Origin: Halorussus marinus
GTDB taxonomy: Archaea; Halobacteriota; Halobacteria; Halobacteriales; Haladaptataceae
DNA length: 64,000 nucleotides
Assembly: GCF_004765795.1 (NCBI RefSeq)
Contig: NZ_SBIV01000002.1
Location: 496,001 to 560,000, forward strand
Direction: 5' to 3'
Part shown: positions 1-64,000 of the stretch, one piece after another
How the letters are laid out: every line of letters begins with the position of its first letter
Position numbering within the stretch: the first letter of the stretch is position 1
The notes under the pieces: model-generated
The model's database searches: none
What the model saw: only the letters and a program-made list of their open reading frames with translations
What the model was told of the DNA's origin: nothing
Made by a program: the position numbers and the translations under genes

Positions 1-67
1 GCGTCGTTCTTCTGAGACCGCGACGCGCTCGCGGCGGTCGTCGCCTCGTCGGCGCTTCCTCCGGCGG

Positions 68-1933
68 CTACACGCTGTCGTCCCACACGTCGGCCATCGG
101 GCTCTTTCGGTCCGAGCCGCCCGCCGAGCGCGACCGGGACCGGCCGCCGGATTCGGACTCGTCGGCCGCCCCGGCGTTCCGTGAGGACCCGGCGTCCCGC
201 GACGGCGTGCCGGCCGACGACGACCGGCCGCCCGACCGGCGTCCCGACCCCGCGACCGACCGGCTCGCGCTCGCCGGATCGAAGGCGGGCAGGTCGGGCG
301 CCGTCATCCGGTCGATCTGGTCGGCGAACCACGGCGGCGTGTCGCTCTCGGCCCGATCGAACACCTGCAGGAGACTCGAATCCGCGAGGTAGGTCGCGCC
401 GTAGTCGTCGGGCGACCGGACCACCCGCCCGCAGGCCTGGATCACCGTCCGGAGCGCGGCGCGGTAGTACCACGCCCACTGGCCGGCTTCGAGCCGGTGG
501 GCGACCCGGGAGTCGCTGGTGTTGAGAAACGGCGCCTTGCAGATGACCTGCCACCGCGCGAGGTCGCCTTTCAGGTCGAGGGCCTCCTCCATCTTGACCG
601 AGAGGAACACCTCCTCGCCGTCGGTCGCCTTCCACGCCTCCAGTTGGGCGTCGCGGTCGTCCTTGTCGTGGAGCCGTAGCCGGTCGTCGACGCCGAACTC
701 CCCGAGCAGGTCGGCGAGTCGCTCCTGAATCGCGTACGAGTGGGCGTGGACGATCCCCTTCTCGCCGCGGTGGGCCTGCATGATTCGGACGAGCGCGCGG
801 GCGATATCCGGTAACGTGTCGTCGCGGTGGTCGTAGGTCATCTTCCCCTGGGTCACGTCGTACAGCGGGCGGTTCTCGACCGGGAAAGTGTGGTCCACGT
901 CGACCAGCGCGACGTCGTCGGGGGCCAGCCCCACCTGCCGGCAGAAGGCGTCTTTGTTGAGCATCGTGGCCGACAGGAGGGCGAACTTGTTCCCGCGCTC
1001 CCAGACGGTGTGGGTGAGGTATCGCTCGGGGTTCATCGGCTTGATCGTGATTGCCGTGCCCGCGCCGTCGGGCTGGTCGACGACCCAAGTCGTCGCGCTC
1101 TCGGCGTCGCGGTAGTCCTCGACGAACCAGTCGAGTTCGCCGATCAGCTCTTGCAAGCGGTCGCGCTCGGCGGCCTCGCTCGGCTCGAGCGCCTGCTGGG
1201 CGAGAAGTTCGTCCTTGCGCCGCCGACAGACGTTGGCGAGCCGGTCGGCGTACGCTACCGCGCGGTCGAGCCCGGTGATCTCGGGCACCTTCAGGTCCTC
1301 CCAGATCGGCACGGTCCGGGGGTTCAGGTCGATGGTCGCGTACATCTCGGCCCACTCGGCGAGCCCGTGGGCCTCGTCGACGACGACCACGTCGCGTTTG
1401 CGAAACACCTCCGAGCCCGCGGTCCGCATGAAGTACGCGAGGGTCATCGCCGCGATGTCCCGGTTGCTGGCGATGGCCCGGTCCGAGAAGTACGGACACC
1501 GGTGTTTGACCGAGCAATCGTACCCCGTCTCGCGGGCGCAGGGGGCCCGATCGACGGGTGTGTCGGTCTCGTCGGGCAGGATACAGGAGTAGTTGCGCTT
1601 GCCCCGGATGATCTTGAGGTCGGTCAGGAGGTCGTCTTCGGCGACGTCGTCGAGCTGGGACACCTGCGGGGTGGTGTAGTACGCGCCGGTCGCGTCGCTC
1701 GGCGCGGCGTCGTCGGGCCGGCGGGCACAGCCCGCGATTGCCCGGGCGAGCAGGGATTTGCCGCTGCCGGTCGGCGCCCGGACCAGCACCACGTCGTTGC
1801 CGTCGGCGAACGCGTCCCGGATGTCTTCGAGCGCGGCGCGCTGCGTGCCGCGATAGGAGGGCGCCGGAAAGGCTTCGAAAATCCGCTCGGGGTTCACTGT
1901 CGGAGGGGACGGGAGCCGGGAGCCTAAAGCCAC
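68..1933 (-). CDS. XPD/DinG-type (DEAD_2) ATP-dependent DNA helicase
   Basis: A superfamily 2 DNA helicase predicted to unwind DNA using ATP. The 621-residue protein has Walker A APTGSGKS at residues 53-60 and a DEAH box at 186-189. Between them, C117, C132, C140 and C146 match the layout of the XPD-type [4Fe-4S] cluster domain. The C-terminal helicase half carries LLSATML and the motif VI-like QACGRVVRSPDDYG. The last ~65 residues are a low-complexity Ser/Arg/Gly tail, probably disordered and unusually basic for this proteome. The small zinc protein at 1977-2186 lies just upstream on the same strand and may be co-transcribed. A longer family member is encoded at 40373-42553. The specific repair or replication role cannot be read from sequence. 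Confidence 0.9.
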   Translation of the reverse strand: MALGSRLPSPPTVNPERIFEAFPAPSYRGTQRAALEDIRDAFADGNDVVLVRAPTGSGKSLLARAIAGCARRPDDAAPSDATGAYYTTPQVSQLDDVAEDDLLTDLKIIRGKRNYSCILPDETDTPVDRAPCARETGYDCSVKHRCPYFSDRAIASNRDIAAMTLAYFMRTAGSEVFRKRDVVVVDEAHGLAEWAEMYATIDLNPRTVPIWEDLKVPEITGLDRAVAYADRLANVCRRRKDELLAQQALEPSEAAERDRLQELIGELDWFVEDYRDAESATTWVVDQPDGAGTAITIKPMNPERYLTHTVWERGNKFALLSATMLNKDAFCRQVGLAPDDVALVDVDHTFPVENRPLYDVTQGKMTYDHRDDTLPDIARALVRIMQAHRGEKGIVHAHSYAIQERLADLLGEFGVDDRLRLHDKDDRDAQLEAWKATDGEEVFLSVKMEEALDLKGDLARWQVICKAPFLNTSDSRVAHRLEAGQWAWYYRAALRTVIQACGRVVRSPDDYGATYLADSSLLQVFDRAESDTPPWFADQIDRMTAPDLPAFDPASASRSVAGSGRRSGGRSSSAGTPSRDAGSSRNAGAADESESGGRSRSRSAGGSDRKSPMADVWDDSV

Positions 1934-1976
1934 CGGAACCGCCGGTCGGCCGCCCCGGCTCGCCCCGGGCCGGCCG

Positions 1977-2186
1977 TCACGCCCGATCGAGCGCGGCCAC
2001 GTCCGCCCCTGAGGGGTCGTCGGGCAGACGGTCGATGCAGTCGAAACAGAGGAAGTGCTCGCTCCCGTCGCTGTCGAGTTCGAGGGTCATCCCGCCGGTC
2101 GCGTCGTGTTCGAGCGTCCAGATGTTGGCGATGCCGCCCGCGATCGTGACTCGGTCGCCACACCCCTCGCAGGTCTCGCTTGCCAT
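1977..2186 (-). CDS. Small CxxC-CxxC zinc-binding protein
   Basis: A 69-residue protein with two cysteine pairs, C6-x2-C9 near the start and C47-x2-C50 in a LCFDC motif, so it probably binds one zinc. I chose the ATG giving MASETCEGC. A further in-frame start nine codons upstream would only add MALEPLSRH and lacks conserved character. It resembles a conserved haloarchaeal family of unknown function (DUF7561, from memory). It sits about 45 bases upstream of the helicase gene on the same strand and runs divergently from the YkgJ-type gene at 2352. Function is unknown; a nucleic-acid or protein contact role is only a guess. Confidence 0.75.
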   Translation of the reverse strand: MASETCEGCGDRVTIAGGIANIWTLEHDATGGMTLELDSDGSEHFLCFDCIDRLPDDPSGADVAALDRA

Positions 2187-2351
2187 GTGTCTGGAGAGCG
2201 GTTCCAGCGCCATAGCCCTGCCGCCGACCGGCTCGCGTCGGTCGAGTCGCCGTCGGCGTGCTCTCGGTTCATGTCGGACGTTTGGGACCCGCGACAGTTA
2301 GGCGCTCGCCCGGAGCCTTATGCGACTCCGAGACGAACCCACGGAGTAGTC

Positions 2352-3215
2352 ATGGAGGTGAACTGCGAGGACTGCGCCGGCTGTTGCATCGACTGGCGGG
2401 CGCTCTCCCCCGAGCCGAGCGACCACGAGCGCCGGGGGCCCCGGACGCCGCTGGACGACGCGTACAACCTCGTGCCGCTGACCCGCGACGACGCGCGGGC
2501 GTTCCTCGACGCGGGGCTGGCCGACGCGCTGACCCCGCGGCTCTGGCGCGACGGGGACGGCGTCGAGATCGACGGCGTCCCGGTCGCGGCGGTCGACGAC
2601 CGACCGGTGTTTTTCCTCGGGCTCCGGAAGGCGCCCAAGCCGGTCGCGCCGTTCGGCGCCGATCCGACGTGGCTCCCCACCTGTGCGTTCCTCGATCCGA
2701 CGACCCTCCAGTGTCGGATCCACGACGCCGACGTCTACCCCGAGGAGTGCGCCGAGTACCCCGGCCACAACCTCGAACTGGGGAGCGAGACCGAATGCGA
2801 GCGCGTCGAGGCGGCGTTCGGCGGTGACCGACTGCTCGACGACGACCCGCCCGCGGACCTCTCGGCGCTGTTGCTCGGCCCGCAGGCGCTCGGCCAGAAG
2901 GTGTTCGCGTTCCCCGATTCCGACCGCCTCTCGGGCGTGGTCGGACGCGCCGAACGCGGCGAACTGACCGACGACGACCGAACGCTGTTCGTCGCGGCGG
3001 CGGTCGCGGCCGCACCCGGCACCGCGACGGTGAACCGCGAGCGGTTCGAGCGCGCGCTCGATCGGGCCCGCGAGGCCGACTCGTGGGTCGGACGGGCCGT
3101 CCCGGACTGGGAGGACCGGGCCGACGACGCCGACGCGCCGGTGCCCGACCCGGGCGTCGCCGATCGCGTGGAGGGCGAACGGGGCGCACCCCAGACCCCC
3201 GGCTGGACCGAGTAG
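2352..3215 (+). CDS. YkgJ-type CxxCxxCC cluster protein
   Basis: A 287-residue protein of the YkgJ family, putative zinc or iron-sulfur chelating proteins. The N-terminus has C5-x2-C8-x2-C11-C12. A second cysteine region (PTCAFLDP, then LQCRIHD and YPEECAEYPGHN) follows near residues 115-140 and gives the usual family ending C-x-IH...P-x-x-C-x-x-YP. The open frame runs far upstream, but the ATG at 2352 puts the conserved cysteine motif at the N-terminus as in relatives, so I use it. The C-terminal half is acidic and has no motif I recognise. The function of the family is not established. Confidence 0.85.
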   Translation: MEVNCEDCAGCCIDWRALSPEPSDHERRGPRTPLDDAYNLVPLTRDDARAFLDAGLADALTPRLWRDGDGVEIDGVPVAAVDDRPVFFLGLRKAPKPVAPFGADPTWLPTCAFLDPTTLQCRIHDADVYPEECAEYPGHNLELGSETECERVEAAFGGDRLLDDDPPADLSALLLGPQALGQKVFAFPDSDRLSGVVGRAERGELTDDDRTLFVAAAVAAAPGTATVNRERFERALDRAREADSWVGRAVPDWEDRADDADAPVPDPGVADRVEGERGAPQTPGWTE

Positions 3216-3240
3216 ACGCGAGCGCAGAACAGACGACGGG

Positions 3241-3411
3241 CTACTGCTCGGCCTTGATGGCTTCGAACTGATCGAGGAGATCCTCGGTCGAGTCGCCGGA
3301 GTCGTACTCCACGGTCCCGTGGTAGGTCGTCCGGTCGTCGTCCTCGCTCACGTCGACCGTGTTGTTCTTGCGCTCCCGGCGCTCGTGTTCGTCTTCGTCA
3401 TAGGCACCCAT
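3241..3411 (-). CDS. Small acidic haloarchaeal protein (DUF5786-like)
   Basis: A 56-residue, highly charged protein beginning MGAYDEDEHERRE with a middle segment DDRTTYHGTVEYDSGDS. I recognise this pattern as the conserved haloarchaeal DUF5786 family, from memory only. It has no cysteines, signal peptide or membrane segment. The ATG at 3411 is preferred over one seven codons upstream because relatives begin with MG(x)YD. It converges with the YkgJ-type gene and is divergent from the gene at 3587, with an AT-rich promoter region between. Function is unknown. Confidence 0.75.
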   Translation of the reverse strand: MGAYDEDEHERRERKNNTVDVSEDDDRTTYHGTVEYDSGDSTEDLLDQFEAIKAEQ

Positions 3412-3586
3412 TGACATGACAACCACACTCATGATTGGAAAGCCGCCGTAATGAATGTAACGGATAATAACACCGATTTATCGCCTCGAAAGCAGGTCGG
3501 AATCGCGGGCGGACGCGGGATCGCCCGGCGAACGACGGGCCGCGAGCGTCACAACACGTAAATTCCCCGCGGGACAACTGTCGCCC

Positions 3587-4594
3587 GTGGCAAGCCCGCT
3601 CCGCTTTCGCCGCTCTCTGGAGCGGTGGACAGACGACAGGGTCGAACGCGACCTGCGCGAACCCCTCGACCGGAAATTCGGCGCGACCCGCCGGACGCCC
3701 CACTACGCCGGACCGAACGGCTACGAGGCGCTCCGGATCGAGATGGACAACGGCGACCTCGCGCTCTTCGCGTTCGACGACGAGGAGGCGTTCTGGCTCG
3801 GCAACACCGAGACCCCCTCGGCGCTCTGGCGCACCGACAAACATACTTTCGAGGAGGTTCCCTACCCCGTCGCGCGGTGGGCCCAGCGCGAACTGCTCGG
3901 CGACCTGCAGGTCGAGGCGCCGTGGCTGGCCGAGTACGACCACCTCTCGTGGTTCTTCCTGCCCGTGCTGTTCTCGAAGGACGGTCGCCACTCCACCCGG
4001 GAGTTCTTCCGGGAACACGCCGCGGGCTTTCCCGACACGACCCGCGAGGCGGTGCTGTCGTTTTACGAGGAGTTCCTCTCGACGGGCGTGCTCGACGACT
4101 ACCGGTATACGATGGCGAGCAAGCTCGGAACGAGCCCGCAGGTCGACCCCGTCAGGATGGCGTCGGCGATGAGCGAGTTCAGCGTCGCCAAGCTGTTGAC
4201 CGACGCCGACTACGGCCTCACGCCCGAGATCGAGGTCACGACCGGCCACTCGCTCGACTTCCGGGCCGAGACGCCCGACGGCGAGTCGCCGCTGGTCGAG
4301 GTCACCCGACCGCGACCGCCGACCCGCCGGCGGGCGTCGACTCCGGTCGCCGCGGTCCGCGAGACCGCCGAGACCAAGACCTCCGGCCAGCTCCAGAAAC
4401 ACGGCGGCGGCGCGGTCCTGTTCGTCGACTGCTCGGGGTTCCGCGACGACGAGTGGGCCGCCGTCAGGGGCGAACAGCCCGGCGTGCGCCACCGACCCGC
4501 GGTCGTGTTCCGACCGCGGCCCTCCGGCCGGATCGAAGCGTACAGCAAGGGATCTGTCCCGCTGGACCTCGACGGCGCCGTCGAGTGGGTGTAA
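3587..4594 (+). CDS. DUF5784-family protein, possible nuclease-like fold
   Basis: A 335-residue protein from a GTG start, preceded by an AT-rich TATA-like element about 28 bases upstream, consistent with a leaderless transcript. It matches the conserved haloarchaeal DUF5784 family in my recollection (N-terminus ASPLRFRRSLERW; a central MDNGDLALFAFDDEEAFWLG segment, residues 53-72). The C-terminal third (about 195-285) has a helix, then D224, then PLVEVTRP with E238 and T240, then VLFVDCSGF. This resembles the beta-hairpin core of PD-(D/E)XK nucleases but with Thr in place of the catalytic Lys. The resemblance is inference. There are no membrane segments. Confidence 0.82.
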   Translation: MASPLRFRRSLERWTDDRVERDLREPLDRKFGATRRTPHYAGPNGYEALRIEMDNGDLALFAFDDEEAFWLGNTETPSALWRTDKHTFEEVPYPVARWAQRELLGDLQVEAPWLAEYDHLSWFFLPVLFSKDGRHSTREFFREHAAGFPDTTREAVLSFYEEFLSTGVLDDYRYTMASKLGTSPQVDPVRMASAMSEFSVAKLLTDADYGLTPEIEVTTGHSLDFRAETPDGESPLVEVTRPRPPTRRRASTPVAAVRETAETKTSGQLQKHGGGAVLFVDCSGFRDDEWAAVRGEQPGVRHRPAVVFRPRPSGRIEAYSKGSVPLDLDGAVEWV

Positions 4595-4633
4595 CAGTCC
4601 CGACGCAGTAGAAAGCGGTCGCGAGGCGGTGCC

Positions 4634-4694
4634 GTGCGGACGCGGGGCGGTCGCGGTGCGGTGCGGACGCGGGGCGGTGCAGATGCGGGGCGGT
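4634..4694. repeat. Three imperfect tandem 18-mers
   Basis: Three copies of GTGCGGACGCGGGGCGGT or a two-base variant lie at 4634-4651, 4661-4678 and 4677-4694. They fill the gap between the DUF5784-like gene and the distal box of intergenic element A. Element B has a similar tandem-repeat tail at its distal end (16079-16111). No ORF crosses the region convincingly. Confidence 0.7.
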
Positions 4695-4719
4695 CGCGGT
4701 GCTGTGGCGTCCCAGTAAT

Positions 4720-4845
4720 TCTACCGCGAGCGAGGGCGAAGCCCGAGCGAGCGGCCCAAGGGCCGACCATCGGGAGGCCCGCAGTGGTTTTGATCGAGCT
4801 TTTGCAAGGGCGGCGCGTTTGTGCGCCGCCCGCAGGAAAAGGTCG
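4720..4845 (-). repeat. Dispersed structured intergenic element, copy A
   Basis: Read on the minus strand this starts one base after the stop codon at 4847. It runs CGACCTTTT, a 9-bp GGGCGGCGC/GCGCCGCCC hairpin (arms 4823-4831 and 4808-4816, six-base loop), then TTGCAAAAGCTCGATCAAAA. A distal box GGGCCGCTCGCTC...CGCTCGCGGT follows (plus-strand 4724-4758). The 60-base core (4786-4845) matches copy C at 54 of 60 positions, and most mismatches are in the hairpin loop. It lies between convergent genes, so one role could be transcription termination. I know no name for this element. Confidence 0.85.
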
Positions 4846-4846
4846 G

Positions 4847-5131
4847 TTAGAAGGAAACCTGCCCCGGCCCGTCGGTGCCGAGCACCGTCGGGTCCCGGTC
4901 GCTGTACCCCTCGCGGCCGATTGCCTTGCTACTGACCGCCGAGTACATGGTGGCCTGTGCCTCGCGAGCGTCGGCGAACGTCTCCGAGGCGCCGCGCGCG
5001 AACACTTCACCGAGGGACTCGGTGCCGTTGGGGAGGTCGAGTTCGTAGTCGTCGTACGAGTCGGCGAGCTGGTCGGAGGTCGCGGGGTAGTCGTGGCGGT
5101 CCAGCGCGGTCGTCGCCTGTTTCAGTGACAT
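4847..5131 (-). CDS. Small conserved haloarchaeal protein (DUF5789-like)
   Basis: A 94-residue soluble acidic protein. The N-terminal half (SLKQATTALDRHDYPATSDQL) looks helical. The C-terminus contains SSKAIGREGYSDRDPTVLG, which I recall from the haloarchaeal DUF5789 family. It has no cysteines or membrane segments. Its promoter lies in the AT-rich stretch 5132-5200, shared with the divergent PHP gene. Immediately after its stop codon is structured intergenic element A. Function is unknown. Confidence 0.75.
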   Translation of the reverse strand: MSLKQATTALDRHDYPATSDQLADSYDDYELDLPNGTESLGEVFARGASETFADAREAQATMYSAVSSKAIGREGYSDRDPTVLGTDGPGQVSF

Positions 5132-5220
5132 CGACAGAATCTACATGGATGTTAATGATAAAGCTTGTCGTCGGACAGTATGATCGTCCTTAAGGAGTTT
5201 AATGGCGTGTTGTCGGTTGC

Positions 5221-5244
5221 GAAGCCCTTTCGTCGGTGGGCTTC
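5221..5244. promoter_or_regulatory. Inverted repeat upstream of the PHP gene
   Basis: GAAGCCC (5221-5227), ten bases, then GGGCTTC (5238-5244): a perfect 7-bp inverted repeat ending 11 bases before the PHP start codon. It could form a hairpin over the start region or bind a dimeric regulator. A TATA-like TTTAAT lies just upstream. Confidence 0.45.
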
Positions 5245-5255
5245 GTTCGGGGGGT

Positions 5256-6050
5256 ATGAGCGTCTTCGCGGACCTCCACGTCCACACGACCAACTCGGAC
5301 GGCGAGTTACAGCTCGATCAGATTTCGGCGGCCGCCCGCGAGGCCGACGTCTCGGTCGTCGCCGTGACCGACCACGACCGACTCAACCCGGACCTCGCGG
5401 CGCCGGTCGGCACGATCGACGGCGTGACCGTCGTCCACGGCATCGAACTCAGGGTCGAGGCGCCCCACGGCGAGCGGGTCGACCTGCTCGGCTACGGCGT
5501 CAGCCCGACCGACGCGCTCGGCGAGGAGCTCGATCGGATACAGGCCGACCGGATCGAGCGCGGCCGCGAGCTCATCGAGCGCGTCGAGGACCGGCTCGGG
5601 ATCGAACTCGACCTCGAACCGCGGGCGGGGCTCGGCCGCCCGCACGTCGCTCGCGCGATCGACGACCACCCCGACACCGGGTACGACTACGAGGGGGCGT
5701 TCGACGAGCTCATCGGCGACGACGGCCCTTGTTTCGTCGCCCGCGAGGTGACCGACTTCGAGCGCGGCGTCGAACTGCTGGAGGCGGCCTGCGGGCTCGT
5801 CGGACTCGCCCACCCGTACCGGTACGACGATCCCGAGGCGGCGCTCGGGCTGACACGCCACCTCGACGCGGTCGAGCGCTACTACCCCTACGGCCGGGAG
5901 GTCGACCCCCGACCGGTCGAGCGCGCGATCGCCGAGCACGACCTCGTCCCGACCGGCGGGAGCGACGCCCACGAGCGGCGTCTCGGGCTGGCGGGGCTCT
6001 CGAAGCCCGAGTACCGACACTTCCGGTCGGCGGTGGACCCGCAGGCGTAG
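5256..6050 (+). CDS. PHP-domain metal-dependent phosphoesterase
   Basis: A 264-residue PHP-domain protein of the TrpH/YciV type, expected to hydrolyse phosphoester bonds using two or three metal ions. The metal motifs are all present: DLHVH at residues 6-10, VTDHD at 37-41, HGIEL, GLGRPHVARA, GLAHPYRY and a final GGSDAH. The ATG giving MSVFADLHVH is used because it places the first motif at the expected position; the frame opens earlier at weak starts. An inverted repeat lies just before the start. The likely substrate class is small nucleotides or RNA 5-prime ends, but this is not readable here. Confidence 0.88.
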   Translation: MSVFADLHVHTTNSDGELQLDQISAAAREADVSVVAVTDHDRLNPDLAAPVGTIDGVTVVHGIELRVEAPHGERVDLLGYGVSPTDALGEELDRIQADRIERGRELIERVEDRLGIELDLEPRAGLGRPHVARAIDDHPDTGYDYEGAFDELIGDDGPCFVAREVTDFERGVELLEAACGLVGLAHPYRYDDPEAALGLTRHLDAVERYYPYGREVDPRPVERAIAEHDLVPTGGSDAHERRLGLAGLSKPEYRHFRSAVDPQA

Positions 6051-6082
6051 AGTTAAACCGGGTGGGGCCCCTACGGTGGGTC

Positions 6083-6247
6083 ATGCGGTGTCACTACTGC
6101 GACCGGGAAGCGTCGTTCGCGCCCGAGAAGGGCGGCGTCCGGGTCGGCCTCTGCGAGGAGCACTTCCGCGAGCAGTTCGAGTATCTCGCGGACACCGACG
6201 CGCTGGCGTCGCTCCGCCAGGAGCTCGACGTCGATCGCCCGGAGTAG
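6083..6247 (+). CDS. Small CxxC-CxxH zinc finger protein
   Basis: A 54-residue protein starting MRCHYCDREASF, with C3-x2-C6 and C24-x2-H27, a plausible single zinc site, followed by a helical acidic tail. I recall a haloarchaeal family of this shape (DUF6757). It follows the PHP gene by 32 bases on the same strand, with a TTAAA-containing stretch between that could act as its own TATA box. Function is unknown. Confidence 0.75.
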   Translation: MRCHYCDREASFAPEKGGVRVGLCEEHFREQFEYLADTDALASLRQELDVDRPE

Positions 6248-6297
6248 CGCGTCGAAAAACGATCGGTTCTGGGCGTCTCAGCGCCGCCAGTCTCGTC

Positions 6298-6624
<327 letters not shown>

Positions 6625-6804
6625 TCACCTGTTCGTATTACAGGCGGAAGGCTACTTAAAACGATGCTCTTTACTTAAATCCACGGGTCGGGGAAACGAT
6701 TTAGGCCGGGCTAAAAACGGGGGACGGGAGCGGTCCGGTCGTTTCCGTACAGCGTCGAGAGCTGACCGTTTAAGTCAGTCCGGCGCCAGTCGGCGTCGAC
6801 GTCG

Positions 6805-7026
6805 CTACTCGGAATCGCCGGTCGGCTCGGGGCCGAACCGCTGCCACGCCAGTCCGAGCGCGGCGACGGTGACGACCGTCACCGCCACCTGCGCGAGACT
6901 CCCGCCGAGCCCGCCGGCGACCGCGCCGCCGGTCAGGGCCCCACCGCCGACCGCACCGGTCCCGACACAGCAGAGGCTCGCCGCGCCGCCGACGCCGAGT
7001 AGCGCCAACCGCGAATCGCTGACCAT
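6805..7026 (-). CDS. Small hydrophobic membrane protein
   Basis: A 73-residue protein with a Gly/Ala-rich hydrophobic core. Two membrane helices are likely, about residues 6-35 (which include a Cys pair in ASLCCVG) and 42-62. The tail is short and acidic. The ATG at 7026 begins right where hydrophobicity starts, and upstream codons are Arg-rich shadow sequence. It stands alone, divergent from the aldo/keto reductase gene. No family is recognised. Confidence 0.55.
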   Translation of the reverse strand: MVSDSRLALLGVGGAASLCCVGTGAVGGGALTGGAVAGGLGGSLAQVAVTVVTVAALGLAWQRFGPEPTGDSE

Positions 7027-7215
7027 GCGTGATCGTGGCCGCCCGCGGCCTTCGCTCTTTCGTCCGCGTCGTTCCGCCAGAAGCCGTCTCGCGCCGCGGT
7101 CGTCGCGCCGACGGACACGTCGACCGCCGGGGCGGTCGGATCCAGGAGCCGCGATGTCGCGGGCGGAGTTGCCGGCGCGCGTACCTTTTTGCCCGGCCGC
7201 GGACACGAACAGTTC

Positions 7216-8010
7216 GTGACCACGATTCCCAGTCCGGGGCTCGGCACCTCCGGGAACGACGAGCCCGATCAGTGTGCCGAGACGATCCGAACCGCGCTCG
7301 AACTCGGCTACCGACACGTCGACACCGCCCAGATGTACGACAACGAGGCCGCGGTCGGCGACGGCATCGCCGCCAGCGACGTCCCGCGCGAGGAGATCTT
7401 CCTCGCGACGAAGGTCCACCCGACGAATCTCGCGGCCGAGGACGTCGCCCGGACTGCCGACGAGAGCCTCGACAGGCTCGGGGTCGACGCCGTCGACCTG
7501 TTCTACGTCCACTGGCCGACCCACGCCTACGACGCCGAGGCGACCCTGCCCGCGTTCGACCGGCTCGCGGCGACCGGCAAGACCGAGCACGTCGGCGTGA
7601 GCAACTTCACGGTCGATCTGCTGGCGGAGGCCCGCGAGATTCTCGACGCGCCGATCGCCGCCAATCAGGTCGAGATGCACCCCCTGCTCCCGCAGGACGA
7701 CCTCCTTGCGTACTGCCGCGAACACGACATCACGGTGGTCGCGTACGCCCCGCTACTGCAGGGAGAGGCCGGCGACGTCGACGTGTTGGCCGACGTCGCC
7801 GACGACCGCGACGTGAGCCCCGAGGCGGTCAGCCTCGCGTGGCTGGCCCAGCGCGACGGCGTCGTCCCCATCCCGAAGGCCACCGGCGAGTCCCACCTCC
7901 GGGCGAACTTCGACCCGCCCGCGCTCACCGACGAGGAAGTGGCCCGCATCGACGCCATCGAGCGCCGCGAGCGACGCGTCGACCCCGACGGCGCGGCGTG
8001 GGACGCGTAG
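7216..8010 (+). CDS. Aldo/keto reductase
   Basis: A 264-residue NAD(P)H-dependent oxidoreductase with the aldo/keto reductase TIM barrel. The catalytic tetrad is visible: Asp and Tyr in HVDTAQMYDNEAAVG, Lys in ATKVHPTN and His in YVHWPTH. The cofactor-binding end VPIPKATGESHL is present. I chose the GTG at 7216 (VTTIPSPGLGTS) because it starts right at the first conserved strand and has a CCTTTTT TATA-like stretch about 28 bases upstream. The TTG nine codons earlier adds nothing conserved. The substrate is unknown; relatives reduce 2,5-diketogluconate and other carbonyls. The MOSC gene converges, with 3 bases between the stops. Confidence 0.9.
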   Translation: MTTIPSPGLGTSGNDEPDQCAETIRTALELGYRHVDTAQMYDNEAAVGDGIAASDVPREEIFLATKVHPTNLAAEDVARTADESLDRLGVDAVDLFYVHWPTHAYDAEATLPAFDRLAATGKTEHVGVSNFTVDLLAEAREILDAPIAANQVEMHPLLPQDDLLAYCREHDITVVAYAPLLQGEAGDVDVLADVADDRDVSPEAVSLAWLAQRDGVVPIPKATGESHLRANFDPPALTDEEVARIDAIERRERRVDPDGAAWDA

Positions 8011-8013
8011 GGC

Positions 8014-8451
8014 TCAGAGGGGCTCGATCTCGTCGCCGCGTTCGAGCGTACCCGACTCCACGACGTCCGCCCGGAGCCCGCCCCGGTGGAGGAGTTCGGA
8101 GACGACGCCGTCCCGTGTCAGCGATTCGAGGTGGCGACACGGCTCGCAGAGTTCGACGCCCTCACAGACCACGTCGCCGACGCGGAACCGCTCGCCGACG
8201 AGGTGATTGAGCGCGGCGTCGCTGGTGGTGACGTTCCGGCGGTGGCGGCCGTCCCGGAGTTCGAAGCCGTCGCGCTCGGCGGCCGCCAGCGCCTCGGACT
8301 CGATGAGCGTGAGCCCGCCGCCCCCGTCCCCGAAGTGACGGTCCCCCCGGAGTCCGCGGCCCGCGAGCGCTTCGACCGCACCGACCGATTCGACGTCCGC
8401 GCCCGACTCGGGCGCGAGGTGGATGGCTTCGACAGTACCCGTTCCGTTCAT
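8014..8451 (-). CDS. MOSC domain protein
   Basis: A 145-residue stand-alone MOSC domain, the fold found at the C-terminus of molybdenum cofactor sulfurases. The conserved GLRGDRHFG near residues 33-41, LTLIESEAL, the RRNVTT motif and the cysteine-bearing LCEPCRHLE are all present. The conserved Cys is thought to carry sulfur or bind the molybdenum centre in relatives. The likely role is handling of activated sulfur or reduction of N-hydroxylated compounds, which is inference. It converges with the aldo/keto reductase gene, and the taw2-nmd3 pair lies downstream on the same strand. Confidence 0.88.
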   Translation of the reverse strand: MNGTGTVEAIHLAPESGADVESVGAVEALAGRGLRGDRHFGDGGGGLTLIESEALAAAERDGFELRDGRHRRNVTTSDAALNHLVGERFRVGDVVCEGVELCEPCRHLESLTRDGVVSELLHRGGLRADVVESGTLERGDEIEPL

Positions 8452-8530
8452 ACGTCGGCCTCTCGCCGAGAGGACTTAAACGTCGTGCGCCGCAGGGCCG
8501 GAGCGTCCCGCGCTCGCGTCGTCCGGCCGA

Positions 8531-9547
8531 TCACTCGACGGTCGCGTCGACCACGACGTGCCAGACGCCCTCGCTGTGGCTCTTGACTTTCCGGCGATCG
8601 AGGACCGCCACCTCCCGGTCGCGGTCGGCGGCCGCCGCCCGGAGCCGCGAGACGGGTCGGTCCCACAGAAGGTCTTCGGGGGTGGCCTCGTGCATGTGGA
8701 TCGTGCCGCCGGGCGCGAGCGCCGCGAGCGCGCTGTCGAGATATTCGTGGGCCTCGTAGTAGCCCATCACCACGCGGTCGACCCGAGGATCGACGTCCAC
8801 GTCCCGACAGTCCGCCCGGAACGCCGAGACCCGATCGGCGACGTCGTTGAGCATCGCGTTCTCCGCGAGGTAGCGAAACGCCGCCGGGTTGCGCTCGACC
8901 GCCGTCACCGCCGCGCCCGCCCGGGCCATCGGGAGAGTGAAGTAGCCGATGCCCGCGAACATGTCGAACACGCGCTCGCCCGACTCGACGACCTCGCCCA
9001 TCCGGGCGCGCTCGGCCTTGTTGCCCGGCGAGAACATCACCGTCGAGAAATCGAGCGCGTAGCGGGTGCCGTGCTCGGTGTGGACCGTCTCGGTGTCGCC
9101 CGCGCCCGCCACGACCGACACCGAGGGCTCGCGGTGCTCGCCCGAGATCCCCTCGCGGGCCACCACGGTGTCGGCCTCGCCGTGGAGGTCGAGCAGTGCC
9201 TCGCCGACCGCCCGACGGTCGGGACAGTCCGCCGGGAACGTCGCGAGCACGACGCTCCCGACGACCGCCCACGACCCCGGGGCGCGCTCGATCTCGTCGT
9301 CGGACCACCCGCGCTCGCGGAGGTGGGCCGCCAGATCCGGCAGGCGCCGCTCCGGGTCGACCTGCTCGACCACGTCGAGCACCGCGGTCTCGGCCGGCGG
9401 ATCGGTCACCGGGAGCGCCACGGTCTTCTCGCTGTACTCGGTCACCTTTCGGGTCGCGTCGTAGACTCCCTCCGCCCGGAGGGCGGCGATGGCGGCCTCG
9501 CTCTCGGGCTTGCGGACGACCGCCGCGAGCGCGTCGTCGCCGGTCAT
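8531..9547 (-). CDS. taw2: tRNA-Phe wyosine-pathway aminocarboxypropyltransferase Taw2
   Basis: A 338-residue Rossmann-fold enzyme of the Trm5/TYW2 family. I call it Taw2, which transfers the aminocarboxypropyl group of S-adenosylmethionine to position 37 of tRNA-Phe during wyosine synthesis. Family-specific features are FSPGNKAERARM, the SAM motif DMFAGIGYFTLPMA, ERNPAAFRYLAEN and VVMGYYEAHEYLDSAL with GGTIHMHEA. The MGY(Y/V) sequence and the ending EGVWHVVVD are typical of archaeal Taw2 rather than Trm5, where an NLP motif is expected. The N-terminal part (1-130) matches the TYW2 N-domain. The start overlaps the nmd3 stop by four bases (ATGA), so the two are translationally coupled. Confidence 0.82.
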   Translation of the reverse strand: MTGDDALAAVVRKPESEAAIAALRAEGVYDATRKVTEYSEKTVALPVTDPPAETAVLDVVEQVDPERRLPDLAAHLRERGWSDDEIERAPGSWAVVGSVVLATFPADCPDRRAVGEALLDLHGEADTVVAREGISGEHREPSVSVVAGAGDTETVHTEHGTRYALDFSTVMFSPGNKAERARMGEVVESGERVFDMFAGIGYFTLPMARAGAAVTAVERNPAAFRYLAENAMLNDVADRVSAFRADCRDVDVDPRVDRVVMGYYEAHEYLDSALAALAPGGTIHMHEATPEDLLWDRPVSRLRAAAADRDREVAVLDRRKVKSHSEGVWHVVVDATVE

Positions 9548-10680
9548 GCCTCGTCCCGGTCGGGCACGACGTGGAGGCCCGCCCGGCTCTTGAACACGGG
9601 GACGGTGTCGGCCTCGGCGTCCATGTACTCGGGGCGGGCGATTGTCCGGGCCTGATAGGTCTCGGGGTCGAGCACCTGCACCGCCCGGTCGTCCTCGACG
9701 GTGACGACGGTAGTCTCCTCGGCGTCCTCGATCCGTCCGAGCCGCCGGGCCTCGGGCGCATCGCCGTCCTCGAAGCCGGCCTCGTAGGGCTCGCCCGTGG
9801 TGAGTCTGATGCCTTTGAGGTTCCCACGGACGCTCCGGACCAGCACGGGCCCGCCGTCGTCGTCGGCGAGGTCGATGATCTCGCCCGGCGCGTACGGCGG
9901 GAGTCGGACCGCGTAGGTCACTCGGTAGACCTCCTCGCCGTCCTCGTCTTCGGTCACGAGCGTCTCCGAATCGGAGTAGCTCCCGCCGAACTCCTCGATC
10001 ACCTTGGCGGCGATCTTCTTGCCGATGTTGGTGGTCGAGACCTTGACGTCGAGGCCGTCGTCGGTCTCGCTCACGTCGGTCACGAAGGCGTCGCGGTCGC
10101 CGGTCGCCTCCATGTCGGCGACGATCTCCTCGGCGATGGCCTCGGCGCGTTCGACCTCCTCGGCGGTCGGCGTCCGGTCGCGCGCACGGACCTGAACCAC
10201 GCTGGCGTAGTAGTCGCCGGCGATCCGACCGCACCGCGTGCAGGTCTGGCGAGAGATCTTGACGGGCACGACGACCTCCTCCTCGACCGGCGTGTCCCGG
10301 ACGATGCCGGTGAAATAACAGTGCATCCGGATGGTGTTTTCGTCGACCTGTTCGGGTTCGACCTGCCAGGTCACGTCGCGGGCGTCGAGGTGGATCCCGA
10401 GCGACTCGCTGACCTCCTCGACCGCGATGTCGGTGTAGTCGCGAGCGCCCACGTCGACCCACCGGTTGCCGCGGTGGACCGCGCCACACCGGGCACAGAC
10501 CAGCACCTCGATGCGGTCGGGCGCGTCGACGAGGTCGAACCGGTCGAAGTAGCAGGCGTCACAGAGCGTCTGCTCTTTGCCGCGGGCGCCGGTCGCACCC
10601 GGCACCACCGGGCGCTCGGCGGGGTCGGTCTCGATGGGGTCCCCGCAGTTCGGGCAGAACCGGCGGGCGTCGGTAGTCAT
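9544..10680 (-). CDS. nmd3: NMD3-family ribosome assembly protein
   Basis: A 378-residue archaeal NMD3 homolog. In eukaryotes NMD3 is the export adaptor of the large ribosomal subunit; in archaea a role in late large-subunit maturation is inferred. The N-terminal zinc region has CxxC pairs at C9/C12, C40/C43 and C62/C65, and a further pair in TCTRCGRIAGDYYAS. An acidic alpha-beta part and a C-terminal beta domain follow. Its own TATA-like box (ACTTAAAC on the minus strand, about 10707-10714) stands close upstream of the ATG. taw2 overlaps its stop codon, pairing a ribosome factor with a tRNA modification enzyme. Confidence 0.9.
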   Translation of the reverse strand: MTTDARRFCPNCGDPIETDPAERPVVPGATGARGKEQTLCDACYFDRFDLVDAPDRIEVLVCARCGAVHRGNRWVDVGARDYTDIAVEEVSESLGIHLDARDVTWQVEPEQVDENTIRMHCYFTGIVRDTPVEEEVVVPVKISRQTCTRCGRIAGDYYASVVQVRARDRTPTAEEVERAEAIAEEIVADMEATGDRDAFVTDVSETDDGLDVKVSTTNIGKKIAAKVIEEFGGSYSDSETLVTEDEDGEEVYRVTYAVRLPPYAPGEIIDLADDDGGPVLVRSVRGNLKGIRLTTGEPYEAGFEDGDAPEARRLGRIEDAEETTVVTVEDDRAVQVLDPETYQARTIARPEYMDAEADTVPVFKSRAGLHVVPDRDEA

Positions 10681-10832
10681 GGTGCGTGGTAGGGGGTTCG
10701 CGGGTTTAAGTCTGAAGAACCGCGATCCCGGCGCCGACGAGGACGCGGCGCCCGCGAGCGGATCGAACGGTCACGCCGGGAGTTCGGTCGCCGGAGCGAA
10801 AACGCCGGCGGCCGAGCGACCGATCGGCCGGG

Positions 10833-12149
10833 CTACCCGAACACTTCGCCGATCGCGTCGTCGAGCACGTCGACGGCCCGCTCGATCTCGGCCTCGCCGA
10901 TGCACAGCGGCGGCGAGAGGATGAGTTGGATCTCGGGGCGGCCGCCGCCGACCAGCACGCCGCGGTCGGAGGCGATCTCGCGGACCTCGGCGACGGGGTT
11001 GTCGCCGTCGTCGCCGGCCCACGGATCGACGAAGGGCTCGCCCGTCTCGGGGTCGGCGAACTCGATCCCCCAGAGGAACCCCCGGCCGTGGACGTCGGCG
11101 ACCGCGTCGTGGGCTTCGAGCCCGCGGAGCCCCTCTTCGAGGGTCGGCGCGAGCGCCCGGCAGTTGTCGACGAGCCCGTCCTCGTACTCGTCTATCGCGG
11201 CGAGGCCCGCGGCGCAGGCGACCGGGTGGCCGCCGAAGGTCTGGCCCACGTCGATGCCGTCGGACCGGAGCTCGTCGGCGACGGCGTCGTTCACGAGCAC
11301 GCCCGCCAGCGGCGCGTACGCGCTCGTGACGCCCTTGGCGAACGTGATCATGTCCGGGGTCACGTCCTCGGTGCCGATGCCGAACCAGTCGCCGCACCGA
11401 CCGAACCCCGCGATCACCTCGTCGGAGATGAGCAGGATGTCGTACTCGTCACAGAGCTCCCGGACGCGCTCGAAGTAGCCCGGCGGCGCGGGGTAGGCCC
11501 CGCTGGTGCCGCCGACGGGCTCGGTGAGGATGGCCGCGATGGAGTCGGGCCCCTCGTTGCGGATGACGAATTCGAGGTGGTCGGCCGCCTGCTCTGCGAG
11601 CTCCTCGGGCGTCTCGGCGTCGAACGCCTTCGGGAGCGGCGGGAGGAACTTCCCGGACCCGGAGGTGGCGGCGTGGCGTTCGAGCGTCGCGCGCGTCCCG
11701 GGGTCGCCGGTCAGCGAGCCCGCGCCGTAGGTGCCGCCGTGGTACGACCGCCACCGGGTGAGCACCTTGTGGGCGTCCTGGTGGTCGCGGGCGAACTTGA
11801 CCGCCGACTCGTTGGCCTCGCTACCCGACACCGCGAAGTACACGTCCGAGAGGCCGTCGGGCGCGATCTCGGTCAGCCGCGACGACAGCTCCGACCGGGC
11901 GTCGTTGTGCTTCGAGGAGGAGACGTACGGGATCCGCTGGGCCTGCTCGGTCATCGCGTCGACGATCGCGTCGTTGCTGTGGCCGGCGTTGACGCAGTAG
12001 AGCTGCGAGATGAAATCGAGGTACTCGCGGTCCTCCTCGTCGTAGACGTACGCGCCGTCGCCGCGAGTGATCGTCGGGACCGTCCCGTCACCGTCCGACC
12101 AGTGAGCGAGCGGATCGTCGAACTCGTGGGTCTGCATACCGTGACTCAT
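10833..12149 (-). CDS. Class III PLP-dependent aminotransferase
   Basis: A 438-residue fold-type I aminotransferase of class III (omega-amino acid, diamine or ornithine type). It shows the PLP-phosphate region AVSGSEANESAVKFAR, the cofactor Asp in LLISDEVIAGFGR, the Schiff-base Lys in TFAKGVTSAYAPLAG, and TFGGHPVACAAGLA. The start MSHGMQTHEFDD is used; MQTHEFDD four codons on is an alternative. The substrate is unclear, and candidates include taurine, beta-alanine or other omega-amino acids with pyruvate. It is distinct from the arginine-pathway aminotransferase at 49554-50690. It is a single gene on this strand without an evident pathway partner. Confidence 0.85.
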   Translation of the reverse strand: MSHGMQTHEFDDPLAHWSDGDGTVPTITRGDGAYVYDEEDREYLDFISQLYCVNAGHSNDAIVDAMTEQAQRIPYVSSSKHNDARSELSSRLTEIAPDGLSDVYFAVSGSEANESAVKFARDHQDAHKVLTRWRSYHGGTYGAGSLTGDPGTRATLERHAATSGSGKFLPPLPKAFDAETPEELAEQAADHLEFVIRNEGPDSIAAILTEPVGGTSGAYPAPPGYFERVRELCDEYDILLISDEVIAGFGRCGDWFGIGTEDVTPDMITFAKGVTSAYAPLAGVLVNDAVADELRSDGIDVGQTFGGHPVACAAGLAAIDEYEDGLVDNCRALAPTLEEGLRGLEAHDAVADVHGRGFLWGIEFADPETGEPFVDPWAGDDGDNPVAEVREIASDRGVLVGGGRPEIQLILSPPLCIGEAEIERAVDVLDDAIGEVFG

Positions 12150-12213
12150 ACTCGCGCATGAACGCCCGGCGATATAAAGACACGCCACCGGACAGGCCGT
12201 GCTGGCAGTTCGG

Positions 12214-12948
12214 TCACGCGACCGCGCTCAGATCCGACGCGAGCGCGACGTACGCCAGCCCGAAGAGCAACGCGTCGTAGAAGCCGTGGACCAGAACCGG
12301 GACGAGGAGGTTCCCCGTCCAGACGTAGAGGTAGCCGAGAAGCATCGACAGCCCGAACAGGATAGTGAGCGTGACGCTCACCGCGGCGAGGTCCGGCGTC
12401 GCGACGAACGTCGTCGGAACGTGGACGAGCGCGAACAGCACGCTGGCGAGCGCGACAGCACCGAACATCGACAGCTCCTCGGAGAGATAGCGCTGTACCA
12501 CCCCGCGAAAGAGCAGTTCTTCGGCCGGACCGACCACGACGACCGACAGCGGCACCAGCGCGAGCAGCGTCTCCAACAGCCCCTCCTCGGCGAGCTGGGT
12601 GACCGAGTTGCCGGCGAGCGGGAGCCCGAGCGCCTGCGCGGCGAGGATCGCCGCCAGTCGAAAGACGAACAGCCCGACGGTCCCGGCGACGACGAGTCCG
12701 ATCGCGCGACGGTTCAGCCGACCGACGTCGAGGTAGCCGAGCCCGCGACCCGTCGCGTAGAGGAAGGCGAGGGCGGCCGCCACGAACCCCAGTTCCGAGA
12801 GCACGAGCGCGGCGACGAACTGCGTCAGCGCGTCGAGCGAGACCACGAAGACCGGGATCGACAGCAAGACGCTGAACGCGATCCCGAGCGCCGACAGGCC
12901 GGTCGCGGCGACGACGCGTCGTACCGGCCCCGCCGTACGGAGAGACAT
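12214..12948 (-). CDS. CPBP-family intramembrane metalloprotease
   Basis: A 244-residue integral membrane protein with about eight hydrophobic helices and the three CPBP (Abi/CAAX-protease-like) motifs: EELLFRG around residue 156, FALVHVP around 188 and HGFYDALLF around 229. The catalytic Glu-Glu and His residues are therefore present. Members cleave membrane-anchored substrates or protect against toxic peptides, but the target here is unknown. I use the ATG giving MSLRTAGPVRR, since the frame upstream encodes shadow sequence. It is divergent from htpX, a second membrane protease gene, with 124 bases between. Confidence 0.88.
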   Translation of the reverse strand: MSLRTAGPVRRVVAATGLSALGIAFSVLLSIPVFVVSLDALTQFVAALVLSELGFVAAALAFLYATGRGLGYLDVGRLNRRAIGLVVAGTVGLFVFRLAAILAAQALGLPLAGNSVTQLAEEGLLETLLALVPLSVVVVGPAEELLFRGVVQRYLSEELSMFGAVALASVLFALVHVPTTFVATPDLAAVSVTLTILFGLSMLLGYLYVWTGNLLVPVLVHGFYDALLFGLAYVALASDLSAVA

Positions 12949-13072
12949 TACGAGCGAGTGACATCGCGTGCGGGTAAATACGTTCGGTGGGGCCCCTGCG
13001 GAACCGAAAACCCCGCGCGGCGACGCAGGCGAGCGAAGAACGTTTAAACAGGGTGAACTCCTATGGGCGCGT

Positions 13073-13948
13073 ATGGAATGGAAAGCAGACTGGGGACTTC
13101 GGGGGCGCATGGCGCTCACGATGTTCCTGCTGTTCGCACTGTACGCCGTCTTCATCGGCGTACTGAGCACGCAGTTCACGAGCATGTTGATCCCGGTTCT
13201 CTTGCTGGGGAGCTTCTCGCTCGCCCAGTTCTTCTTCAGCGACAGGCTCACGCTGTGGAGCATGGGCGCAAAGGAGGTCGACGAGAGCGAGTACCCCGAG
13301 CTTCACCGGATGGTCGGGCGGCTCTCCCAGCAGGCCGACCTCCCGAAACCGAAGGTCGCGGTCGTCGACAGCCGCGTCCCGAACGCGTTCGCCACCGGGC
13401 GCTCGCAGGACAACGCCGCGGTCGCGGTCACCACCGGGCTGATGAAGACCCTCGACCAAGAGGAGTTAGAGGCCGTGTTGGCCCACGAGCTCGCCCACGT
13501 CAAGAACCGCGACATGATGGTGATGACCATCGCGTCGTTCCTCTCGACCATCGCGTTTCTCGTGGTCCGGTGGGGCTGGTGGTTCGGCGGGGGCGGCGAC
13601 AGCCGGAATCAGGCGCCGGTGTGGGTCGCCATCGCGGCGTCGCTCGTGGTGTGGGTCGTGAGCTTCTTCCTCATCCGGGCGCTCTCGCGGTACCGCGAGT
13701 TCGCGGCCGATCGGGGGGCCGCGACCATCACCGGCAAGCCCGCCGCGCTCGCGTCGGCGCTGATGACCATCGACGGCAACATGGGCAACGTGCCCGAAGA
13801 CGACCTGCGCGAGCAGTCGGAGATGAACGCGTTCTTCATCATTCCGATCAAGAGCGGGCTCATCAGTAAGCTGTTCAGCACCCACCCGAGCACCGAGGCG
13901 CGGGTCGAACAGCTCCGTGACCTCGAACGCCAGGCCGAGGCGGCCTGA
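13073..13948 (+). CDS. htpX: HtpX-type M48 membrane metalloprotease
   Basis: A 291-residue zinc metalloprotease for membrane-protein quality control. It has two N-terminal membrane helices (residues 12-30 and 35-52), the zinc motif HELAHVKNRD (HExxH) around residue 140, two more helices around 153-205, and the third ligand in YREFAADRGAA. The ATG giving MEWKADWGLRGR follows a TTTAAA TATA box about 28 bases upstream. The next gene encodes PspAB 79 bases downstream. This neighbour pair recurs in haloarchaea and suggests a joint envelope-stress role. Confidence 0.93.
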   Translation: MEWKADWGLRGRMALTMFLLFALYAVFIGVLSTQFTSMLIPVLLLGSFSLAQFFFSDRLTLWSMGAKEVDESEYPELHRMVGRLSQQADLPKPKVAVVDSRVPNAFATGRSQDNAAVAVTTGLMKTLDQEELEAVLAHELAHVKNRDMMVMTIASFLSTIAFLVVRWGWWFGGGGDSRNQAPVWVAIAASLVVWVVSFFLIRALSRYREFAADRGAATITGKPAALASALMTIDGNMGNVPEDDLREQSEMNAFFIIPIKSGLISKLFSTHPSTEARVEQLRDLERQAEAA

Positions 13949-14027
13949 TCGCCGCGACCGTCTGCGGGACGGTGGCGGGCGGCCCTCGGAACCACTCCTT
14001 TTTGTCCGGGCGTCCGTAGGGACTCGC

Positions 14028-14633
14028 ATGGGACTGTTCGACGGACTCCGGGAAGTGCTCGGCATCCGCGCGGAGGCCGACGCGACCCGGGAGGCCGACC
14101 CCGAGGACCTGTTCGGGATGAGTACGGCCTACATCACGATGGAGGCAGAGCTGGGCTACGCGGCCATCGGTGAGGCGGCGCTGTGTTTCTCCGAGGTCGA
14201 CAACACCGACTTCCGGGACGCGATGGACGAGGTCCACGACATCCTGGAGTTCGGCGCCGAGGAGACCGGCACCGAGGCCGAGGGCCACACCGACGAGTAC
14301 GGCTACTCGTGGGTCGTCCTTCGCGACGACGACTTCGAGGACCTGGTGACCAGCCTCCACTTTGCGGCAGACACGCTCATCGAGCACGGCTACGGCTCGC
14401 GGCTGTTGGCGGCGGTGTTCGCGTTCGAACAGGACGACACCGGCGCCTACTGGGTCTACTCGTTCCGGCGCGGAGCGTACTACCCCTTCGTGCCCCAGGG
14501 GACGAGCGACCGCGACTCGGGCGCGGAGTTCAAACTGGAGAGCAACCTCGACGGCGAACTCGAAGTCGAGACCGACAAGGAGTACTGGTACCCCCTCTGG
14601 CCCGACGCGCCGGGCCGCCACCCGTGGGAGTGA
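14028..14633 (+). CDS. pspAB: PspA-associated protein PspAB
   Basis: A 201-residue soluble acidic protein starting MGLFDGLREVLG, followed by a region rich in aromatic and acidic residues (SVVL-type beta strands, FEQDDTGAYWVYSF, YYPFVPQG, EYWYPLWP). I recognise it as the PspA-associated protein PspAB found next to htpX in actinobacteria and haloarchaea. The molecular role is not known; association with the PspA envelope-stress system is family knowledge. The context, directly after htpX on the same strand, fits. It has no membrane segment, so a peripheral or cytosolic location is likely. Confidence 0.82.
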   Translation: MGLFDGLREVLGIRAEADATREADPEDLFGMSTAYITMEAELGYAAIGEAALCFSEVDNTDFRDAMDEVHDILEFGAEETGTEAEGHTDEYGYSWVVLRDDDFEDLVTSLHFAADTLIEHGYGSRLLAAVFAFEQDDTGAYWVYSFRRGAYYPFVPQGTSDRDSGAEFKLESNLDGELEVETDKEYWYPLWPDAPGRHPWE

Positions 14634-14755
14634 TCGGCGCCGCGCGACCCGACTGAGGACTCGGTGGGACTCTTTACTTTTTAAATCCCGTGACGGGTCG
14701 ATACGAAACCGGCTCGCGTCTGCTAATTTCACTTTCACTCTACTGTTAACGGGGG

Positions 14756-14762
14756 TTTATAT
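14756..14762 (+). promoter_or_regulatory. TATA box of radA
   Basis: TTTATAT preceded by a run of G, centred 30 bases before the radA ATG. Spacing predicts transcription starting a few bases before or at the start codon. A second AT-rich stretch (CTTTTTAAAT, near 14676) lies about 80 bases further upstream. Confidence 0.7.
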
Positions 14763-14788
14763 GACGAGGGGCACAAGCCAGGCGTACG

Positions 14789-15823
14789 ATGGCAGCAGAC
14801 GTAGACCTCGAAGAACTGCCGGGCGTCGGTCCGGCGACCGCAGAAAAGCTCCGAGACGCAGGCTTCGACTCCTACGAGGGCCTCGCGGTAGCCAGTCCCA
14901 GCGAACTCTCCAACACCGCGGACGTTGGCGACTCGACCGCCGCCGACATCGTTCAGGCGGCACGCGAGGCCGCCGACGTCGGCGGGTTCGAGACCGGCGC
15001 GGCCGTGTTAGAGCGCCGCGAGCAGATCGGCAAGCTCAAGTGGAAGATCGATGAGGTCGACGAGCTCCTCGGCGGCGGCGTCGAGACCCAGTCGATCACC
15101 GAGGTGTACGGCGAGTTCGGCGCCGGCAAATCGCAGGTCACCCACCAGCTGGCGGTCAACGTCCAGCTCCCCCGCGAGCACGGCGGACTCGGCGGTAGCG
15201 CCATGTTCATCGACAGCGAGGACACCTTCCGGCCCGAGCGCATCGACGACATGGTCCGGGGGCTCCCCGACGAGGCGCTCCAGGCCGCGATGGACGAGCG
15301 CGAGATCGAGGGCAGTCCCGGCGACGACGAGGCGATGGACGAACTCATCGAGGACTTCCTCGACAAGATCCACGTCGCCAAGGCGTTCAACTCCAACCAC
15401 CAGATGCTGTTGGCCGAGAAAGCCCAAGAGCTCGCGAACGAAACCCAAGACGACGAGTATCCGGTCCGACTGCTCTGTGTCGACTCGCTGACGGCTCACT
15501 TCCGCGCCGAGTACGTCGGCCGGGGCGAACTCGCCGAGCGCCAGCAGAAGCTCAACAAGCACCTCCACGACCTCGACAAGGTCGGCAACCTCCACAACAC
15601 CGCGGTCGTCGTGACCAATCAGGTCGCCTCGAACCCCGACTCGTTCTTCGGCGACCCGACCCAGCCCATCGGAGGCAACATTCTGGGCCACAAGTCGACG
15701 TTCCGGATGTACCTCCGGAAGTCGAAGGGCGACAAGCGCATCGTCCGGCTCGTCGACGCGCCGAACCTCGCCGACGGCGAGGCGGTCATGCGCGTCGAGG
15801 ACGGCGGCCTGAAGCCCGAATAA
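14789..15823 (+). CDS. radA: DNA repair and recombination protein RadA
   Basis: A 344-residue archaeal recombinase (Rad51/RecA family) that forms filaments on single-stranded DNA and drives strand exchange. The N-terminal helix-hairpin-helix domain ([12 protein letters not shown], residues 10-21) is followed by the ATPase core, with Walker A GEFGAGKS at 108-115, the family motif [13 protein letters not shown], Walker [13 protein letters not shown], and the L2-region [14 protein letters not shown] with [14 protein letters not shown]. No intein interrupts it. Its stop is followed within seven bases by structured intergenic element B. Confidence 0.97.
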
Positions 15824-15829
15824 GGACGA

Positions 15830-16066
15830 CGACCTTTTACAGCGGTCGCGCCGAAAGACGCTTCGCGTCTTTCGAGCCTCGGCTCGCTTCGCTCGCCGAG
15901 ACGCTCCGAGCGGCGCTCGCTTGCAAAAGCTCGATCAAAAACACCGGGAGAGCGAAGCTCTCCCGAGCCTGCATTCGCTCCGCTCACGCAGACGCGGCGC
16001 TCCTCCCGCCGTTCGCTTCGGGTCGTCACTTGGTCCGCTCGCTCACTCTGGTCGCTCGCGGTACGA
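15830..16066 (+). repeat. Dispersed structured intergenic element, copy B
   Basis: It starts seven bases after the radA stop with CGACCTTTTAC. It holds a 10-bp stem (15852-15861 with 15865-15874), a 6-bp stem CTCGGC/GCCGAG (15878-15883 with 15895-15900), the signature TTGCAAAAGCTCGATCAAAA (15921-15940), a hairpin GGGAGAGC/GCTCTCCC (15946-15964) and the distal box GGTCCGCTCGCTC...CGCTCGCGGT (16032-16062). Together with the tail to 16162 it fills a gap of over 330 bases between radA and the AI-2E gene. No ORF in it looks real. Compared with copy D, both first stems show a compensatory base change. Confidence 0.85.
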
Positions 16067-16078
16067 AGTGATGTGGCC

Positions 16079-16111
16079 ACCGCCACAACACCGCCACAAC
16101 ACCGCCACAAC
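16079..16111. repeat. Three perfect tandem 11-mers
   Basis: ACCGCCACAAC is repeated three times without error, directly after the distal box of element B and about 50 bases before the AI-2E gene. Copy number would be expected to vary between strains. It parallels the tandem repeats beside element A. Confidence 0.8.
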
Positions 16112-16162
16112 CACACTTCACGGCCCGTCCGCCTTTAGGCCGATACGGCGTACGCCGCCGGC

Positions 16163-17158
16163 ATGAAGCCACGTACCGGGTTCGCGGTCGTACTGGTCGG
16201 GGTGCTGGCGGTGCTGGCGGTGCTGATCGTCCGCCCGTTCCTGAACTACGTGCTCGGCGCGATCCTGCTCGCGTTCGTGCTCACGCCCGCCCAGCGACGG
16301 CTGGCGCCACGCGTCGGTCCGCGCGTCGCCGCGCTCGGGCTCGTGACGCTGACGGTGATCGTCGTCTTCGGCGTCGCCGGCGCACTGCTGTCGCTCGGGC
16401 TCGCCGAGGTCGGCGACGTGCCGACCGCGGTCAGCGACCTCCCGGCGTACCGGTCGGTCGAGGCCGCCGCCGAACGCACGTTGGGTATCGAACTCTCCTC
16501 GCGGTTCGATAGAGCGCTCGACAGCCTGACCGCCGGGATCGCCGACGGCGTCTCCGGCGTCGCGAGCGCCGGACTCCACGCGTTTCTCGGCGTGCTGTTG
16601 GCGCTTTTCCTGTTCTACTACCTGCTCAAGGACAGCGCGGATCTGATCCACTGGACCAAGCGCGTCACGCCGCTGCCCCGCGACGTCCAGAGCCGACTCT
16701 ACGACGAGGCCGAGGACGCGACGTGGGCGGTCCTGAAGGGCCACATCTTCGTCGCGGTGGTACAGGGCGTGGTCTCTGGCGTGGGCTTCCTCGTGGCCGG
16801 CATCCCGAACGCCGCGTTCTGGACGATCGTGATGATGGTGCTGGCGATGGTGCCGATCGTGGGCGTCTCGCCGGTGATGGGCGGCGCGACGATCTACCTC
16901 CTCGTGGAAGGACGGCCGGTCGCGGCGGTACTGCTGGTCGTCTACGGCATGAGCGCGGTCGCCATCACCGACGACTACCTGCGCGCGCTGGTCATCGACA
17001 AGGAGACGTCGCTCCACTCGGGCGTGATACTGCTTGGCGTGTTCGGCGCGGCGTACTTCCTCGGGGCGATCGGCCTGTTCGTCGGCCCGATACTGCTGGC
17101 GCTGTTCAAGGCGACCGTCGAAGTGTTCACCGACTACTACGAGCTCTCTGCGGTCTAA
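16163..17158 (+). CDS. AI-2E family (TerC/YdiK-like) membrane transporter
   Basis: A 331-residue polytopic membrane protein of the AI-2E/UPF0118 family. It has an N-terminal helix pair (residues 7-45), a third helix (55-78), a soluble loop (85-130), then LHAFLGVLLALFLFYYLLKDS and four C-terminal helices containing AVVQGVVSGVGFLVAGIPNA and LGAIGLFVGPILLALF. The PIVGVSPVMGGATIYLLVEG segment is typical. Family members are permeases or sodium/proton antiporters; the haloarchaeal substrate is unknown and an autoinducer role should not be assumed. The start at 16163 gives a normal basic MKPRTG end. It converges with sufU, 6 bases apart. Confidence 0.88.
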   Translation: MKPRTGFAVVLVGVLAVLAVLIVRPFLNYVLGAILLAFVLTPAQRRLAPRVGPRVAALGLVTLTVIVVFGVAGALLSLGLAEVGDVPTAVSDLPAYRSVEAAAERTLGIELSSRFDRALDSLTAGIADGVSGVASAGLHAFLGVLLALFLFYYLLKDSADLIHWTKRVTPLPRDVQSRLYDEAEDATWAVLKGHIFVAVVQGVVSGVGFLVAGIPNAAFWTIVMMVLAMVPIVGVSPVMGGATIYLLVEGRPVAAVLLVVYGMSAVAITDDYLRALVIDKETSLHSGVILLGVFGAAYFLGAIGLFVGPILLALFKATVEVFTDYYELSAV

Positions 17159-17164
17159 AAGGGG

Positions 17165-17590
17165 CTACTCGTCGTCTTCGGTCGTCGTCTTGTCGAGTTC
17201 CTTCTCGCCCTCGTAGATCTCCGCGCCGTCCTGGACGACCTTCTCGGCGAGGACCGCACACTTCACCCGCATCGGGCTGATGTCGACCCCGAGCATGTCG
17301 ATGACGTCGTCGCGGTCCATCTCCCGCATCTCCGCGACGGACTTGCCGGCTAGCTCCTGAGAGAGCATGCTCGCGCTCGCCTGACTGATTGCACAGCCGT
17401 CCCCGCGGAAGGCGACGCGTTCGATCGTCTCCTCGTCGTCGTCGAGTTTCACGTCGATCGCGATCTCGTCGCCGCACATCGGGTTCTCGCCAGCGTGCGT
17501 GTAGGTCTTCTCGTCCAGTTCCCCGTAGTTTCGGGGGTTCTTGTAGTGGTCGAGAATCTGCTGGCGATACATGTCCGAGCCCATGCCCAT
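17165..17590 (-). CDS. sufU: SufU-type Fe-S cluster assembly scaffold
   Basis: A 141-residue NifU/IscU-like scaffold or sulfur acceptor. Three conserved cysteines are visible: PMCGDEI, GDGCAISQASASML and KCAVL. The insertion of about 18 residues between the second and third (ELAGKSVAEMREMDRDDV and onward) is typical of SufU rather than IscU. It should accept sulfur from SufS and pass it to cluster assembly. I chose the start MGMGSDMYRQQ; the frame opens nine codons earlier. sufS lies 1.35 kb upstream on the same strand with two unrelated genes between. A C-terminal acidic tail (TTTEDDE) is typical of halophiles. Confidence 0.9.
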   Translation of the reverse strand: MGMGSDMYRQQILDHYKNPRNYGELDEKTYTHAGENPMCGDEIAIDVKLDDDEETIERVAFRGDGCAISQASASMLSQELAGKSVAEMREMDRDDVIDMLGVDISPMRVKCAVLAEKVVQDGAEIYEGEKELDKTTTEDDE

Positions 17591-17717
17591 TGTTGAACGC
17601 AAATAGGCGCGTGCCACCTAAAAGCCTACCGCACACCCTGTTGTCGAGGAGGCCCACAGGAGCACCTCCGTCGCGGAACAACACACAGGTGCGTGCGGTC
17701 TCCGCGACCACAGCGCG

Positions 17718-17756
17718 CCGCAACTGTACCGCGCCACACCGCAACTGTACCGCGCC
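17718..17756. repeat. Pair of 18-bp direct repeats
   Basis: CCGCAACTGTACCGCGCC occurs at 17718-17735 and, identically, at 17739-17756, with 3 bases between. A related ACCGCGACAGTTCAGG follows. The repeats sit in the 185-base gap between sufU and the CopD-like gene, just past the latter's stop codon. No gene is seen there. Confidence 0.75.
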
Positions 17757-17775
17757 GCGACCGCACCGCGACAGT

Positions 17776-18222
17776 TCAGGCCACGTAGCCGATGACCGAG
17801 GCGTTCAGCACGAGCAGGGTCGCGACCAGCGCGTTCGTCCGGAACGCCATCTTGAGCCGGGTCGGGAGCGAGGAGACCCCGTCCGTGCGGGCGTTTCTGG
17901 TCTCCCACCACGCCCACAGGCTCGTCAGTCCGAACACGCCGTAGAGAGTCATCATCGCGATCAGGGCGGTGCCGCGGGTCCCCTCGGGGAGGCTGTTGTC
18001 GTAGAGCACCCACAGCGCCGCGCCGCCCGACCCGCCCATCACCACGATCCCGCCGACCGCGAACCACTTCAGCGAGTCGAGCACGTCTAGGGCGAACTCG
18101 GGGGCGTCGTGTCGGTCGGCCGCCGGCACGACGAGCATCGACGTGACCAGATAGCCCCCGGCCCAGAGGACGGCCATCAGTGTGTGCGAACCCATCACCG
18201 CCGCGAGCGTCCAGTTCACCAT
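17776..18222 (-). CDS. CopD-like integral membrane protein
   Basis: A 148-residue protein with four predicted membrane helices (about residues 5-28, 50-72, 80-101 and 125-146). The motif MAVLWAGGYLVTSMLVVPA in helix 1 and the overall helix pattern resemble CopD/DUF2269-type membrane proteins. Metal transport is not proven for this group. It lies between the HD gene and sufU on one strand, so it may be co-transcribed with the Suf genes. The start ATG at 18222 directly precedes the first helix. An AT-rich CCGATAAAAG element stands upstream. Confidence 0.7.
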   Translation of the reverse strand: MVNWTLAAVMGSHTLMAVLWAGGYLVTSMLVVPAADRHDAPEFALDVLDSLKWFAVGGIVVMGGSGGAALWVLYDNSLPEGTRGTALIAMMTLYGVFGLTSLWAWWETRNARTDGVSSLPTRLKMAFRTNALVATLLVLNASVIGYVA

Positions 18223-18275
18223 ATCGGTGTCGTCGCACCAATCCGATAAAAGACGGGCGATTTCGGGTCGAGCGA

Positions 18276-18902
18276 TCAGGCGTCGCCGGCGACCTCCCGC
18301 TCGAACCGATCGAGGAAAGCGACCACGAACGCCTGACGTTCGTCGGCGAGCGCCCGGCCGGCGTCGGTGTACATCCGATCGGGGAGCGTCAATATCTTCT
18401 TGTGGAAGTGGTTGAACTGCGTCGCTCCGGCGGCGGTGTCGTCGTCCTCCGGGGGCAGTTCGGGGTCGTGTATCGGCTGTCCGAGTTCGCCGCCGTAGGT
18501 GAAACACCGCGCGACGCCGACCGCCCCGAGCGCGTCGAGGTTGTCGGCGTCACAGAGCAGTTCGGCCTCCCGCGTGCGGGGGTCCACGTCGTTCGAGTAG
18601 CGGTGAGCGCGGATGCAGTGGGCGACGGCGTCGACGGTCTCGGAGTCGGCCCCGAGGTCCGAGAGGATGCCGGCGGCCTCGCGTGCGCCCCACTCGGCGT
18701 GGTCGTCGATCTCGCCGCGATCCTCGCGCCCGCGGCCGACGTCGTGGAGCCAGACGGCGGCGAACAGGACCGTCTCGTCGACGTCGTACTCGCCGGCCAG
18801 CGTCTCGGCCAGTCGGGCGACCCGACGGACGTGGTGCCAGTCGTGGGCGGGCGCGACGCGCTGGAAGTACGGACGAGCGCGCTCGCGGACTTCGTCTAAC
18901 AT
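18276..18902 (-). CDS. HD-domain metal-dependent phosphohydrolase
   Basis: A 208-residue HD-superfamily hydrolase of the YedJ/PgpH-like short type. The metal ligands are visible as H in APAHDWHHVRRV, the HD pair in VWLHDVGRG, HCIRAHRYS, and the final Asp in LCDADNLDALG. It likely cleaves phosphate from nucleotides or other small phosphates. Its position between sufS (43 bases upstream) and the CopD-like gene, all on the minus strand, suggests co-transcription, but no functional tie to Fe-S assembly is established. Confidence 0.87.
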   Translation of the reverse strand: MLDEVRERARPYFQRVAPAHDWHHVRRVARLAETLAGEYDVDETVLFAAVWLHDVGRGREDRGEIDDHAEWGAREAAGILSDLGADSETVDAVAHCIRAHRYSNDVDPRTREAELLCDADNLDALGAVGVARCFTYGGELGQPIHDPELPPEDDDTAAGATQFNHFHKKILTLPDRMYTDAGRALADERQAFVVAFLDRFEREVAGDA

Positions 18903-18944
18903 GGGAGAGCGGACGGCGCCGAGAGATGAAAAAGAATCGAAACG

Positions 18945-20192
18945 TCAGGCGAACAGCTGGCGGGCGTCGTCGACCGCCTCGAGCAAGGCGTCGATCTCGT
19001 CGGTCGTGTTGTAGACGTAGAACGACGCGCGGGCCGACGCCGCGACCCCGAGTTTGTCGTGGAGCGGCTGGGTGCAGTGGTCGCCCGCCCGGATGGCGAC
19101 GCCGTGGTCGTTCATGATCGAGGCGAGGTCGTGGGCGTGGACGCCGTCGAGGTTGAACGCGACCAGCCCGCCGCGATCGGTGGGCTCGGTGGGGCCGTAG
19201 ATCTCGATGTCGTCGAACTCGGCCATCCGGTCGAGGGCGTACTCCGCGAGTCGCTCCTCGTGGCGCTGGACCGACTCCATCCCGAGTTCTTCGAGGTACT
19301 CGATCGCCTCGGCGAGCCCGACGGCTTGTGCGATGTTCGGCGTGCCGGCTTCGAACTTCCACGGCAGGTCGTTCCACGTCGTCTCCTCGAAGGTGACCTT
19401 CCGGATCATGTCGCCGCCGTAGAGGTACGGCTCCATCTCTTCGAGGAGCTCCTGTTTGCCGTAGAGGACCCCGATACCGGTCGGCCCGGCCATCTTGTGG
19501 CCCGAGAAGGCGTAGAAGTCCGCGCCGAGGTCGTTCACGTCGACCGGCCGGGTCGGCACCGCCTGCGCGCCGTCGAGGAAGGCGTAGGCGCCGTGGTCGT
19601 GGGCGAGGTCGACGAGGTCGGCGGCCGGGTTGACCGTCCCGAGCGTGTTCGAGACGTGGACGACGCTGAGCATCTCGGTGTCGTCGGTGACGAGTTCGGC
19701 CGCGGCGTCCATGTCGAGGCGCCCGTCGTCGGTGACCGGGATGAACTTCACGTCGGCGCCGGTCTTCTCGCCGATCTGTTGCCAGGTCACCAGCGAGGCG
19801 TGGTGTTCCATCTCGGTCAGCACCACCTCGTCGCCGGGACCGAGTTCGTTCAGCCCCCACGCGTAGGCCACGAGGTTCTCGGCCTCGGTGGTGTTTTTGG
19901 TGAAGACGATCTCCTCGCGGCCGTCGGCGCCGACGAACTCGGCGACCGCGTCGTGGGCCTCCTCGTAGGCGATGGAGGCCTCCTGGCTCAACTGGTGGAT
20001 CCCCCGGTGGACGTTGGCGTTGTACGTCCGGTAGTAGTCGGCGATGGCGTCGATGACCCGGTCGGGCTTCTGGGTCGTCGCGCCGTTGTCGAGGTAGACG
20101 AGCGGCTGGCCGTCCCCGACCTCGCGATCCAGAATCGGGAACTCCTCGCGTATGCGCTCGACGTCGAGCGCGTCCGATTGGTGCAGTCCCAT
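18945..20192 (-). CDS. sufS: Cysteine desulfurase SufS
   Basis: A 415-residue class V PLP enzyme that takes sulfur from cysteine for Fe-S cluster assembly. It shows YLDNGATTQKP near residue 33, EHHASLVTWQQI, FLDGAQAVPTRPVD, the PLP lysine in FSGHKMAGPTGIG, and the active-site cysteine in RAGDHCTQPLHDKLG. The short loop around that Cys marks group II (SufS) enzymes, which act with SufU or SufE. SufU at 17165-17590 is the obvious partner. The ATG at 20192 is preceded by a GGATTTAGG stretch that may contain its TATA box. Confidence 0.95.
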   Translation of the reverse strand: MGLHQSDALDVERIREEFPILDREVGDGQPLVYLDNGATTQKPDRVIDAIADYYRTYNANVHRGIHQLSQEASIAYEEAHDAVAEFVGADGREEIVFTKNTTEAENLVAYAWGLNELGPGDEVVLTEMEHHASLVTWQQIGEKTGADVKFIPVTDDGRLDMDAAAELVTDDTEMLSVVHVSNTLGTVNPAADLVDLAHDHGAYAFLDGAQAVPTRPVDVNDLGADFYAFSGHKMAGPTGIGVLYGKQELLEEMEPYLYGGDMIRKVTFEETTWNDLPWKFEAGTPNIAQAVGLAEAIEYLEELGMESVQRHEERLAEYALDRMAEFDDIEIYGPTEPTDRGGLVAFNLDGVHAHDLASIMNDHGVAIRAGDHCTQPLHDKLGVAASARASFYVYNTTDEIDALLEAVDDARQLFA

Positions 20193-20257
20193 TGTCCGGA
20201 TTTAGGGATTGGAGCAAGAACATTCCTTCGGTCCCGGCGACGGTCCGTAACCGCTCG

Positions 20258-20325
20258 CGGTTACGTCGGCGCGCGACGGGGCCGGCGACCGGTTACGTCA
20301 GTGGGACCGGGCCACCGGTTAAGTC
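20258..20325. promoter_or_regulatory. Three copies of a CGGTTA(C/A)GTC 10-mer
   Basis: Copies lie at 20258-20267, 20290-20299 and 20316-20325 in the divergent gap between sufS and a small membrane protein gene. The first forms a hairpin with GTAACCG just upstream. The third contains a GGTTAAG that is placed right to be the TATA box of the gene at 20347. The spacing of 32 and 26 bases suggests protein binding on one DNA face, which is inference. Confidence 0.45.
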
Positions 20326-20346
20326 GCTGGCGTCCGTTTCGGGCGT

Positions 20347-20529
20347 ATGGTCTCGAAGCGACGACTCGGCGCGAGCCTGCTTCTGGTCGGGCTCGCGTTC
20401 GTCGGGGCGTTCCACGCGGTGCTGGCCGTGGCGTACGACACGGGACTGGCGTCGGTCGGCGCCGGGCTCGCCGGACTCTCGGTGCTGACGCTGGTCGTCG
20501 TGAACCTCCCGACGCTCGGCGACGGGTGA
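20347..20529 (+). CDS. Small two-helix membrane protein
   Basis: A 60-residue protein with basic residues MVSKRR at the N-terminus and two hydrophobic helices (about residues 8-29 and 35-53) separated by AYDTGLASVG. The start is supported by a GGTTAAG element about 27 bases upstream. No family is recognised. It converges with the DUF424 gene, 10 bases apart. Confidence 0.6.
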   Translation: MVSKRRLGASLLLVGLAFVGAFHAVLAVAYDTGLASVGAGLAGLSVLTLVVVNLPTLGDG

Positions 20530-20539
20530 CCACCGCCGG

Positions 20540-20830
20540 CTACATCCTCAGAAACTGCGCGTGGCGGGTCGAGTCGACATCGAGGACGTTCGCCTCGTCG
20601 ACGAACCCCTCTCGGATCGCCAGTTCGACCGCCTCGCGGCCGACGATGTTGGCGACCGACGCCCGGGCGAGGCTCTCGATAACCGCCTGTTCGTCGACCT
20701 CCTCGCCGCCGTAGAACTCCTCGGTGACGGTGAGCGACACCGCCCCGTCCTCGAAGGTCTCTCCGAGCACGTCGTCGTCACAGACCGCCACGAGCAGTCC
20801 CTCGTCGGTCGATCGCTCCGCGAGTATCAT
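20540..20830 (-). CDS. DUF424 family protein
   Basis: A 96-residue protein of the archaeal DUF424 family. The typical segments are CDDDVLGETFEDG near the N-terminus, VTEEFYGGEEVDE, and ASVANIVGREAVELAIREGFV, where families place a conserved Asn-Gly/Val-x-Gly turn. Function is unknown; conservation across archaea suggests a core role, possibly in translation. The start codon overlaps the stop of the upstream TPR gene by four bases (ATGA), indicating translational coupling. Confidence 0.85.
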   Translation of the reverse strand: MILAERSTDEGLLVAVCDDDVLGETFEDGAVSLTVTEEFYGGEEVDEQAVIESLARASVANIVGREAVELAIREGFVDEANVLDVDSTRHAQFLRM

Positions 20831-21570
20831 CGGTCCCGTTCGTTCTCGATGAGCTCCTGCTCGGCGCGCTCGCGCATCTCCTCGGCTTCCTCGGCGATCT
20901 CCTCGGCCTCGTCGTACTGGCCGAGCTCTTCGAGCGCGCGGGCCTTCTCGTCGAGGATCTCCGAGTTCCGGAGCCCGAGCCGGATGGCGTTTTCGAGGCT
21001 GTTGAGCGCGTCCTCCGCGAGGCCGCGTTCGAGCAGGAAAAAGCCGCGGTTGTACCACGCTTCGGCGAATCGCTCGTCGATCTCGACCGCCCGTTCGGCG
21101 TGTTCGAGCGCCTGCTCGCTCCGGCCCGACTCCCAGAGCGCGAACGCGAGGTTGGTCTCGGCGGTGGCGGCGTGCTCGCTGTCCTCGTCGATGTGGATCG
21201 CCTCGCGGTAGGCGCCGATGGCCTCGTCCCACTCGTCGAGTTCGGCGTGGGCCGCGCCCTTGTTCGTCCAGGCCTCCTGTTCGAGCCGGCTGTCGTCGGG
21301 GGCGTACTGGGCGGCGCGCTCGAAGGTGTCGGCGGCCTGTTCGTAGCGGTTGATCCGCATGTAGTTCAGCCCGACGTCGACCAGTTCGTCGACGTCGATG
21401 TCGTCGTTCGAGACGTTGTGCTGGTCGAGGAGATCGGTGACCACCCGGGAGTCGACGGGGTCGACCTTGTCGGGGTCGACGTCGAGTTCGGGCGGATCGA
21501 GGTCGAACGCCTCGTAGGGGTCGCCGAAGTCCTCGCCCTCCGAGAAGTCGTGGTCCTCTGGGTCGCTCAT
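20827..21570 (-). CDS. Tetratricopeptide repeat protein
   Basis: A 247-residue acidic protein with about four TPR units from residue ~65 to 230 (for example [56 protein letters not shown]). A disordered acidic N-terminus precedes them and a charged coiled C-terminus follows. TPRs bind protein partners, and none is evident here. I chose the ATG giving [15 protein letters not shown]; the frame opens 20 codons earlier at a weak start. It is in an operon with DUF424 through a 4-base overlap and is divergent from thpR. Confidence 0.85.
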
Positions 21571-21660
21571 GTGATTCGGATTGGCGTCGCGCGATGTTAA
21601 GGCCTGCGCCATCGGGATTCGCCCCCACATTCAAGCCCGTCTCCGACCAAGTGAGCCCCG

Positions 21661-22215
21661 ATGAGACTCTTCGTGAGCGTCGACCTGCCCGAGGACCTCG
21701 CCGACGAGGTCGCGCGCGTTCAGGACCGCCTCGCCCGCGCCTCTGGACTGGACCTCACCGACCCCGAGCAGGCCCACGTCACGCTCAAGTTCCTCGGCGA
21801 GGTGAACAAGGGACAGCTCCCCCGGGTGAAAAACGCCGTCCGGCGGGCGGTCACCGAGGCGGGGGTCGGCCCGTTCGAGGCCGCCTACGAGGGGCTCGGC
21901 GTGTTCCCCGGTCTCGGGTACATCAACGTCGTCTGGCTCGGCGTCGGCGAAGGCGGCGAGGAGCTGACCCGGCTCCACGAGGCCGTCGAGCGGGAGGTGA
22001 CTCGGCTCGGCTTCGACGCCGAGGACCGCGACTTCACGCCCCACGTCACCCTCGCGCGGATGAACCACGCCGGCGGCAAAGAACACGTCCAGGAGGTCGT
22101 CGAGACCCGCGAGCCGACCGTCGGGACCGCGACGGTCGAGGAGATCCGGCTCACCGAGAGCGTGCTGACCGACGACGGTCCGGAGTACGAGACGGTCGCG
22201 TCGTTCCCGCTGTAG
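21661..22215 (+). CDS. thpR: RNA 2',3'-cyclic phosphodiesterase
   Basis: A 184-residue 2H phosphoesterase of the ThpR/LigT type, which opens 2',3'-cyclic phosphate on RNA ends and can ligate tRNA halves in vitro. Both catalytic motifs are present: HVTLKFLGE near residue 40 and HVTLARMN near 129. The N-terminus [12 protein letters not shown] is typical. Since archaeal tRNA intron cleavage leaves 2',3'-cyclic phosphates, and the window carries an intron-containing tRNA, a role in tRNA end handling is possible. It is the first plus-strand gene before the ribosomal protein block. Confidence 0.92.
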
Positions 22216-22263
22216 CCGGGATCGGGCGACGTTGCTCGGGCGTAGCGACACAAAGGAACAAGA

Positions 22264-22270
22264 TTTTAAG
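22264..22270 (+). promoter_or_regulatory. TATA box of the rpl39e-rpl31e-eif6 unit
   Basis: TTTTAAG centred about 29 bases before the rpl39e ATG, with a purine-rich AAGGAACAAGA upstream as a BRE. The spacing predicts a very short leader. Confidence 0.65.
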
Positions 22271-22295
22271 CCACGGCGGGGAAAGGTGGAGTACC

Positions 22296-22448
22296 ATGAG
22301 TAAGAAGTCGAAGGCGAAGAAAAAGCGCCTCTCGAAGCTCGACCGGCAGAACAGCCGCGTGCCCGCGTGGGTCATCATGAAGACCGACCGCGAGACGCAG
22401 CGCAACCCCAAGCGCCGGAACTGGCGGCGCAACGACACCGACGAATAA
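22296..22448 (+). CDS. rpl39e: Large-subunit ribosomal protein L39e
   Basis: A 50-residue, strongly basic protein starting [19 protein letters not shown] and ending [11 protein letters not shown]. It is the L39e protein that lines the ribosomal exit tunnel. It is shorter than usual gene-calling limits but unmistakable, and its basic composition stands out in this acidic proteome. Its TAA stop shares one base with the ATG of rpl31e. Confidence 0.95.
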
Positions 22449-22726
22449 TGAGCGCCAACGACTTCGAGGAGCGCGTCATCACCGTGCCGCTCCGCGACGC
22501 CAAGGCGGAGGCCAAGCACAAGCGCGCCGACAAGGCGATGTCGCTGGTCCGGGACCACCTCGCCCAGCACTTCAAGGTCGACGGCGAGGAGGTCCGGCTC
22601 GACCCCTCGATCAACGAGGCGGTCTGGTCGCGCGGTCGCAAAAAGCCCCCGAGCAAGCTCCGCGTGCGCGCCGCCCGATTCGAAGAAGAGGGCGAGACCA
22701 TCGTGGAAGCGGAACACGCCGAGTAG
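22448..22726 (+). CDS. rpl31e: Large-subunit ribosomal protein L31e
   Basis: A 92-residue L31e protein. [20 protein letters not shown] is followed by [16 protein letters not shown] and [18 protein letters not shown], all typical of the family; it sits near the tunnel exit of the large subunit. It overlaps rpl39e by one base (TAATG) and is followed after a 4-base gap by eif6, so all three are one transcription unit. Confidence 0.96.
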
Positions 22727-22730
22727 AGCT

Positions 22731-23396
22731 TTGCTTCGCGCCGCCTTTTTCGGGTCGTCGTACGTGGGTGTGTTCGCGCGCGCCACCGACGAGTACCTGC
22801 TGGTCCGTCCCGACCTCGACGACGACCTCGTCGACGACCTGGCCGAGGAGCTCGCGGTCGAGGCCCTCCCGACCACGGTCGGGGGCTCCTCGACGGTCGG
22901 CGCGCTCGCGGTCGGCAACGACGCCGGCCTGCTGGTCTCGAGCCGGGTCACCGACCGCGAACGTGACCGGATCGAGGACGCCGTCGACGCCCCCGTGACC
23001 GAACTGCCCGGGCGGATCAACGCCGCCGGCAACGTCGTCCTCGCGAACGACACCGGCGCGTACGTCCATCCAGACCTCCCCCGGGACGCCGTACAGGCGG
23101 TCAAAGACGCGCTCGACGTCGACGTCGAACGCGGCGAGCTCGCCGGGGTCCGGACGGTCGGCACCGCCGCGGTCGCCACCGATCGGGGCGTGCTGTGTCA
23201 CCCGAAGACGACCGACGAACAGCTCGACCGGCTGGAGGACGTGCTCGACGTGCCCGCCGACATCGGCACCATCAACTACGGCGCGCCGCTGGTCGGCTCG
23301 GGGCTGATCGCCAACGACGAGGGCTACGTCGTCGGGCAGGAGACCACGGGCCCCGAACTGGGCCGGATCGACCAGGCGCTCGACTACATCGAGTAA
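22731..23396 (+). CDS. eif6: Translation initiation factor aIF6
   Basis: A 221-residue ribosome anti-association factor that binds the large subunit and blocks joining of subunits. It has the five-fold pentein repeat pattern, with recurring [54 protein letters not shown] and [22 protein letters not shown] use a TTG start because [15 protein letters not shown] gives the length of N-terminus found in IF6 proteins, and no ATG is available nearby. It directly follows rpl31e. Downstream, rpl18a would be expected next, but an arsR-arsC pair is placed between. Confidence 0.93.
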
Positions 23397-23495
23397 CACC
23401 GTCTTCTTCGCCGCGATTCGCGATCGTCGCGTGAGCCGAGCGTCCGAGCCGTCCGTCGGCACGTTTATCTGAACATCTGTGCAATCGACAACTCG

Positions 23496-23888
23496 ATGGC
23501 TCAAGCCAACGACCGGCTCAGGCGACTCGTCGCCGACGAGATCGAGAACTGCCGACCGGCCGACGTCGAGGCCCGGCTGGACGATCTGCGCGAACTCGAC
23601 GCGGCCGCCGACGACGCGGCCGTCCCCGAGCGCGTCCGGGTGCTGTCGGCGCTCGCCAGCGAGACCCGGTATCGGATCGTTGAACTGCTCGCGGCCGCCG
23701 ACTCGGAGCTCTGCGTCTGCGAGCTGACGCCCCTGCTCGACGTGAGCGACAGCGCCATCAGCCACGCGCTGTCGGAGCTGACAGACGCCGGGCTGGTCTC
23801 GCGCCGGAAGGAGGGCCGGTGGCGCTACTACCGCCCGACCGACCGGGCCGAGCGCCTCCTCGGCGCGCTCGCGGGGGACGGCGAATGA
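23496..23888 (+). CDS. arsR: ArsR-family transcription regulator
   Basis: A 130-residue winged-helix repressor of the ArsR/SmtB type. The helix-turn-helix region ELTPLLDVSDSAISHALSEL lies near residues 75-95, followed by the wing RRKEGRWRYYRP. The ELCVCEL motif just before it is the classical metalloid-binding site of ArsR repressors. It should release DNA on binding arsenite or antimonite. It overlaps arsC by four bases. A TTTATCT TATA-like box lies about 28 bases before the ATG, where autoregulation would act. Confidence 0.9.
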   Translation: MAQANDRLRRLVADEIENCRPADVEARLDDLRELDAAADDAAVPERVRVLSALASETRYRIVELLAAADSELCVCELTPLLDVSDSAISHALSELTDAGLVSRRKEGRWRYYRPTDRAERLLGALAGDGE

Positions 23889-24325
23889 CCGACGCGGTCC
23901 GAGTCGGCTTCGTCTGCGTCCAGAACGCGGGCCGAAGCCAGATGGCGACAGCGTTCGCCGAGCGCGAGCGCGAGCGCCGGGGCGCCGAGTGGGTCGAGAT
24001 CGTCACCGGCGGCACGGACCCGGCCGACCGCGTCCACGAGGCGGTCGTCGATACCATGCGGGAGGTCGGCGTCGATCTCGCCGACAGGACCCCGCGGGAG
24101 GTGAGCCGCGAGGAGCTGGCCGCCTGCGACTACGTCGTCACGATGGGGTGTTCGGCGAGCGACGTCTGCCCCGCGACGTGGTCGGGCGAGAACCGCGACT
24201 GGGGGCTCGACGATCCCGACGGCCGGGACCCCGAGGCGGTCCGGGCGATCCGAGACGAGATCGAGACGCGGGTCGGGGCGCTGTTCGACGAACTCGAACG
24301 CGAGCGCGAGCCGGCCGACGCGTAG
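23885..24325 (+). CDS. arsC: Arsenate reductase, LMW phosphatase type
   Basis: A 146-residue protein of the low-molecular-weight phosphatase-like arsenate reductase family. The phosphate loop is VCVQNAGRSQM (CX5R, residues 10-19). Further cysteines in AACDYVVTMGCSASDVCP match the redox Cys pair of thioredoxin-coupled ArsC, and the Asp in the WGLDDPDGRDP loop is the general acid. It reduces arsenate to arsenite. The ATG overlaps the arsR stop (ATGA), so the pair is one unit. No arsenite efflux gene is seen here. Confidence 0.88.
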   Translation: MTDAVRVGFVCVQNAGRSQMATAFAERERERRGAEWVEIVTGGTDPADRVHEAVVDTMREVGVDLADRTPREVSREELAACDYVVTMGCSASDVCPATWSGENRDWGLDDPDGRDPEAVRAIRDEIETRVGALFDELEREREPADA

Positions 24326-24418
24326 CGGCGCCCGCCGACGGGACGCGGGGGCCGAACTCCCGGCCAGCGCCGTACCCGAGTAGGAAGATTCTTCCCTGCG
24401 GGTACCCCACGTCAGGGC

Positions 24419-24595
24419 ATGAGTGAGTTTACTGTTCGCGGTCGCTTCCAAGCCCGAGACGGGTGGCAGGAGTTCGAGACCAGCGTCGACGCCGACAACG
24501 AAGACGTCGCGCGCGAGCGCACCTACGCCGAGTTCGGCAGCCAGCACGGCGTGAAACGGACCCAGCTCGAAGTCTCGGAGGTCGAAGGCCAATGA
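24419..24595 (+). CDS. rpl18a: Large-subunit ribosomal protein L18a (LX)
   Basis: A 58-residue protein starting MSEFTVRGRFQARDGWQEFE and ending GVKRTQLEVSEVEGQ. It matches the archaeal L18Ae/LX ribosomal protein, including the RTYAEFGSQHG segment. It is too short for most ORF filters. Its TGA stop overlaps the pfdA start by four bases (ATGA). Its promoter lies after arsC: the palindrome GGAAGATTCTTCC (24383-24395) sits about where a TATA box is expected. Confidence 0.93.
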   Translation: MSEFTVRGRFQARDGWQEFETSVDADNEDVARERTYAEFGSQHGVKRTQLEVSEVEGQ

Positions 24596-25056
24596 TGGGC
24601 GGCGGCGGCGGGAACCCCGAACTGCAGGAGCTGTCCCAGCAACTTCAGGAGCTCGAACAGCACAAAGAGGAGCTCGAAGCCGAGATCGAAGAGCTCGAAG
24701 CCGAGAAGACCGAGATCGACGACGCGATCGACACGCTCGGCGCGCTCGACACCGGCTCGGTCGTGCAGGTGCCCCTCGGCGGCGGCGCGCACGTCCACGC
24801 CGAAGTCCAGGACCTCGACGAGGTCGTCGTCGAACTCGGCGGCGGCTTTGCGGCCGAGCGCGCGGAGGACGACGCGGTCGACACCCTCGAAACGAAACAG
24901 GAAACCCTCGACGACCGCATCGACGAGCTCGAAGACGAGGTCGACGAGGTCGACGAGGAGAGCTCCAAGCTGGAGGAGAAGGCCCAGCAGCTCCAACAAC
25001 AGCAGATGCAACAGCAGATGCAGCAGATGCAGGGGCAGGGCGACGACGACGAGTAA
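24592..25056 (+). CDS. pfdA: Prefoldin subunit alpha
   Basis: A 154-residue chaperone subunit. Two long coiled coils (about residues 8-45 and 95-140) flank the hairpin core TGSVVQVPLGGGAHVHAEV, the layout of prefoldin alpha, which forms a jellyfish-shaped hexamer with beta subunits and hands unfolded proteins to the thermosome. The start overlaps rpl18a; the second ATG one codon on is an alternative. The C-terminus is a Gln/Met-rich repeat (LQQQQMQQQMQQMQ). ftsY begins six bases after the stop. Confidence 0.95.
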   Translation: MMGGGGGNPELQELSQQLQELEQHKEELEAEIEELEAEKTEIDDAIDTLGALDTGSVVQVPLGGGAHVHAEVQDLDEVVVELGGGFAAERAEDDAVDTLETKQETLDDRIDELEDEVDEVDEESSKLEEKAQQLQQQQMQQQMQQMQGQGDDDE

Positions 25057-25062
25057 TCGGCG

Positions 25063-26145
25063 ATGTTCGACAGTCTGAAGGACAAGCTCGGGAGTTTCCG
25101 GAGCGACGTCGAGGAGACAACCGAGGAGAAAGCGGAGGAGGCTGAGGCCGACGCTGAGGCCGAAGCCGACGCCGAAGGTGGGGGAGCCGAGAGCGCCGAC
25201 GCCGAGCCGGAGGCGTCGGCCGAATCGGAGACGAGCGAGGACGACTCCTCGTCGGGCGGGTTCGCCCAGAAGGCAAAGTCGTTCGCCAAGGGCGAGATCG
25301 TCATCGAGGAACAGGACCTCGAAGACCCGCTCTGGGAGCTCGAGATGGCGCTGTTAGAGAGCGACGTCGAAGTGAGCGTCGCCGACGAGATCCTCGAGAA
25401 CATCCGGAAGGACCTCGTGGGCGCGACCCGGTCGTTCAGCGACGAGACCGCCGACGTGGTCGAGCAGGCGCTCCACGACTCGCTGTTGAAGGTCATCTCG
25501 GTCGGGCAGTTCGACTTCGACCAGCGGATCGCCGAGGCCGACAAGCCCGTCACCATCATCTTCACCGGTGTCAACGGGGTCGGCAAGACCACCACCATCG
25601 CGAAACTCGCGAAGTACCTCGAAGATCGGGGGCTCTCGACGGTGCTGGCCAACGGCGACACCTACCGGGCGGGCGCCAACGAGCAGATCCAGGAGCACGC
25701 CGAGAACCTCGACAAGCGAGTGATCACCCACGAGCAGGGCGGCGACCCGGCGGCGGTCATCTACGACGCCGTCGAGTACGCCGACTCGAACGACATCGAC
25801 GTGGTGCTGGGCGACACCGCCGGACGGCTCCACACCGACGAGGGGCTGATGGACCAACTCGAGAAGATCGGCCGCGTGGTCGGGCCCGACATGACCCTGT
25901 TCGTCGACGAAGCCGTCGCCGGACAGGACGCGGTCCAGCGCGCAAAGCAGTTCAACGACGCCGCCGAGATCGACGGCGCGGTGCTGACGAAGGCCGACGC
26001 CGACTCGCAGGGCGGGGCGGCGATCTCCATCGCGCACGTCACCGGCAAGCCGATTCTCTTTCTGGGCGTCGGGCAGGGGTACGACGATCTCGAACAGTTC
26101 GATCCCGAGGAACTGGTCGGTCGGCTCCTCGGCGACGAGTCGTAA
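25063..26145 (+). CDS. ftsY: Signal recognition particle receptor FtsY
   Basis: A 360-residue SRP-type GTPase that docks the SRP-ribosome complex at the membrane. Residues ~10-75 are a very acidic Glu/Ala/Asp linker. The N domain (85-140) and the G domain follow, with P-loop TGVNGVGKTTTIAKLA, insertion motif DTYRAGANEQ, DTAGR and TKAD. VLFVDEAVAGQDAV and the terminal GQGYDDLEQFDPEELVGRLLG are family-typical. It works with SRP54 (ffh) at 26656-28041. Expression is likely coupled with pfdA. Confidence 0.96.
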   Translation: MFDSLKDKLGSFRSDVEETTEEKAEEAEADAEAEADAEGGGAESADAEPEASAESETSEDDSSSGGFAQKAKSFAKGEIVIEEQDLEDPLWELEMALLESDVEVSVADEILENIRKDLVGATRSFSDETADVVEQALHDSLLKVISVGQFDFDQRIAEADKPVTIIFTGVNGVGKTTTIAKLAKYLEDRGLSTVLANGDTYRAGANEQIQEHAENLDKRVITHEQGGDPAAVIYDAVEYADSNDIDVVLGDTAGRLHTDEGLMDQLEKIGRVVGPDMTLFVDEAVAGQDAVQRAKQFNDAAEIDGAVLTKADADSQGGAAISIAHVTGKPILFLGVGQGYDDLEQFDPEELVGRLLGDES

Positions 26146-26151
26146 CCCCGT

Positions 26152-26421
26152 CTACCGCCGACGGATCGCGACGGCGGCGTTCACTACGATGAGCGCCGTC
26201 GCCACGAGCCCCAGCGTGAACAGCTCTGCCGGTAGGTGCCGAAAGAGCACCCAGTACGACAGCGAGAGGGCGGCCAGCGCCACGACGATGCTGTAGGCGT
26301 CGGCCGCCAGTTCTCCGACCACGTCGGCGGGCGACTGCCCTCGGGGGTCGCCCGTCACGTCCGCGCGTTCACCGTCCGTTACTACCGAGTTATCGCGTGC
26401 CTTGTTTAAATCGCGTGCCAT
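26152..26421 (-). CDS. Small two-helix membrane protein
   Basis: An 89-residue protein with a soluble N-terminal part (residues 1-42, charged) and two hydrophobic helices (about 43-60 and 66-84) ending in IRRR. No family is recognised. It lies between ftsY and ffh but on the opposite strand and converges with ftsY, 6 bases apart. A CTTGTTTAAAT element overlaps its first codons, so its promoter shares the gap with ffh. Location next to the targeting genes may be chance. Confidence 0.6.
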
Positions 26422-26621
26422 ACATTGAATGAGGACGGGCGTGGATTTCTGACCGAACGTGATAAGCGTACCGGCCGTGAGCCTCGGGGTGAGACCGCGT
26501 CTCGTCGTCTCCCGATCGTCGGATCGACAGACGATGAGCCCGACGCGGGAGCGCCCGACCCCGCTCCGGGACCGCGAGACCGGCGAGCGAGCCCCGCGCC
26601 CCGAGACAGTTCAGAAAAAGG

Positions 26622-26628
26622 CTTTAAC
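26622..26628 (+). promoter_or_regulatory. TATA box of ffh
   Basis: CTTTAAC preceded by CAGAAAAAGG (purine-rich BRE), centred 31 bases before the ffh ATG. Confidence 0.6.
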
Positions 26629-26655
26629 GCCCGCGCGATCTATCGTTCAACAACG

Positions 26656-28041
26656 ATGGTACTCGACGATTTGGGCACCTCTCTCCGCGACTCTCTCGGC
26701 AAGCTCAGCGGGCAGTCCCGCGTGACCGAGGAGGACGTGGAGGAGATCGTCAAAGAGATTCAGCGGTCGCTCCTGCAGGCCGACGTCGAGGTCGGCCTCG
26801 TGATGGAGCTGTCGGACTCCATCAAGGAGCGCGCGCTGGAGGAAGACGCACCCGGCGGAACGTCGGCCCGCGACCACGTCCTCAGCATCGTCTACGAGGA
26901 GATGGTGGCGCTGGTCGGCGAGAGCATGGAGCTCCCGCTCGAAGAACAGACGATCCTGCTCGCCGGCCTCCAAGGGTCGGGGAAGACCACCACGTCCGCG
27001 AAGATGGCGTGGTGGTTCGCGAAGAAGGGCCTGCGGCCGGCGGTCATCCAGACCGACACCTTCCGGCCCGGCGCCTACGAGCAGGCCGAGGAGATGACCG
27101 CGCGCGCCGAGGTCGACTTCTACGGCGATCCCGACGCCGAGGACCCGGTCGAGATCGCCCGCGAGGGGCTCGAAGCGACCAGCGACGCCGACGTTCACAT
27201 CGTCGACACCGCGGGCCGCCACGCGCTCGAAGACGACCTCATCGACGAGATCGAGCAGATCGAGGGCGTCGTCGAGCCCGACCGGAGTCTGCTGGTGCTC
27301 GACGCCGCCATCGGGCAGGGCGCGAAAGATCAGGCCAGCCAGTTCGAGGAGTCGATCGGGATCGACGGCGTGGTGATCACGAAGCTCGACGGCACCGCGA
27401 AAGGTGGGGGCGCGCTGACCGCGGTCGACGAGACCGGCTCGGCCATCGCGTTCCTCGGGACCGGCGAGGAGGTCCGGGACATAGAGCGATTCGAGCCCTC
27501 GGGGTTCATCTCGCGACTGCTCGGGATGGGCGACCTCAAACAGCTCACCGAGCGCGTCGAGCGCGCGATGGAGGAGACCCAGGAGGAAGACGAAGACTGG
27601 GACCCCGAGGACATGATGAAAGGTGAGTTCACCCTGAAGGACATGCGCCGCCAGATGCAGGCGATGAACAACATGGGGCCCCTCGATCAGGTGATGGACA
27701 TGATCCCCGGGATGGGCGGCGGCCTGATGGACGAACTCCCCGACGACGCGATGGACGTGACCCAAGACCGGATGCGGAGCTTCGAGGTCATCATGGACTC
27801 GATGACCGAAAACGAGCTCGAAAACCCCCGGTCGATCGGCGCGAGTCAGGTCGAGCGCATCGCTCGCGGGAGCGGGAAAGACGAAGAGACGGTCCGTGAG
27901 CTCCTCGAACAGCACAAGATGATGTCCCAGACGCTCAAGCAGTTCCAGGGCATGGGGCAGGGCAACATGGAGCGCATGATGAAAAAGATGCAGGAGGGCG
28001 GCGGCGGTGGCGGCGGCATGGGCGGGATGGGGCCCTTCTAA
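26656..28041 (+). CDS. ffh: Signal recognition particle protein SRP54
   Basis: A 461-residue GTPase that binds signal sequences and SRP RNA. The NG domain has [32 protein letters not shown] and [13 protein letters not shown]. The M domain from residue ~320 has the Met-rich finger loop region ([26 protein letters not shown]) and the RNA-binding [14 protein letters not shown] with RIARGSG. The end is a Gly/Met-rich tail. I chose the ATG giving [10 protein letters not shown] since the longer upstream frame encodes no N-domain sequence. Structured element C begins two bases after its stop. Confidence 0.97.
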
Positions 28042-28042
28042 A

Positions 28043-28205
28043 CGTCCTTTTGCTGCGGGCGGCGCCTGAACGCGCCGCCCTTGCAAACGCTCGATCAAAA
28101 CCACGTCGTCACCCCCTCTCTCGCTTGGAGAGCGCGGAGCGCTCTCCTGCGCTCGGTCGAGGGTTCCTCGGGCCGCTCGCTCCCTTCGGTCGCTCGCGGT
28201 GGGAC
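28043..28205 (+). repeat. Dispersed structured intergenic element, copy C
   Basis: It begins right after the ffh stop: CGTCCTTTTGCTGC, the 9-bp GGGCGGCGC/GCGCCGCCC hairpin (28057-28065 with 28072-28080), then TTGCAAACGCTCGATCAAAACC (28081-28102), a hairpin GGAGAGCGC/GCGCTCTCC (28127-28135 with 28139-28147), and the distal box GGGCCGCTCGCTC...TCGCTCGCGGT (28170-28200). The 60-base core matches copy A at 54 positions. The rest of the gap to 28302 (about 100 bases) holds a CGCCGCCTTTTTG stretch ahead of the MgtE-like gene and nothing else I can name. Confidence 0.85.
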
Positions 28206-28302
28206 CGCTTGGTGCTCGCAAGAGTGTTCGACGATCGTGTTCGGTCGACTGAGACGCGCTGACACGCCGCCTTTTTGTCGCGCCGACGTGACCTACCGCT
28301 GA

Positions 28303-28881
28303 ATGTCCGTCCGCGACGTCGCCGCCCAGGCCTACCGGGAAGCCCTCCCCGCGCTGGCGGTCAGCGCGGTCGGCGGCCTGTTCGCGGGGCTCGTTCTCGG
28401 CGGGATGCGCGGCGAACTCCGGGAGGTCTCGGGGCTGTTGGTGCTGGTGCCGGCGCTGCTGGCAACCCGGGGGAACGTCTACGGCGCGATGGGCGCGAAG
28501 CTCTCGACCGCGCTCCACCAGGGGCTCGTCGAGCCGAAAGCGATCCCCGACGACCGACGGGTGTACGCCGCGGTCAGCGCCGCGATGCTCAACGGCGTCG
28601 CGATCAGCGTCTTCGCGGCCGGGGTCGCCTACGCGGTGCTGGTCGCGCTGGGTCGCCCGCGGGCGTCGCTGGTCGCGCTCGCGGCCATCGCGCTCGTCGC
28701 CGGCGTCCTCTCGGGCATCGCGCTGACGGTCACCGTCGTCGCGGTCGCGTTCGCGGGCTATCGGCGCGGACTTAACCCCGACACGCTGGTCGGGCCGGTC
28801 GTCACGACCACCGGCGACGTGTTCGGGATGGCCGCGCTGCTGGCGGCGGTCAGGCTGATACTGGCGCTCGGGGGTGGGTAG
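28303..28881 (+). CDS. MgtE-like divalent cation transporter domain, first of pair
   Basis: A 192-residue membrane protein corresponding to the integral-membrane part of MgtE/SLC41 magnesium transporters. About five helices are visible. The family signature segment LLVLVPALLATRGNVYGAMGAKLSTALHQG (residues ~44-73) is present, as is NPDTLVGPVVTTTGDVFGM near 158, the conserved cation-site region. The N-domain and CBS domains that gate bacterial MgtE are absent. Its stop codon abuts the ATG of a second such protein, so the two probably pair in one transporter. Confidence 0.85.
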   Translation: MSVRDVAAQAYREALPALAVSAVGGLFAGLVLGGMRGELREVSGLLVLVPALLATRGNVYGAMGAKLSTALHQGLVEPKAIPDDRRVYAAVSAAMLNGVAISVFAAGVAYAVLVALGRPRASLVALAAIALVAGVLSGIALTVTVVAVAFAGYRRGLNPDTLVGPVVTTTGDVFGMAALLAAVRLILALGGG

Positions 28882-29436
28882 ATGGCGAACTGGACCGTTC
28901 GCGGGATCACCCGGGCGATGCTACCGCTGCTCGTCGTGCTCGCGATCGTCGAGATCGGGAGCGGACTCGTCCTCGACACGTTCGAGGCCGAACTGCTTCG
29001 GTACCCCTCCCTGCTGATCCTCGTCCCCGTGATGATCGGCACCGCGGGCAACCTCGGGAGCATTCTGGCCGCGCGGCTCTCGACCGCGTTTCACCTCGGG
29101 ACGCTGTCGTTCGACCCCGCCGACGACGATCTGGCGGGCAACGCGGTCGCCACGGTCGCGCTCGCGGCCACCGTCTTCCCGATGGTCGGGGTCGGCGCGT
29201 GGGGGCTGGCCGCCCTCACGGGCGGCGCGGCGCTGTTCGTCGGCACCGTGGTCGCGGTCTCGGTGATCTCCGGGCTCGCGCTGGCGGTGCTCGCGGTGGT
29301 CGTGACCGTCGCCGCGACCTACGCCGCCTATCGGTTCGAACTCGATCCCGACGACGTTGTGATCCCAGTGGTGACGAACGTCTGTGACGTGCTCGGCGTG
29401 GTGGTGCTGTTCGTCGTGGTGCGGCTGATAGTGTAG
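28882..29436 (+). CDS. MgtE-like divalent cation transporter domain, second of pair
   Basis: A 184-residue membrane protein of the same family as its upstream neighbour, with about five helices. Matching motifs are SLLILVPVMIGTAGNLGSILAARLSTAFHLG (residues ~35-65) and DPDDVVIPVVTNVCDVLGV near 153. The ATG immediately follows the upstream TAG, so translation is likely coupled and a heterodimer likely. The two differ clearly in sequence, so this is an old duplication. It converges with kynU, 8 bases apart. Confidence 0.85.
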   Translation: MANWTVRGITRAMLPLLVVLAIVEIGSGLVLDTFEAELLRYPSLLILVPVMIGTAGNLGSILAARLSTAFHLGTLSFDPADDDLAGNAVATVALAATVFPMVGVGAWGLAALTGGAALFVGTVVAVSVISGLALAVLAVVVTVAATYAAYRFELDPDDVVIPVVTNVCDVLGVVVLFVVVRLIV

Positions 29437-29444
29437 GCGAGCCC

Positions 29445-30764
29445 CTACGTCACGCCGCCGCCTCGTTTGTCGAACGACTCGTACTCGTCGCCGTCTAACA
29501 CCGCACGGAACGCCTCGACCACCTCCCAGACGTCCTCGTAACCGACGTACAGCGGTGACGGACACACCCGGACGACGTTCGGCGGCCGGAAGTCCGCGAC
29601 GACGCCCCGAGCTTTGAGCGCTTCGGTGATCCGGTAGCCCTCGGGGTGTTCGATCGCGACGTGGCCGCCCCGGCGCTCGGGGTCGCGGGGCGTGCCGACC
29701 TCGCATTCGGGCAGGCGTTCGTCGACGAGCGCGACGAGGTAGTCGGTGAGCCCGAGGGACTTCTCGCGGACCGCCTCGACCGCGCCGGCGTCGGTCGCGT
29801 CGGCGGCGTCGGCGAACACGTCGAGCGAGCCGGCCAGCGGCGCCGCCGAGAGGACCGGCACGGTGCCGATCTGGTAGGCGCCGGCGTCGGCGGCGGGCGT
29901 GTAGGTCGGGTTCATCTCGAACTGCGTCTCCTTCTCGTGGCCCCACCACCCGGCGAGGGCGGGCGTCTCGCCGAAGTGACGCTCGGCGACGTACAGCCCC
30001 GCGATCGACCCGGGACCGGCGTTGAGGTACTTGTAGGTACACCAGACCGCAAAGTCCACCCCCGCCGCCGAGAGGTCGTGGGGAACGACGCCGACCGAGT
30101 GGGCCAGATCGAAGCCCGCGAGCGCGTCCGCCTCGTGGGCGGCCTCGGTGATCCGCTCGACGTCGAGGAGCTGGCCGCTCCGGTAGAGCACCGAGGGCAT
30201 GAACACGATGGCGGTGTCGGCACCGATCGCGTCGACGACGTCGGCTTCCTCGATGGTGCGGCCGTCGCGGCTCTCGACGACGGTCAGCGCCTCGTCGGGG
30301 TCCCGGCCGCGCTGGCGGAGCTGGGCCCGGATGGCGTAGTGGTCGGTCGGGAAATCGAGGTCGTTTACGACGATCTCGGTTCCGTCGGCGCGGTCGTAGA
30401 ACGTCCCGATCAGCGTGTGGATGTTGACGGTCGTGGAGTTGGCGACGACGACCTCCTCGTCGGCGGCGCCCACGAGCGGCGCGAGCCGGTCGCCGAGGCG
30501 CTCGCCGTAGTGGAACCACTCGGGGTCGGCCTCGGTCCACCCGCGGATGGCCAGATCGCGCCACTCGTCGACCGCCGAGTCGAGCGCGTCCTCGGCGTCC
30601 GCCGAGAGCAGGCCGAGCGAGTTGCCGTCGACGTACAGCTCGTCGTCGGGGTCGTAAAAGCGGTCCGCGAGGTGCGCCAGCGGGTCTTCGGCGTCCCTGC
30701 GGGCCGCGAACGCCGCCCCGGATTCGAACTCTTCCATGCGCGAGTCGAGCGTCGCCGCCGCCAT
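29445..30764 (-). CDS. kynU: Kynureninase
   Basis: A 439-residue PLP enzyme that splits kynurenine to anthranilate and alanine. Recognisable motifs are YVDGNSLGLL near residue 44, NSTTVNIHTLIGTFY, FDLAHSVGVVPHDL, the PLP lysine in WCTYKYLNAGPGSIAGL, and GWWGHEKETQFEM. Length is as expected (~430). The start could also be the Met ten codons in (MEEFESGAAFAARRD). No other tryptophan-breakdown gene is next to it, so it may act with enzymes encoded elsewhere or in anthranilate supply. Confidence 0.92.
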   Translation of the reverse strand: MAAATLDSRMEEFESGAAFAARRDAEDPLAHLADRFYDPDDELYVDGNSLGLLSADAEDALDSAVDEWRDLAIRGWTEADPEWFHYGERLGDRLAPLVGAADEEVVVANSTTVNIHTLIGTFYDRADGTEIVVNDLDFPTDHYAIRAQLRQRGRDPDEALTVVESRDGRTIEEADVVDAIGADTAIVFMPSVLYRSGQLLDVERITEAAHEADALAGFDLAHSVGVVPHDLSAAGVDFAVWCTYKYLNAGPGSIAGLYVAERHFGETPALAGWWGHEKETQFEMNPTYTPAADAGAYQIGTVPVLSAAPLAGSLDVFADAADATDAGAVEAVREKSLGLTDYLVALVDERLPECEVGTPRDPERRGGHVAIEHPEGYRITEALKARGVVADFRPPNVVRVCPSPLYVGYEDVWEVVEAFRAVLDGDEYESFDKRGGGVT

Positions 30765-30787
30765 AGTCCTTTACCACGCCGAACGGG

Positions 30788-31642
30788 TCACCGGATCGGT
30801 GGCCGGTGGTCGATCCCGGTCACCCGCGCTCGCCAGTACGGGAGGTCGCCGGCCGGTAGCCGCCACGCGACCGACGCCTCGGTCGGGACGGTCACGCCGT
30901 TTCGCTCCCGGTAGCGCCCGAACGAGCCGGTCCACGGCGTCGACTCGAAGCGCCCGTCCGGGAGCCGACGCGGCCGGTCGGCGGTCACGCGCACGATCCG
31001 GTCGTCCTCGAAGTGGAACACCGCCGACGCGGTGGTCCCCCGGTGATCGACGGTCGCGCGCGCCGACCGGTCGTCGATCGGGTCCCACGCGACGCCCGCC
31101 CCGGGCGCCAGCGCGGACGGGAGCCAGACCGCCTCGGCGAGGTACCGCACCAGCTCGCCCTCGTCGAGCTCCGGTGTCGGAGCCGGGTCGGCGACGGCGA
31201 CGAGCCCGAAGAGCGTCGCCCGGAGCCCGCCCGTGCCCCCGACGTACGAGTCGACGACTCGGACGGGCACGAGCGGCGCCGCCTCGATGGCGGCGTCCCA
31301 GACGAACCCCGGCGGGCGGACCGCGACGTGGTGGGTCGCGGCGAACGGCTTCCACGCCGATTCGGCGCCGCCGAGCCGGAACTCGCCGCGCTGTCGGAGC
31401 CGGGCGGTCCGGACGTGGGACCGGTCGTCCGCGAGCGCAAGGTCGAGGTACCGCCGGACGGGGTCTGGCAGGCCCGCGAACTCCTCGGGGGCGACGGCGC
31501 GACGGGACCGATCGGCGTCCGCGAGCAGGTCGGCGACGAGCGTCGCGGTCGCGCGCTCGTGGCGCAGTCGGCCCGCCAGCCCGACCGCGGCGGCGCCGAC
31601 CGCGAGGACGCCCGTCGATTTCAGGAGCGTTCGGAGACCCAT
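30788..31642 (-). CDS. DUF6544-like conserved protein
   Basis: A 284-residue protein with one N-terminal hydrophobic helix (residues 5-24, after MGLRTLLKST), probably a membrane anchor or signal, and a soluble part. Segments GLPDPVRRYLDLAL, RQRGEFRLG, RPPGFVWDA, LAEAVWLPSAL and LPYWRARVTGIDH match a family I recall as DUF6544 (formerly DUF6920) found in bacteria and haloarchaea. Function is unknown; the fold may be a lipid-binding beta barrel, which is speculation. The ATG at 31642 is preferred because it sits at the hydrophobic helix. Confidence 0.75.
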   Translation of the reverse strand: MGLRTLLKSTGVLAVGAAAVGLAGRLRHERATATLVADLLADADRSRRAVAPEEFAGLPDPVRRYLDLALADDRSHVRTARLRQRGEFRLGGAESAWKPFAATHHVAVRPPGFVWDAAIEAAPLVPVRVVDSYVGGTGGLRATLFGLVAVADPAPTPELDEGELVRYLAEAVWLPSALAPGAGVAWDPIDDRSARATVDHRGTTASAVFHFEDDRIVRVTADRPRRLPDGRFESTPWTGSFGRYRERNGVTVPTEASVAWRLPAGDLPYWRARVTGIDHRPPIR

Positions 31643-31727
31643 ACCCCTCGATCGGCGCCCACCGCCAAGAGCGTCTCGGGGCGAACCGACGCCCACTACT
31701 TTGACGGTCGGGTGTCTACTCCCGAGC

Positions 31728-32756
31728 GTGACCGAACCCCTGCAAACCGAACTCGACCCCGAGGCGGTCGCGGTGATCGAAGAGATCGAGGCCGCGGGCG
31801 TCCCCGAGTGGTCGGCGCTGTCGGTCGCGGCGGCCCGCCGCGTCGAGGACGAGGTGTTCGCCGGCGACGATCCGCCCGACGTCGACTTCGTCCGGGATCT
31901 CGCGATTCCCGGCCCCGAGACGGGAGCCGACGCCGGGGGCGGCGCGGCCGCCGACGGGATTCCGATCCGCGTCTACCGCCACGCCGACCCCGACGACGAC
32001 CCGCCGGTGCTGGTGTACTACCACGGCGGCGGGTGGGTGGTGGGGACGCTCGACTCGATCGACGGCGTCTGTCGCCGACTCGCCCGCCGCGGGGAGTGTG
32101 TCGTGATCTCGGTCGACTACCGGCTCGCGCCCGAACACCCCTTCCCGGCCGCGGTCGAGGACGCAGAGGCCGCCCTCCGGTGGGCCGCGGCCAACGCCGG
32201 GGTCTTCGGCGGCGACCCCGACCGACTCGCGGTCGGCGGGACCAGCGCGGGCGGGAACCTCGCGGCCGCGGCCGCGCTCCGGGCGAGCCACGACGCGACT
32301 CGGAGCGGCGAGCGGAGACCGACGACCCGCGAGCGAGCGCGCGACGCCGAGGGCCCCGCGCTCGCGCGCCAGTTCCTGCTGTATCCGATCACCGACTACG
32401 CGTTCGACACCGATTCCTACGCCGAGAACGGCGACGGGCCGCTGTTGACCGAGCGCGACATGCGGTGGTTCTGGGACAACTACCTCCGGAGCGAGATCGA
32501 CGGCGCGAACCCCTACGCGTCGCCGCTCCGGGCGCCGGACCTCTCGGAGGTGGCGCCCGCGACGGTGGTGACCGCGGGGTTCGATCCGCTCCGCGACGAG
32601 GGGATCGCGTACGCCGACCGGCTCGCGGACGCCGGCGTCGCGGTCCGCCACGACCACTTCCCCGACCAGCCCCACGGCTTTCTCAGCACGAGCGAGTCGG
32701 TCGCGGCGGCCGACGCGGCGCTCGACGACCTCGGGCGGGAGCTCCGGTCGCTCTGA
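31728..32756 (+). CDS. Alpha/beta hydrolase, HSL-type esterase
   Basis: A 342-residue carboxylesterase of the hormone-sensitive-lipase group. The oxyanion motif HGGGW (YYHGGGWVVG) lies near residue 105, and DYRLAPEHPFPAAVED follows. The nucleophile elbow is GGTSAGGN, a variant of the usual GDSAGGN. The Asp is in AGFDPLRDEG and the His in DQPHGFLS. The GTG start (VTEPLQTELDP) is inferred because the reading frame upstream is a shadow; a CTTTGACG element lies ~28 bases upstream. The natural ester substrate is unknown. It converges with the UPF0201 gene, 3 bases apart. Confidence 0.87.
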   Translation: MTEPLQTELDPEAVAVIEEIEAAGVPEWSALSVAAARRVEDEVFAGDDPPDVDFVRDLAIPGPETGADAGGGAAADGIPIRVYRHADPDDDPPVLVYYHGGGWVVGTLDSIDGVCRRLARRGECVVISVDYRLAPEHPFPAAVEDAEAALRWAAANAGVFGGDPDRLAVGGTSAGGNLAAAAALRASHDATRSGERRPTTRERARDAEGPALARQFLLYPITDYAFDTDSYAENGDGPLLTERDMRWFWDNYLRSEIDGANPYASPLRAPDLSEVAPATVVTAGFDPLRDEGIAYADRLADAGVAVRHDHFPDQPHGFLSTSESVAAADAALDDLGRELRSL

Positions 32757-32759
32757 GCC

Positions 32760-33179
32760 TCAGCGCTCGTCGTCGGGAGCCACCGGCTTGCCCTCCTCGG
32801 TGGGCGGGGCGACGTGGTCGACGAACGCCTCGACGTCCGGCTCCTCGACCCGAATCCGGACGTGGATGTCCCCGAGCTCGTCGGGGTTGCCCACCGCGAA
32901 GTTGACGACGCCCTGGAAGGCGGCCTGCTTTTTGAGGTCGAACGAGAGGGTGTCGCCCCGACGGTTCCCGAACAGCTCTCCGCGCGCGGTGTCGAGGATC
33001 TCCTGACGGTGGAGTAGCTCCGAGAAGTGATCGAGCGAGTGGGTCTCGGCGGCGATCTCGCCGTGGCGCTCCTCGACGTCCGCGCCGGGGAAGACGTTGG
33101 TGATCGCGTCGGCGATGCGGTCGCCGAGTTCGGTGTCGTTGACCGGCGCGGTGATCTGGACGTCGACGCTGTAGATCAC
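32760..33179 (-). CDS. UPF0201 family predicted RNA-binding protein
   Basis: A 139-residue protein of the archaeal UPF0201/COG1325 family, predicted to bind RNA and listed in older work as an exosome-associated protein. Motifs are VQITAPVNDTELGDRIADAI, ETHSLDHFSELLHRQEILDTAR, and LKKQAAFQGVVNF. The GTG start overlaps the stop of the upstream kinase-like gene by four bases (GTGA), which decides the start and implies coupling. The C-terminus is an acidic linker-like tail. Confidence 0.87.
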   Translation of the reverse strand: MIYSVDVQITAPVNDTELGDRIADAITNVFPGADVEERHGEIAAETHSLDHFSELLHRQEILDTARGELFGNRRGDTLSFDLKKQAAFQGVVNFAVGNPDELGDIHVRIRVEEPDVEAFVDHVAPPTEEGKPVAPDDER

Positions 33180-33745
33180 GCCGTGCTCACCTCCTCGAGC
33201 GCGTCGACGCCCTCGGTGAGGAGCGTCCGGATCGTCTCCTGAAACGCCGACAGCGAGTCGGTGTTTCGGATCGTCACGTCCGCGCGGGCGATGGCGTCGT
33301 CCATCCCGAACCCGCGCTCGCGCTCGTCGCGCTCGCGCAGCGACTCGCCGTCGTCGGTGTTGTCCCGGCCGCGGTCGGTCACGCGGTCGGCCCGGACCTC
33401 GTACGGCGCCTCGATGCCGACCAGCGCGAAGTCGTCGCCGAACGCCGACTCGAAGCGTTCGACTTCCACGCCCGACCGGATGCCGTCGACCAGCACGGTG
33501 TCGCCGTCTTCGAGCGCCTCCTCGACGACGGGGAGCGAGCGCTGGGCGACCGCGTCCGGGCCGTTCTCCTCGCGGAGTTTGGCCGCGATCTCGCCGTGGT
33601 GGTCCGCCGGGTCGAGCCCGCGGTCCCGACACTCCCGGCGGATCACGTCCCCCATCGTCACGACCGGGACCCCGAGTGCTTCGGCGACGGCCGCGGCCTC
33701 GCCCTTGCCGCTGCCGGGCAGGCCCACGGTACCGATTACTCTCAT
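33176..33745 (-). CDS. UPF0200 family P-loop nucleotide kinase-like protein
   Basis: A 189-residue P-loop protein of the archaeal UPF0200 family, related to adenylate and dephospho-CoA kinases. Walker A is GLPGSGKGEA near residue 8. TMGDVIRRECRDRGLDP resembles the NMP-binding region, VLVDGIRSGVEVERF the Walker B region, and RDERERGFGMDDAIARADVTIRN the lid. Its substrate is unknown. It is coupled to the UPF0201 RNA-binding gene by a 4-base overlap. A palindromic GCGCTTAAGCGC lies ~25 bases before the ATG and includes its TATA box. Confidence 0.88.
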   Translation of the reverse strand: MRVIGTVGLPGSGKGEAAAVAEALGVPVVTMGDVIRRECRDRGLDPADHHGEIAAKLREENGPDAVAQRSLPVVEEALEDGDTVLVDGIRSGVEVERFESAFGDDFALVGIEAPYEVRADRVTDRGRDNTDDGESLRERDERERGFGMDDAIARADVTIRNTDSLSAFQETIRTLLTEGVDALEEVSTA

Positions 33746-33848
33746 TGACGTTGAGTACTGGCGAAGCGCGCTTAAGCGCTGTGTTCCTCCGATCGAGTCG
33801 GTTCGAAACCTAAGCTCTTTTGGCGCTGAGGGAAGTACGGCCTGTCGA

Positions 33849-33968
33849 GGGCACGTAGCTCAGTCCGGATAGAGCGTCGGACTTCTATCCCGGCCGGTGT
33901 CGGCTCGCGACTCGCCGCCGGGTGGGGAAGACATCCGACGGTCGTGGGTTCAAATCCCATCGTGCCCG
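33849..33968 (+). tRNA. tRNA-Arg (anticodon TCT) with a 45-base intron
   Basis: The acceptor arm GGGCACG (33849-33855) pairs with CGTGCCC (33961-33967), discriminator G. The anticodon TCT is at 33884-33886, and the T arm GTGGG TTCAAAT CCCAT is intact. The intron 33888-33932 lies between positions 37 and 38. A perfect bulge-helix-bulge can be drawn: CTTC (33882-33885) pairs with GAAG (33927-33930), three-base bulges flank it, and CCC/GGG pair inside the intron. CCA is not encoded. A TATA-like CCTAAGCTCTTTT lies ~30 bases upstream. It reads AGA codons (and possibly AGG), rare in this GC-rich genome. Confidence 0.95.
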
Positions 33969-33988
33969 CTGATTCTGCCGCGAGCACT

Positions 33989-34013
33989 CGGCGAGCAATT
34001 CAGTTGCTCGCCG
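33989..34013 (+). terminator. Strong stem-loop after tRNA-Arg
   Basis: CGGCGAGCAA, loop TTCAG, TTGCTCGCCG: a perfect 10-bp hairpin about 20 bases after the tRNA end. It may mark the end of the precursor or terminate transcription. No T-run follows directly. Confidence 0.5.
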
Positions 34014-34040
34014 CACCGCGAGCGGCGAATCGAGTCGCTC

Positions 34041-34116
34041 GATGGGGTTTGAACCCTGCCAGTCGCGCGCAACGAAGTGAGCACGCCTGGCGCTGGTTCA
34101 CAATCCCATCTGCCCG
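34041..34116. repeat. Degenerate inverted and direct copies of the tRNA-Arg 3' end
   Basis: GATGGGGTTTGAACCC (34041-34056) is the reverse complement of the tRNA T-arm region with one mismatch in 16. CTGGTTCACAATCCCATCTGCCCG (34093-34116) repeats the tRNA 3' end in direct orientation with a few changes. Neither can fold as a tRNA. They look like remnants of duplication or integration at the tRNA gene. The stretch 33969-34365 (nearly 400 bases) otherwise holds only the stem-loop above, element D and a Cys/Arg-free GC-rich spacer with no gene. Confidence 0.65.
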
Positions 34117-34117
34117 T

Positions 34118-34295
34118 CGACCTTTTACTGCGGGCGCACCGGAAGACAAACCGCGTCTTCCGAGCCTTGGCTCGCTTCGCTCGCCAAGACGCCCCGAGAG
34201 GCGCGCCCTTGTAAAACGTCGATGAAAAGCCGTCGTCACCCTCTTCGGGGGTTCCTCGGCCTGCTCACTCGCTTCGCTCGTTCGCAGTCGAAAGG
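34118..34295 (+). repeat. Dispersed structured intergenic element, copy D
   Basis: It starts CGACCTTTTACTGCGGGCG right after the tRNA 3'-end remnant. It has stem GGAAGAC/GTCTTCC (34141-34147 with 34155-34161), stem CTTGGC/GCCAAG (34166-34171 with 34183-34188), CGCGCCCTTGTAAAACGTCGATGAAAAG (34202-34229), and a weaker distal box GGCCTGCTCACTC...CGTTCGCAGT (34258-34288). It aligns without gaps to copy B over the two stems, and two base pairs differ in a compensatory way (A-T to G-C, C-G to T-A). It separates the tRNA from the convergent DUF3592 gene. Confidence 0.82.
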
Positions 34296-34365
34296 CCAGC
34301 CCCACCGGACGGCGAATCGCGGCTCGGCTCGTCGGCTAGGTCGGCTCGCGACGGGAAGGGTTTCG

Positions 34366-34872
34366 CTACGAGTTCCGGAAGCCGTTCAGCGCCGATCGGC
34401 CCCCGAGCAGCATCGCGACCAGACCGATCCCGATCGCGACGAGCGGCCCGTTCGACTGTTGGTTCTTCAGGAACGCGTCGCCGGGCGATTCGGGGGTCGC
34501 GTACGCCGTGACGGTGGCGCCGACCTCGTACTCGTCGACGACGTCGCTCGCGGCGGACTCGGTGTCGTACGACTGTCTCACCGACGCGGGGTAGACGTTC
34601 TGTGAGGTGTACGATTCGCCTCGATACGCGTACTCGAACCGAACGACGGGGTAGTGATCGACGCCCGTACTCGACCCCGAGCCGTCCGACTCGACGCCGG
34701 TCTCGGTGATCGTCGCGTTCACCGGGACCGCGGCGTCGATCGCCTGTCGCTGCTGGAGGTGATCGTAGCCGCCGTAGCCCGCGACGGCCACACCGACGAG
34801 GAGGACCAGCAGTCCGCCCCGAACGGGGTCGATTTCCCGGCCGCCCACGGTGATACTCGAATCGGGAGCCAC
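34366..34872 (-). CDS. DUF3592-type membrane protein
   Basis: A 168-residue protein with two membrane helices (about residues 18-38 and 138-155) flanking an extracytoplasmic domain: AVPVNATITETGVESDGSG, then HYPVVRFEYAYRGESYTSQNVYP, then EVGATVTAYATPESPGDAFL. This strand pattern is that of DUF3592 proteins, which are common small envelope proteins of unknown role. The frame is open to an ATG at 35019, but the sequence there is Arg/Cys-rich shadow, and a GTG at 34872 (VAPDSSITVGG) starts just before the first helix. The exact start is uncertain. Confidence 0.75.
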   Translation of the reverse strand: MAPDSSITVGGREIDPVRGGLLVLLVGVAVAGYGGYDHLQQRQAIDAAVPVNATITETGVESDGSGSSTGVDHYPVVRFEYAYRGESYTSQNVYPASVRQSYDTESAASDVVDEYEVGATVTAYATPESPGDAFLKNQQSNGPLVAIGIGLVAMLLGGRSALNGFRNS

Positions 34873-35017
34873 ACCCGTCGGTTTACGGGAGCGACTGATA
34901 GACCCACCGGAGACGACGAGTGGCTTCTCGGCCCCGGGACACTTCGTGCCCCCCACCTCCGGCACGCGGCGACCGCAGAACAGAAAGCTTACACGGGCCT
35001 CGCGGGACGACGCCGAC

Positions 35018-35197
35018 ATGTCCAGCCCTCCAGTCTCGGACCCCCAGTATCGGTACGGCGTCGCGACGCTCGAATGGGCGCGCGAAGAGCAGGCGACGCT
35101 CGACGAGTGGTCGACTCGACGCGCCGACCCCCACCGTGTGCGGGCGGCGCTGTTGACCGAGTGGCTCGGGAGCCTGCGGGATCGCCTGCTCGACTGA
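35018..35197 (+). CDS. Small conserved haloarchaeal protein
   Basis: A 59-residue soluble protein, MSSPPVSDPQYRYG followed by one helical region rich in charged residues and Trp (TLEWAREEQATLDEW, LLTEWLGSLRDRLLD). A GAAAGCTTAC element lies about 30 bases before the ATG and could be its TATA box. It has no recognised family or motif. It converges with the zinc-ribbon gene, 9 bases apart. Confidence 0.6.
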   Translation: MSSPPVSDPQYRYGVATLEWAREEQATLDEWSTRRADPHRVRAALLTEWLGSLRDRLLD

Positions 35198-35206
35198 GCG
35201 GGGGTC

Positions 35207-35356
35207 TCAGAGGAGTTCGCCCACGTCCTGGATCGCGGACCGACAGAACGGACACCGGTAGTTCGTCTGGAAGTCGTTGTGCTGGGCCACGGTCCGGGTT
35301 TCGAGCTCGTGCATGGCGATACTGCGACCGCAGTCGGGACACGATACCTTCGTCAC
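35207..35356 (-). CDS. Small zinc ribbon protein
   Basis: A 49-residue protein from a GTG start (VTKVSCPDCGRSIAMHELE). It contains CPDC and CPFC, a four-cysteine zinc ribbon, with TRTVAQHNDFQTNYR between. The GTG is preferred because upstream codons (to an ATG at 35416) are not conserved-looking. A TTTAAG TATA element sits about 31 bases before the GTG, fitting a leaderless transcript. No function is known. Confidence 0.65.
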   Translation of the reverse strand: MTKVSCPDCGRSIAMHELETRTVAQHNDFQTNYRCPFCRSAIQDVGELL

Positions 35357-35446
35357 GAGGCGTGTGTCTACACCACACACGCTTAAACTCCACTGTAAGT
35401 CAGGGAAACAAACCACTTTCCCGAGCAGTCCGCCCGGGCGACGGCG

Positions 35447-36541
35447 TTACGCCTCGAAGCCGTCCTCGAACCGGAACGTCCCGTCGCGCTGGACGACCTC
35501 GCCGTCGACCTCGATGTAGGAGTCCTCGGACATGTCGACGATCATGTCGACGTGGACCGCCGACTCGTTGCCCGACTCGCCCTCGGGGAGACAGGCCTCG
35601 TAGGCCCGACCCACCGCGAGGTGGACCGTATCGCCCATCTTCTCGTCGAACAGCATGTTGTAGGTGAACCGGTCGATGTCGCGGTTCATCCCGATACCGA
35701 GTTCGCCGAGTCGGCGGGCGCCCTCGTCGGTGTTCAGCACCTCGGTCAGGACGTCCTCGTTTTTGCTCGCGGCGTGCTCGACGACCTCGCCGTCCTCGAA
35801 CCGGAGCCGGGCGTCCTCGACCTCGTGGCCCTGATGGATCAGGGGTTTGTCGAAAAGCACCTCGCCCTCGACCGAGTCGGCGACCGGCGCGGTGAACACC
35901 TCGCCGCCCGGGAGGTTGTTGGTCGCCTGATCGTTGATCGTGGTCATCCCGTCGACGCTCAGCCGGAGGTCGGTCGTCTCGCCGCTGACGATCCGGACCT
36001 CCTCGGCGGGGTCGAGGATCTCGACCATCTGGTCCTGGAACTCCCGCTGGGCGTCCCAGTCCTTGTCGATGGCCGACCAGACGAACTGCTCGTACTCGGG
36101 GGTCGACATCTCGGCGTTCTGGGCGTCGGCGGGCGCGGGGAACTGGGTGAGCACCCACGTCGTGTCGAGGATCTCCTCGCGGATCGGACTGTGGGACTTC
36201 CGGAACGCCGACATGGTCTGGGAGGGGACCGCGCTCATGTCGGCGACGTTGTCGTGAGCCCGGACGTGGATCCACACGTCGGCGGCCTCGGCGAGCGCGA
36301 GCTCGTGGTCGGGCGCGTCGAGGGCGTCGGCGTCGGCCGCCCGGAGGAACGCCGCGCGGGTGGCGTCCTGCCGGCCGGCGACGTGGAGCGGGAACGCCTC
36401 GCGCTCGCCGACGACCTCACAGAGCGCGAGCGTGAGGTCTTCGGCCGCGGGCGGGGCGCTGACGACGACGTTGTCTCCGGCCTCGACTTCGGTGGAGTGG
36501 TCGACGACGACTTCGGCGTGCTTTCGGATCCGCGGGTCCAT
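35447..36541 (-). CDS. M29-family aminopeptidase
   Basis: A 364-residue metallopeptidase of family M29 (aminopeptidase T/AmpS type), expected to remove N-terminal residues from peptides using two metal ions. The N-terminus DPRIRKHAEVVVDHSTEVEAGD is typical, as is VVVSAPPAAEDL. The C-terminal metal region includes GMNRDIDRFTYNMLFDEKMGDTVHLAVGRAYE and SAVHVDMIVDMS with the conserved His and Asp. It is about 40 residues shorter than bacterial AmpS, as is usual for haloarchaeal forms. It is divergent from the threonine aldolase gene. Confidence 0.87.
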   Translation of the reverse strand: MDPRIRKHAEVVVDHSTEVEAGDNVVVSAPPAAEDLTLALCEVVGEREAFPLHVAGRQDATRAAFLRAADADALDAPDHELALAEAADVWIHVRAHDNVADMSAVPSQTMSAFRKSHSPIREEILDTTWVLTQFPAPADAQNAEMSTPEYEQFVWSAIDKDWDAQREFQDQMVEILDPAEEVRIVSGETTDLRLSVDGMTTINDQATNNLPGGEVFTAPVADSVEGEVLFDKPLIHQGHEVEDARLRFEDGEVVEHAASKNEDVLTEVLNTDEGARRLGELGIGMNRDIDRFTYNMLFDEKMGDTVHLAVGRAYEACLPEGESGNESAVHVDMIVDMSEDSYIEVDGEVVQRDGTFRFEDGFEA

Positions 36542-36636
36542 ACCCGAACGTCTGGTGAGCCGGCCAAACCGCTTTCGGTCTCGAACGGCTTGCGGGCATC
36601 ACCGAGTATTTGGCGCGGGACGCGAAAGGGAGACGT

Positions 36637-37659
36637 ATGACAGACCTGCGGAGCGACACGGTGACGATGCCCGACGACCGGATGCGGGAGGCGGCCCGCG
36701 ACGCCGAGGTCGGCGACGACGTGTACCGCGAGGACCCGACGGTCAACGAACTCGAAGCCCGCGCGGCCGACCTCGTGGGGATGGAGGCGGCCCTCTACGT
36801 CCCGACCGGGACGATGGGCAACCAGATCGCGATCCGGACCCACACCGACCGCGGTCAGGAGATCCTCACCGAGCGCGAGAGCCACGTCGTCAAGTGGGAA
36901 CTGGGCGGCATCGCACAGTTCTCGGAGCTACAGGTCCGCACCCTCGACGGCGGCGAGCGCGGGATCCCGACGCCCGAACAGGTCCGCGAGGAGTACGTCG
37001 AAGAGGACCTCCACCGCCCCGGCACCGGGCTTGTCGCGGTCGAGAACACCCACAACAGCAAGGGCGGGGTCGCCATCGCGCCCGAGAAGATCGACGCCGT
37101 CGCCGAGGCCGCCCACGAGCGGGACGTGCCGGTCCACCTCGACGGCGCGCGGGTGATGAACGCCGCGGTCGCCAACGACGTCGCCCCCGAGCGGATGGTC
37201 GAGAGCGTCGACTCGGTGATGTTCTGTCTCTCGAAGGGGCTTGGCGCGCCGGTCGGATCGGTGGTCGCGGGCACCGAGGCGTTCATCGAGCGGGCCCGCC
37301 GGACCCGCAAGCTGTTCGGCGGCGGGATGCGTCAGGCCGGCGTGATCGCCGCGCCGGGGCTGGTCGCGCTCGAAAACGTCGACCGGCTCGCCGAGGACCA
37401 CGAGAACGCCCGCGCGCTCGCCGACCGGCTCGCCGAGATCGAGGGGCTCGGCGTACAGGAACCCGAGACGAACATCGTGCTCGTGGACACGGAGCAGACG
37501 GGACTGACCGCCGAGGAGTTCCTCGAGACCGCCGCCGACGCCGGCGTCCGGGGCGTCGAGTTCGACACCCACGTCGCGCGGTTCTGCACTCACTGGGACG
37601 TCGACCGCGAGGACGTGGTCGAGGCGGCCGAACGCGTCGGCGAGGCGCTCGAAGGCTGA
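36637..37659 (+). CDS. ltaE: Low-specificity threonine aldolase
   Basis: A 340-residue fold-type I PLP enzyme that splits threonine or allo-threonine into glycine and acetaldehyde. It has LRSDTVTMPDDRMREA at the N-terminus, GDDVYREDPTVNELE, ENTHNSKGG, HLDGARVMNAAV and the PLP lysine in FCLSKGLGAPVGSVVAG. I use the ATG giving MTDLRSDTVTMP; nine codons of weak upstream frame are left out. The role is glycine supply or threonine breakdown. Upstream, ACCGAGTATTTGGC provides an AT-rich promoter candidate. Confidence 0.93.
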   Translation: MTDLRSDTVTMPDDRMREAARDAEVGDDVYREDPTVNELEARAADLVGMEAALYVPTGTMGNQIAIRTHTDRGQEILTERESHVVKWELGGIAQFSELQVRTLDGGERGIPTPEQVREEYVEEDLHRPGTGLVAVENTHNSKGGVAIAPEKIDAVAEAAHERDVPVHLDGARVMNAAVANDVAPERMVESVDSVMFCLSKGLGAPVGSVVAGTEAFIERARRTRKLFGGGMRQAGVIAAPGLVALENVDRLAEDHENARALADRLAEIEGLGVQEPETNIVLVDTEQTGLTAEEFLETAADAGVRGVEFDTHVARFCTHWDVDREDVVEAAERVGEALEG

Positions 37660-37724
37660 ATCGGCCGTTCGGGCGCCCGGTCGAGTCGACCCGACGCGGT
37701 GACGCCCGGCGGACCCGACCGCTC

Positions 37725-37853
37725 TCAGCTGTTCTCCATGCCTTCCCGAAAGCTCGTCACGGTCCGGCGGATGAACAGGTACATGAACAGCACGAACCCG
37801 AGCAAGAGGGCGACGAAGCCGACGACGATCGGGTTGTTGTAGACGAACTCCAT
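37725..37853 (-). CDS. Tiny single-helix membrane protein
   Basis: A 42-residue protein, MEFVYNNPIVVGF, then one membrane helix (about residues 8-29) and a basic end FIRRTVTSFREGMENS. I recall a conserved haloarchaeal protein of this form (DUF7859). It is too short for standard ORF filters. It is divergent from the winged-helix membrane regulator at 37948, and the shared gap has AAATTCG and ACAACATTCATTTG promoter-like stretches. Function is unknown. Confidence 0.65.
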   Translation of the reverse strand: MEFVYNNPIVVGFVALLLGFVLFMYLFIRRTVTSFREGMENS

Positions 37854-37947
37854 ACGCGTACCATCCGGTCGGCCGCTCAAATTCGTTTCGACGCCGAAAG
37901 TTCGACGCTTGACAACATTCATTTGCCGGGGGTGAGTATCCGCCGAC

Positions 37948-38589
37948 ATGGCTGACCTGCTGCCCTCCACTTCGGACGCGACCGCCTCGCAGTCGGCCGA
38001 ACCGCGGGTCATCGGCGTCGACAGCGACGACGCCGACGACCTCCTCGGCGCCCTCTCGTCGTCGACCGCCCGCGAACTGCTCGCCGCGCTCCACGAGGAC
38101 CCCGCCACGCCCTCGGCGCTCGCCGAGGAGATCGACACCTCCCTCCAGAACGCCCAGTACCACCTCGGCAACCTCGAAGACGCCGACGTGATCGAGGTCG
38201 TCGACACCGTCTACTCCGAGAAGGGCCGGGAGATGAGCGTCTACGCCCCGACCGATCAGCCGCTGGTGGTGTTCGCGGGCAACGAGGAGGAGACCAGCGG
38301 GCTGAAGGCGGCGCTCTCGCGGCTCCTCGGCGCGTTCGGCGCGCTCGGACTCCTCAGCCTCGCGGTCCAGACAGCCGTCGGCGACGGCCTCCCGTTCGTC
38401 GGCGAGTCCGGGAGCGAGACGACCGGCCAGCCGAGCGGGATGTCGATCCAGTCGACCGACGCGGGCCGCCAGACCGCGGAGGCGGCGAGCAACGCGGTTC
38501 CGCCCGGCCTCCTGTTTTTCGCCGGCGGTGCGCTCGTCCTCGCGCTCGGGTTCGCGTGGTGGTACTACGCGAACGGCCGGAGTGACTAA
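37948..38589 (+). CDS. Membrane-bound winged-helix (ArsR-like) regulator
   Basis: A 213-residue protein with an N-terminal winged-helix domain (residues ~28-105: ALSSSTARELLAALHED, SALAEEIDTSLQNAQYHLGNLEDADVIEVVDTVYSEKGREMSVYAP) and two hydrophobic helices (about 122-142 and 185-206). This architecture, a DNA-binding domain tied to the membrane, is common in haloarchaea and may report envelope signals to transcription. The ligand and targets are unknown. A Ser/Thr/Gln-rich loop (145-183) between the helices would face outside. Confidence 0.83.
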   Translation: MADLLPSTSDATASQSAEPRVIGVDSDDADDLLGALSSSTARELLAALHEDPATPSALAEEIDTSLQNAQYHLGNLEDADVIEVVDTVYSEKGREMSVYAPTDQPLVVFAGNEEETSGLKAALSRLLGAFGALGLLSLAVQTAVGDGLPFVGESGSETTGQPSGMSIQSTDAGRQTAEAASNAVPPGLLFFAGGALVLALGFAWWYYANGRSD

Positions 38590-38673
38590 AACGCGTCTTT
38601 GAGCTTACGGGAGCTACTTGATACGGCGGCGCGTAGGTGTGAGTGCACCGCCCCGCTTCGGCCCTCCACCCGA

Positions 38674-38693
38674 CGCCGAACGGTCGTTCGGCG
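38674..38693. terminator. Perfect palindrome between convergent genes
   Basis: CGCCGAACG, two bases, CGTTCGGCG, in the 139-base gap between the regulator and the metallophosphoesterase genes, which converge. It could serve both directions as a terminator hairpin. Nothing else is seen in the gap. Confidence 0.5.
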
Positions 38694-38728
38694 CCGATAT
38701 CCGAGCCGCCGACCGACTCCCGCGAGCG

Positions 38729-39235
38729 CTATTCTACGCGAAACTCCTCGATCACCGAGCCGTCCCGGTGGCGGATCTCGCCGTCGAGCCCGCCGTCGGC
38801 GGGCCGGAGCTCGGCGTGGGTCGGGAGACCGCCCCGCGGGCGAGCGTGACTGCCGGGGTTGAGCAAGAGCACCTCGTCGGCCTCGGAGACCGCGTGGCGA
38901 TGCGAGTGGCCGAACACGACCACGTCGGCGGCCTGCTGGCGTCCGAGCAACGAGAGGCCGGTCGCCCCGCGGTCGTCGCCGTGGGTCAGGACGAACCGGA
39001 CGCCCTCGGCCTCGAAGGTGCGCTCTGCGGGCAGGCGATCGCGGACCCCCGGCGCGGCGTTGTTGCCGTAGACGCCGTGGAGGCGATCGCTGGCGGCCTC
39101 GAAGGCGTCGAGGGCCGCCTCGTTCAGGAAGTCCCCGGCGTGGACGACGAGGTCGGCGGCCTCGACCGCCTCGGCGGCGCGTCCGGTCAGTTCGTGGCCC
39201 GAGCGACTGTGGGTGTCCGAGACGACGGTTATCAT
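38729..39235 (-). CDS. YfcE-type metallophosphoesterase
   Basis: A 168-residue calcineurin-like phosphodiesterase of the YfcE/MJ0936 group. All metal motifs are present: SDTHSRSG, HAGDFLN, YGNNAAPG, LTHGDDRG and GHSHRHAV. The final LLNPGSHARPRGG is typical. It hydrolyses phosphodiesters with two metal ions; the physiological substrate is not known. The ATG giving MITVVSDTHS is chosen because it starts at the first strand. It is divergent from the CDF transporter, with about 130 bases between. Confidence 0.92.
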   Translation of the reverse strand: MITVVSDTHSRSGHELTGRAAEAVEAADLVVHAGDFLNEAALDAFEAASDRLHGVYGNNAAPGVRDRLPAERTFEAEGVRFVLTHGDDRGATGLSLLGRQQAADVVVFGHSHRHAVSEADEVLLLNPGSHARPRGGLPTHAELRPADGGLDGEIRHRDGSVIEEFRVE

Positions 39236-39366
39236 GGGTCGACGTACGGGCGGACGGGTCCTGAGCGTTTCCGTCCGGACTCGCCGACCGTCGGTGCCGG
39301 CTCCCACCGCGTCTTCGGGGTCGGACTGCAACCAGATTCTTACCGCGCGCCAGAGAAGTGGGGACG

Positions 39367-40308
39367 ATGGCCGAAAGCAAATCTGTCGTCGTCGCCGCGC
39401 TGATAGCCAACGGAGCGATCGCCATCCTGAAGTTCGGTGGCTTTCTCCTGACAGGAAGCGCCGCGATGCTCTCGGAGACGTACCACTCGATCTCGGACAC
39501 GGGCAATCAGGTGTTTTTACTCGTCGGGCTCCGGTTCAGCGGCCGGGACGCCAGCCGCGGCCACCCCTTCGGCTACGGGAAAGCCGAGTTCTTCTACAGC
39601 TTTCTGGTGAGCGTGTTCCTGTTCGGCATCGCCGGGTGGGAGAGCGCCAAACACGGCTACGACGCCATCATGCACCCCCATCCGGTCGAGCAGGGGCCGG
39701 TGACCCTGCTCGGCGCGACGTTCCCGGCGGTCTGGGTCAACTACGCCGTCTTGGCCGGCGCGATCGCGTTCGAGAGCTACGCGCTCAAGAAGGCGTGGGA
39801 GGGGATGAACGCAGACATCGACCAGCACGGCTGGAGCGGGCTGGGCGAGGCGTTCCGGAAGACGAGCAACGTGACGACGCTGACCGCGTTCACCGAGGAC
39901 ACCATCGCGCTTGTCGGGGCGGGGCTCGCGCTGTTCGGGGTGTATCTCTCGAGAGCCACCGGGAACCCGCTGTACGACGCCGTCTCCGCGCTGTTGATCG
40001 GGCTCATGCTGATGGGCTTCGCGCTGGCGCTGGCGTGGGAGAACAAGCGCCTCCTGCTCGGCGAGAGCCTCCCGAAAGACGACGAGCGCGAACTCCGAGA
40101 CGTCATCGAAGGCTGGGACGGCGTCGACGGCATCGTCGACTTCCGGAGCGTCTACTTCGGGCCCGAGGAGGTGCTGATCGCGGCCGACGTCACCTTCGAG
40201 AACGGCTTCGACACGGGCGGGATGGACGACAGCATCACCGGACTGGAGGACGCGCTGAAGGAGGTGAACCCGAGTATCTTCAAGGTGTACATCGAGCCCG
40301 AGAGGTAG
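39367..40308 (+). CDS. Cation diffusion facilitator, SLC30A9-like
   Basis: A 313-residue metal/proton antiporter of the CDF family with six helices and a short cytoplasmic C-terminal domain. Helix 2 carries HSISDTGNQ (H40, D44), the usual metal-site pattern. Helix 5 has AFTEDTIALVGAGLALFG (E177, D178) where typical CDFs have HxxxD. Together with GNPLYDAVSALLIGLML and RLLLGESL this resembles the ZnT9 (SLC30A9) branch. Zinc, manganese or cobalt may be exported; the metal cannot be told. It precedes the XPD gene on the same strand, with a separate TTTAAA promoter between. Confidence 0.88.
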   Translation: MAESKSVVVAALIANGAIAILKFGGFLLTGSAAMLSETYHSISDTGNQVFLLVGLRFSGRDASRGHPFGYGKAEFFYSFLVSVFLFGIAGWESAKHGYDAIMHPHPVEQGPVTLLGATFPAVWVNYAVLAGAIAFESYALKKAWEGMNADIDQHGWSGLGEAFRKTSNVTTLTAFTEDTIALVGAGLALFGVYLSRATGNPLYDAVSALLIGLMLMGFALALAWENKRLLLGESLPKDDERELRDVIEGWDGVDGIVDFRSVYFGPEEVLIAADVTFENGFDTGGMDDSITGLEDALKEVNPSIFKVYIEPER

Positions 40309-40372
40309 CGCCCGACCCGGACTTCCGCCCCGGAGCGAGACTTTAAACCCCAAGCCCCGCAAATCCTCTCCC

Positions 40373-42553
40373 GTGGCAGAGACCAACGGGTACATGCGTT
40401 TTTTCCCCTACGAGGAGCCGTACGCCAACCAGCGCGAGGCGATGGACCGTATCTACAACGCCTTCGCCCGGGGTCAGGACGTGCTGTTCGAGGGGGCCTG
40501 CGGGACGGGCAAGACGCTGTCGTCGCTGGTGCCCGCGCTGGAGTACGCTCGCGAGGAGGACAAGACGGTGGTCATCACGACCAACGTCCACCAGCAGATG
40601 CGCCAGTTCGTCGAGGAGGCCCGCGAGATCACCACCGAGGAGTCGATCCGGGCGGTCGTCTTCCGGGGGAAGGGGTCGATGTGCCACATCGACGTGGGCT
40701 TCGAGGAGTGTCAGGTCCTGCGGGACAACACCTACGAAGTGGTCGACAAAGAGCGAGATCTGCGGGAGCTCGAAGCCCGCCAGGAGGAGCTACTCGAAGC
40801 GAGCCGGGAGGGCGACGACCGCGCCGCCGAGGCCCGGAGCGCGGTCATGGACGAGCTCGAGCAGGTCGAAGAGACCCTGGAGGGACTCGAAGACACGAAC
40901 ACCTGCGAGTACTACTACAACAACCTCGTCGGCGACAACGAGGCGTTCTACTCGTGGCTCTACGACGACGTGCGCACGCCCGACGACATCTACGACTACG
41001 CCGAGCGCCAGCACCTCTGTGGCTACGAGCTGCTGAAAGACGGCATGGAGGGGGTCGATCTGGTCGTCTGCAACTACCACCACCTCCTCGATCCGATGAT
41101 CCGCGAGCAGTTCTTCCGGTGGCTCGGCCGGGACCCCGAAGACGTCATCACCATCTTCGACGAGGCCCACAACGTCGAGGGGACCGCCCGCGAACACGCC
41201 AGTCGCACCCTCACGGAGAACACCCTCGACTCGGCGCTCGACGAGCTACAGGACTCGGACGACGCCCGGAGCGAGCCAGCCTACAACGTCATCGCGGCGT
41301 TCCGGCGCGCGCTCGAAGAGACCTACGAGGACGCGTTCGGATTTGGCGACCGCGAGGAGGTCGACGGCACCTGGGAGGACGTCTCCATCTCGAACGAGGA
41401 CAAACGCGACGACCTCACGCTCAACTTCCTCCAGCAGTACACCGGGAAGGGCATCGACACCGAGCTCGAACTCGCGGTCCACCTCGGGCGCGAACTCGAC
41501 GAGGAGTACGAGGAGGCGTACAAGGACGGCGAGGCGACCACCCGACAGGAGTGTCAGACCCTCCGGGCCGCCGAGTTCGTCCGGGAGTTCATGGACGAGA
41601 GCGCCGATCTGGGCCAGTATCCGGTGGTCTCGGTCCGGCGCGACGAGGCCACCGACGAGGTGTACGGTCGGGCGGAGCTGTACACCTGCATCCCGCGGGA
41701 AGTGACCGCGGAGCTGTTCTCGGAGGTGTACGCGACGGTGCTGATGAGCGCGACCCTCCGGCCGTTCGACGTACTCGGGGACGTGCTCGGGCTCGAAGAC
41801 CCCGTCTCGCTGGCCTACGGGCTCCAGTTTCCCGAGGAGAACCGCCGGACGTTCGCGGTCGAGAGCCCCGCGCTGTTTTCGAGCGAGCGCGACGACCCCG
41901 AGACCCAGGCCACGATCGCGGGCGTCCTCGAAGACGCCGTGGAGTTTACCGCCGGGAACAGCCTGCTTTTCTTCCCGAGCTACGCCGAGGCCGAGCGCTA
42001 CCACGAGCGCCTCGCCCGCGAAACCGACGCCGCCCTGTACATGGACGAGCCCGGCACGTCCGTCGAGGAGCTCCGCCGAGAGTTCGTCGACGACGACGGG
42101 GCGGCGCTTTTCACCTCGCTGTGGGGGACGCTGGCGGAGGGCGTGAGCTTCGACGGCGACGACGCCCGGACCGTGGTGGTGGTCGGGGTTCCGTACCCCC
42201 ATCTCAGCGACCGGATGGAGGCGGTCCAGGAGGCCTACGACCGGACGTTCGCCGACCGGTCGGGCCGCGATTCGGGGTGGGAGTACGCGGTCGAGATCCC
42301 GACGATCCGCAAGACCCGCCAAGCGCTCGGGCGCGTGATCCGGTCGCCCGAGGACTTCGGCGTCCGGGTGCTCGTCGACAAGCGCTACACCGAGGCGGGC
42401 CGGAGAGAGATGGGCAAGTACGGCGTCCGCGAGACGTTCCCGTCCGAAGAACGCGGCGAGATGATCGACATCGACCCCGAGAAACTGAAGTTCGCGATGC
42501 TGAACTTCTACGGTGACAGGGACGCGTGGGCGGGCGCGCCGCCGACGCCGTGA
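40373..42553 (+). CDS. XPD/Rad3-family ATP-dependent DNA helicase
   Basis: A 726-residue 5'-to-3' DNA helicase related to XPD. Walker A is GACGTGKT near residue 43, and the DEAH box is in IFDEAHNVEG near 263. Four cysteines (GSMCHID, FEECQVL, NTCEYYY and HLCGYEL) build the Fe-S domain. A charged coiled-coil insertion (residues ~125-165) lies inside it. The C-terminal motor has LMSATLRPFD, LFTSLWGTLAEGVSFDG and QALGRVIRSPEDFG. The start is GTG, with TTTAAA about 28 bases upstream. It is the longer of two such helicases in the window. Confidence 0.95.
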   Translation: MAETNGYMRFFPYEEPYANQREAMDRIYNAFARGQDVLFEGACGTGKTLSSLVPALEYAREEDKTVVITTNVHQQMRQFVEEAREITTEESIRAVVFRGKGSMCHIDVGFEECQVLRDNTYEVVDKERDLRELEARQEELLEASREGDDRAAEARSAVMDELEQVEETLEGLEDTNTCEYYYNNLVGDNEAFYSWLYDDVRTPDDIYDYAERQHLCGYELLKDGMEGVDLVVCNYHHLLDPMIREQFFRWLGRDPEDVITIFDEAHNVEGTAREHASRTLTENTLDSALDELQDSDDARSEPAYNVIAAFRRALEETYEDAFGFGDREEVDGTWEDVSISNEDKRDDLTLNFLQQYTGKGIDTELELAVHLGRELDEEYEEAYKDGEATTRQECQTLRAAEFVREFMDESADLGQYPVVSVRRDEATDEVYGRAELYTCIPREVTAELFSEVYATVLMSATLRPFDVLGDVLGLEDPVSLAYGLQFPEENRRTFAVESPALFSSERDDPETQATIAGVLEDAVEFTAGNSLLFFPSYAEAERYHERLARETDAALYMDEPGTSVEELRREFVDDDGAALFTSLWGTLAEGVSFDGDDARTVVVVGVPYPHLSDRMEAVQEAYDRTFADRSGRDSGWEYAVEIPTIRKTRQALGRVIRSPEDFGVRVLVDKRYTEAGRREMGKYGVRETFPSEERGEMIDIDPEKLKFAMLNFYGDRDAWAGAPPTP

Positions 42554-42596
42554 CGGCGGGCGAGGACGCGTCGACCGCCCGCGAGCGAGTCGACGC

Positions 42597-43103
42597 TCAG
42601 GCGGGCAGGGAGAACTCGGTGACCGTCTCGGCGTACGTCGCATCCCACAACAGCAGTTTCGAGACGGTCCAGCTCACGGGCTCGACGTCGCGGGCGGCGA
42701 GGCGCTCGGCGTCGGCGACCGACCCGCCCCGCGCCAGCGTGACGTGCGGTGAGTAGTCCTCGCCCTCCAGATCTTCGATGGCCGAGAACGCCTCGACCAG
42801 CTGGTCGTGGAGCCGCCACAACCCGGGGCTCTCGACGTCGAAGTAGACGACCGGACCCTCACCCCGGGTCGGATACTCGAAGTAGTCGATGCCCGAGATC
42901 TGAATCTCGAAGGCGGGCGCGCCCGCGAGCGCTGTCCGGAGCTGTTCGCGCAGGCGCGGGACGCCGCCGGCGGGCGCGTCGCCGAGGCGCTTGCAGACGA
43001 GGGTGTGGTGGTCTCGGATCGCCTCGAAGCCGAGGAGCGCGGGCCGGAGCTCCTCGGCGAGGCGCTCGACCGACCCCGGAACCGGGACGCTGACGCTGTA
43101 CAC
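42597..43103 (-). CDS. 2'-5' RNA ligase/2H phosphoesterase family protein
   Basis: A 168-residue 2H-superfamily protein. The two catalytic histidine motifs are HHTLVCKRLG near residue 31 and PHVTLARGG near 118, each H-x-T/S. It differs from ThpR at 21661-22215 in sequence and spacing, so it is another branch (YjcG/LigT-like), probably acting on 2',3'-cyclic or 2'-5' phosphodiester ends. It starts with GTG (VYSVSVPVPGS). It is convergent with the XPD gene and divergent from the argG leader region. Confidence 0.82.
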   Translation of the reverse strand: MYSVSVPVPGSVERLAEELRPALLGFEAIRDHHTLVCKRLGDAPAGGVPRLREQLRTALAGAPAFEIQISGIDYFEYPTRGEGPVVYFDVESPGLWRLHDQLVEAFSAIEDLEGEDYSPHVTLARGGSVADAERLAARDVEPVSWTVSKLLLWDATYAETVTEFSLPA

Positions 43104-43176
43104 GTCTCACACGTCGGTGAGCGTCGCACAAAGGAATAGCGGTTCGGACGGGTCGCTCGGAGTCGTGTCGAAAGAG

Positions 43177-43182
43177 TTTAAA
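43177..43182 (+). promoter_or_regulatory. TATA box of the argG leader
   Basis: TTTAAA preceded by purine-rich TCGAAAGAG (BRE-like). Its centre is 28 bases before the ATG at 43208, so transcription should begin at or just before that ATG. This leaves a leader of nearly 200 bases ahead of argG. No better-placed TATA box is seen close to the argG start; CCGTAAACT at 43361-43369 is a weaker alternative. Confidence 0.65.
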
Positions 43183-43207
43183 CCCCTTGGGGCTGTTGTA
43201 ACTGGTA

Positions 43208-43300
43208 ATGACGCGGACTCGCGGCTCGGGCGCGCTCGCCCTCTCCGAGAGCCGCGAGTCCGTCACCGCCTTCGCGCCGCGACGACCGGGGCGTCTTTAG
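43208..43300 (+). other. Candidate leaderless upstream ORF with stem-loop, before argG
   Basis: A 30-codon ORF (MTRTRGSGALALSE... ending PGRL, TAG) begins where the transcript is predicted to start. It contains six Arg codons, which is not exceptional for random frames in this GC-rich DNA. Within it a perfect 14-bp stem, CGGACTCGCGGCTC (43214-43227) with GAGCCGCGAGTCCG (43249-43262), encloses a second 5-bp stem GGGCG/CGCCC with a 4-base loop (43228-43241). The rest of the gap to argG (43301-43404) is an unstructured A/C-rich leader with CACACACACCACACACCC. A regulatory role is inference; whether it is translated is unknown. Confidence 0.4.
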
Positions 43301-43404
43301 CCCCACTACTACTTACTCCACCGATCTGACGGCGTTTCGCTTCCGAGGCGGCCGGTATCGTCCGTAAACTACCAGTCACAGACACACACACCACACACCC
43401 ATAC

Positions 43405-44658
43405 ATGTCAGGAACATCCAAAGTCGCGCTCGCCTTCTCGGGCGGGCTCGACACCACCGTTTGCGTCCCACTGCTCGAAGAGGAGTACGACTACGACGAA
43501 GTAATCGGCGTCACCGTCGACGTCGGCCAGCCCGCCGGGGAGTTCGACGAGGCCGAGGAGACCGCCGAGGCGCTCGGGCTCGACCACTACGTCGTCGACG
43601 CCAAGGCCGAGTTCGCCGACCTCTGTCTCGACGCGGTCACCGCCAACGCGACCTACCAGACCTACCCGCTCGGGACCGCGCTGGCGCGTCCGATCATCGC
43701 CGAGGCGATCCTCGGCGTCGCCGAGGACGAGGGCTGTGACGCCGTCGCCCACGGCTGTACCGGGAAGGGCAACGACCAGCTCCGGTTCGAGGCCGTCTGG
43801 CGCGACTCGGACCTCGAAGTGATCGCGCCGGTCCGCGAACTCGGGCTCACCCGCGAGTGGGAGATGGAGTACGCCGACGAGAAGGGCCTGCCCGTCGAGG
43901 GCGGCAACGAGGGCGACTGGTCGATCGACACCAACCTCTGGAGCCGGTCGGTCGAGGGCGCGAACCTCGAAGACCCCGGCTACGTCCCGCCCGAGGACAT
44001 CTACGAGTGGACCGACACGCCCGGCGGGAAGGACGTCGAGACGATCGAGCTCACGTTCGAGGACGGCTACCCCGTCGCGCTCGACGGCCAGGAGATCGAC
44101 CCGGTCGAGCTGATCGAGACGCTCAACGACCTCGCGGGGAGCCACGGCGTGGGTCGGACCGACATGATGGAAGACCGCATGCTCGGGCTGAAGGTGCGCG
44201 AGAACTACGAACACCCCGCGGCGACGACACTTCTCAACGCCCACGAGGCCCTCGAAGGGCTGGTGCTCACCAAAGAGGAACGCGAGTTCAAACAACAGGT
44301 CGACCACCAGTGGGCCGAGAAGGCCTATCAGGGACTGCTGTCGGCGCCGCTCGTGGACGCGCTCGACGGGTTCGTCGCACAGACCCAGACGAAGGTCACC
44401 GGCACCGTCACGGTGAAGTTCGAGGGCGGGCAGGCGCGCCCGGTCGGTCGCGAGAGCGAGTACGCGGTGTACTCCGAATCGGCCGCCTCGTTCAACACCG
44501 AGTCGGTCGACGGGATCGCCCAAGAGGACGCGACCGGCGTGGCGAAGTACCACGGCTTCCAGTCGCGGCTCGCGAACGAGGTGACCGCCGACGCCGAGGC
44601 GAAGAAGGCCGAACTGCTCGCCGACGGGAACGGCGAGGCGACCGAGGAGGACCAGTAG
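43405..44658 (+). CDS. argG: Argininosuccinate synthase
   Basis: A 417-residue enzyme joining citrulline and aspartate with ATP, the seventh step of arginine synthesis. The PP-loop AFSGGLDTTV lies at the N-terminus. ANATYQTYPLGTALARPIIAEA, HGCTGKGNDQLRFE and SIDTNLWSRSVEGANLEDP are family signatures. The C-terminal oligomerisation arm is present, with a Glu-rich end. argH starts one base after the stop (TAG, c, ATG), so the two are co-translated. Its leader of nearly 200 bases carries a small ORF and strong hairpin. Confidence 0.97.
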   Translation: MSGTSKVALAFSGGLDTTVCVPLLEEEYDYDEVIGVTVDVGQPAGEFDEAEETAEALGLDHYVVDAKAEFADLCLDAVTANATYQTYPLGTALARPIIAEAILGVAEDEGCDAVAHGCTGKGNDQLRFEAVWRDSDLEVIAPVRELGLTREWEMEYADEKGLPVEGGNEGDWSIDTNLWSRSVEGANLEDPGYVPPEDIYEWTDTPGGKDVETIELTFEDGYPVALDGQEIDPVELIETLNDLAGSHGVGRTDMMEDRMLGLKVRENYEHPAATTLLNAHEALEGLVLTKEEREFKQQVDHQWAEKAYQGLLSAPLVDALDGFVAQTQTKVTGTVTVKFEGGQARPVGRESEYAVYSESAASFNTESVDGIAQEDATGVAKYHGFQSRLANEVTADAEAKKAELLADGNGEATEEDQ

Positions 44659-44659
44659 C

Positions 44660-46168
44660 ATGACGGAGGAGAGCGAGCCCGGAGCGGGCGACGACCCGGA
44701 GCGCGCCGGCGCGGACGACGTGGTGCGCCGCGAGCGCTTCAGCGGCGGCCCCGCCCGCGGGTTCCTCTCCTCGATGGACGACGACGAACGCATCTTCGCG
44801 GCCGACCTCGCGGTCGACCGCGCCCACGTCGTGATGCTCGCCGAACAGGGTATCGTCGACGAGGAGGCGGCCGGGACGATCCTCGCCGCGGTCGACGACG
44901 TGGCGGCGGCCGGCTTCGACGCCTTGCCCGACGGCGAAGACGTTCACGCCGCGATCGAGACCGCGGTCATCGACCGGGTCGGCGACGTCGGCGGGAAGAT
45001 GCACACCGCCCGGTCGCGCAACGACGAGGTCGCGACCTGCATCCGGTACCGCCTGCGCGAGGACGTCCTCGACGCGATCGAGACGACGCTCGCGCTCCGG
45101 GAGGCGCTCGCCGACGCCGCGGGCCGTCACGCCGAGACCGTGATGCCCGGCTACACCCACCTCCAGCCCGCCCAGCCAACCACCGTGGGCCACTTCCTGC
45201 TGTCGTACGAGGGGGCGGTCGCCCGCGACACCGAGCGGCTGTTCGACGCCTACGACCGCGTGAACCGCTCGCCGCTGGGTTCGGCGGCGTTCGCGGGCAC
45301 GCCCTTCGACGTCGACCGGGAGCGGACCGCCGACCTGCTCGGCTTCGAGGGGACGGTCGCGAACTCGATGGACGCGGTCTCGACCCGCGACTTCCTCGTG
45401 GAGGTCGTCGCCGCACTCGCGAACCTCGCCGCCACGGTGTCGGGGCTCGCCGAGGACCTCGCGGTGTTCTCGAACAAGGGGCTCGTCGAACTGTCGGACG
45501 ACTACTCGTCGACCTCCTCGATCATGCCCCAGAAGAAAAACCCCGACACGCTCGAACTCGTGCGGGCGACCGCCGGCGACGCCGCGGCCGGGCTGAACGG
45601 CCTGCTGACGACGCTGAAGGGACTTCCCCGGGCGTACAACCGCGACCTCCAGAAGGCGACCCCCCACGCGTGGGACGCCGTCGACGCGGTGACCGAGGCG
45701 GTCGAGGTCGCGGCCGGCGCCGCGGCGACCGCGACGTGGGACGAGGCGGCGCTCGCGGACGCGGCCGGCGAGGGCTTCTCGACCGCGACCGGGGTCGCCG
45801 ACCTGCTGGCGATGCAGGGCGTCCCGTTCCGGAAGGCCCACGAGATGGTCGCGAACGCCGCCCAGCGCGCGGGAGACGCCTCCGAGAACGGGGCGGACTA
45901 CGCCGCGCTCGACGCCGCCGCCGAGTCGGTGCTCGGCGAGTCGCTCGATACCTACGTCGACCGCGAGTCGGTCGAGGCCGCGCTCGACCCCGAGGCCAGC
46001 GCGGCGGCCCGCGACTCGGCCGGCGGTCCCGCGCCCGAGGCGGTCGCGACCGTGCGCTCGGACGCCGAGGCGAGCGTCGAGGCGGACGCCGACGCGCTCG
46101 CGGCCGAACGCGACGCGCTGGCGAGCGCCGACGAGCGCCTCCGGACGGAGGTGAGTCGATATGACTGA
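44660..46168 (+). CDS. argH: Argininosuccinate lyase
   Basis: A 502-residue fumarase-superfamily lyase that splits argininosuccinate into arginine and fumarate. It has FSGGPARGFLSSMDDDERI at the N-terminus, EDVHAAIETAV, MHTARSRNDEVAT, PGYTHLQPAQPTTVGHF and the catalytic loop SSIMPQKKNPDTLEL. It is about 40 residues longer than bacterial forms because of an Ala/Glu-rich C-terminal stretch (about residues 400-495). It is the last gene of the argGH unit. The carrier-dependent genes follow after 171 bases with their own promoters. Confidence 0.96.
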   Translation: MTEESEPGAGDDPERAGADDVVRRERFSGGPARGFLSSMDDDERIFAADLAVDRAHVVMLAEQGIVDEEAAGTILAAVDDVAAAGFDALPDGEDVHAAIETAVIDRVGDVGGKMHTARSRNDEVATCIRYRLREDVLDAIETTLALREALADAAGRHAETVMPGYTHLQPAQPTTVGHFLLSYEGAVARDTERLFDAYDRVNRSPLGSAAFAGTPFDVDRERTADLLGFEGTVANSMDAVSTRDFLVEVVAALANLAATVSGLAEDLAVFSNKGLVELSDDYSSTSSIMPQKKNPDTLELVRATAGDAAAGLNGLLTTLKGLPRAYNRDLQKATPHAWDAVDAVTEAVEVAAGAAATATWDEAALADAAGEGFSTATGVADLLAMQGVPFRKAHEMVANAAQRAGDASENGADYAALDAAAESVLGESLDTYVDRESVEAALDPEASAAARDSAGGPAPEAVATVRSDAEASVEADADALAAERDALASADERLRTEVSRYD

Positions 46169-46196
46169 TCCGCCGCCGGTCCCGTCCGGGACCTCA

Positions 46197-46204
46197 TTTA
46201 TATA
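46197..46204 (+). promoter_or_regulatory. Distal TATA box before argW
   Basis: TTTATATA, one of the strongest TATA matches in the window, 29 bases after the argH stop. A start ~27 bases on would give argW a leader of about 115 bases. The proximal box at 46307 would give a leaderless transcript, so two promoters are possible. Confidence 0.55.
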
Positions 46205-46279
46205 CCGACGGAGCCGACTATCGGGCTTCGACTGACCGAGATTCGAGCGCTTCACGCCGTTAGCGTCGCCTTTACTCTA

Positions 46280-46295
46280 TGTAATACAATTTACA
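46280..46295. promoter_or_regulatory. Operator-like inverted repeat before argW
   Basis: TGTAA, six bases, TTACA: a 16-bp dyad in an AT-rich island just upstream of the proximal TATA box (46307-46312) and downstream of the distal one. Its form resembles sites of Lrp/AsnC-type regulators. No regulator gene is adjacent. Confidence 0.5.
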
Positions 46296-46306
46296 GATTC
46301 GACGGG

Positions 46307-46312
46307 TTTAAG
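46307..46312 (+). promoter_or_regulatory. Proximal TATA box of argW
   Basis: TTTAAG (followed by TATAC), centred 30 bases before the argW ATG, consistent with a leaderless transcript. Two direct GGGGTACGA repeats fill 46322-46340 right up to the start codon. Confidence 0.65.
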
Positions 46313-46339
46313 TATACGTACGGGGTACGAAGGGGTACG

Positions 46340-46504
46340 ATGACAGAGTGCGTCGAGTGCGGGGCGGACGTCGCCCTACACGATTCGGCAGAAGTGGGAG
46401 AGATAGTCGACTGCACGACCTGTGGCGCCGAACTCGAAATCGTCGAGCGAGCCCCGCCAGTCCTCGATCGAGCCCCGGAGCTCGAAGAGGACTGGGGGGA
46501 GTAA
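46340..46504 (+). CDS. argW: Amino-group carrier protein ArgW (LysW type)
   Basis: A 54-residue carrier protein whose C-terminal Glu holds the growing intermediate as an amide, protecting its amino group. The zinc site is C4-x2-C7 and C25-x2-C28 (TECVECG, DCTTCGAELE). The C-terminus is the diagnostic EDWGE. In thermophiles LysW serves lysine and/or arginine synthesis; here all neighbours are arg genes, so I name it ArgW. It is too short for a normal ORF cut-off. argX starts one base after its stop. It is the first gene of the seven-gene operon to 52710. Confidence 0.95.
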   Translation: MTECVECGADVALHDSAEVGEIVDCTTCGAELEIVERAPPVLDRAPELEEDWGE

Positions 46505-46505
46505 A

Positions 46506-47432
46506 TTGCGCGTCGGACTGCTTTACTCCCGGATCCGTAAAGACGAGAAGCTCCTCCTCGGCGAGCTGCGCGAGCGCGGCCACGAGGTGACGAAGATCGA
46601 CGTGCGCGACCACCAGTTCGGGCTCGAGGAAGGCCCCGACGAGCTCACCGAGTGTGACGTCGTCGTCGACAGGTGTCTGGCTACCAGCCGGAGCCTCTAC
46701 GCCACGAAGTTCTGCGAGGCGTACGGCGTGCCCGTGGTCAACGACCCGGCGACCGCCGAGACGTGCGCCGACAAGGTGAAAAACAGCCTCGCGCTGTCGA
46801 GCGCGGGCGTCCCCACGCCGAACACCGACGTCGCGTTCACCAAGGAGTCGGCGATCGAGAGCATCGAGGCGTTTGGCTACCCCTGCGTGCTCAAGCCCGT
46901 GGTCGGGTCGTGGGGGCGCCTGATGGCGAAGGTCGACTCCCGGAGCGCCGCCGAGGCGATCCTCGAACACAAGGCGACGTTGGGCCACTACGAGCACAAG
47001 GTGTTCTACGTCCAGGAGTTCGTCGAAAAGCCCGGTCGGGACATCCGCGTGCTCGCGACCGACGGCGAGCCCGTCGCCGCGATGGTCCGGTCGTCGGACC
47101 ACTGGCTCACCAACGCCGCGAAGGGCGCCGAGACCGAGGCGTTCGAGCTCGACGCAGAGGCCGAGGAGCTGGTCGCGGCGGCCAGCGACGCGGTCGGGGG
47201 CGGCCTGCTCGGGGTCGATCTGATGGAGGTCGGCGATAGCGAGGCGGCGAGCGCCCCGGAGGAGCCGAGCGGCGACGCCGCGGAGCCGAGAGACGCCAGC
47301 TACACCGTCCACGAGGTCAACCACACCGTCGAGTTCAAGGCGCTGAACGACGCCGTCGACGTCGACGTGCCCGGCGCGGTCGTCGACTGGCTCGAAGCGA
47401 AGGCGGGCGCGAAACAGGAGGTGGTGGCCTGA
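46506..47432 (+). CDS. argX: Glutamate--ArgW ligase ArgX
   Basis: A 308-residue ATP-grasp ligase (RimK/LysX family) that attaches glutamate to the C-terminal Glu of ArgW. Motifs: RVGLLYSRIRKDEKLL at the N-terminus, CADKVKNSLALSSAGVPTP, PCVLKPVVGSWGRLMAKV (ATP grip), VFYVQEFVEKPGRDIRVLA and the terminal VHEVNHTVEFKALNDAV. It begins with TTG directly after the argW stop (TAA, a, TTG); no ATG fits, so coupling with argW is likely. Its TGA shares a base with the argC ATG. Glu rather than aminoadipate as substrate is inferred from context. Confidence 0.92.
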   Translation: MRVGLLYSRIRKDEKLLLGELRERGHEVTKIDVRDHQFGLEEGPDELTECDVVVDRCLATSRSLYATKFCEAYGVPVVNDPATAETCADKVKNSLALSSAGVPTPNTDVAFTKESAIESIEAFGYPCVLKPVVGSWGRLMAKVDSRSAAEAILEHKATLGHYEHKVFYVQEFVEKPGRDIRVLATDGEPVAAMVRSSDHWLTNAAKGAETEAFELDAEAEELVAAASDAVGGGLLGVDLMEVGDSEAASAPEEPSGDAAEPRDASYTVHEVNHTVEFKALNDAVDVDVPGAVVDWLEAKAGAKQEVVA

Positions 47433-48547
47433 TGGGCGTCGCGAGCGAGGACGGAGGGCCCACCGCCGAAACCGGGACCGAGGCCGAAACCGAGACCGAC
47501 ACCGAAGCCGAGACCCTGACCGCGACCGTGGTCGGGGGCTCGGGGTTCGCCGGCGGCGAGCTGTTGCGGTTGCTCGCCGGCCATCCCGGCTTCGACCTCG
47601 CATGTGCGACCAGCCGCGAGTACGCCGGCAAGTCGGTCGGGTCGGTCCACCCGAACCTCCGGGGGACCGACCTTCGGTTCTCCGAGCCGGCCGACCTCGA
47701 GTCGGTCGACGTGCTGTTCGCGGCGACGCCCCACGGCGTCTCGATGGCCCAGATCGACGCGTTCTACGAGGCCGCCGACACAGTGGTCGACCTCAGCGCG
47801 GACTTCCGGCTCGACACGGTCGAGCAGTACGAGGCGTGGTACGACGGCCACGACGCGCCCGAGTACCTCGAGGAGGCGGTGTACGCTCTGCCCGAACTCC
47901 ACCGCGAGGAGCTACCCGGCGCCGACCTGATCGCCGCGGGCGGGTGCAACGCGACCGCGACGATCCTCGGGCTCTACCCCCTGTTCGACGGCGGGGTGCT
48001 GGACGGCGGGGAACGGATCGTCGCCGACGTGAAAGTCGGCTCCTCTGAGGGCGGCGCGAGCCCGAGCAAGGCCGCCAGCCACCCCGAGCGCTCGGGCGTG
48101 GTCCGGCCCTACGCGCCGACCGGCCACCGCCACGAGGCCGAGATCGAGCAGGAACTGGGCGCGTCGGTTTCGTTCACGGCCCACGCCGTCGACATGGTCC
48201 GGGGCGCGGCCGCGACCTGCCACGTCTTCCCGGACGGCCCCGTCTCGAAGGGCGACCTCTGGTCGGCCTTCCGGGGAGCGTACGACGACGAGCCGTTCGT
48301 CCGGCTCCAGTCGGGCGGGTCGGGGGTGTATCGCTACCCCGAGCCCAAGGCGGTCGCGGGCACGAACGTGGCCGAAGTCGGGTTCGAACTCGACCCCGGA
48401 AACGAGCGGCTCGTGGTGTTCAGCGCGATCGACAATCTGGTGAAAGGCACGGCCGGGCAGGCGGTCCACGCCGCCAACGTCGCGCTCGGCTTCGAGGAGA
48501 CGGCAGGACTCGACTTTCAGGGACTCCACCCGGTGGGAAGCCCATGA
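47432..48547 (+). CDS. argC: LysW-glutamyl-phosphate reductase ArgC
   Basis: A 371-residue NADPH-dependent dehydrogenase reducing the carrier-bound gamma-glutamyl phosphate to the semialdehyde. VVGGSGFAGGELLRLL is the nucleotide-binding loop, and the active-site Cys is C172 in AAGGCNATATILG. EGGASPSKAASHPER and THAV-like FTAHAVDMVRGAAAT follow. The first ~28 residues are an acidic low-complexity stretch (TEAETETDTEAET) not found in typical ArgC, so part may be unneeded or the start lies further in. Overlaps: one base with argX, four with argB. Confidence 0.93.
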   Translation: MGVASEDGGPTAETGTEAETETDTEAETLTATVVGGSGFAGGELLRLLAGHPGFDLACATSREYAGKSVGSVHPNLRGTDLRFSEPADLESVDVLFAATPHGVSMAQIDAFYEAADTVVDLSADFRLDTVEQYEAWYDGHDAPEYLEEAVYALPELHREELPGADLIAAGGCNATATILGLYPLFDGGVLDGGERIVADVKVGSSEGGASPSKAASHPERSGVVRPYAPTGHRHEAEIEQELGASVSFTAHAVDMVRGAAATCHVFPDGPVSKGDLWSAFRGAYDDEPFVRLQSGGSGVYRYPEPKAVAGTNVAEVGFELDPGNERLVVFSAIDNLVKGTAGQAVHAANVALGFEETAGLDFQGLHPVGSP

Positions 48548-49557
48548 CCGAAACGACGTACACGAAAGCGGAGCTCGAAGCGGCTCACGAGGACCTCGTC
48601 GACAACGATCTGGGCGAGGACGGACTGCGAACCGACGGCGGTCAGAGAAGCGGCGCTTCTCGAACGTCGAAAGACGAGTCGCCGCCCGTCGTCGTGAAGC
48701 TCGGCGGCGCCCGGGCGGTCGACCCCGCGGGCGCGCTCGCCGACGTCGCCCACCTCGTCGCCAACGGCGAGGACGTGGTGGTCGTCCACGGCGGCTCGAC
48801 CGCGGTCGACGACACTTTGGAGCGGCTGGGCGAGGAGCCCGAGTACGTCGAGACGCCCGGGGGCGTCGCGGGGCGGTTCACCGACGAGGCGACGATGGAG
48901 GTGTTCGAGATGGTCCTCCCCGGGAAGCTCAACACCGACCTCGTCACGGCGCTCCAGAACGAGGGCGTCAACGCCGTGGGGCTGTCGGGCGTCGACGGCC
49001 AGCTCCTGACCGGCTCGCGCAAGTCGGCTGTCAAAGTGCTCGAAGACGGCCGCAAGAAGATACGCCGGGGCGACCACTCCGGAACGATCGAGTCGGTCAA
49101 CGACGACCTGCTGTCGACGTTACTTTCGGGCGGCTACGTCCCGGTCGTGACGGTGCCCGCGCTCGGCGAGGAGACGGCCGGCGCGTCCTCGACGGGTCGC
49201 GGTGAAGGCGGTGGAGCCGCCGGAACGTTCACCGCCGTCAACGCCGACGCCGACCGCGCGGCCGCCGCGACCGCGGCCGCGTTGGGCGCCGAATTGGTCG
49301 TGCTGACCGACGTGGCGGGCGTCTACGAGGACCCCGACGACCCCGAGACGCTGATCGACGCGGTGGGGTCGCCCGCGGACCTCGAAGCCGTCGAGGACGC
49401 CGCCGAGGGGTTCATGACCAAGAAGGTGATGGCGGCGGTCGAGGCTCTGGAGGGCGGCGCGGCGTCGGTGACGGTCGCCGATGCGAACAACCGCGACCCG
49501 ATCACGGCCGCCAGGACCGGCCACGGGACGGCGTTCGAACCGGGGGCGGTCAGATGA
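48544..49557 (+). CDS. argB: [LysW]-glutamate kinase ArgB
   Basis: A 337-residue amino acid kinase phosphorylating the carrier-bound glutamate side chain. VVVKLGGARAVDP, VVHGGSTAVDDTLERLG, FTDEATMEVFEMVLPGKLN and [15 protein letters not shown] with VVLTDVAGVYEDP define the fold, and MTKKVMAAVEALEGG is the C-terminal nucleotide site. An N-terminal extension of ~45 polar residues precedes the kinase core, and a Gly/Ser-rich insert (about 212-224) lies in a surface loop. It overlaps argC and argD by four bases each. Confidence 0.93.
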   Translation: MTETTYTKAELEAAHEDLVDNDLGEDGLRTDGGQRSGASRTSKDESPPVVVKLGGARAVDPAGALADVAHLVANGEDVVVVHGGSTAVDDTLERLGEEPEYVETPGGVAGRFTDEATMEVFEMVLPGKLNTDLVTALQNEGVNAVGLSGVDGQLLTGSRKSAVKVLEDGRKKIRRGDHSGTIESVNDDLLSTLLSGGYVPVVTVPALGEETAGASSTGRGEGGGAAGTFTAVNADADRAAAATAAALGAELVVLTDVAGVYEDPDDPETLIDAVGSPADLEAVEDAAEGFMTKKVMAAVEALEGGAASVTVADANNRDPITAARTGHGTAFEPGAVR

Positions 49558-50690
49558 GCGGCTTCGTCTACTCCGAGAAGCCGATCGCCATCGAGCGCGG
49601 CGAGGGGCCGTACCTCTACGACGGGACGGGCGCGGAGTACCTCGATTTCGGCGCCAGCTACGGCGTCGCCGCGGTGGGCCACGCTCACCCCGCGGTCGTC
49701 TCGGCCGTCAGCGAGCAGGTCGAGAAGCTGACCTTCGTGCAGGCGAGCTACCCCAACTCGGCCCGCGACGCCCTCTACGAGAAGCTCGCGGCCCTCGGGC
49801 CGGGCGACCTCGACAACGTCTGGCTCTGTAACTCCGGGACCGAGGCCAACGAGGCCGCCCTCAAGTTCGCCCGGAGCGCGACCGGCCGCTCGAAGGTCGT
49901 CGCGGCCCAGCGGGGGTTCCACGGCCGGACGATGGGGTCGCTCGCCGCGACGTGGAAGCCCAAGTACAAGAAGCCGTTCGAGCCCCTCGCCGGCGACTTC
50001 GAGTTCGTCCCGTACGGCGACGAGGCCGCGCTCGAAGACGCCGTCGACGAGGAGACCGCCGCGGTGTTGCTCGAACCGATACAGGGCGAGGGCGGGGTCA
50101 ACCCCGCGCCCGAGGGCTACCTGCGGGCGGCCCGCGAGCGGACCACCGAGGCCGGCGCGGCGCTGGTCTTCGACGAGATCCAGACCGGGCTCGGCCGGAC
50201 CGGCGCGCTCTGGGCCTGTGAGAACCGCGGCGTGGTGCCCGACGTGCTCACCTCCGCGAAGGGGCTGGGCGGCGGCCTCCCGATCGGCGCGACCCTCTGT
50301 GCCGACTGGATCGCCGACGACGCCGGGCCCCACGGCTCGACGTTCTCGGGCGGGCCGGTCGTCAGCGCCGCCGCCGAGGCCACCCTGTCGGCGATCGTCG
50401 ACGCCGACCTCCCCGGCAACGCCGAGGCGGTCGGGACGCATCTCCAGTCGAAACTCGGGGGATCGGAGCTACCGATCCGCGCGGTCCGCGGCGAGGGGCT
50501 GATGATCGGCGTCGAGGTCGGTCGAGGCGCGAACGCCGTCCTGAAGCGGCTGGCGATGAACCACGGCGTGCTCGCGTTACCGGCGGGCCGGACCGTGGTG
50601 CGACTGCTCCCGCCGCTGGTCGTCGACGAGAGCCACGCCGACGCGGTGGCCGAGGCGCTCGGAGACGCGCTCGCGGAGGTGTCGGCGTGA
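49554..50690 (+). CDS. argD: [LysW]-semialdehyde aminotransferase ArgD
   Basis: A 378-residue class III PLP aminotransferase producing the carrier-bound ornithine. LDFGASYGVAAVGHAHPAV, NSGTEANEAALKFAR, FHGRTMGSLAATWK, EPIQGEGGVNPA, LVFDEIQTGLGRTG and the PLP lysine in LTSAKGLGGGLPIGA are all clear. GSTFSGGPVVSAAAEATL is typical of the acetylornithine aminotransferase group. It starts at an ATGA overlap with argB and ends at a GTGA overlap with argE. Confidence 0.95.
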   Translation: MSGFVYSEKPIAIERGEGPYLYDGTGAEYLDFGASYGVAAVGHAHPAVVSAVSEQVEKLTFVQASYPNSARDALYEKLAALGPGDLDNVWLCNSGTEANEAALKFARSATGRSKVVAAQRGFHGRTMGSLAATWKPKYKKPFEPLAGDFEFVPYGDEAALEDAVDEETAAVLLEPIQGEGGVNPAPEGYLRAARERTTEAGAALVFDEIQTGLGRTGALWACENRGVVPDVLTSAKGLGGGLPIGATLCADWIADDAGPHGSTFSGGPVVSAAAEATLSAIVDADLPGNAEAVGTHLQSKLGGSELPIRAVRGEGLMIGVEVGRGANAVLKRLAMNHGVLALPAGRTVVRLLPPLVVDESHADAVAEALGDALAEVSA

Positions 50691-51745
50691 GCGCCGGCGC
50701 GGTCGCGACCGACGGGACCGCCCGCGATCTCCTCGCGGACCTCGTGGCGATCCCCTCGCCGTCGGGCGAGGAGGGCGAGGCCGCCCGGCGGCTCGCGGCG
50801 TTCTTCGAGGAGCGCGACCGGGAGGTGTGGATCGACGAGGTCGGCAACGTTCGGGCGCCCGCCGACGACGCGGCGTTGCTGACCTCCCACGTCGACACGG
50901 TGCCCGGCGAGATCCCGGTGCGGATCGAGGAGACCGACGACGGGCGCGAGGAGCTGTGGGGCCGCGGGAGCGTCGACGCCACGGGGCCGCTCGCCGCGAT
51001 GGCGGTCGCCGCCGTCCGGACGGGCGTCAGCTTCGCCGGCGTCGTCGGCGAGGAGACCGACTCCCGGGGCGCGCGCTTCCTCGTCGGGGACCGCGAGGCG
51101 CCCGACGCCCTGATCAACGGCGAGCCCTCCGGCTGGGACGGCGTGACCCTCGGCTACCGGGGCTTTCAGGTCGGGACGTACGCCGCGAGCACCGACTCGG
51201 CCCACACCTCCCGGCCCGAGCCCAACGCGATCCAGCGGGCGACCGCGTGGTGGTCGCGGGTCGACGCCGCGTTCGAGAGCGACGAGGAGACGCCGGTCTT
51301 CGAGCGAGTGACGGCCAAGCCCGTCGAGATCGCGGGCGGCGTCGCCGAGGACGGCCTCTCGGTCGAGGCGACGATCGACGCCCAGTTCCGGATTCCGCCC
51401 GGCGAGACCGCCGCGTCGATCCGCGAGACGGTCGAGGGCGAACTCGGCTCGGGCGGCGAGATCGAGTGGCGCGAGCCGACCCCGCCGGTGATGGAGAGCC
51501 CCCGGACCGCGGTGGCCCGAGCGTTCCGCGCCGCGATCCGACGACGCGGGGGCGACCCCCGATCGCTCCGCAAGACCGGGACCAGCGACATGAACATCTA
51601 CGCCGGGGCGTGGGACCGCCCGATGGCGACCTACGGCCCCGGCGACTCCGCGCTCGATCACGCGCCGAACGAACGCCTCGACCTCGGGGACCTCGACCGC
51701 GCGGTCGCGGTCCTCGAAGACGTCTGTGAGACCCTGCAACAATGA
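50687..51745 (+). CDS. argE: [LysW]-ornithine hydrolase (ArgE/LysK)
   Basis: A 352-residue M20-family metallohydrolase that releases ornithine from the carrier. Metal ligands: LTSHVDTVPGEIPV (His), GRGSVDATGPLAAM (Asp), VVGEETDSRGARF (Glu pair) and TSDMNIYAG near the end, with YGPGDSALDHAPNERLDL providing the last His. The start is GTG inside the argD stop overlap. It is LysK-type rather than bacterial ArgE in overall sequence. It overlaps argF by four bases. Confidence 0.93.
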   Translation: MSAGAVATDGTARDLLADLVAIPSPSGEEGEAARRLAAFFEERDREVWIDEVGNVRAPADDAALLTSHVDTVPGEIPVRIEETDDGREELWGRGSVDATGPLAAMAVAAVRTGVSFAGVVGEETDSRGARFLVGDREAPDALINGEPSGWDGVTLGYRGFQVGTYAASTDSAHTSRPEPNAIQRATAWWSRVDAAFESDEETPVFERVTAKPVEIAGGVAEDGLSVEATIDAQFRIPPGETAASIRETVEGELGSGGEIEWREPTPPVMESPRTAVARAFRAAIRRRGGDPRSLRKTGTSDMNIYAGAWDRPMATYGPGDSALDHAPNERLDLGDLDRAVAVLEDVCETLQQ

Positions 51746-52710
51746 GCCACGACGCGACACGCGCGACGACCGCCGACGAACCGACCGACGACCAGCCGAC
51801 CCCAAAGCACGTCCTCGACGTGGACGACCTCTCGGACGAGGACCTCGCGGCGGTGCTCTCGACCGCCGCGGAGTTCAAGCGGGCCCACTACGCGGGCGAG
51901 TCCCACGCGGTACTGCCCGACCGGACGCTCGCGATGCTGTTCGAGAAGCCCTCGACCCGGACGCGGGTCTCCTTCGAGACGGGGATGACCCAACTGGGCG
52001 GCCACGCCGTCTTCCTCGGCCCCGAGAACACCCACCTCGACCGCGGCGAGCCGGTCTCGGACACCGCACGGGTGCTCTCGCGGTACGTCGACGCCGTGAT
52101 GGCGCGGGTGTTCGACCACGACGCGCTGGAGTCGATGGCGGCCCACGCCTCGGTCCCGGTGATAAACGGGCTGTCGGACGACGCCCACCCGTGCCAGACG
52201 CTGGCGGACCTGTTCACGATCTACGAGCGGTTCGGCGGCTTCGAGGACGTGACCGCGGCGTGGGTCGGCGACGGCAACAACGTCGCCCAGTCGTTCGCGG
52301 TCGGCTGTGCGATGGCCGGGATCGACCTCTCGATCGCGACGCCCGAGGGGTACGAACCCGACGATGCGGTGCTCGCGCGCGCCGCGGCCCGCGGGACCGC
52401 GCCCGAGGTGGGCAACGACCCCGCGGCGGCGGTCGAGGACGCCGACGTGGTGTACACCGACGTGTGGGTGAGCATGGGCGAGGAGGACGAGCGCGCCGCG
52501 AAGCTCGACGACTTCGAGGGGTTCCAGGTGAACGACGACCTGCTGGCCGGGCCCGACGATCCGATCGCGATGCACTGTCTGCCGGCCCACCGCGGCGAGG
52601 AGATCACCGACGCGGTGCTCGAGAGCGACCGGGCGGTCGTCTGGGATCAGGCCGAGAACCGGATGCACACCCAGAAGGCGCTTTTGGCCCACCTGCTCGG
52701 CGCGCGGTAG
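51742..52710 (+). CDS. argF: Ornithine carbamoyltransferase
   Basis: A 322-residue transcarbamoylase making citrulline. Motifs are FEKPSTRTRVSFE (carbamoyl phosphate site), HPCQTLADLFTIYE, and HCLPAHRGEEITD (ornithine site), with DVWVSMGEEDERAAK between. The first ~18 residues are Thr/Asp-rich and probably disordered. It closes the arginine operon. The gap to the next gene (about 100 bases) has CGAGGCCGG and GGCCGACGG stretches but no clear terminator. Confidence 0.96.
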   Translation: MSHDATRATTADEPTDDQPTPKHVLDVDDLSDEDLAAVLSTAAEFKRAHYAGESHAVLPDRTLAMLFEKPSTRTRVSFETGMTQLGGHAVFLGPENTHLDRGEPVSDTARVLSRYVDAVMARVFDHDALESMAAHASVPVINGLSDDAHPCQTLADLFTIYERFGGFEDVTAAWVGDGNNVAQSFAVGCAMAGIDLSIATPEGYEPDDAVLARAAARGTAPEVGNDPAAAVEDADVVYTDVWVSMGEEDERAAKLDDFEGFQVNDDLLAGPDDPIAMHCLPAHRGEEITDAVLESDRAVVWDQAENRMHTQKALLAHLLGAR

Positions 52711-52812
52711 CCGGGTCGAGGCCGGACCCGGATCCGGCCGACGGCGGGTGCCCAAGACGCTAAGGGCGTCGCACCCGAACGACGCGTGAGGGATTGGCTC
52801 TCACACTCACTC

Positions 52813-53370
52813 ATGCCCGAGGAACGCTTCGAGACGGAAACGATACTTCGCGGGACGACAGTCGACGTCGAGCGACCGGTCGAGGTCGACGGCGACGGCG
52901 CGCCGATCGAGACCGAGACGGTCGAGCTACCGGCCAACGAACGAGTCGAGGCGGTGACGTGCGAACGCTACCCGGAGTACTGTCCGCGACGCGGCGGACT
53001 GGTGTCGGTCGAGGAAGCGGTCGTGGTCGGCGTCGACATGGTCGACCGGCCGACCGGCAGGGACGCGGCGGTGTCGCTGGCGTACTGCCCGGAGTGTGCG
53101 ACCAGCGAGTTCGCCTACGTCCGGGATCGCGACGGCGGCGCGGACGCCGACGGCCGGACGCTCCACGAGCGCTACGGCTACCTCTTTGGCACCGAGGCGA
53201 CCCGGGAACGGCCCCTAAAGCGACTCGACGGCCCCGGCATCGCGAGCTCGCTGGTGGTGGTCGCGCTCGGAATGGGGCTGGCCGTCCTGGGGGCACAGGG
53301 GCTAATGCTGTGGGCGGCGCTCGTCGCGGCGACGGTCGCGGCCGCGGCGCGGCTCTCTGACGCGGTCTGA
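52813..53370 (+). CDS. Membrane-anchored cysteine-motif protein
   Basis: A 185-residue protein with a soluble N-terminal part containing TCERYPEYCPRR and AYCPECATSEFAY (probable zinc ligands) and a hydrophobic helix pair at the C-terminus (about residues 138-180: ASSLVVVALGMGLAVLGAQG, MLWAALVAATVAAAARL). It is not a family I recognise. I chose the ATG giving MPEERFETETILRG; a GTG nine codons upstream is an alternative. Upstream CGCTAAGGGC may be promoter. It lies between argF and thrC without overlap. Confidence 0.7.
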   Translation: MPEERFETETILRGTTVDVERPVEVDGDGAPIETETVELPANERVEAVTCERYPEYCPRRGGLVSVEEAVVVGVDMVDRPTGRDAAVSLAYCPECATSEFAYVRDRDGGADADGRTLHERYGYLFGTEATRERPLKRLDGPGIASSLVVVALGMGLAVLGAQGLMLWAALVAATVAAAARLSDAV

Positions 53371-53484
53371 GTGTCGACCGAACGCGTTCGTCCGGCGGTC
53401 GGCGGGGCGCCGACCGAGCCGACGGATCGGCAAATCTGCCGCCGACCGGCCCCTTTTTGCCGCTCGGCCACTTTCGACCCGCCA

Positions 53485-54753
53485 ATGACCGACCTGACGC
53501 TGGCCGACGCCGGAGTCGACGCCCCGCCGGCCGACGCCGACGACGGCGTCTGGCTGACCTGCATCGAGTGTGGCTGGACCGGCGCCCCGTTCGAGGAGGT
53601 CCGCTACCGGTGTCCCGACTGCGACGGCCTGCTCGAAGTCCGGTACGCCGACCACCCGACGTTCGCGGACTTCGAGGGCCGGGGCGTCTGGCGGTACGCC
53701 GACGCGCTCCCGTTCGCGACCGGCGTGAGCATCGAGGAAGGCGATACGCCCCTCTACTCGGTCCCGACGATCGAATCCGAGGTCGGGGTCGAGGACCTCC
53801 GGATCAAACACGAGGGGATGAACCCGACCGGGAGCTTCAAGGACCGCGGGATGACCGTCGGCGTGCGGGTCGCCGAGAGGCTGGGGGTCGGCCGGCTCGC
53901 CTGCGCCTCGACGGGCAACACCAGCGCGGCGCTCGCGTGCTACGGCGCGCGGGCCGACACGCCGGTCCTCGTCCTCCTGCCGGCCGGGAAGGTCGCGGCC
54001 GGGAAGGTCGCGCAGGCCAGCCTCCACGGCGCGCGGATCCTCGAAGTCGACGGCAACTTCGACGCCTGTCTCGACATCGTCGCGGACCTCGCGAAGCGCG
54101 GGGAGGCGTACCTGCTCAACTCGCTCAACCCCTTCCGGCTGGAGGGCCAGAAGACGATCGGCCTCGAAATCGTCGAGCAGTTCCGCGACCAGACCGGCGA
54201 CCTCCCCGACCGCATCGTCCTACCGGTCGGGAACGCGGGCAACACCGCGGCGCTGTTCAAGGCGTTTCGCGAACTCGTCGCGGCCGGCGCGCTCGACGTC
54301 GAGCAGGTGCCCAAACTGACCGGCGTCCAGGCCGAGGGCGCGGCCCCGATGGTCGAGGCCGTCGCCGAGGGCCGCGAGGAGGTCCGGCGGTGGGAAGACG
54401 TCGAGACCCGCGCGACCGCCATCCGGATCGGCAATCCCGTCAACGCGCCGAAGGCGCTACCGGGCATCCGGGAGACCGGCGGCACCGCGGTCGCGGTCTC
54501 CGACGAGGCGATCACCGACGCCCAGCGCGCGCTCGCCGAGGACGGCGTGGGCGTCGAGCCCGCGAGCGCCGCGTCGGTGGCCGGGCTCCGCAAACTCCGC
54601 GAGTCGGGCGAGATCGACGCCGACGAGCAGGTCGTCTGTCTCACGACCGGCCACCTGCTGAAAGACCCCGACGCCGCGGCGACGGCGGGCGCAAAGCCGG
54701 AGGCGGTGCCGGCCGACACCGAAGGCGTGTTAGACCACCTCGCGGAGAACTGA
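53485..54753 (+). CDS. thrC: Threonine synthase
   Basis: A 422-residue fold-type II PLP enzyme making threonine from O-phosphohomoserine. An N-terminal zinc ribbon (CIECGWTGAPFEE, RCPDCDGLLEV) is followed by GDTPLYSVP, the PLP lysine in NPTGSFKDRGMTVGV, the STGNTSAALACYGA loop, and LPVGNAGNTAALFKAF. The ATG giving MTDLTLADAG is chosen because a CCCCTTTTTG element lies ~30 bases upstream and the earlier frame is not conserved. The archaeal type with zinc ribbon is normal. No other threonine gene is adjacent. Confidence 0.94.
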   Translation: MTDLTLADAGVDAPPADADDGVWLTCIECGWTGAPFEEVRYRCPDCDGLLEVRYADHPTFADFEGRGVWRYADALPFATGVSIEEGDTPLYSVPTIESEVGVEDLRIKHEGMNPTGSFKDRGMTVGVRVAERLGVGRLACASTGNTSAALACYGARADTPVLVLLPAGKVAAGKVAQASLHGARILEVDGNFDACLDIVADLAKRGEAYLLNSLNPFRLEGQKTIGLEIVEQFRDQTGDLPDRIVLPVGNAGNTAALFKAFRELVAAGALDVEQVPKLTGVQAEGAAPMVEAVAEGREEVRRWEDVETRATAIRIGNPVNAPKALPGIRETGGTAVAVSDEAITDAQRALAEDGVGVEPASAASVAGLRKLRESGEIDADEQVVCLTTGHLLKDPDAAATAGAKPEAVPADTEGVLDHLAEN

Positions 54754-54900
54754 CCCGGACTCTCACCGACCTCGACGGCCCGACCGCCGTCTCGCTCGTC
54801 GAACGGTCGGCGGACTCGGCCTTGGGGGCGTTCGCCGGTCGACCGAGATCGGTGAGTTAATACCTGCCGCGTCCGGGCGCGCGACTGGGAGTTTGATCCG

Positions 54901-54961
54901 TGATAATTACGCCAGATACTTTATACGGGTGGGGTATGAAATCCTGATAATTACGGTAATT
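54901..54961. promoter_or_regulatory. Direct repeats flanking the histidine kinase promoter
   Basis: TGATAATTACG occurs at 54901-54911 and 54945-54955, 44 bases apart, about four helical turns. Between them ACTTTATAC (54918-54926) is a good TATA box. The second copy extends to the palindrome AATTAC-G-GTAATT (54949-54961) and overlaps the predicted transcription start. The layout fits repression or autoregulation. Starting at ~54950, the leader would be about 20 bases. Confidence 0.55.
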
Positions 54962-54967
54962 TAACTC

Positions 54968-56638
54968 ATGCAGTTCACCGTCCCCGTCGCCGCGTCGATA
55001 CTCGCCACGGTCGTCTCGCTCGGAGTGGCGGTGTTCGCGTGGCGGCGACGTCGAATGCCGGGCGCGGTTCCGCTGGCGGCGTTCACCGTCGCGACTGCGG
55101 TCTGGACCGGCGGGAACGCCCTCCAGATCGCCAGCACGTCGCTCGGTGCGAAGCTGTTCTGGGTGGACGTCCAGTACGTCGGCACCGTGGTCGTCCCGCT
55201 TGCGTGGTTCGCGTTCGCCTGCGAGTACGCCGGCCGCGAGGAGTGGGTGACCCGGCGGTCGCTGGCGGTGCTGGCTGTGATTCCGGCGATCACGATCCTC
55301 CTCGCGTGGACCAACGGGTACCACCATCTCGTCCGGACGTCGGCCGAACTCGCCACCGTCGGCGACACCGTGACGATCCAGCGCGAGTTCGGGCCGTGGT
55401 TCTGGTTCGCCAACTTCTACTCGAACCTCGTGAACGCGGCCGGGACCGTGTTGTTACTCCACGGTCTCGTCCGGTCGCGGCGGCTCTACCGGATCCAGAC
55501 GCTCGCGGTGCTGGCCGGGACGACGGTGCCGTGGGTCGGGGGGACGCTGTTCTACAACGGACTGATACCCGTCGAACCCGAGGTGTTTTTCGGCGTGAGC
55601 GCGCTCACGTTCGCCCTCGCGATATCGAAGTACGGCCTCCTCGACATCGCGCCCGTCGGTCGCCACACCGTCGTCGAGGAGATGGACGACCCGGTGGTCG
55701 TCCTCGACGACGACCGGATCGCGGACGCGAACCCGGCGGCCGCCGACCTGTTCGGCTGGCGGGACGCCGACGCCGCGATCGGAGTGTCGACCGACGAGGC
55801 GTTCGCGGGATGTCCCGAGTTCGAGCGCCAGTACGACACCGACGACGCCATCGACGAACTCTCGGTCGAAGACGCGAACGGCCGAGAGCGCGAGTTCGAC
55901 GTCCAGTTCACGCCGCTCTCGGAGCGTGCGGTCGACGCCGAGATACTGCTCCTGAAGGACGTGACCTCGGTCAAGCGCCACGAAGCCGCGCTCGAACGCC
56001 AGAACCGACGGCTCGAACGCGTCGGCCACACGATCGCCCACGACCTCCGGAACCCGCTCAACGTCGCGCAGGGTCACCTCGAACTCGGACGCGAGACGGA
56101 CGTCGACGTCGACGACCACCTCGCGAAGGTCGACGACGCCCACGACCGCATGGACGACATCATCGAGGAGGTGCTCGCGATGGCACGCGACGACGAAACC
56201 GCCCGTCGAGACCCCCACTCGGTCGGGGACCTCGCCGAGCGGGCGTGGGCGAACGTCGAGACCGCCGACGCCGCCCTCGCCGTAGACGAGGGCGTCGGGG
56301 TGGTCGAAGCGAACGACAGCCAACTGGCGAGCGTGTTCGAGAACCTGTTCCGAAACGCGGTCGAGCACGGCGGCCCCGACGCGACCGTCCGGGTCGGTGC
56401 GCTCGACGACGGCGGGTTCTACGTCGCCGACGACGGGCCGGGCGTGCCCGAGAGCGACCGCGAGGAGGTGTTCGAGCAGGGGTTCACGACCAGATCCGAC
56501 GGGAACGGGGTGGGGCTGGCGGTCGTCGCCGACGTCGCCGACCGCCACGACTGGCGCGTCGCGGTGACCGAGAGCGAGGCCGGCGGCGCGCGCTTCGAGT
56601 TCCGAGGGACAGACGGCGTCTGCACCGTCGCACAGTAG
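54968..56638 (+). CDS. Membrane histidine kinase with 7TM sensor and PAS domain
   Basis: A 556-residue sensor kinase. Seven membrane helices fill residues ~8-220 (HisKA_7TM type: GNALQIASTSLGAKLFWVDVQYVG; ACEYAGREEW; FWFANFYSNLVNAAG). A PAS-like domain (~225-330: VEEMDDPVVVLDDDRIADANPAAADLFGW) and the H-box VGHTIAHDLRNPLNVAQG with the phosphorylated His follow. The ATPase domain has N-box ENLFRNAVEHGG, G1 VADDGPGVPE and G2 GNGVGLAVV. No response regulator gene is beside it, so it is an orphan here. Promoter with paired repeats is upstream. Confidence 0.93.
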   Translation: MQFTVPVAASILATVVSLGVAVFAWRRRRMPGAVPLAAFTVATAVWTGGNALQIASTSLGAKLFWVDVQYVGTVVVPLAWFAFACEYAGREEWVTRRSLAVLAVIPAITILLAWTNGYHHLVRTSAELATVGDTVTIQREFGPWFWFANFYSNLVNAAGTVLLLHGLVRSRRLYRIQTLAVLAGTTVPWVGGTLFYNGLIPVEPEVFFGVSALTFALAISKYGLLDIAPVGRHTVVEEMDDPVVVLDDDRIADANPAAADLFGWRDADAAIGVSTDEAFAGCPEFERQYDTDDAIDELSVEDANGREREFDVQFTPLSERAVDAEILLLKDVTSVKRHEAALERQNRRLERVGHTIAHDLRNPLNVAQGHLELGRETDVDVDDHLAKVDDAHDRMDDIIEEVLAMARDDETARRDPHSVGDLAERAWANVETADAALAVDEGVGVVEANDSQLASVFENLFRNAVEHGGPDATVRVGALDDGGFYVADDGPGVPESDREEVFEQGFTTRSDGNGVGLAVVADVADRHDWRVAVTESEAGGARFEFRGTDGVCTVAQ

Positions 56639-56723
56639 CCGGTAGCCGAGTCGGGCGCCAGCGACGCGAAAACGAGTGCGGGACTACCAGACAGTGCGGG
56701 CGGAGGAATCGGTGGCGGCGCGA

Positions 56724-58310
56724 CTACTCCGAGCCGTTGAGTTCGATGTAGCGGGCTTCGATGATGCGACCGTCGGCTTCGAGGACCTCTTTGGCCTCGG
56801 CCGGGACCGGCTCGTCGAGCGTGTACACCGTCAGCGCCTCGCCGCCGTGGGCCTCGCGGGCGTTGAACATGCCCGCGATGTTGACGTCGTGGTCGCCGAG
56901 CACCGTCCCGATGAACCCGATGACGCCCGGCACGTCCTCGTTGCGCGCGACGAGCATGTGGCCGTGGGGGATGGCGTCGACTCGGTAGTCATCGACGCGA
57001 ACGATTCGGGGGTCCTCGTCGGCGAACAGGGTCCCCTCGACGCTGACCGACTCGTCGTCGCCCGCGACTGTCACCCGGACGAGGCTCTGGAAGTCGTCGG
57101 TCTGGCGGGTCTTGGACTCGGTGACCTCGACCCCGCGGTCCTCGGCGATCTGGGGCGCGTTGACCGCGTTGACCTGCCACTCGAGAGGCTGGAACACGCC
57201 CTTCTGGGCGCTCGCGGTCACGAGTTCGACGTCCTCCTCGGCGATGTCGCCCTCGTAGTGGACCTCGATCGACTCGATGCGCTGATCGAGCAGTTGGGTC
57301 GCGATCTTGCCCGCGGTCTCGGCCAGCCCGATGTACGGTTCGACCCGTGGGAACGCGCTCTCGTCGATCGAGGGGGCGTTCAGGGCGTTGACGACCGGCT
57401 GTTCGGCGAAGGCGGCGACGACCTGATCGGCGGTGCTGGTCGCGACGTTCTCCTGGGCGGCTTCGGTGCTCGCGCCGAGGTGGGGCGTGACGACCACGTC
57501 CTCGACGTCGAGCAGGGGGTTGTCGGGCGAGACGGGCTCGTCGGCGAACACGTCGACCGCCGCGCCGGCCAACACGCCGTCGTCGACGGCCGCCGCGAGC
57601 GCGTCCTCGTCGACGACGCCGCCGCGGGCGCAGTTGACGAGGTAGCCCCCCTCCATCTGGGCGAGCTCCGCGTCGGAGATGAGGCCCTCGGTCTCGGGGG
57701 TGAGCGGAGTGTGGACCGTCAGGAAGTCCGCGCGGTCGAGACAGTCGTCGAGGTCGACCAGTTCGGCGCCCAACTGGGCGGCGCGGTTCTCGCTGATGTA
57801 GGGATCGTAGGCGACCAGCTCCATCCCGAGCGAGTCGAGCTTCTTCGCGACCTCCTGACCGACCCGACCCAGCCCGACCACGCCAAGCGTCTTGGCGTTG
57901 ACCTCGGTGCCCAGATAGTCGCCTTTCGCCCACTCGCCGTCCTTCAGGCGGGCGTGGGCCTGCGGGATCGACCGCGCCGAGGCGAACGCCATCGCGACGG
58001 TGTGTTCGGCCGCCGCCCGGACGTTGCCCTCGGGGGCGTTGGCGACGATGACGCCGTGATCGGTCGCGGCGTCGATGTCGATGTTGTCGACGCCGATGCC
58101 GGCCCGCCCGACGATCACGAGCTCCGGGGCGGCCTCGAACACTTCCTCGGTGACCTCGGTGCCCGACCGGACGATCAGCCCGTTCGCGTCCGAGACCGCC
58201 GAGAGGAGGGCGTCGCCCTCCACGTCGTAGGCCGTTTCGACGTCGTGGCCCGCCTCTCTGAGGCGGTCTAACCCTGCGTCCGCGATGGGGTCCGTGACGA
58301 GGACTTGCAT
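56724..58310 (-). CDS. serA: D-3-phosphoglycerate dehydrogenase
   Basis: A 528-residue enzyme for the first step of serine synthesis. It has VLVTDPIADAGLDRLREAG, GRAGIGVDNIDIDAATDHG, the NAD loop GVVGLGRVGQEVAKKL, NCARGGVVDEDALAAA, and the catalytic His in VVVTPHLGASTEAAQ. The ASB domain (about 310-440) and a C-terminal ACT domain (IPHGHMLVARNEDVPGVIGFIGT) follow, allowing serine feedback. Length is that of the long type I form. It is divergent from the first Pit permease gene. Confidence 0.95.
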   Translation of the reverse strand: MQVLVTDPIADAGLDRLREAGHDVETAYDVEGDALLSAVSDANGLIVRSGTEVTEEVFEAAPELVIVGRAGIGVDNIDIDAATDHGVIVANAPEGNVRAAAEHTVAMAFASARSIPQAHARLKDGEWAKGDYLGTEVNAKTLGVVGLGRVGQEVAKKLDSLGMELVAYDPYISENRAAQLGAELVDLDDCLDRADFLTVHTPLTPETEGLISDAELAQMEGGYLVNCARGGVVDEDALAAAVDDGVLAGAAVDVFADEPVSPDNPLLDVEDVVVTPHLGASTEAAQENVATSTADQVVAAFAEQPVVNALNAPSIDESAFPRVEPYIGLAETAGKIATQLLDQRIESIEVHYEGDIAEEDVELVTASAQKGVFQPLEWQVNAVNAPQIAEDRGVEVTESKTRQTDDFQSLVRVTVAGDDESVSVEGTLFADEDPRIVRVDDYRVDAIPHGHMLVARNEDVPGVIGFIGTVLGDHDVNIAGMFNAREAHGGEALTVYTLDEPVPAEAKEVLEADGRIIEARYIELNGSE

Positions 58311-58443
58311 GCGTATTGGAACTGGTGCCGGCGGGATAACCCTTTCTTCCGCTGTACCATTTGCCGACCCGCGTCCGGACGGCCCCGACGTCGTCGGCGG
58401 CCACGTCGAAGATTTAAGCGATACTCGCTCGAATCACCGACGC

Positions 58444-59583
58444 ATGCTGCTGTTACTCGTTGGTCTCGGCGTCGCCGCCTTCGTCGGCTTCAACGTCGGC
58501 GGGTCGAACACGGGCGTCGCGTTCGGTCCGGCGGTCGGGAGCGACGCGGTCTCGAAGTCCGGGGCGGCCGGACTGATGAGCGTCTGCTTCCTGCTTGGCG
58601 GCTGGACGCTCGGTCGCCGCGTGGTCGACACCCTCGGGCGGGGACTGGTCGCCGACGATCCGTTCACGATGCGGGTGAGCATCGCGGTCTTGCTGTTCAT
58701 CGGGCTCGCGCTGTTCGCCGGCAACGTCTTCGGGGTTCCGGCCTCGACGTCGATGACCGCCGTCGGCGCCATCGTCGGCCTCGGGCTGGCGATCGGCCGG
58801 CTGAAGGTCGACGCCGTGATCGAGATCGTCGGGTGGTGGCTGGTCGCGCCGATCGTCGGCTTCTGGGCGAGCGCGGTCGTCGGCCGCTACTGGTACGACG
58901 ACCTCGCCGCGCGGATCGCGGTCGACCGGACCGACGGGCCGCTGGTGGCTCTCGATCGGTCGGGGGCGATCCCCCGCCCGGCGCTCGGCCCGAACACGAC
59001 CCGCCGGGAGTTCGCTGGAACCGCCGTGGTCGTCGTGATCGGCTGTTACATGGCGTTCTCGGCGGGCGCGTCCAACGTCGCCAACGCCGTCGCGCCCCTC
59101 GTCGGAAGCGGCGCGATCACGATGACCCAAGGCGTCCTGCTGGCGGCGGGCGCGACCGGCGTGGGGGCGTTCACTATCGCGCGTCGCACCCTCGACACCG
59201 TCGGCAACGACCTCACCGACCTCCCGCTGGTCGCGGCGGTCGTGGTCGCGGTCGTGAGCTCCTCGATCGTGACGGCGCTGTCGGCGCTCAGCGTCCCCGC
59301 GAGCTTCGTCGTGATCGCCACGATGAGCGTCGTGGGGCTCGGATGGGGCCGAGCGACCGTCGCCGAGGCGGTCCCCGACGAGCCGAGCGTGCCCACCGCC
59401 GGGGTCGGCCCCGCTAGCGGGACCACCGAACCGTCCGACGTCGTCGAGGACGGGGGCGCGCCGTCGCCCGCCGAGCTCTATCAGCCCGCGACGACCGCCC
59501 GGGTGATCGCACTCCAGAACCTCGTGCCGGCGGTGGCGACCGTCGTCGCGTACCTCGTGTTCCGGTACGTTCCGATCTGGTGA
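58444..59583 (+). CDS. Pit-family inorganic phosphate permease, copy 1
   Basis: A 379-residue low-affinity phosphate transporter of the PiT family. About ten helices are predicted. The duplicated signature occurs as GFNVGGSNTGVAFGPAVGS near the start and FSAGASNVANAVAPLVGSG near residue 205. A short cytoplasmic linker (about 310-345) precedes the last helix. The ATG at 58444 follows GATTTAAGCG ~30 bases upstream. A second permease follows 84 bases downstream, and the two share long identical DNA stretches, including 77 bases at 59029-59105. Confidence 0.92.
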   Translation: MLLLLVGLGVAAFVGFNVGGSNTGVAFGPAVGSDAVSKSGAAGLMSVCFLLGGWTLGRRVVDTLGRGLVADDPFTMRVSIAVLLFIGLALFAGNVFGVPASTSMTAVGAIVGLGLAIGRLKVDAVIEIVGWWLVAPIVGFWASAVVGRYWYDDLAARIAVDRTDGPLVALDRSGAIPRPALGPNTTRREFAGTAVVVVIGCYMAFSAGASNVANAVAPLVGSGAITMTQGVLLAAGATGVGAFTIARRTLDTVGNDLTDLPLVAAVVVAVVSSSIVTALSALSVPASFVVIATMSVVGLGWGRATVAEAVPDEPSVPTAGVGPASGTTEPSDVVEDGGAPSPAELYQPATTARVIALQNLVPAVATVVAYLVFRYVPIW

Positions 59584-59667
59584 GCCGCGTCGGCGCGAAA
59601 TGGCGGGCCGGCCACATCGATTTCGGGAACCGACACGCCTTAATCACTCTCCGAGTTTCGTGTACCC

Positions 59668-60867
59668 ATGGTGAGCCTGCTGTTAGTCGTCGGCGTTGCG
59701 GTCGCGGTGTTCGTCGGATTCAACATCGGCGGATCCTCGACGGGCGTCGCGTTCGGTCCCGCGGTCGGCAGCGACGTGCTCTCGAAGCTCGGGGCGGCCG
59801 GGCTGATGGCGGGGTTCGCGCTGCTGGGCGGCTGGACGGTCGGTCGGAACGTCATCGCGACGATGGGCGGACAGATCGTGCCCGCGGAGCTTTTCACGCT
59901 CGGCGCGAGCGTCGGCGTCCTCTTTTTCGTCGGCCTCGCGCTCCTCGTCTCGAACCTCTTCGGGGTGCCCGCCTCCACGTCGATGACCGCCGTCGGCGCC
60001 ATCGCCGGCCTCGGGGTCGCCGCGGGCAACATCGACTGGAGCGTGATGGGCCGCATCGTCTCGTGGTGGCTGGTCGCGCCCATCCTCGCGTTCTGGGTGT
60101 GTGCGGTCGTCGGCCGATACGTCTACCCCTACCTCGACGTCTGGTTCCGGATCGACCAGACCGAGGGGCCGCTGATCGAGTACCGCCGGGTCGGCTCGAT
60201 CCCCTACCCGGTCGCGGGCGCCGACACCAATCGGCGCGAACTCGTGAGCAGCGTCCTCGTCGTCGTGATCGGCTGTTACATGGCGTTCTCGGCGGGCGCG
60301 TCCAACGTCGCCAACGCCGTCGCGCCCCTCGTCGGGAGCGGAGCGCTCGCCACCGATCAGGGCATCCTGCTCGCCGGGGGAGCCATCGCGCTCGGCGCCT
60401 TCACGATCGCGCGTCGCACCCTCGACACCGTCGGCAACGGCCTCACCGACCTCCCGCTGTTGGCGGCGCTCATCGTCGAGGTGGTGTCGGCGTCGCTCAT
60501 CACCTTCCTGTCGTACCTCGGCATCCCGGCGAGTCTCGCGGTGAGCGCCACGATGTGCATCATCGGGCTCGGGTGGGGCCGGGCGACCCGGACGGTCCGG
60601 CTCTCGGACGCGGCGGCGTCGGCGGTCAGCGGCGACGCCCGCGACCCGTCGGGCGGCGAGGAGTCGGCGATGTCGGTCAACGCGCTCGCGGCCGACCCCG
60701 AAGACGAGGTCAAGAAGATCGGCGAGGAAGAGCCCGCCGACCTGCAGGCGAGCGACCTGTTCGACCCGGAAGCGACCGGCCGCGTCGTGATGCTCTGGAT
60801 TCTGACGCCGTCGATCTCGGCGGTCGCGTCGTTCCTGCTTTTCCGGTTCGTCCCGATTTACGGGTAG
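59668..60867 (+). CDS. Pit-family inorganic phosphate permease, copy 2
   Basis: A 399-residue paralog of the upstream permease with the same signatures, GFNIGGSSTGVAFGPAVGS and FSAGASNVANAVAPLVGSG, and about ten helices. The cytoplasmic linker before the last helix is longer and acidic (residues ~310-375). The promoter candidate CGCCTTAATC lies ~30 bases before the ATG, so it may be expressed separately from copy 1. The 77-base block identical to copy 1 is at 60259-60335. Differences in the linkers suggest distinct regulation. Confidence 0.92.
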   Translation: MVSLLLVVGVAVAVFVGFNIGGSSTGVAFGPAVGSDVLSKLGAAGLMAGFALLGGWTVGRNVIATMGGQIVPAELFTLGASVGVLFFVGLALLVSNLFGVPASTSMTAVGAIAGLGVAAGNIDWSVMGRIVSWWLVAPILAFWVCAVVGRYVYPYLDVWFRIDQTEGPLIEYRRVGSIPYPVAGADTNRRELVSSVLVVVIGCYMAFSAGASNVANAVAPLVGSGALATDQGILLAGGAIALGAFTIARRTLDTVGNGLTDLPLLAALIVEVVSASLITFLSYLGIPASLAVSATMCIIGLGWGRATRTVRLSDAAASAVSGDARDPSGGEESAMSVNALAADPEDEVKKIGEEEPADLQASDLFDPEATGRVVMLWILTPSISAVASFLLFRFVPIYG

Positions 60868-60917
60868 CTCGGCGGAAACAATAACTACTAACCATCTGCC
60901 GGTCGAAACTCAGGGTG

Positions 60918-61307
60918 ATGCCAACCGTAGAATACCTCAACTACGAAGTGCTGGACGACCAGGGCTGGGACATGGACGACGACGACCTCTTCGAAGAGGC
61001 CGCCGATGCGGACCTCGACGACGAGGACTACGGCTCCCTGGAGGTCGCCGAAGGCGAGTACATCCTCGAAGCCGCCGAGGCGCAGGGCTACGACTGGCCC
61101 TTCTCGTGTCGCGCCGGCGCCTGTGCGAACTGCGCGTCCATCGTCAAGGAGGGCGAAATCGACATGGACATGCAACAGATCCTCAGCGACGAGGAGGTCG
61201 AGGAGAAGAACGTTCGACTGACCTGCATCGGCAGTCCGGCGGCCGACGAGGTCAAGATCGTCTACAACGCAAAGCACCTCGACTACCTCCAGAACCGCGT
61301 CATATAA
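60918..61307 (+). CDS. fdx: Halobacterial-type [2Fe-2S] ferredoxin
   Basis: A 129-residue plant-type ferredoxin of the well-known haloarchaeal form. The cluster ligands are C64, C69, C72 and C103 (CRAGACANC and LTCIG). The N-terminal acidic insertion ([24 protein letters not shown]) is the halophile-specific domain. It is the main electron acceptor for 2-oxoacid:ferredoxin oxidoreductases and a donor in nitrogen and other pathways. The ATG at 60918 gives [10 protein letters not shown]; a GTG codon just before it is not needed. Upstream ACAATAACTACTAACC is the promoter region. Confidence 0.97.
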
Positions 61308-61401
61308 GCGGCTCTCCCGATCGCTTTTTTCCGGCGCCGCGACCGCGTAGCGCCCGCTTTGAGCGGGAGCTTTAGGTGAGTCGGCCGCGTGTCCGGAACG
61401 G

Positions 61402-61650
61402 ATGACCGACGAGAACGCGACCCGAACGATGCGCGATACGTTCGGCGTCTGGAACGTCGACGCCGTCGAGCGGGAGGTCGTCCTCCGGAGTTCGGACGAC
61501 CAGCACGTCGCGGTCCCGCTCCCGGCTGGCGAGCGCGACCGGTTCGAGGCGCTCGCCGACGGGTCGGGCACCGTCGACGCGACGCTCGCGGCGACCGACG
61601 ACGGGCCGACGTCGTGGCGGATCGATGCGATCCACGCCGTCGACCGCTGA
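61402..61650 (+). CDS. Small conserved haloarchaeal protein
   Basis: An 82-residue acidic protein without cysteines or membrane segments: [20 protein letters not shown], then [21 protein letters not shown], and a helix [12 protein letters not shown], ending [12 protein letters not shown]. This looks like a compact alpha-beta fold. No family is recalled with confidence. It stands alone between the ferredoxin and the peptidase gene. A GGAGCTTTAGGTGAG element is ~30 bases upstream. Confidence 0.62.
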
Positions 61651-61757
61651 GCGCGCACGCCCCGAGCGCCCTCGCCCGAACGGACAGCGGGCCGGGCGCC
61701 GCCCCGTCTCTTACATTTATATACGATGGTGGAACAAGTCCCGGTCGAGAGACTACC

Positions 61758-62750
61758 GTGCCCCTACTCGACGCCTCGATACCCGATCTCCTCCGACTGG
61801 TCGTCGTCCCCGCGTTCGGCTGGGCGGCGTGGCGGGACGTACGGACCCGCCGGATCCCGAACCGGACGTGGTACCCGCTGGCCGCGCTCGCGGTCGCCCT
61901 GCTGGCGTGGGACGCGTGGCGGGCCGCGAGCGGCGCGGTCGGCGCCCCGGAGTTCTTCTGGATCCGGGCGGGCGTGAGTCTGGGCGTCGTCGCGCCGCTG
62001 GTGCTTGCGTTCTGGTGGTTCCGTGCGTTCGGCGGCGCGGACGCGAAGGCGTTTCTCGTGGTCGCCGCGCTGTTCCCGACGTTCCCGAGCTACCTCCTCG
62101 CCGGATGGGAGCTCCCGCTCCAACAGACCCGTCTCGGCGTGTTCTCGCTCACGATCCTGACGAACACCGTCCTCGTCGGTGCGCTCTACCCGGTCGGTAT
62201 CTTCCTCCGGAACGCCGCCGCCGGCCGGTTCTCGTCGGTGATGGTCGTCGGCAAGCCGGTGTCGTGGGACGCGATCCCGACCGAGCACGGTCGACTGCTC
62301 GAGACGCCGGCGGGCACGACCCGCAACGGCGTCGATCTGGACGCGATCCGGATGTACCTCCGGTGGCGGGGACTGACGCTCGCGGAGCTCCGGGACGACC
62401 CCGACCGCCTGCGCGACCCCGCGAGCTTGCCGGCCGAACCGAACCCGCCCGGCGACGGTGCGGTCGAGACTGCGCGAACTGACGGCGGTGCGGTCGCCGA
62501 GGCGGTCCCGGACGACGCGCCGGCCGACGACCCGTGGGGCGCGGCCGCCTTCCTCGCGGCCATCGACCACGGCGCGTACGGGACCACACCCGACCGACTC
62601 CGCGACGGACTGGACGTGCTGGTCGCCAAAGAGGAGGTGTGGGTCTCGCCCGGCATCCCGTTCGTCGTCCCGCTGTTTGTCGGGACCGTGGTGGCGCTGA
62701 CCTACGGCGATCTGCTGTTCGGCGCGCTCGCGGCGCTCGGGATCGCGTAG
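61758..62750 (+). CDS. A24 family prepilin-type peptidase
   Basis: A 330-residue membrane aspartic protease of the type IV prepilin/archaellin peptidase family (FlaK/PibD-like). The catalytic Asp residues are D27 in [13 protein letters not shown] and D95 in [10 protein letters not shown], a GGAD variant of the usual GxGD. About eight helices are seen, with a soluble acidic stretch (~190-300: [20 protein letters not shown] and on) before two final helices. Targets would be pilin-like and archaellin precursors. The GTG start ([13 protein letters not shown]) is chosen from position of helix 1; TTTATATAC lies ~40 bases upstream. Confidence 0.85.
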
Positions 62751-62763
62751 CTCGGGGCGGTCT

Positions 62764-64000
62764 TCAGGCCGCTTCGGTGGCGCCCGGCTCGGCGGCGGGT
62801 TCGGTCTCGGCCTGTCGGCGGTTGCGAACCGCGAGCGCGGCGAACAGCGCGCCCCCGACCGCCCGGAGTGCGAGATCGAACAGCACGGGGTCGACGTTCG
62901 CCGACACCCCCACCACAGAGAGCACCGTCGTCGCCACGTTGAACAGCAACAGCGGCGCCATCAGGAGAAGGGCCGCGAGCGCGAACCCGGCGCGGGCGAG
63001 CCGGCTCACGTCGGTGTAGAGATACGCGATGATGGTCGCGCCGAGCGCCACGACCCCGACGAACACGCCGACGACCGGGATCAGCACCTCCGGAAGGAAG
63101 TAGCCCAGCTCGGTAACGTCGGCGATCCCGATGACGTCGACCTCCTCGCCGGTGCCGGTCCCGCGGAGCAGGAGAATGCCCGGAGTCAGCACGAACGCGA
63201 ACGGGACGATCGCCTTGTTGAGCGACAGCGAGAACGCCTTTACCCCCGTCTCGAACTGGTCGGACTGGGCGATTCCCGAGGCGGCGTACGCCGCGACCGC
63301 GACCGGCGGGGTGATGTCGGCGATGACGCCGAAGTAGAGGATGAACAGGTGGGCCGCCAAAATCGGGATGCCGAGTTCGCTGATCGCCGGTCCGAGCATC
63401 GAGACGAGGATGATGTAGGTCACCGTCGTCGGCATCCCCATACCGAGGATGATCGAGGAGATGGCCGTGAGGACGAGCAGCGCGACGATCGAGCCGCCGG
63501 CCACGGTGCGGATGAGCGCGGTCAGGTTCGGGCCGAGCCCGCTCACGCTGATGACGCCCGGGATCACGCCCGCGGCGGCGACCGCGATGACGACCGCGGT
63601 CGCGGTGCGGGCTCCCGTGTCCATCGACTTCAGGACGAATCCGACGTACTGAAACGGGCGATTGGACGCGAGTCGCGGCCGGCGGACCGCGTCCGCGGCC
63701 GACGAGACCGCGCTGTCGACCTGCGGGTCGAAGTCCAGAAGCGGCGCGTCGCCCCGCGGCCGGGCGAGCATCGTCGCGAGGCTGACCGCGAGCGTGAGCC
63801 ACCCGAGCTTGCCGGCCGCCGCGAGCACCGCCGCGATCGGCGCCAACCCCGTCCCCGGAGCCGAGCCGGTGAGCGCGTCGACCAGCCCAGCGCCGGTCGC
63901 CACGAACGCGGCGGTCTCCAGCAGGAACAGTCCCGTGATGGTGCCGAGTAGCGGTCCGCGAGTCTCCTCGCTGTAGGCGGCGACCAGTGCGATGAGCGCG
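62764..64000 (-). CDS. Fused TRAP transporter permease, 3' part
   Basis: The C-terminal ~411 residues of a large membrane protein. The coding frame continues past the window edge, so the start is missing. It carries the DctM-type segment LGMGMPTTVTYIILVSMLGPAI, HLFILYFGVIADITPPVAVAAYAASGIA and KAFSLSLNKAIVPFAF, typical of fused DctQM (4TM/12TM) permeases of TRAP transporters. At least ten helices are seen. These use a solute-binding protein to import organic acids or osmolytes, driven by sodium. The end is an acidic tail. It converges with the prepilin peptidase gene, 13 bases apart. Confidence 0.9.
   Translation of the reverse strand, partial: ALIALVAAYSEETRGPLLGTITGLFLLETAAFVATGAGLVDALTGSAPGTGLAPIAAVLAAAGKLGWLTLAVSLATMLARPRGDAPLLDFDPQVDSAVSSAADAVRRPRLASNRPFQYVGFVLKSMDTGARTATAVVIAVAAAGVIPGVISVSGLGPNLTALIRTVAGGSIVALLVLTAISSIILGMGMPTTVTYIILVSMLGPAISELGIPILAAHLFILYFGVIADITPPVAVAAYAASGIAQSDQFETGVKAFSLSLNKAIVPFAFVLTPGILLLRGTGTGEEVDVIGIADVTELGYFLPEVLIPVVGVFVGVVALGATIIAYLYTDVSRLARAGFALAALLLMAPLLLFNVATTVLSVVGVSANVDPVLFDLALRAVGGALFAALAVRNRRQAETEPAAEPGATEAA

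Follow-up and report, generated by a model that had tools for sequence, protein, structure and literature searches.

MITEs end in inverted repeats that are related to a parent transposon. Rickettsia palindromic elements (RPEs) are palindromic repeats found in frame within unrelated protein genes, where they encode a conserved peptide, and no cognate transposase has been named for them (PMC10969869, PMC3733652). The CGTC- and GTAG-tagged REPs are short dispersed palindromes, often located just after stop codons and sometimes intragenic; the CGTC type has no dedicated transposase, and the text of the paper on CGTC and GTAG REPs makes no mention of haloarchaea (PMC3733652). The PATEs of Haloquadratum walsbyi have ends in common with those of IS605-type transposons (PMC3119063). 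Within open-licence papers, we found no earlier report of in-frame palindromes in archaea and no haloarchaeal precedent.

We analyzed a window of 64,000 nucleotides from Halorussus marinus (contig NZ_SBIV01000002.1, positions 496,001 to 560,000), in which a first-pass annotation had aligned segment B (15851-15900) to segment D (34139-34188) without gaps and had reported a compensatory base change in each of two stems. The alignment is correct in all of its coordinates and bases. The segments differ at 8 of 50 positions (15854, 15860-15863, 15872, 15880, and 15898). From B to D, the stem 1 pair 15854/15872 changes from A-T to G-C and the stem 2 pair 15880/15898 from C-G to T-A, as annotated; the four remaining differences all fall in the loop of stem 1, which had been described as not conserved and is indeed variable. 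A simple count puts the probability that four random changes outside the loop make exactly two pairs at ∼6e-4, or at ∼7e-5 if both new pairs are also required to be complementary. Folded as single-stranded DNA, B and D each gave the two annotated hairpins. An alternative hairpin spanning the spacer, CGAGCC/GGCTCG, was judged by eye and dropped because it leaves the G15898A change without explanation.

The similarity between B and D extends past the annotated segment to 114 nt at 82%, comprising a host hairpin and a unit nested within it. The host hairpin is long and imperfect, with the form CGACCTTTTGCtgcGGGCGGCGC...GCGCCGCCCttGCAAAAGcTCGATCAAAAAC; 18 of its short copies served to build a covariance model, R1. 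The unit, of ∼48-53 bases, consists of two hairpins in series with the layout CRCC-stem1-GAGCC-N5-TCGCTTCGCTC-N5'-GAC, where CRCC, GAGCC, TCGCTTCGCTC, and GAC are fixed and the arms are variable. The window holds four R1 host hairpins, at 4785, 15830, 28043, and 34118. The features of the window are as follows.

4785 to 4845, minus strand: host hairpin without the unit, probably copy A of the first-pass annotation; adjoins a stop codon; R1 score, 86 bits.
14789 to 15823, plus strand: open reading frame, putative radA, with the stop codon TAA at 15821-15823, followed by the B element.
15830 to 15943, plus strand: B host hairpin, after radA; R1 score, 52.7 bits; apical loop split by the unit.
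15849 to 15902, plus strand: B unit, with CGCC, stem 1 at 15853-15873, and GAGCC at 15874-15878, from sequence and fold.
15879 to 15883 and 15895 to 15899, plus strand: arms of stem 2 of the B unit, enclosing TCGCTTCGCTC and followed by GAC.
15942 to 15993, plus strand: second unit, directly 3' of the B host hairpin, identified by the fixed-base pattern, with CACC, stem 1 at 15946-15964, GAGCC, arms TGCAT/ACGCA, and GAC.
28043 to 28103, plus strand: host hairpin without the unit, probably copy C of the first-pass annotation; adjoins the stop codon of the open reading frame 26425-28041; R1 score, 83.7 bits.
33849 to 33968: tRNA gene with a long intron, upstream of D; found by Rfam and missed by ARAGORN (bacterial code).
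34118 to 34231, plus strand: D host hairpin, downstream of the tRNA gene; R1 score, 53.5 bits.
34137 to 34190, plus strand: D unit, with CACC, stem 1 at 34141-34161, GAGCC, arms TTGGC/GCCAA, and GAC, from sequence and fold.

In both B and D, the apical loop of the host hairpin holds a unit of ∼53 nt that contains the annotated segment. The core of the unit-free host hairpins at that point is GCGCC-CCGAG, and comparison of the cores with and without the unit suggests that the unit was inserted into the host hairpin. The B host hairpin has arms, CGACCTTTTAC and GCAAAAGCTCG, that resemble terminal inverted repeats. A search of the window with Rfam returned only a tRNA and no curated structured-RNA family for the unit. 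By eye, the stretch 34085-34112, ∼120 nt downstream of the tRNA gene, resembles a tRNA 3' end (GGTTCACAATCCCATCTGCC) and is possibly the remnant of an integration event. Elsewhere in the window, at 58285-60884, two adjoining long open reading frames with 72 to 76% DNA identity over two 300-nt stretches form a tandem duplication.

Searching the H. marinus genome with R1 gave 53 matches at an E value of ≤0.01, some of which are one palindrome read on both strands; each of the 17 other Halorussus genomes gave matches too, as did the family and several further families of the order. Among 48 copies in the H. marinus genome, 35 are downstream of a gene on the same strand, and 30 are ≤8 nt from its stop codon. 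This placement is what would be expected if the B/D structure were a functional 3'-end RNA element of the upstream gene, acting as a terminator or mRNA stabilizer, with folding selected as RNA. In Haloferax, a hairpin and T stretches are capable of terminating transcription (PMC7237163), and R1-like hairpins are found just after radA in several other genera (L066, L093, L095, L098, L100, and L127), so that the end of this gene looks as if it had been repeatedly occupied by them. The name radA is a probable one, drawn from conserved sequence with radA-type relatives across haloarchaea; the closest named radA loci, all from Halorussus, are 94 to 97% identical, and in six other Halorussus the element is absent from the 3' side of radA. 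That absence counts against an RNA element of the gene end, as does the fact that most host hairpin copies lack the unit, which itself also occurs within genes, on the opposite strand. A 3'-end function fits the host hairpin better than the unit, and we regard it as an unlikely explanation of the B/D structure.

The Halorussus genomes were searched with the pattern CGAGCC-N5-TCGCTTCGCTC-N5-GACG, with two mismatches allowed. The search gave 482 unit copies, in 18 of 18 genomes, versus 2 for the reversed pattern. Across the order, 140 of 196 genomes yielded copies, representing 47 of 66 genera, again with a reversed control near zero; Halorussus and a few other genera are enriched. A plasmid collection yielded two weak haloarchaeal matches. 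In the H. marinus genome (3.76 Mb), for which the statistics are based on individually retrieved loci, every unit copy seen is noncoding. The unit is often bordered by CCACC and TCGCGCG, as in many noncoding copies (e.g., L266, L267, and L291), which suggests a third dispersed repeat in which it is likewise nested.

Of 155 unit copies, 24 are intragenic by a simple gene finder based on codon usage. This figure is a lower bound from a nonrandom sample, because the gene finder is rough and probably overlooked coding copies (e.g., L144). All 24 are antisense to the gene in which they lie and share one frame, which encodes about GVSASEASGGSSDESDG, a short, acidic, serine-rich peptide. When the consensus unit is translated in six frames, only the frame used and one other have four acidic and zero basic residues. 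Each of the 23 coding copies whose stem 1 is clear has a stem 1 length of 1 mod 3, versus 46 of 109 noncoding copies; such a difference would be expected if inserts survive only at a length of 3n. By Pfam, the carriers include HMG-CoA reductase, adenylosuccinate synthetase, ATP-dependent DNA ligase, tryptophan synthase alpha, and an AMP-binding enzyme. One gene (L165, 197-2041) contains the palindrome-encoded peptide twice, as DVSASEASGGSSDESDGG and as EVSASEASGGPSGERSGSDGG.

Orthologs, compared mostly between species, provided empty sites. HMG-CoA reductase has an insert of exactly 48 nt in 1 of 16 genomes (G004) and none in the other 15 orthologs. A quinone reductase gene is 1017 nt long in one genome (G013) and 969 nt in most orthologs, an exact 48-nt difference, and among 15 aligned acyl-CoA ligases, the insert is present in one (G008) and absent from the other 14. 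A MetX-like protein has an intact unit in one species (L367) and relic-like inserts in two others (L368 and L369); these occupy the same position as the intact unit and roughly keep the peptide length, and their palindrome is degraded. Palindromes of the GCTTCGC type are abundant in haloarchaeal intergenic DNA, so that B and D could in principle be a chance likeness between GC-rich palindromes. Shuffling of the window gave zero chance matches, however, and, with the near-absence of reversed-pattern matches and the exact empty sites, this makes a chance origin scarcely credible.

For the analysis of covariation, unit copies were picked by their fixed bases only, with the arms left unspecified, and pairing was therefore tested without search bias. 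In the 150 copies listed, 94% of stem 2 cells are paired, compared with 51% for shuffled arms, and 38 of the 62 distinct stem 2 arm pairs are fully paired. The 155 copies taken as loci are likewise 94% paired in both stems (stem 1 from 139 copies), with 68 distinct arm pairs in stem 2, of which 42 are fully paired. Counting distinct arms, 90% of stem 2 is paired versus 52% after shuffling, and 87% of stem 1 versus 61%, although arm shuffling retains the kinship among copies, and thus the pairing percentages are not formal probabilities. Stem 1 was counted from anchors because MAFFT misaligned it in copies with a long loop. A preliminary pair count that used a pairing filter was set aside as biased and was repeated without the filter. 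Single-rung differences between distinct arm pairs were two-sided in 75 cases versus 29 one-sided for stem 2, and in 63 versus 33 for stem 1; rather than breaking pairing as often as they keep it, stem changes are more commonly paired.

The first-pass annotation had concluded that the folded form is selected, and not only the sequence. The strong covariation in both stems, across ∼150 copies whose arms played no part in their selection, bears out that folding is maintained beyond the sequence. It does not establish selection on a structured RNA as the cause, because the copies are dispersed paralogs, not orthologs, in both coding and noncoding DNA, and because palindrome correction by template switching yields paired changes without selection. 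Such correction is a recognized mutational process. The paired changes may be purely mutational, with quasi-palindrome correction (by template switching or arm conversion) copying a change from one arm to the other in the absence of structural selection; we consider this a serious alternative, with somewhat less than an even chance of being right. It would account equally well for paired changes in coding and noncoding copies, and the MetX-like site, with one intact and two relic-like units, looks as if old copies decay. On its own, however, correction leaves unexplained the dispersal of the unit and its fixed GAGCC, TCGCTTCGCTC, and GAC, and about one-third of single-rung differences are one-sided, so correction is incomplete. 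Palindrome correction and a role of the hairpins in spread may both be at work.

The unit is dispersed among genomes, present or absent at given sites between species, conserved in its pairing, and in frame where it is coding. We conclude that the B/D segment is probably one copy of a small, non-autonomous palindromic repeat dispersing among haloarchaeal genomes, whose spread may depend on folding. In 132 aligned junctions, the edges of the unit show palindromes near the termini and no terminal inverted repeats. A search for a target duplication turned up only a short, partial direct repeat of CRCC, in which R matches between the two sides for 51 of 63 copies versus 37.6 expected; as the junction repeats are partial, target duplication is not established. 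A Y1 transposase (PF01797) gave no match in the H. marinus genome, nor in five copy-rich genomes. Such transposases are present in 10 of 18 Halorussus genomes, and among these genomes, the presence of Y1 shows no association with unit copy number.

These data bear on the proposal that the unit is a minimal PATE or IS200/IS605 derivative, moved as single-stranded DNA by a present or former Y1 transposase. Two near-terminal palindromes without terminal inverted repeats, a short conserved left flank (CRCC), and a right end (GAC) would suit such an element, and the PATEs of Haloquadratum have a similar layout (PMC3119063). Y1 transposases are available in more than half of the Halorussus genomes, but their presence does not follow copy number, and CRCC on both sides would not be expected of movement without target duplication. 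We view this origin as rather doubtful.

For the dispersing, fold-dependent repeat that we favor, spread would need a folded single-stranded or cruciform form, and the mobilizing activity would therefore read the hairpins rather than the arm sequence. Paired changes would survive because a copy that does not fold would not spread. In coding DNA, purifying selection would keep only inserts of length 3n, and the retained frame would give an acidic, serine-rich peptide of a kind tolerated in a halophile protein. A more speculative and, in our judgment, improbable extension is that an order-wide haloarchaeal family of protein-coding palindromes might keep supplying essential enzymes with acidic surface loops, doubly constrained in that the DNA folds and one frame suits a salt-adapted proteome; the enzymes named for this reading are HMG-CoA reductase, adenylosuccinate synthetase, DNA ligase, and those of tryptophan synthesis. 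In-frame intragenic palindromes are already known from Rickettsia and some bacterial REP families. An archaeal counterpart, with housekeeping enzymes that show clean empty sites, would mean that small palindromes reshape proteins in a further domain of life and would offer some acidic insertions in halophile proteins an origin at the DNA level. With so many covarying copies, the family is also well suited to distinguishing selection on folded DNA from palindrome correction.

The unit resembles MITEs in being small, non-autonomous, and dispersed, and seems to differ from them in that no terminal inverted repeat was seen in it, although the host hairpin has arms of that kind. Like PATEs, it is haloarchaeal, is too short for a transposase gene, and has near-terminal palindromes and no terminal inverted repeats; in-frame insertion into genes is a feature of the unit and is not among the PATE traits considered here (PMC3119063). 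Its gene-sense strand begins near GGCGTC, a partial likeness to CGTC REPs, which have a single stem of 8 to 9 bp and a loop of 4 to 5 nt, whereas the unit has two serial stems and an 11-nt loop in stem 2. REP/RAYT systems have a dedicated Y1 (RAYT) transposase, unlike the H. marinus genome and the five copy-rich genomes. By analogy, the unit appears to behave like RPEs and REPs. The comparison with RPEs is one of analogy and not of sequence: RPEs are reported to be ∼150 bp long, whereas the unit is haloarchaeal, ∼48-53 bp, and GC-rich, with an acidic, serine-rich peptide. What the two share is a palindrome in frame within otherwise intact protein genes, seen here in 24 coding copies and at exact empty sites.
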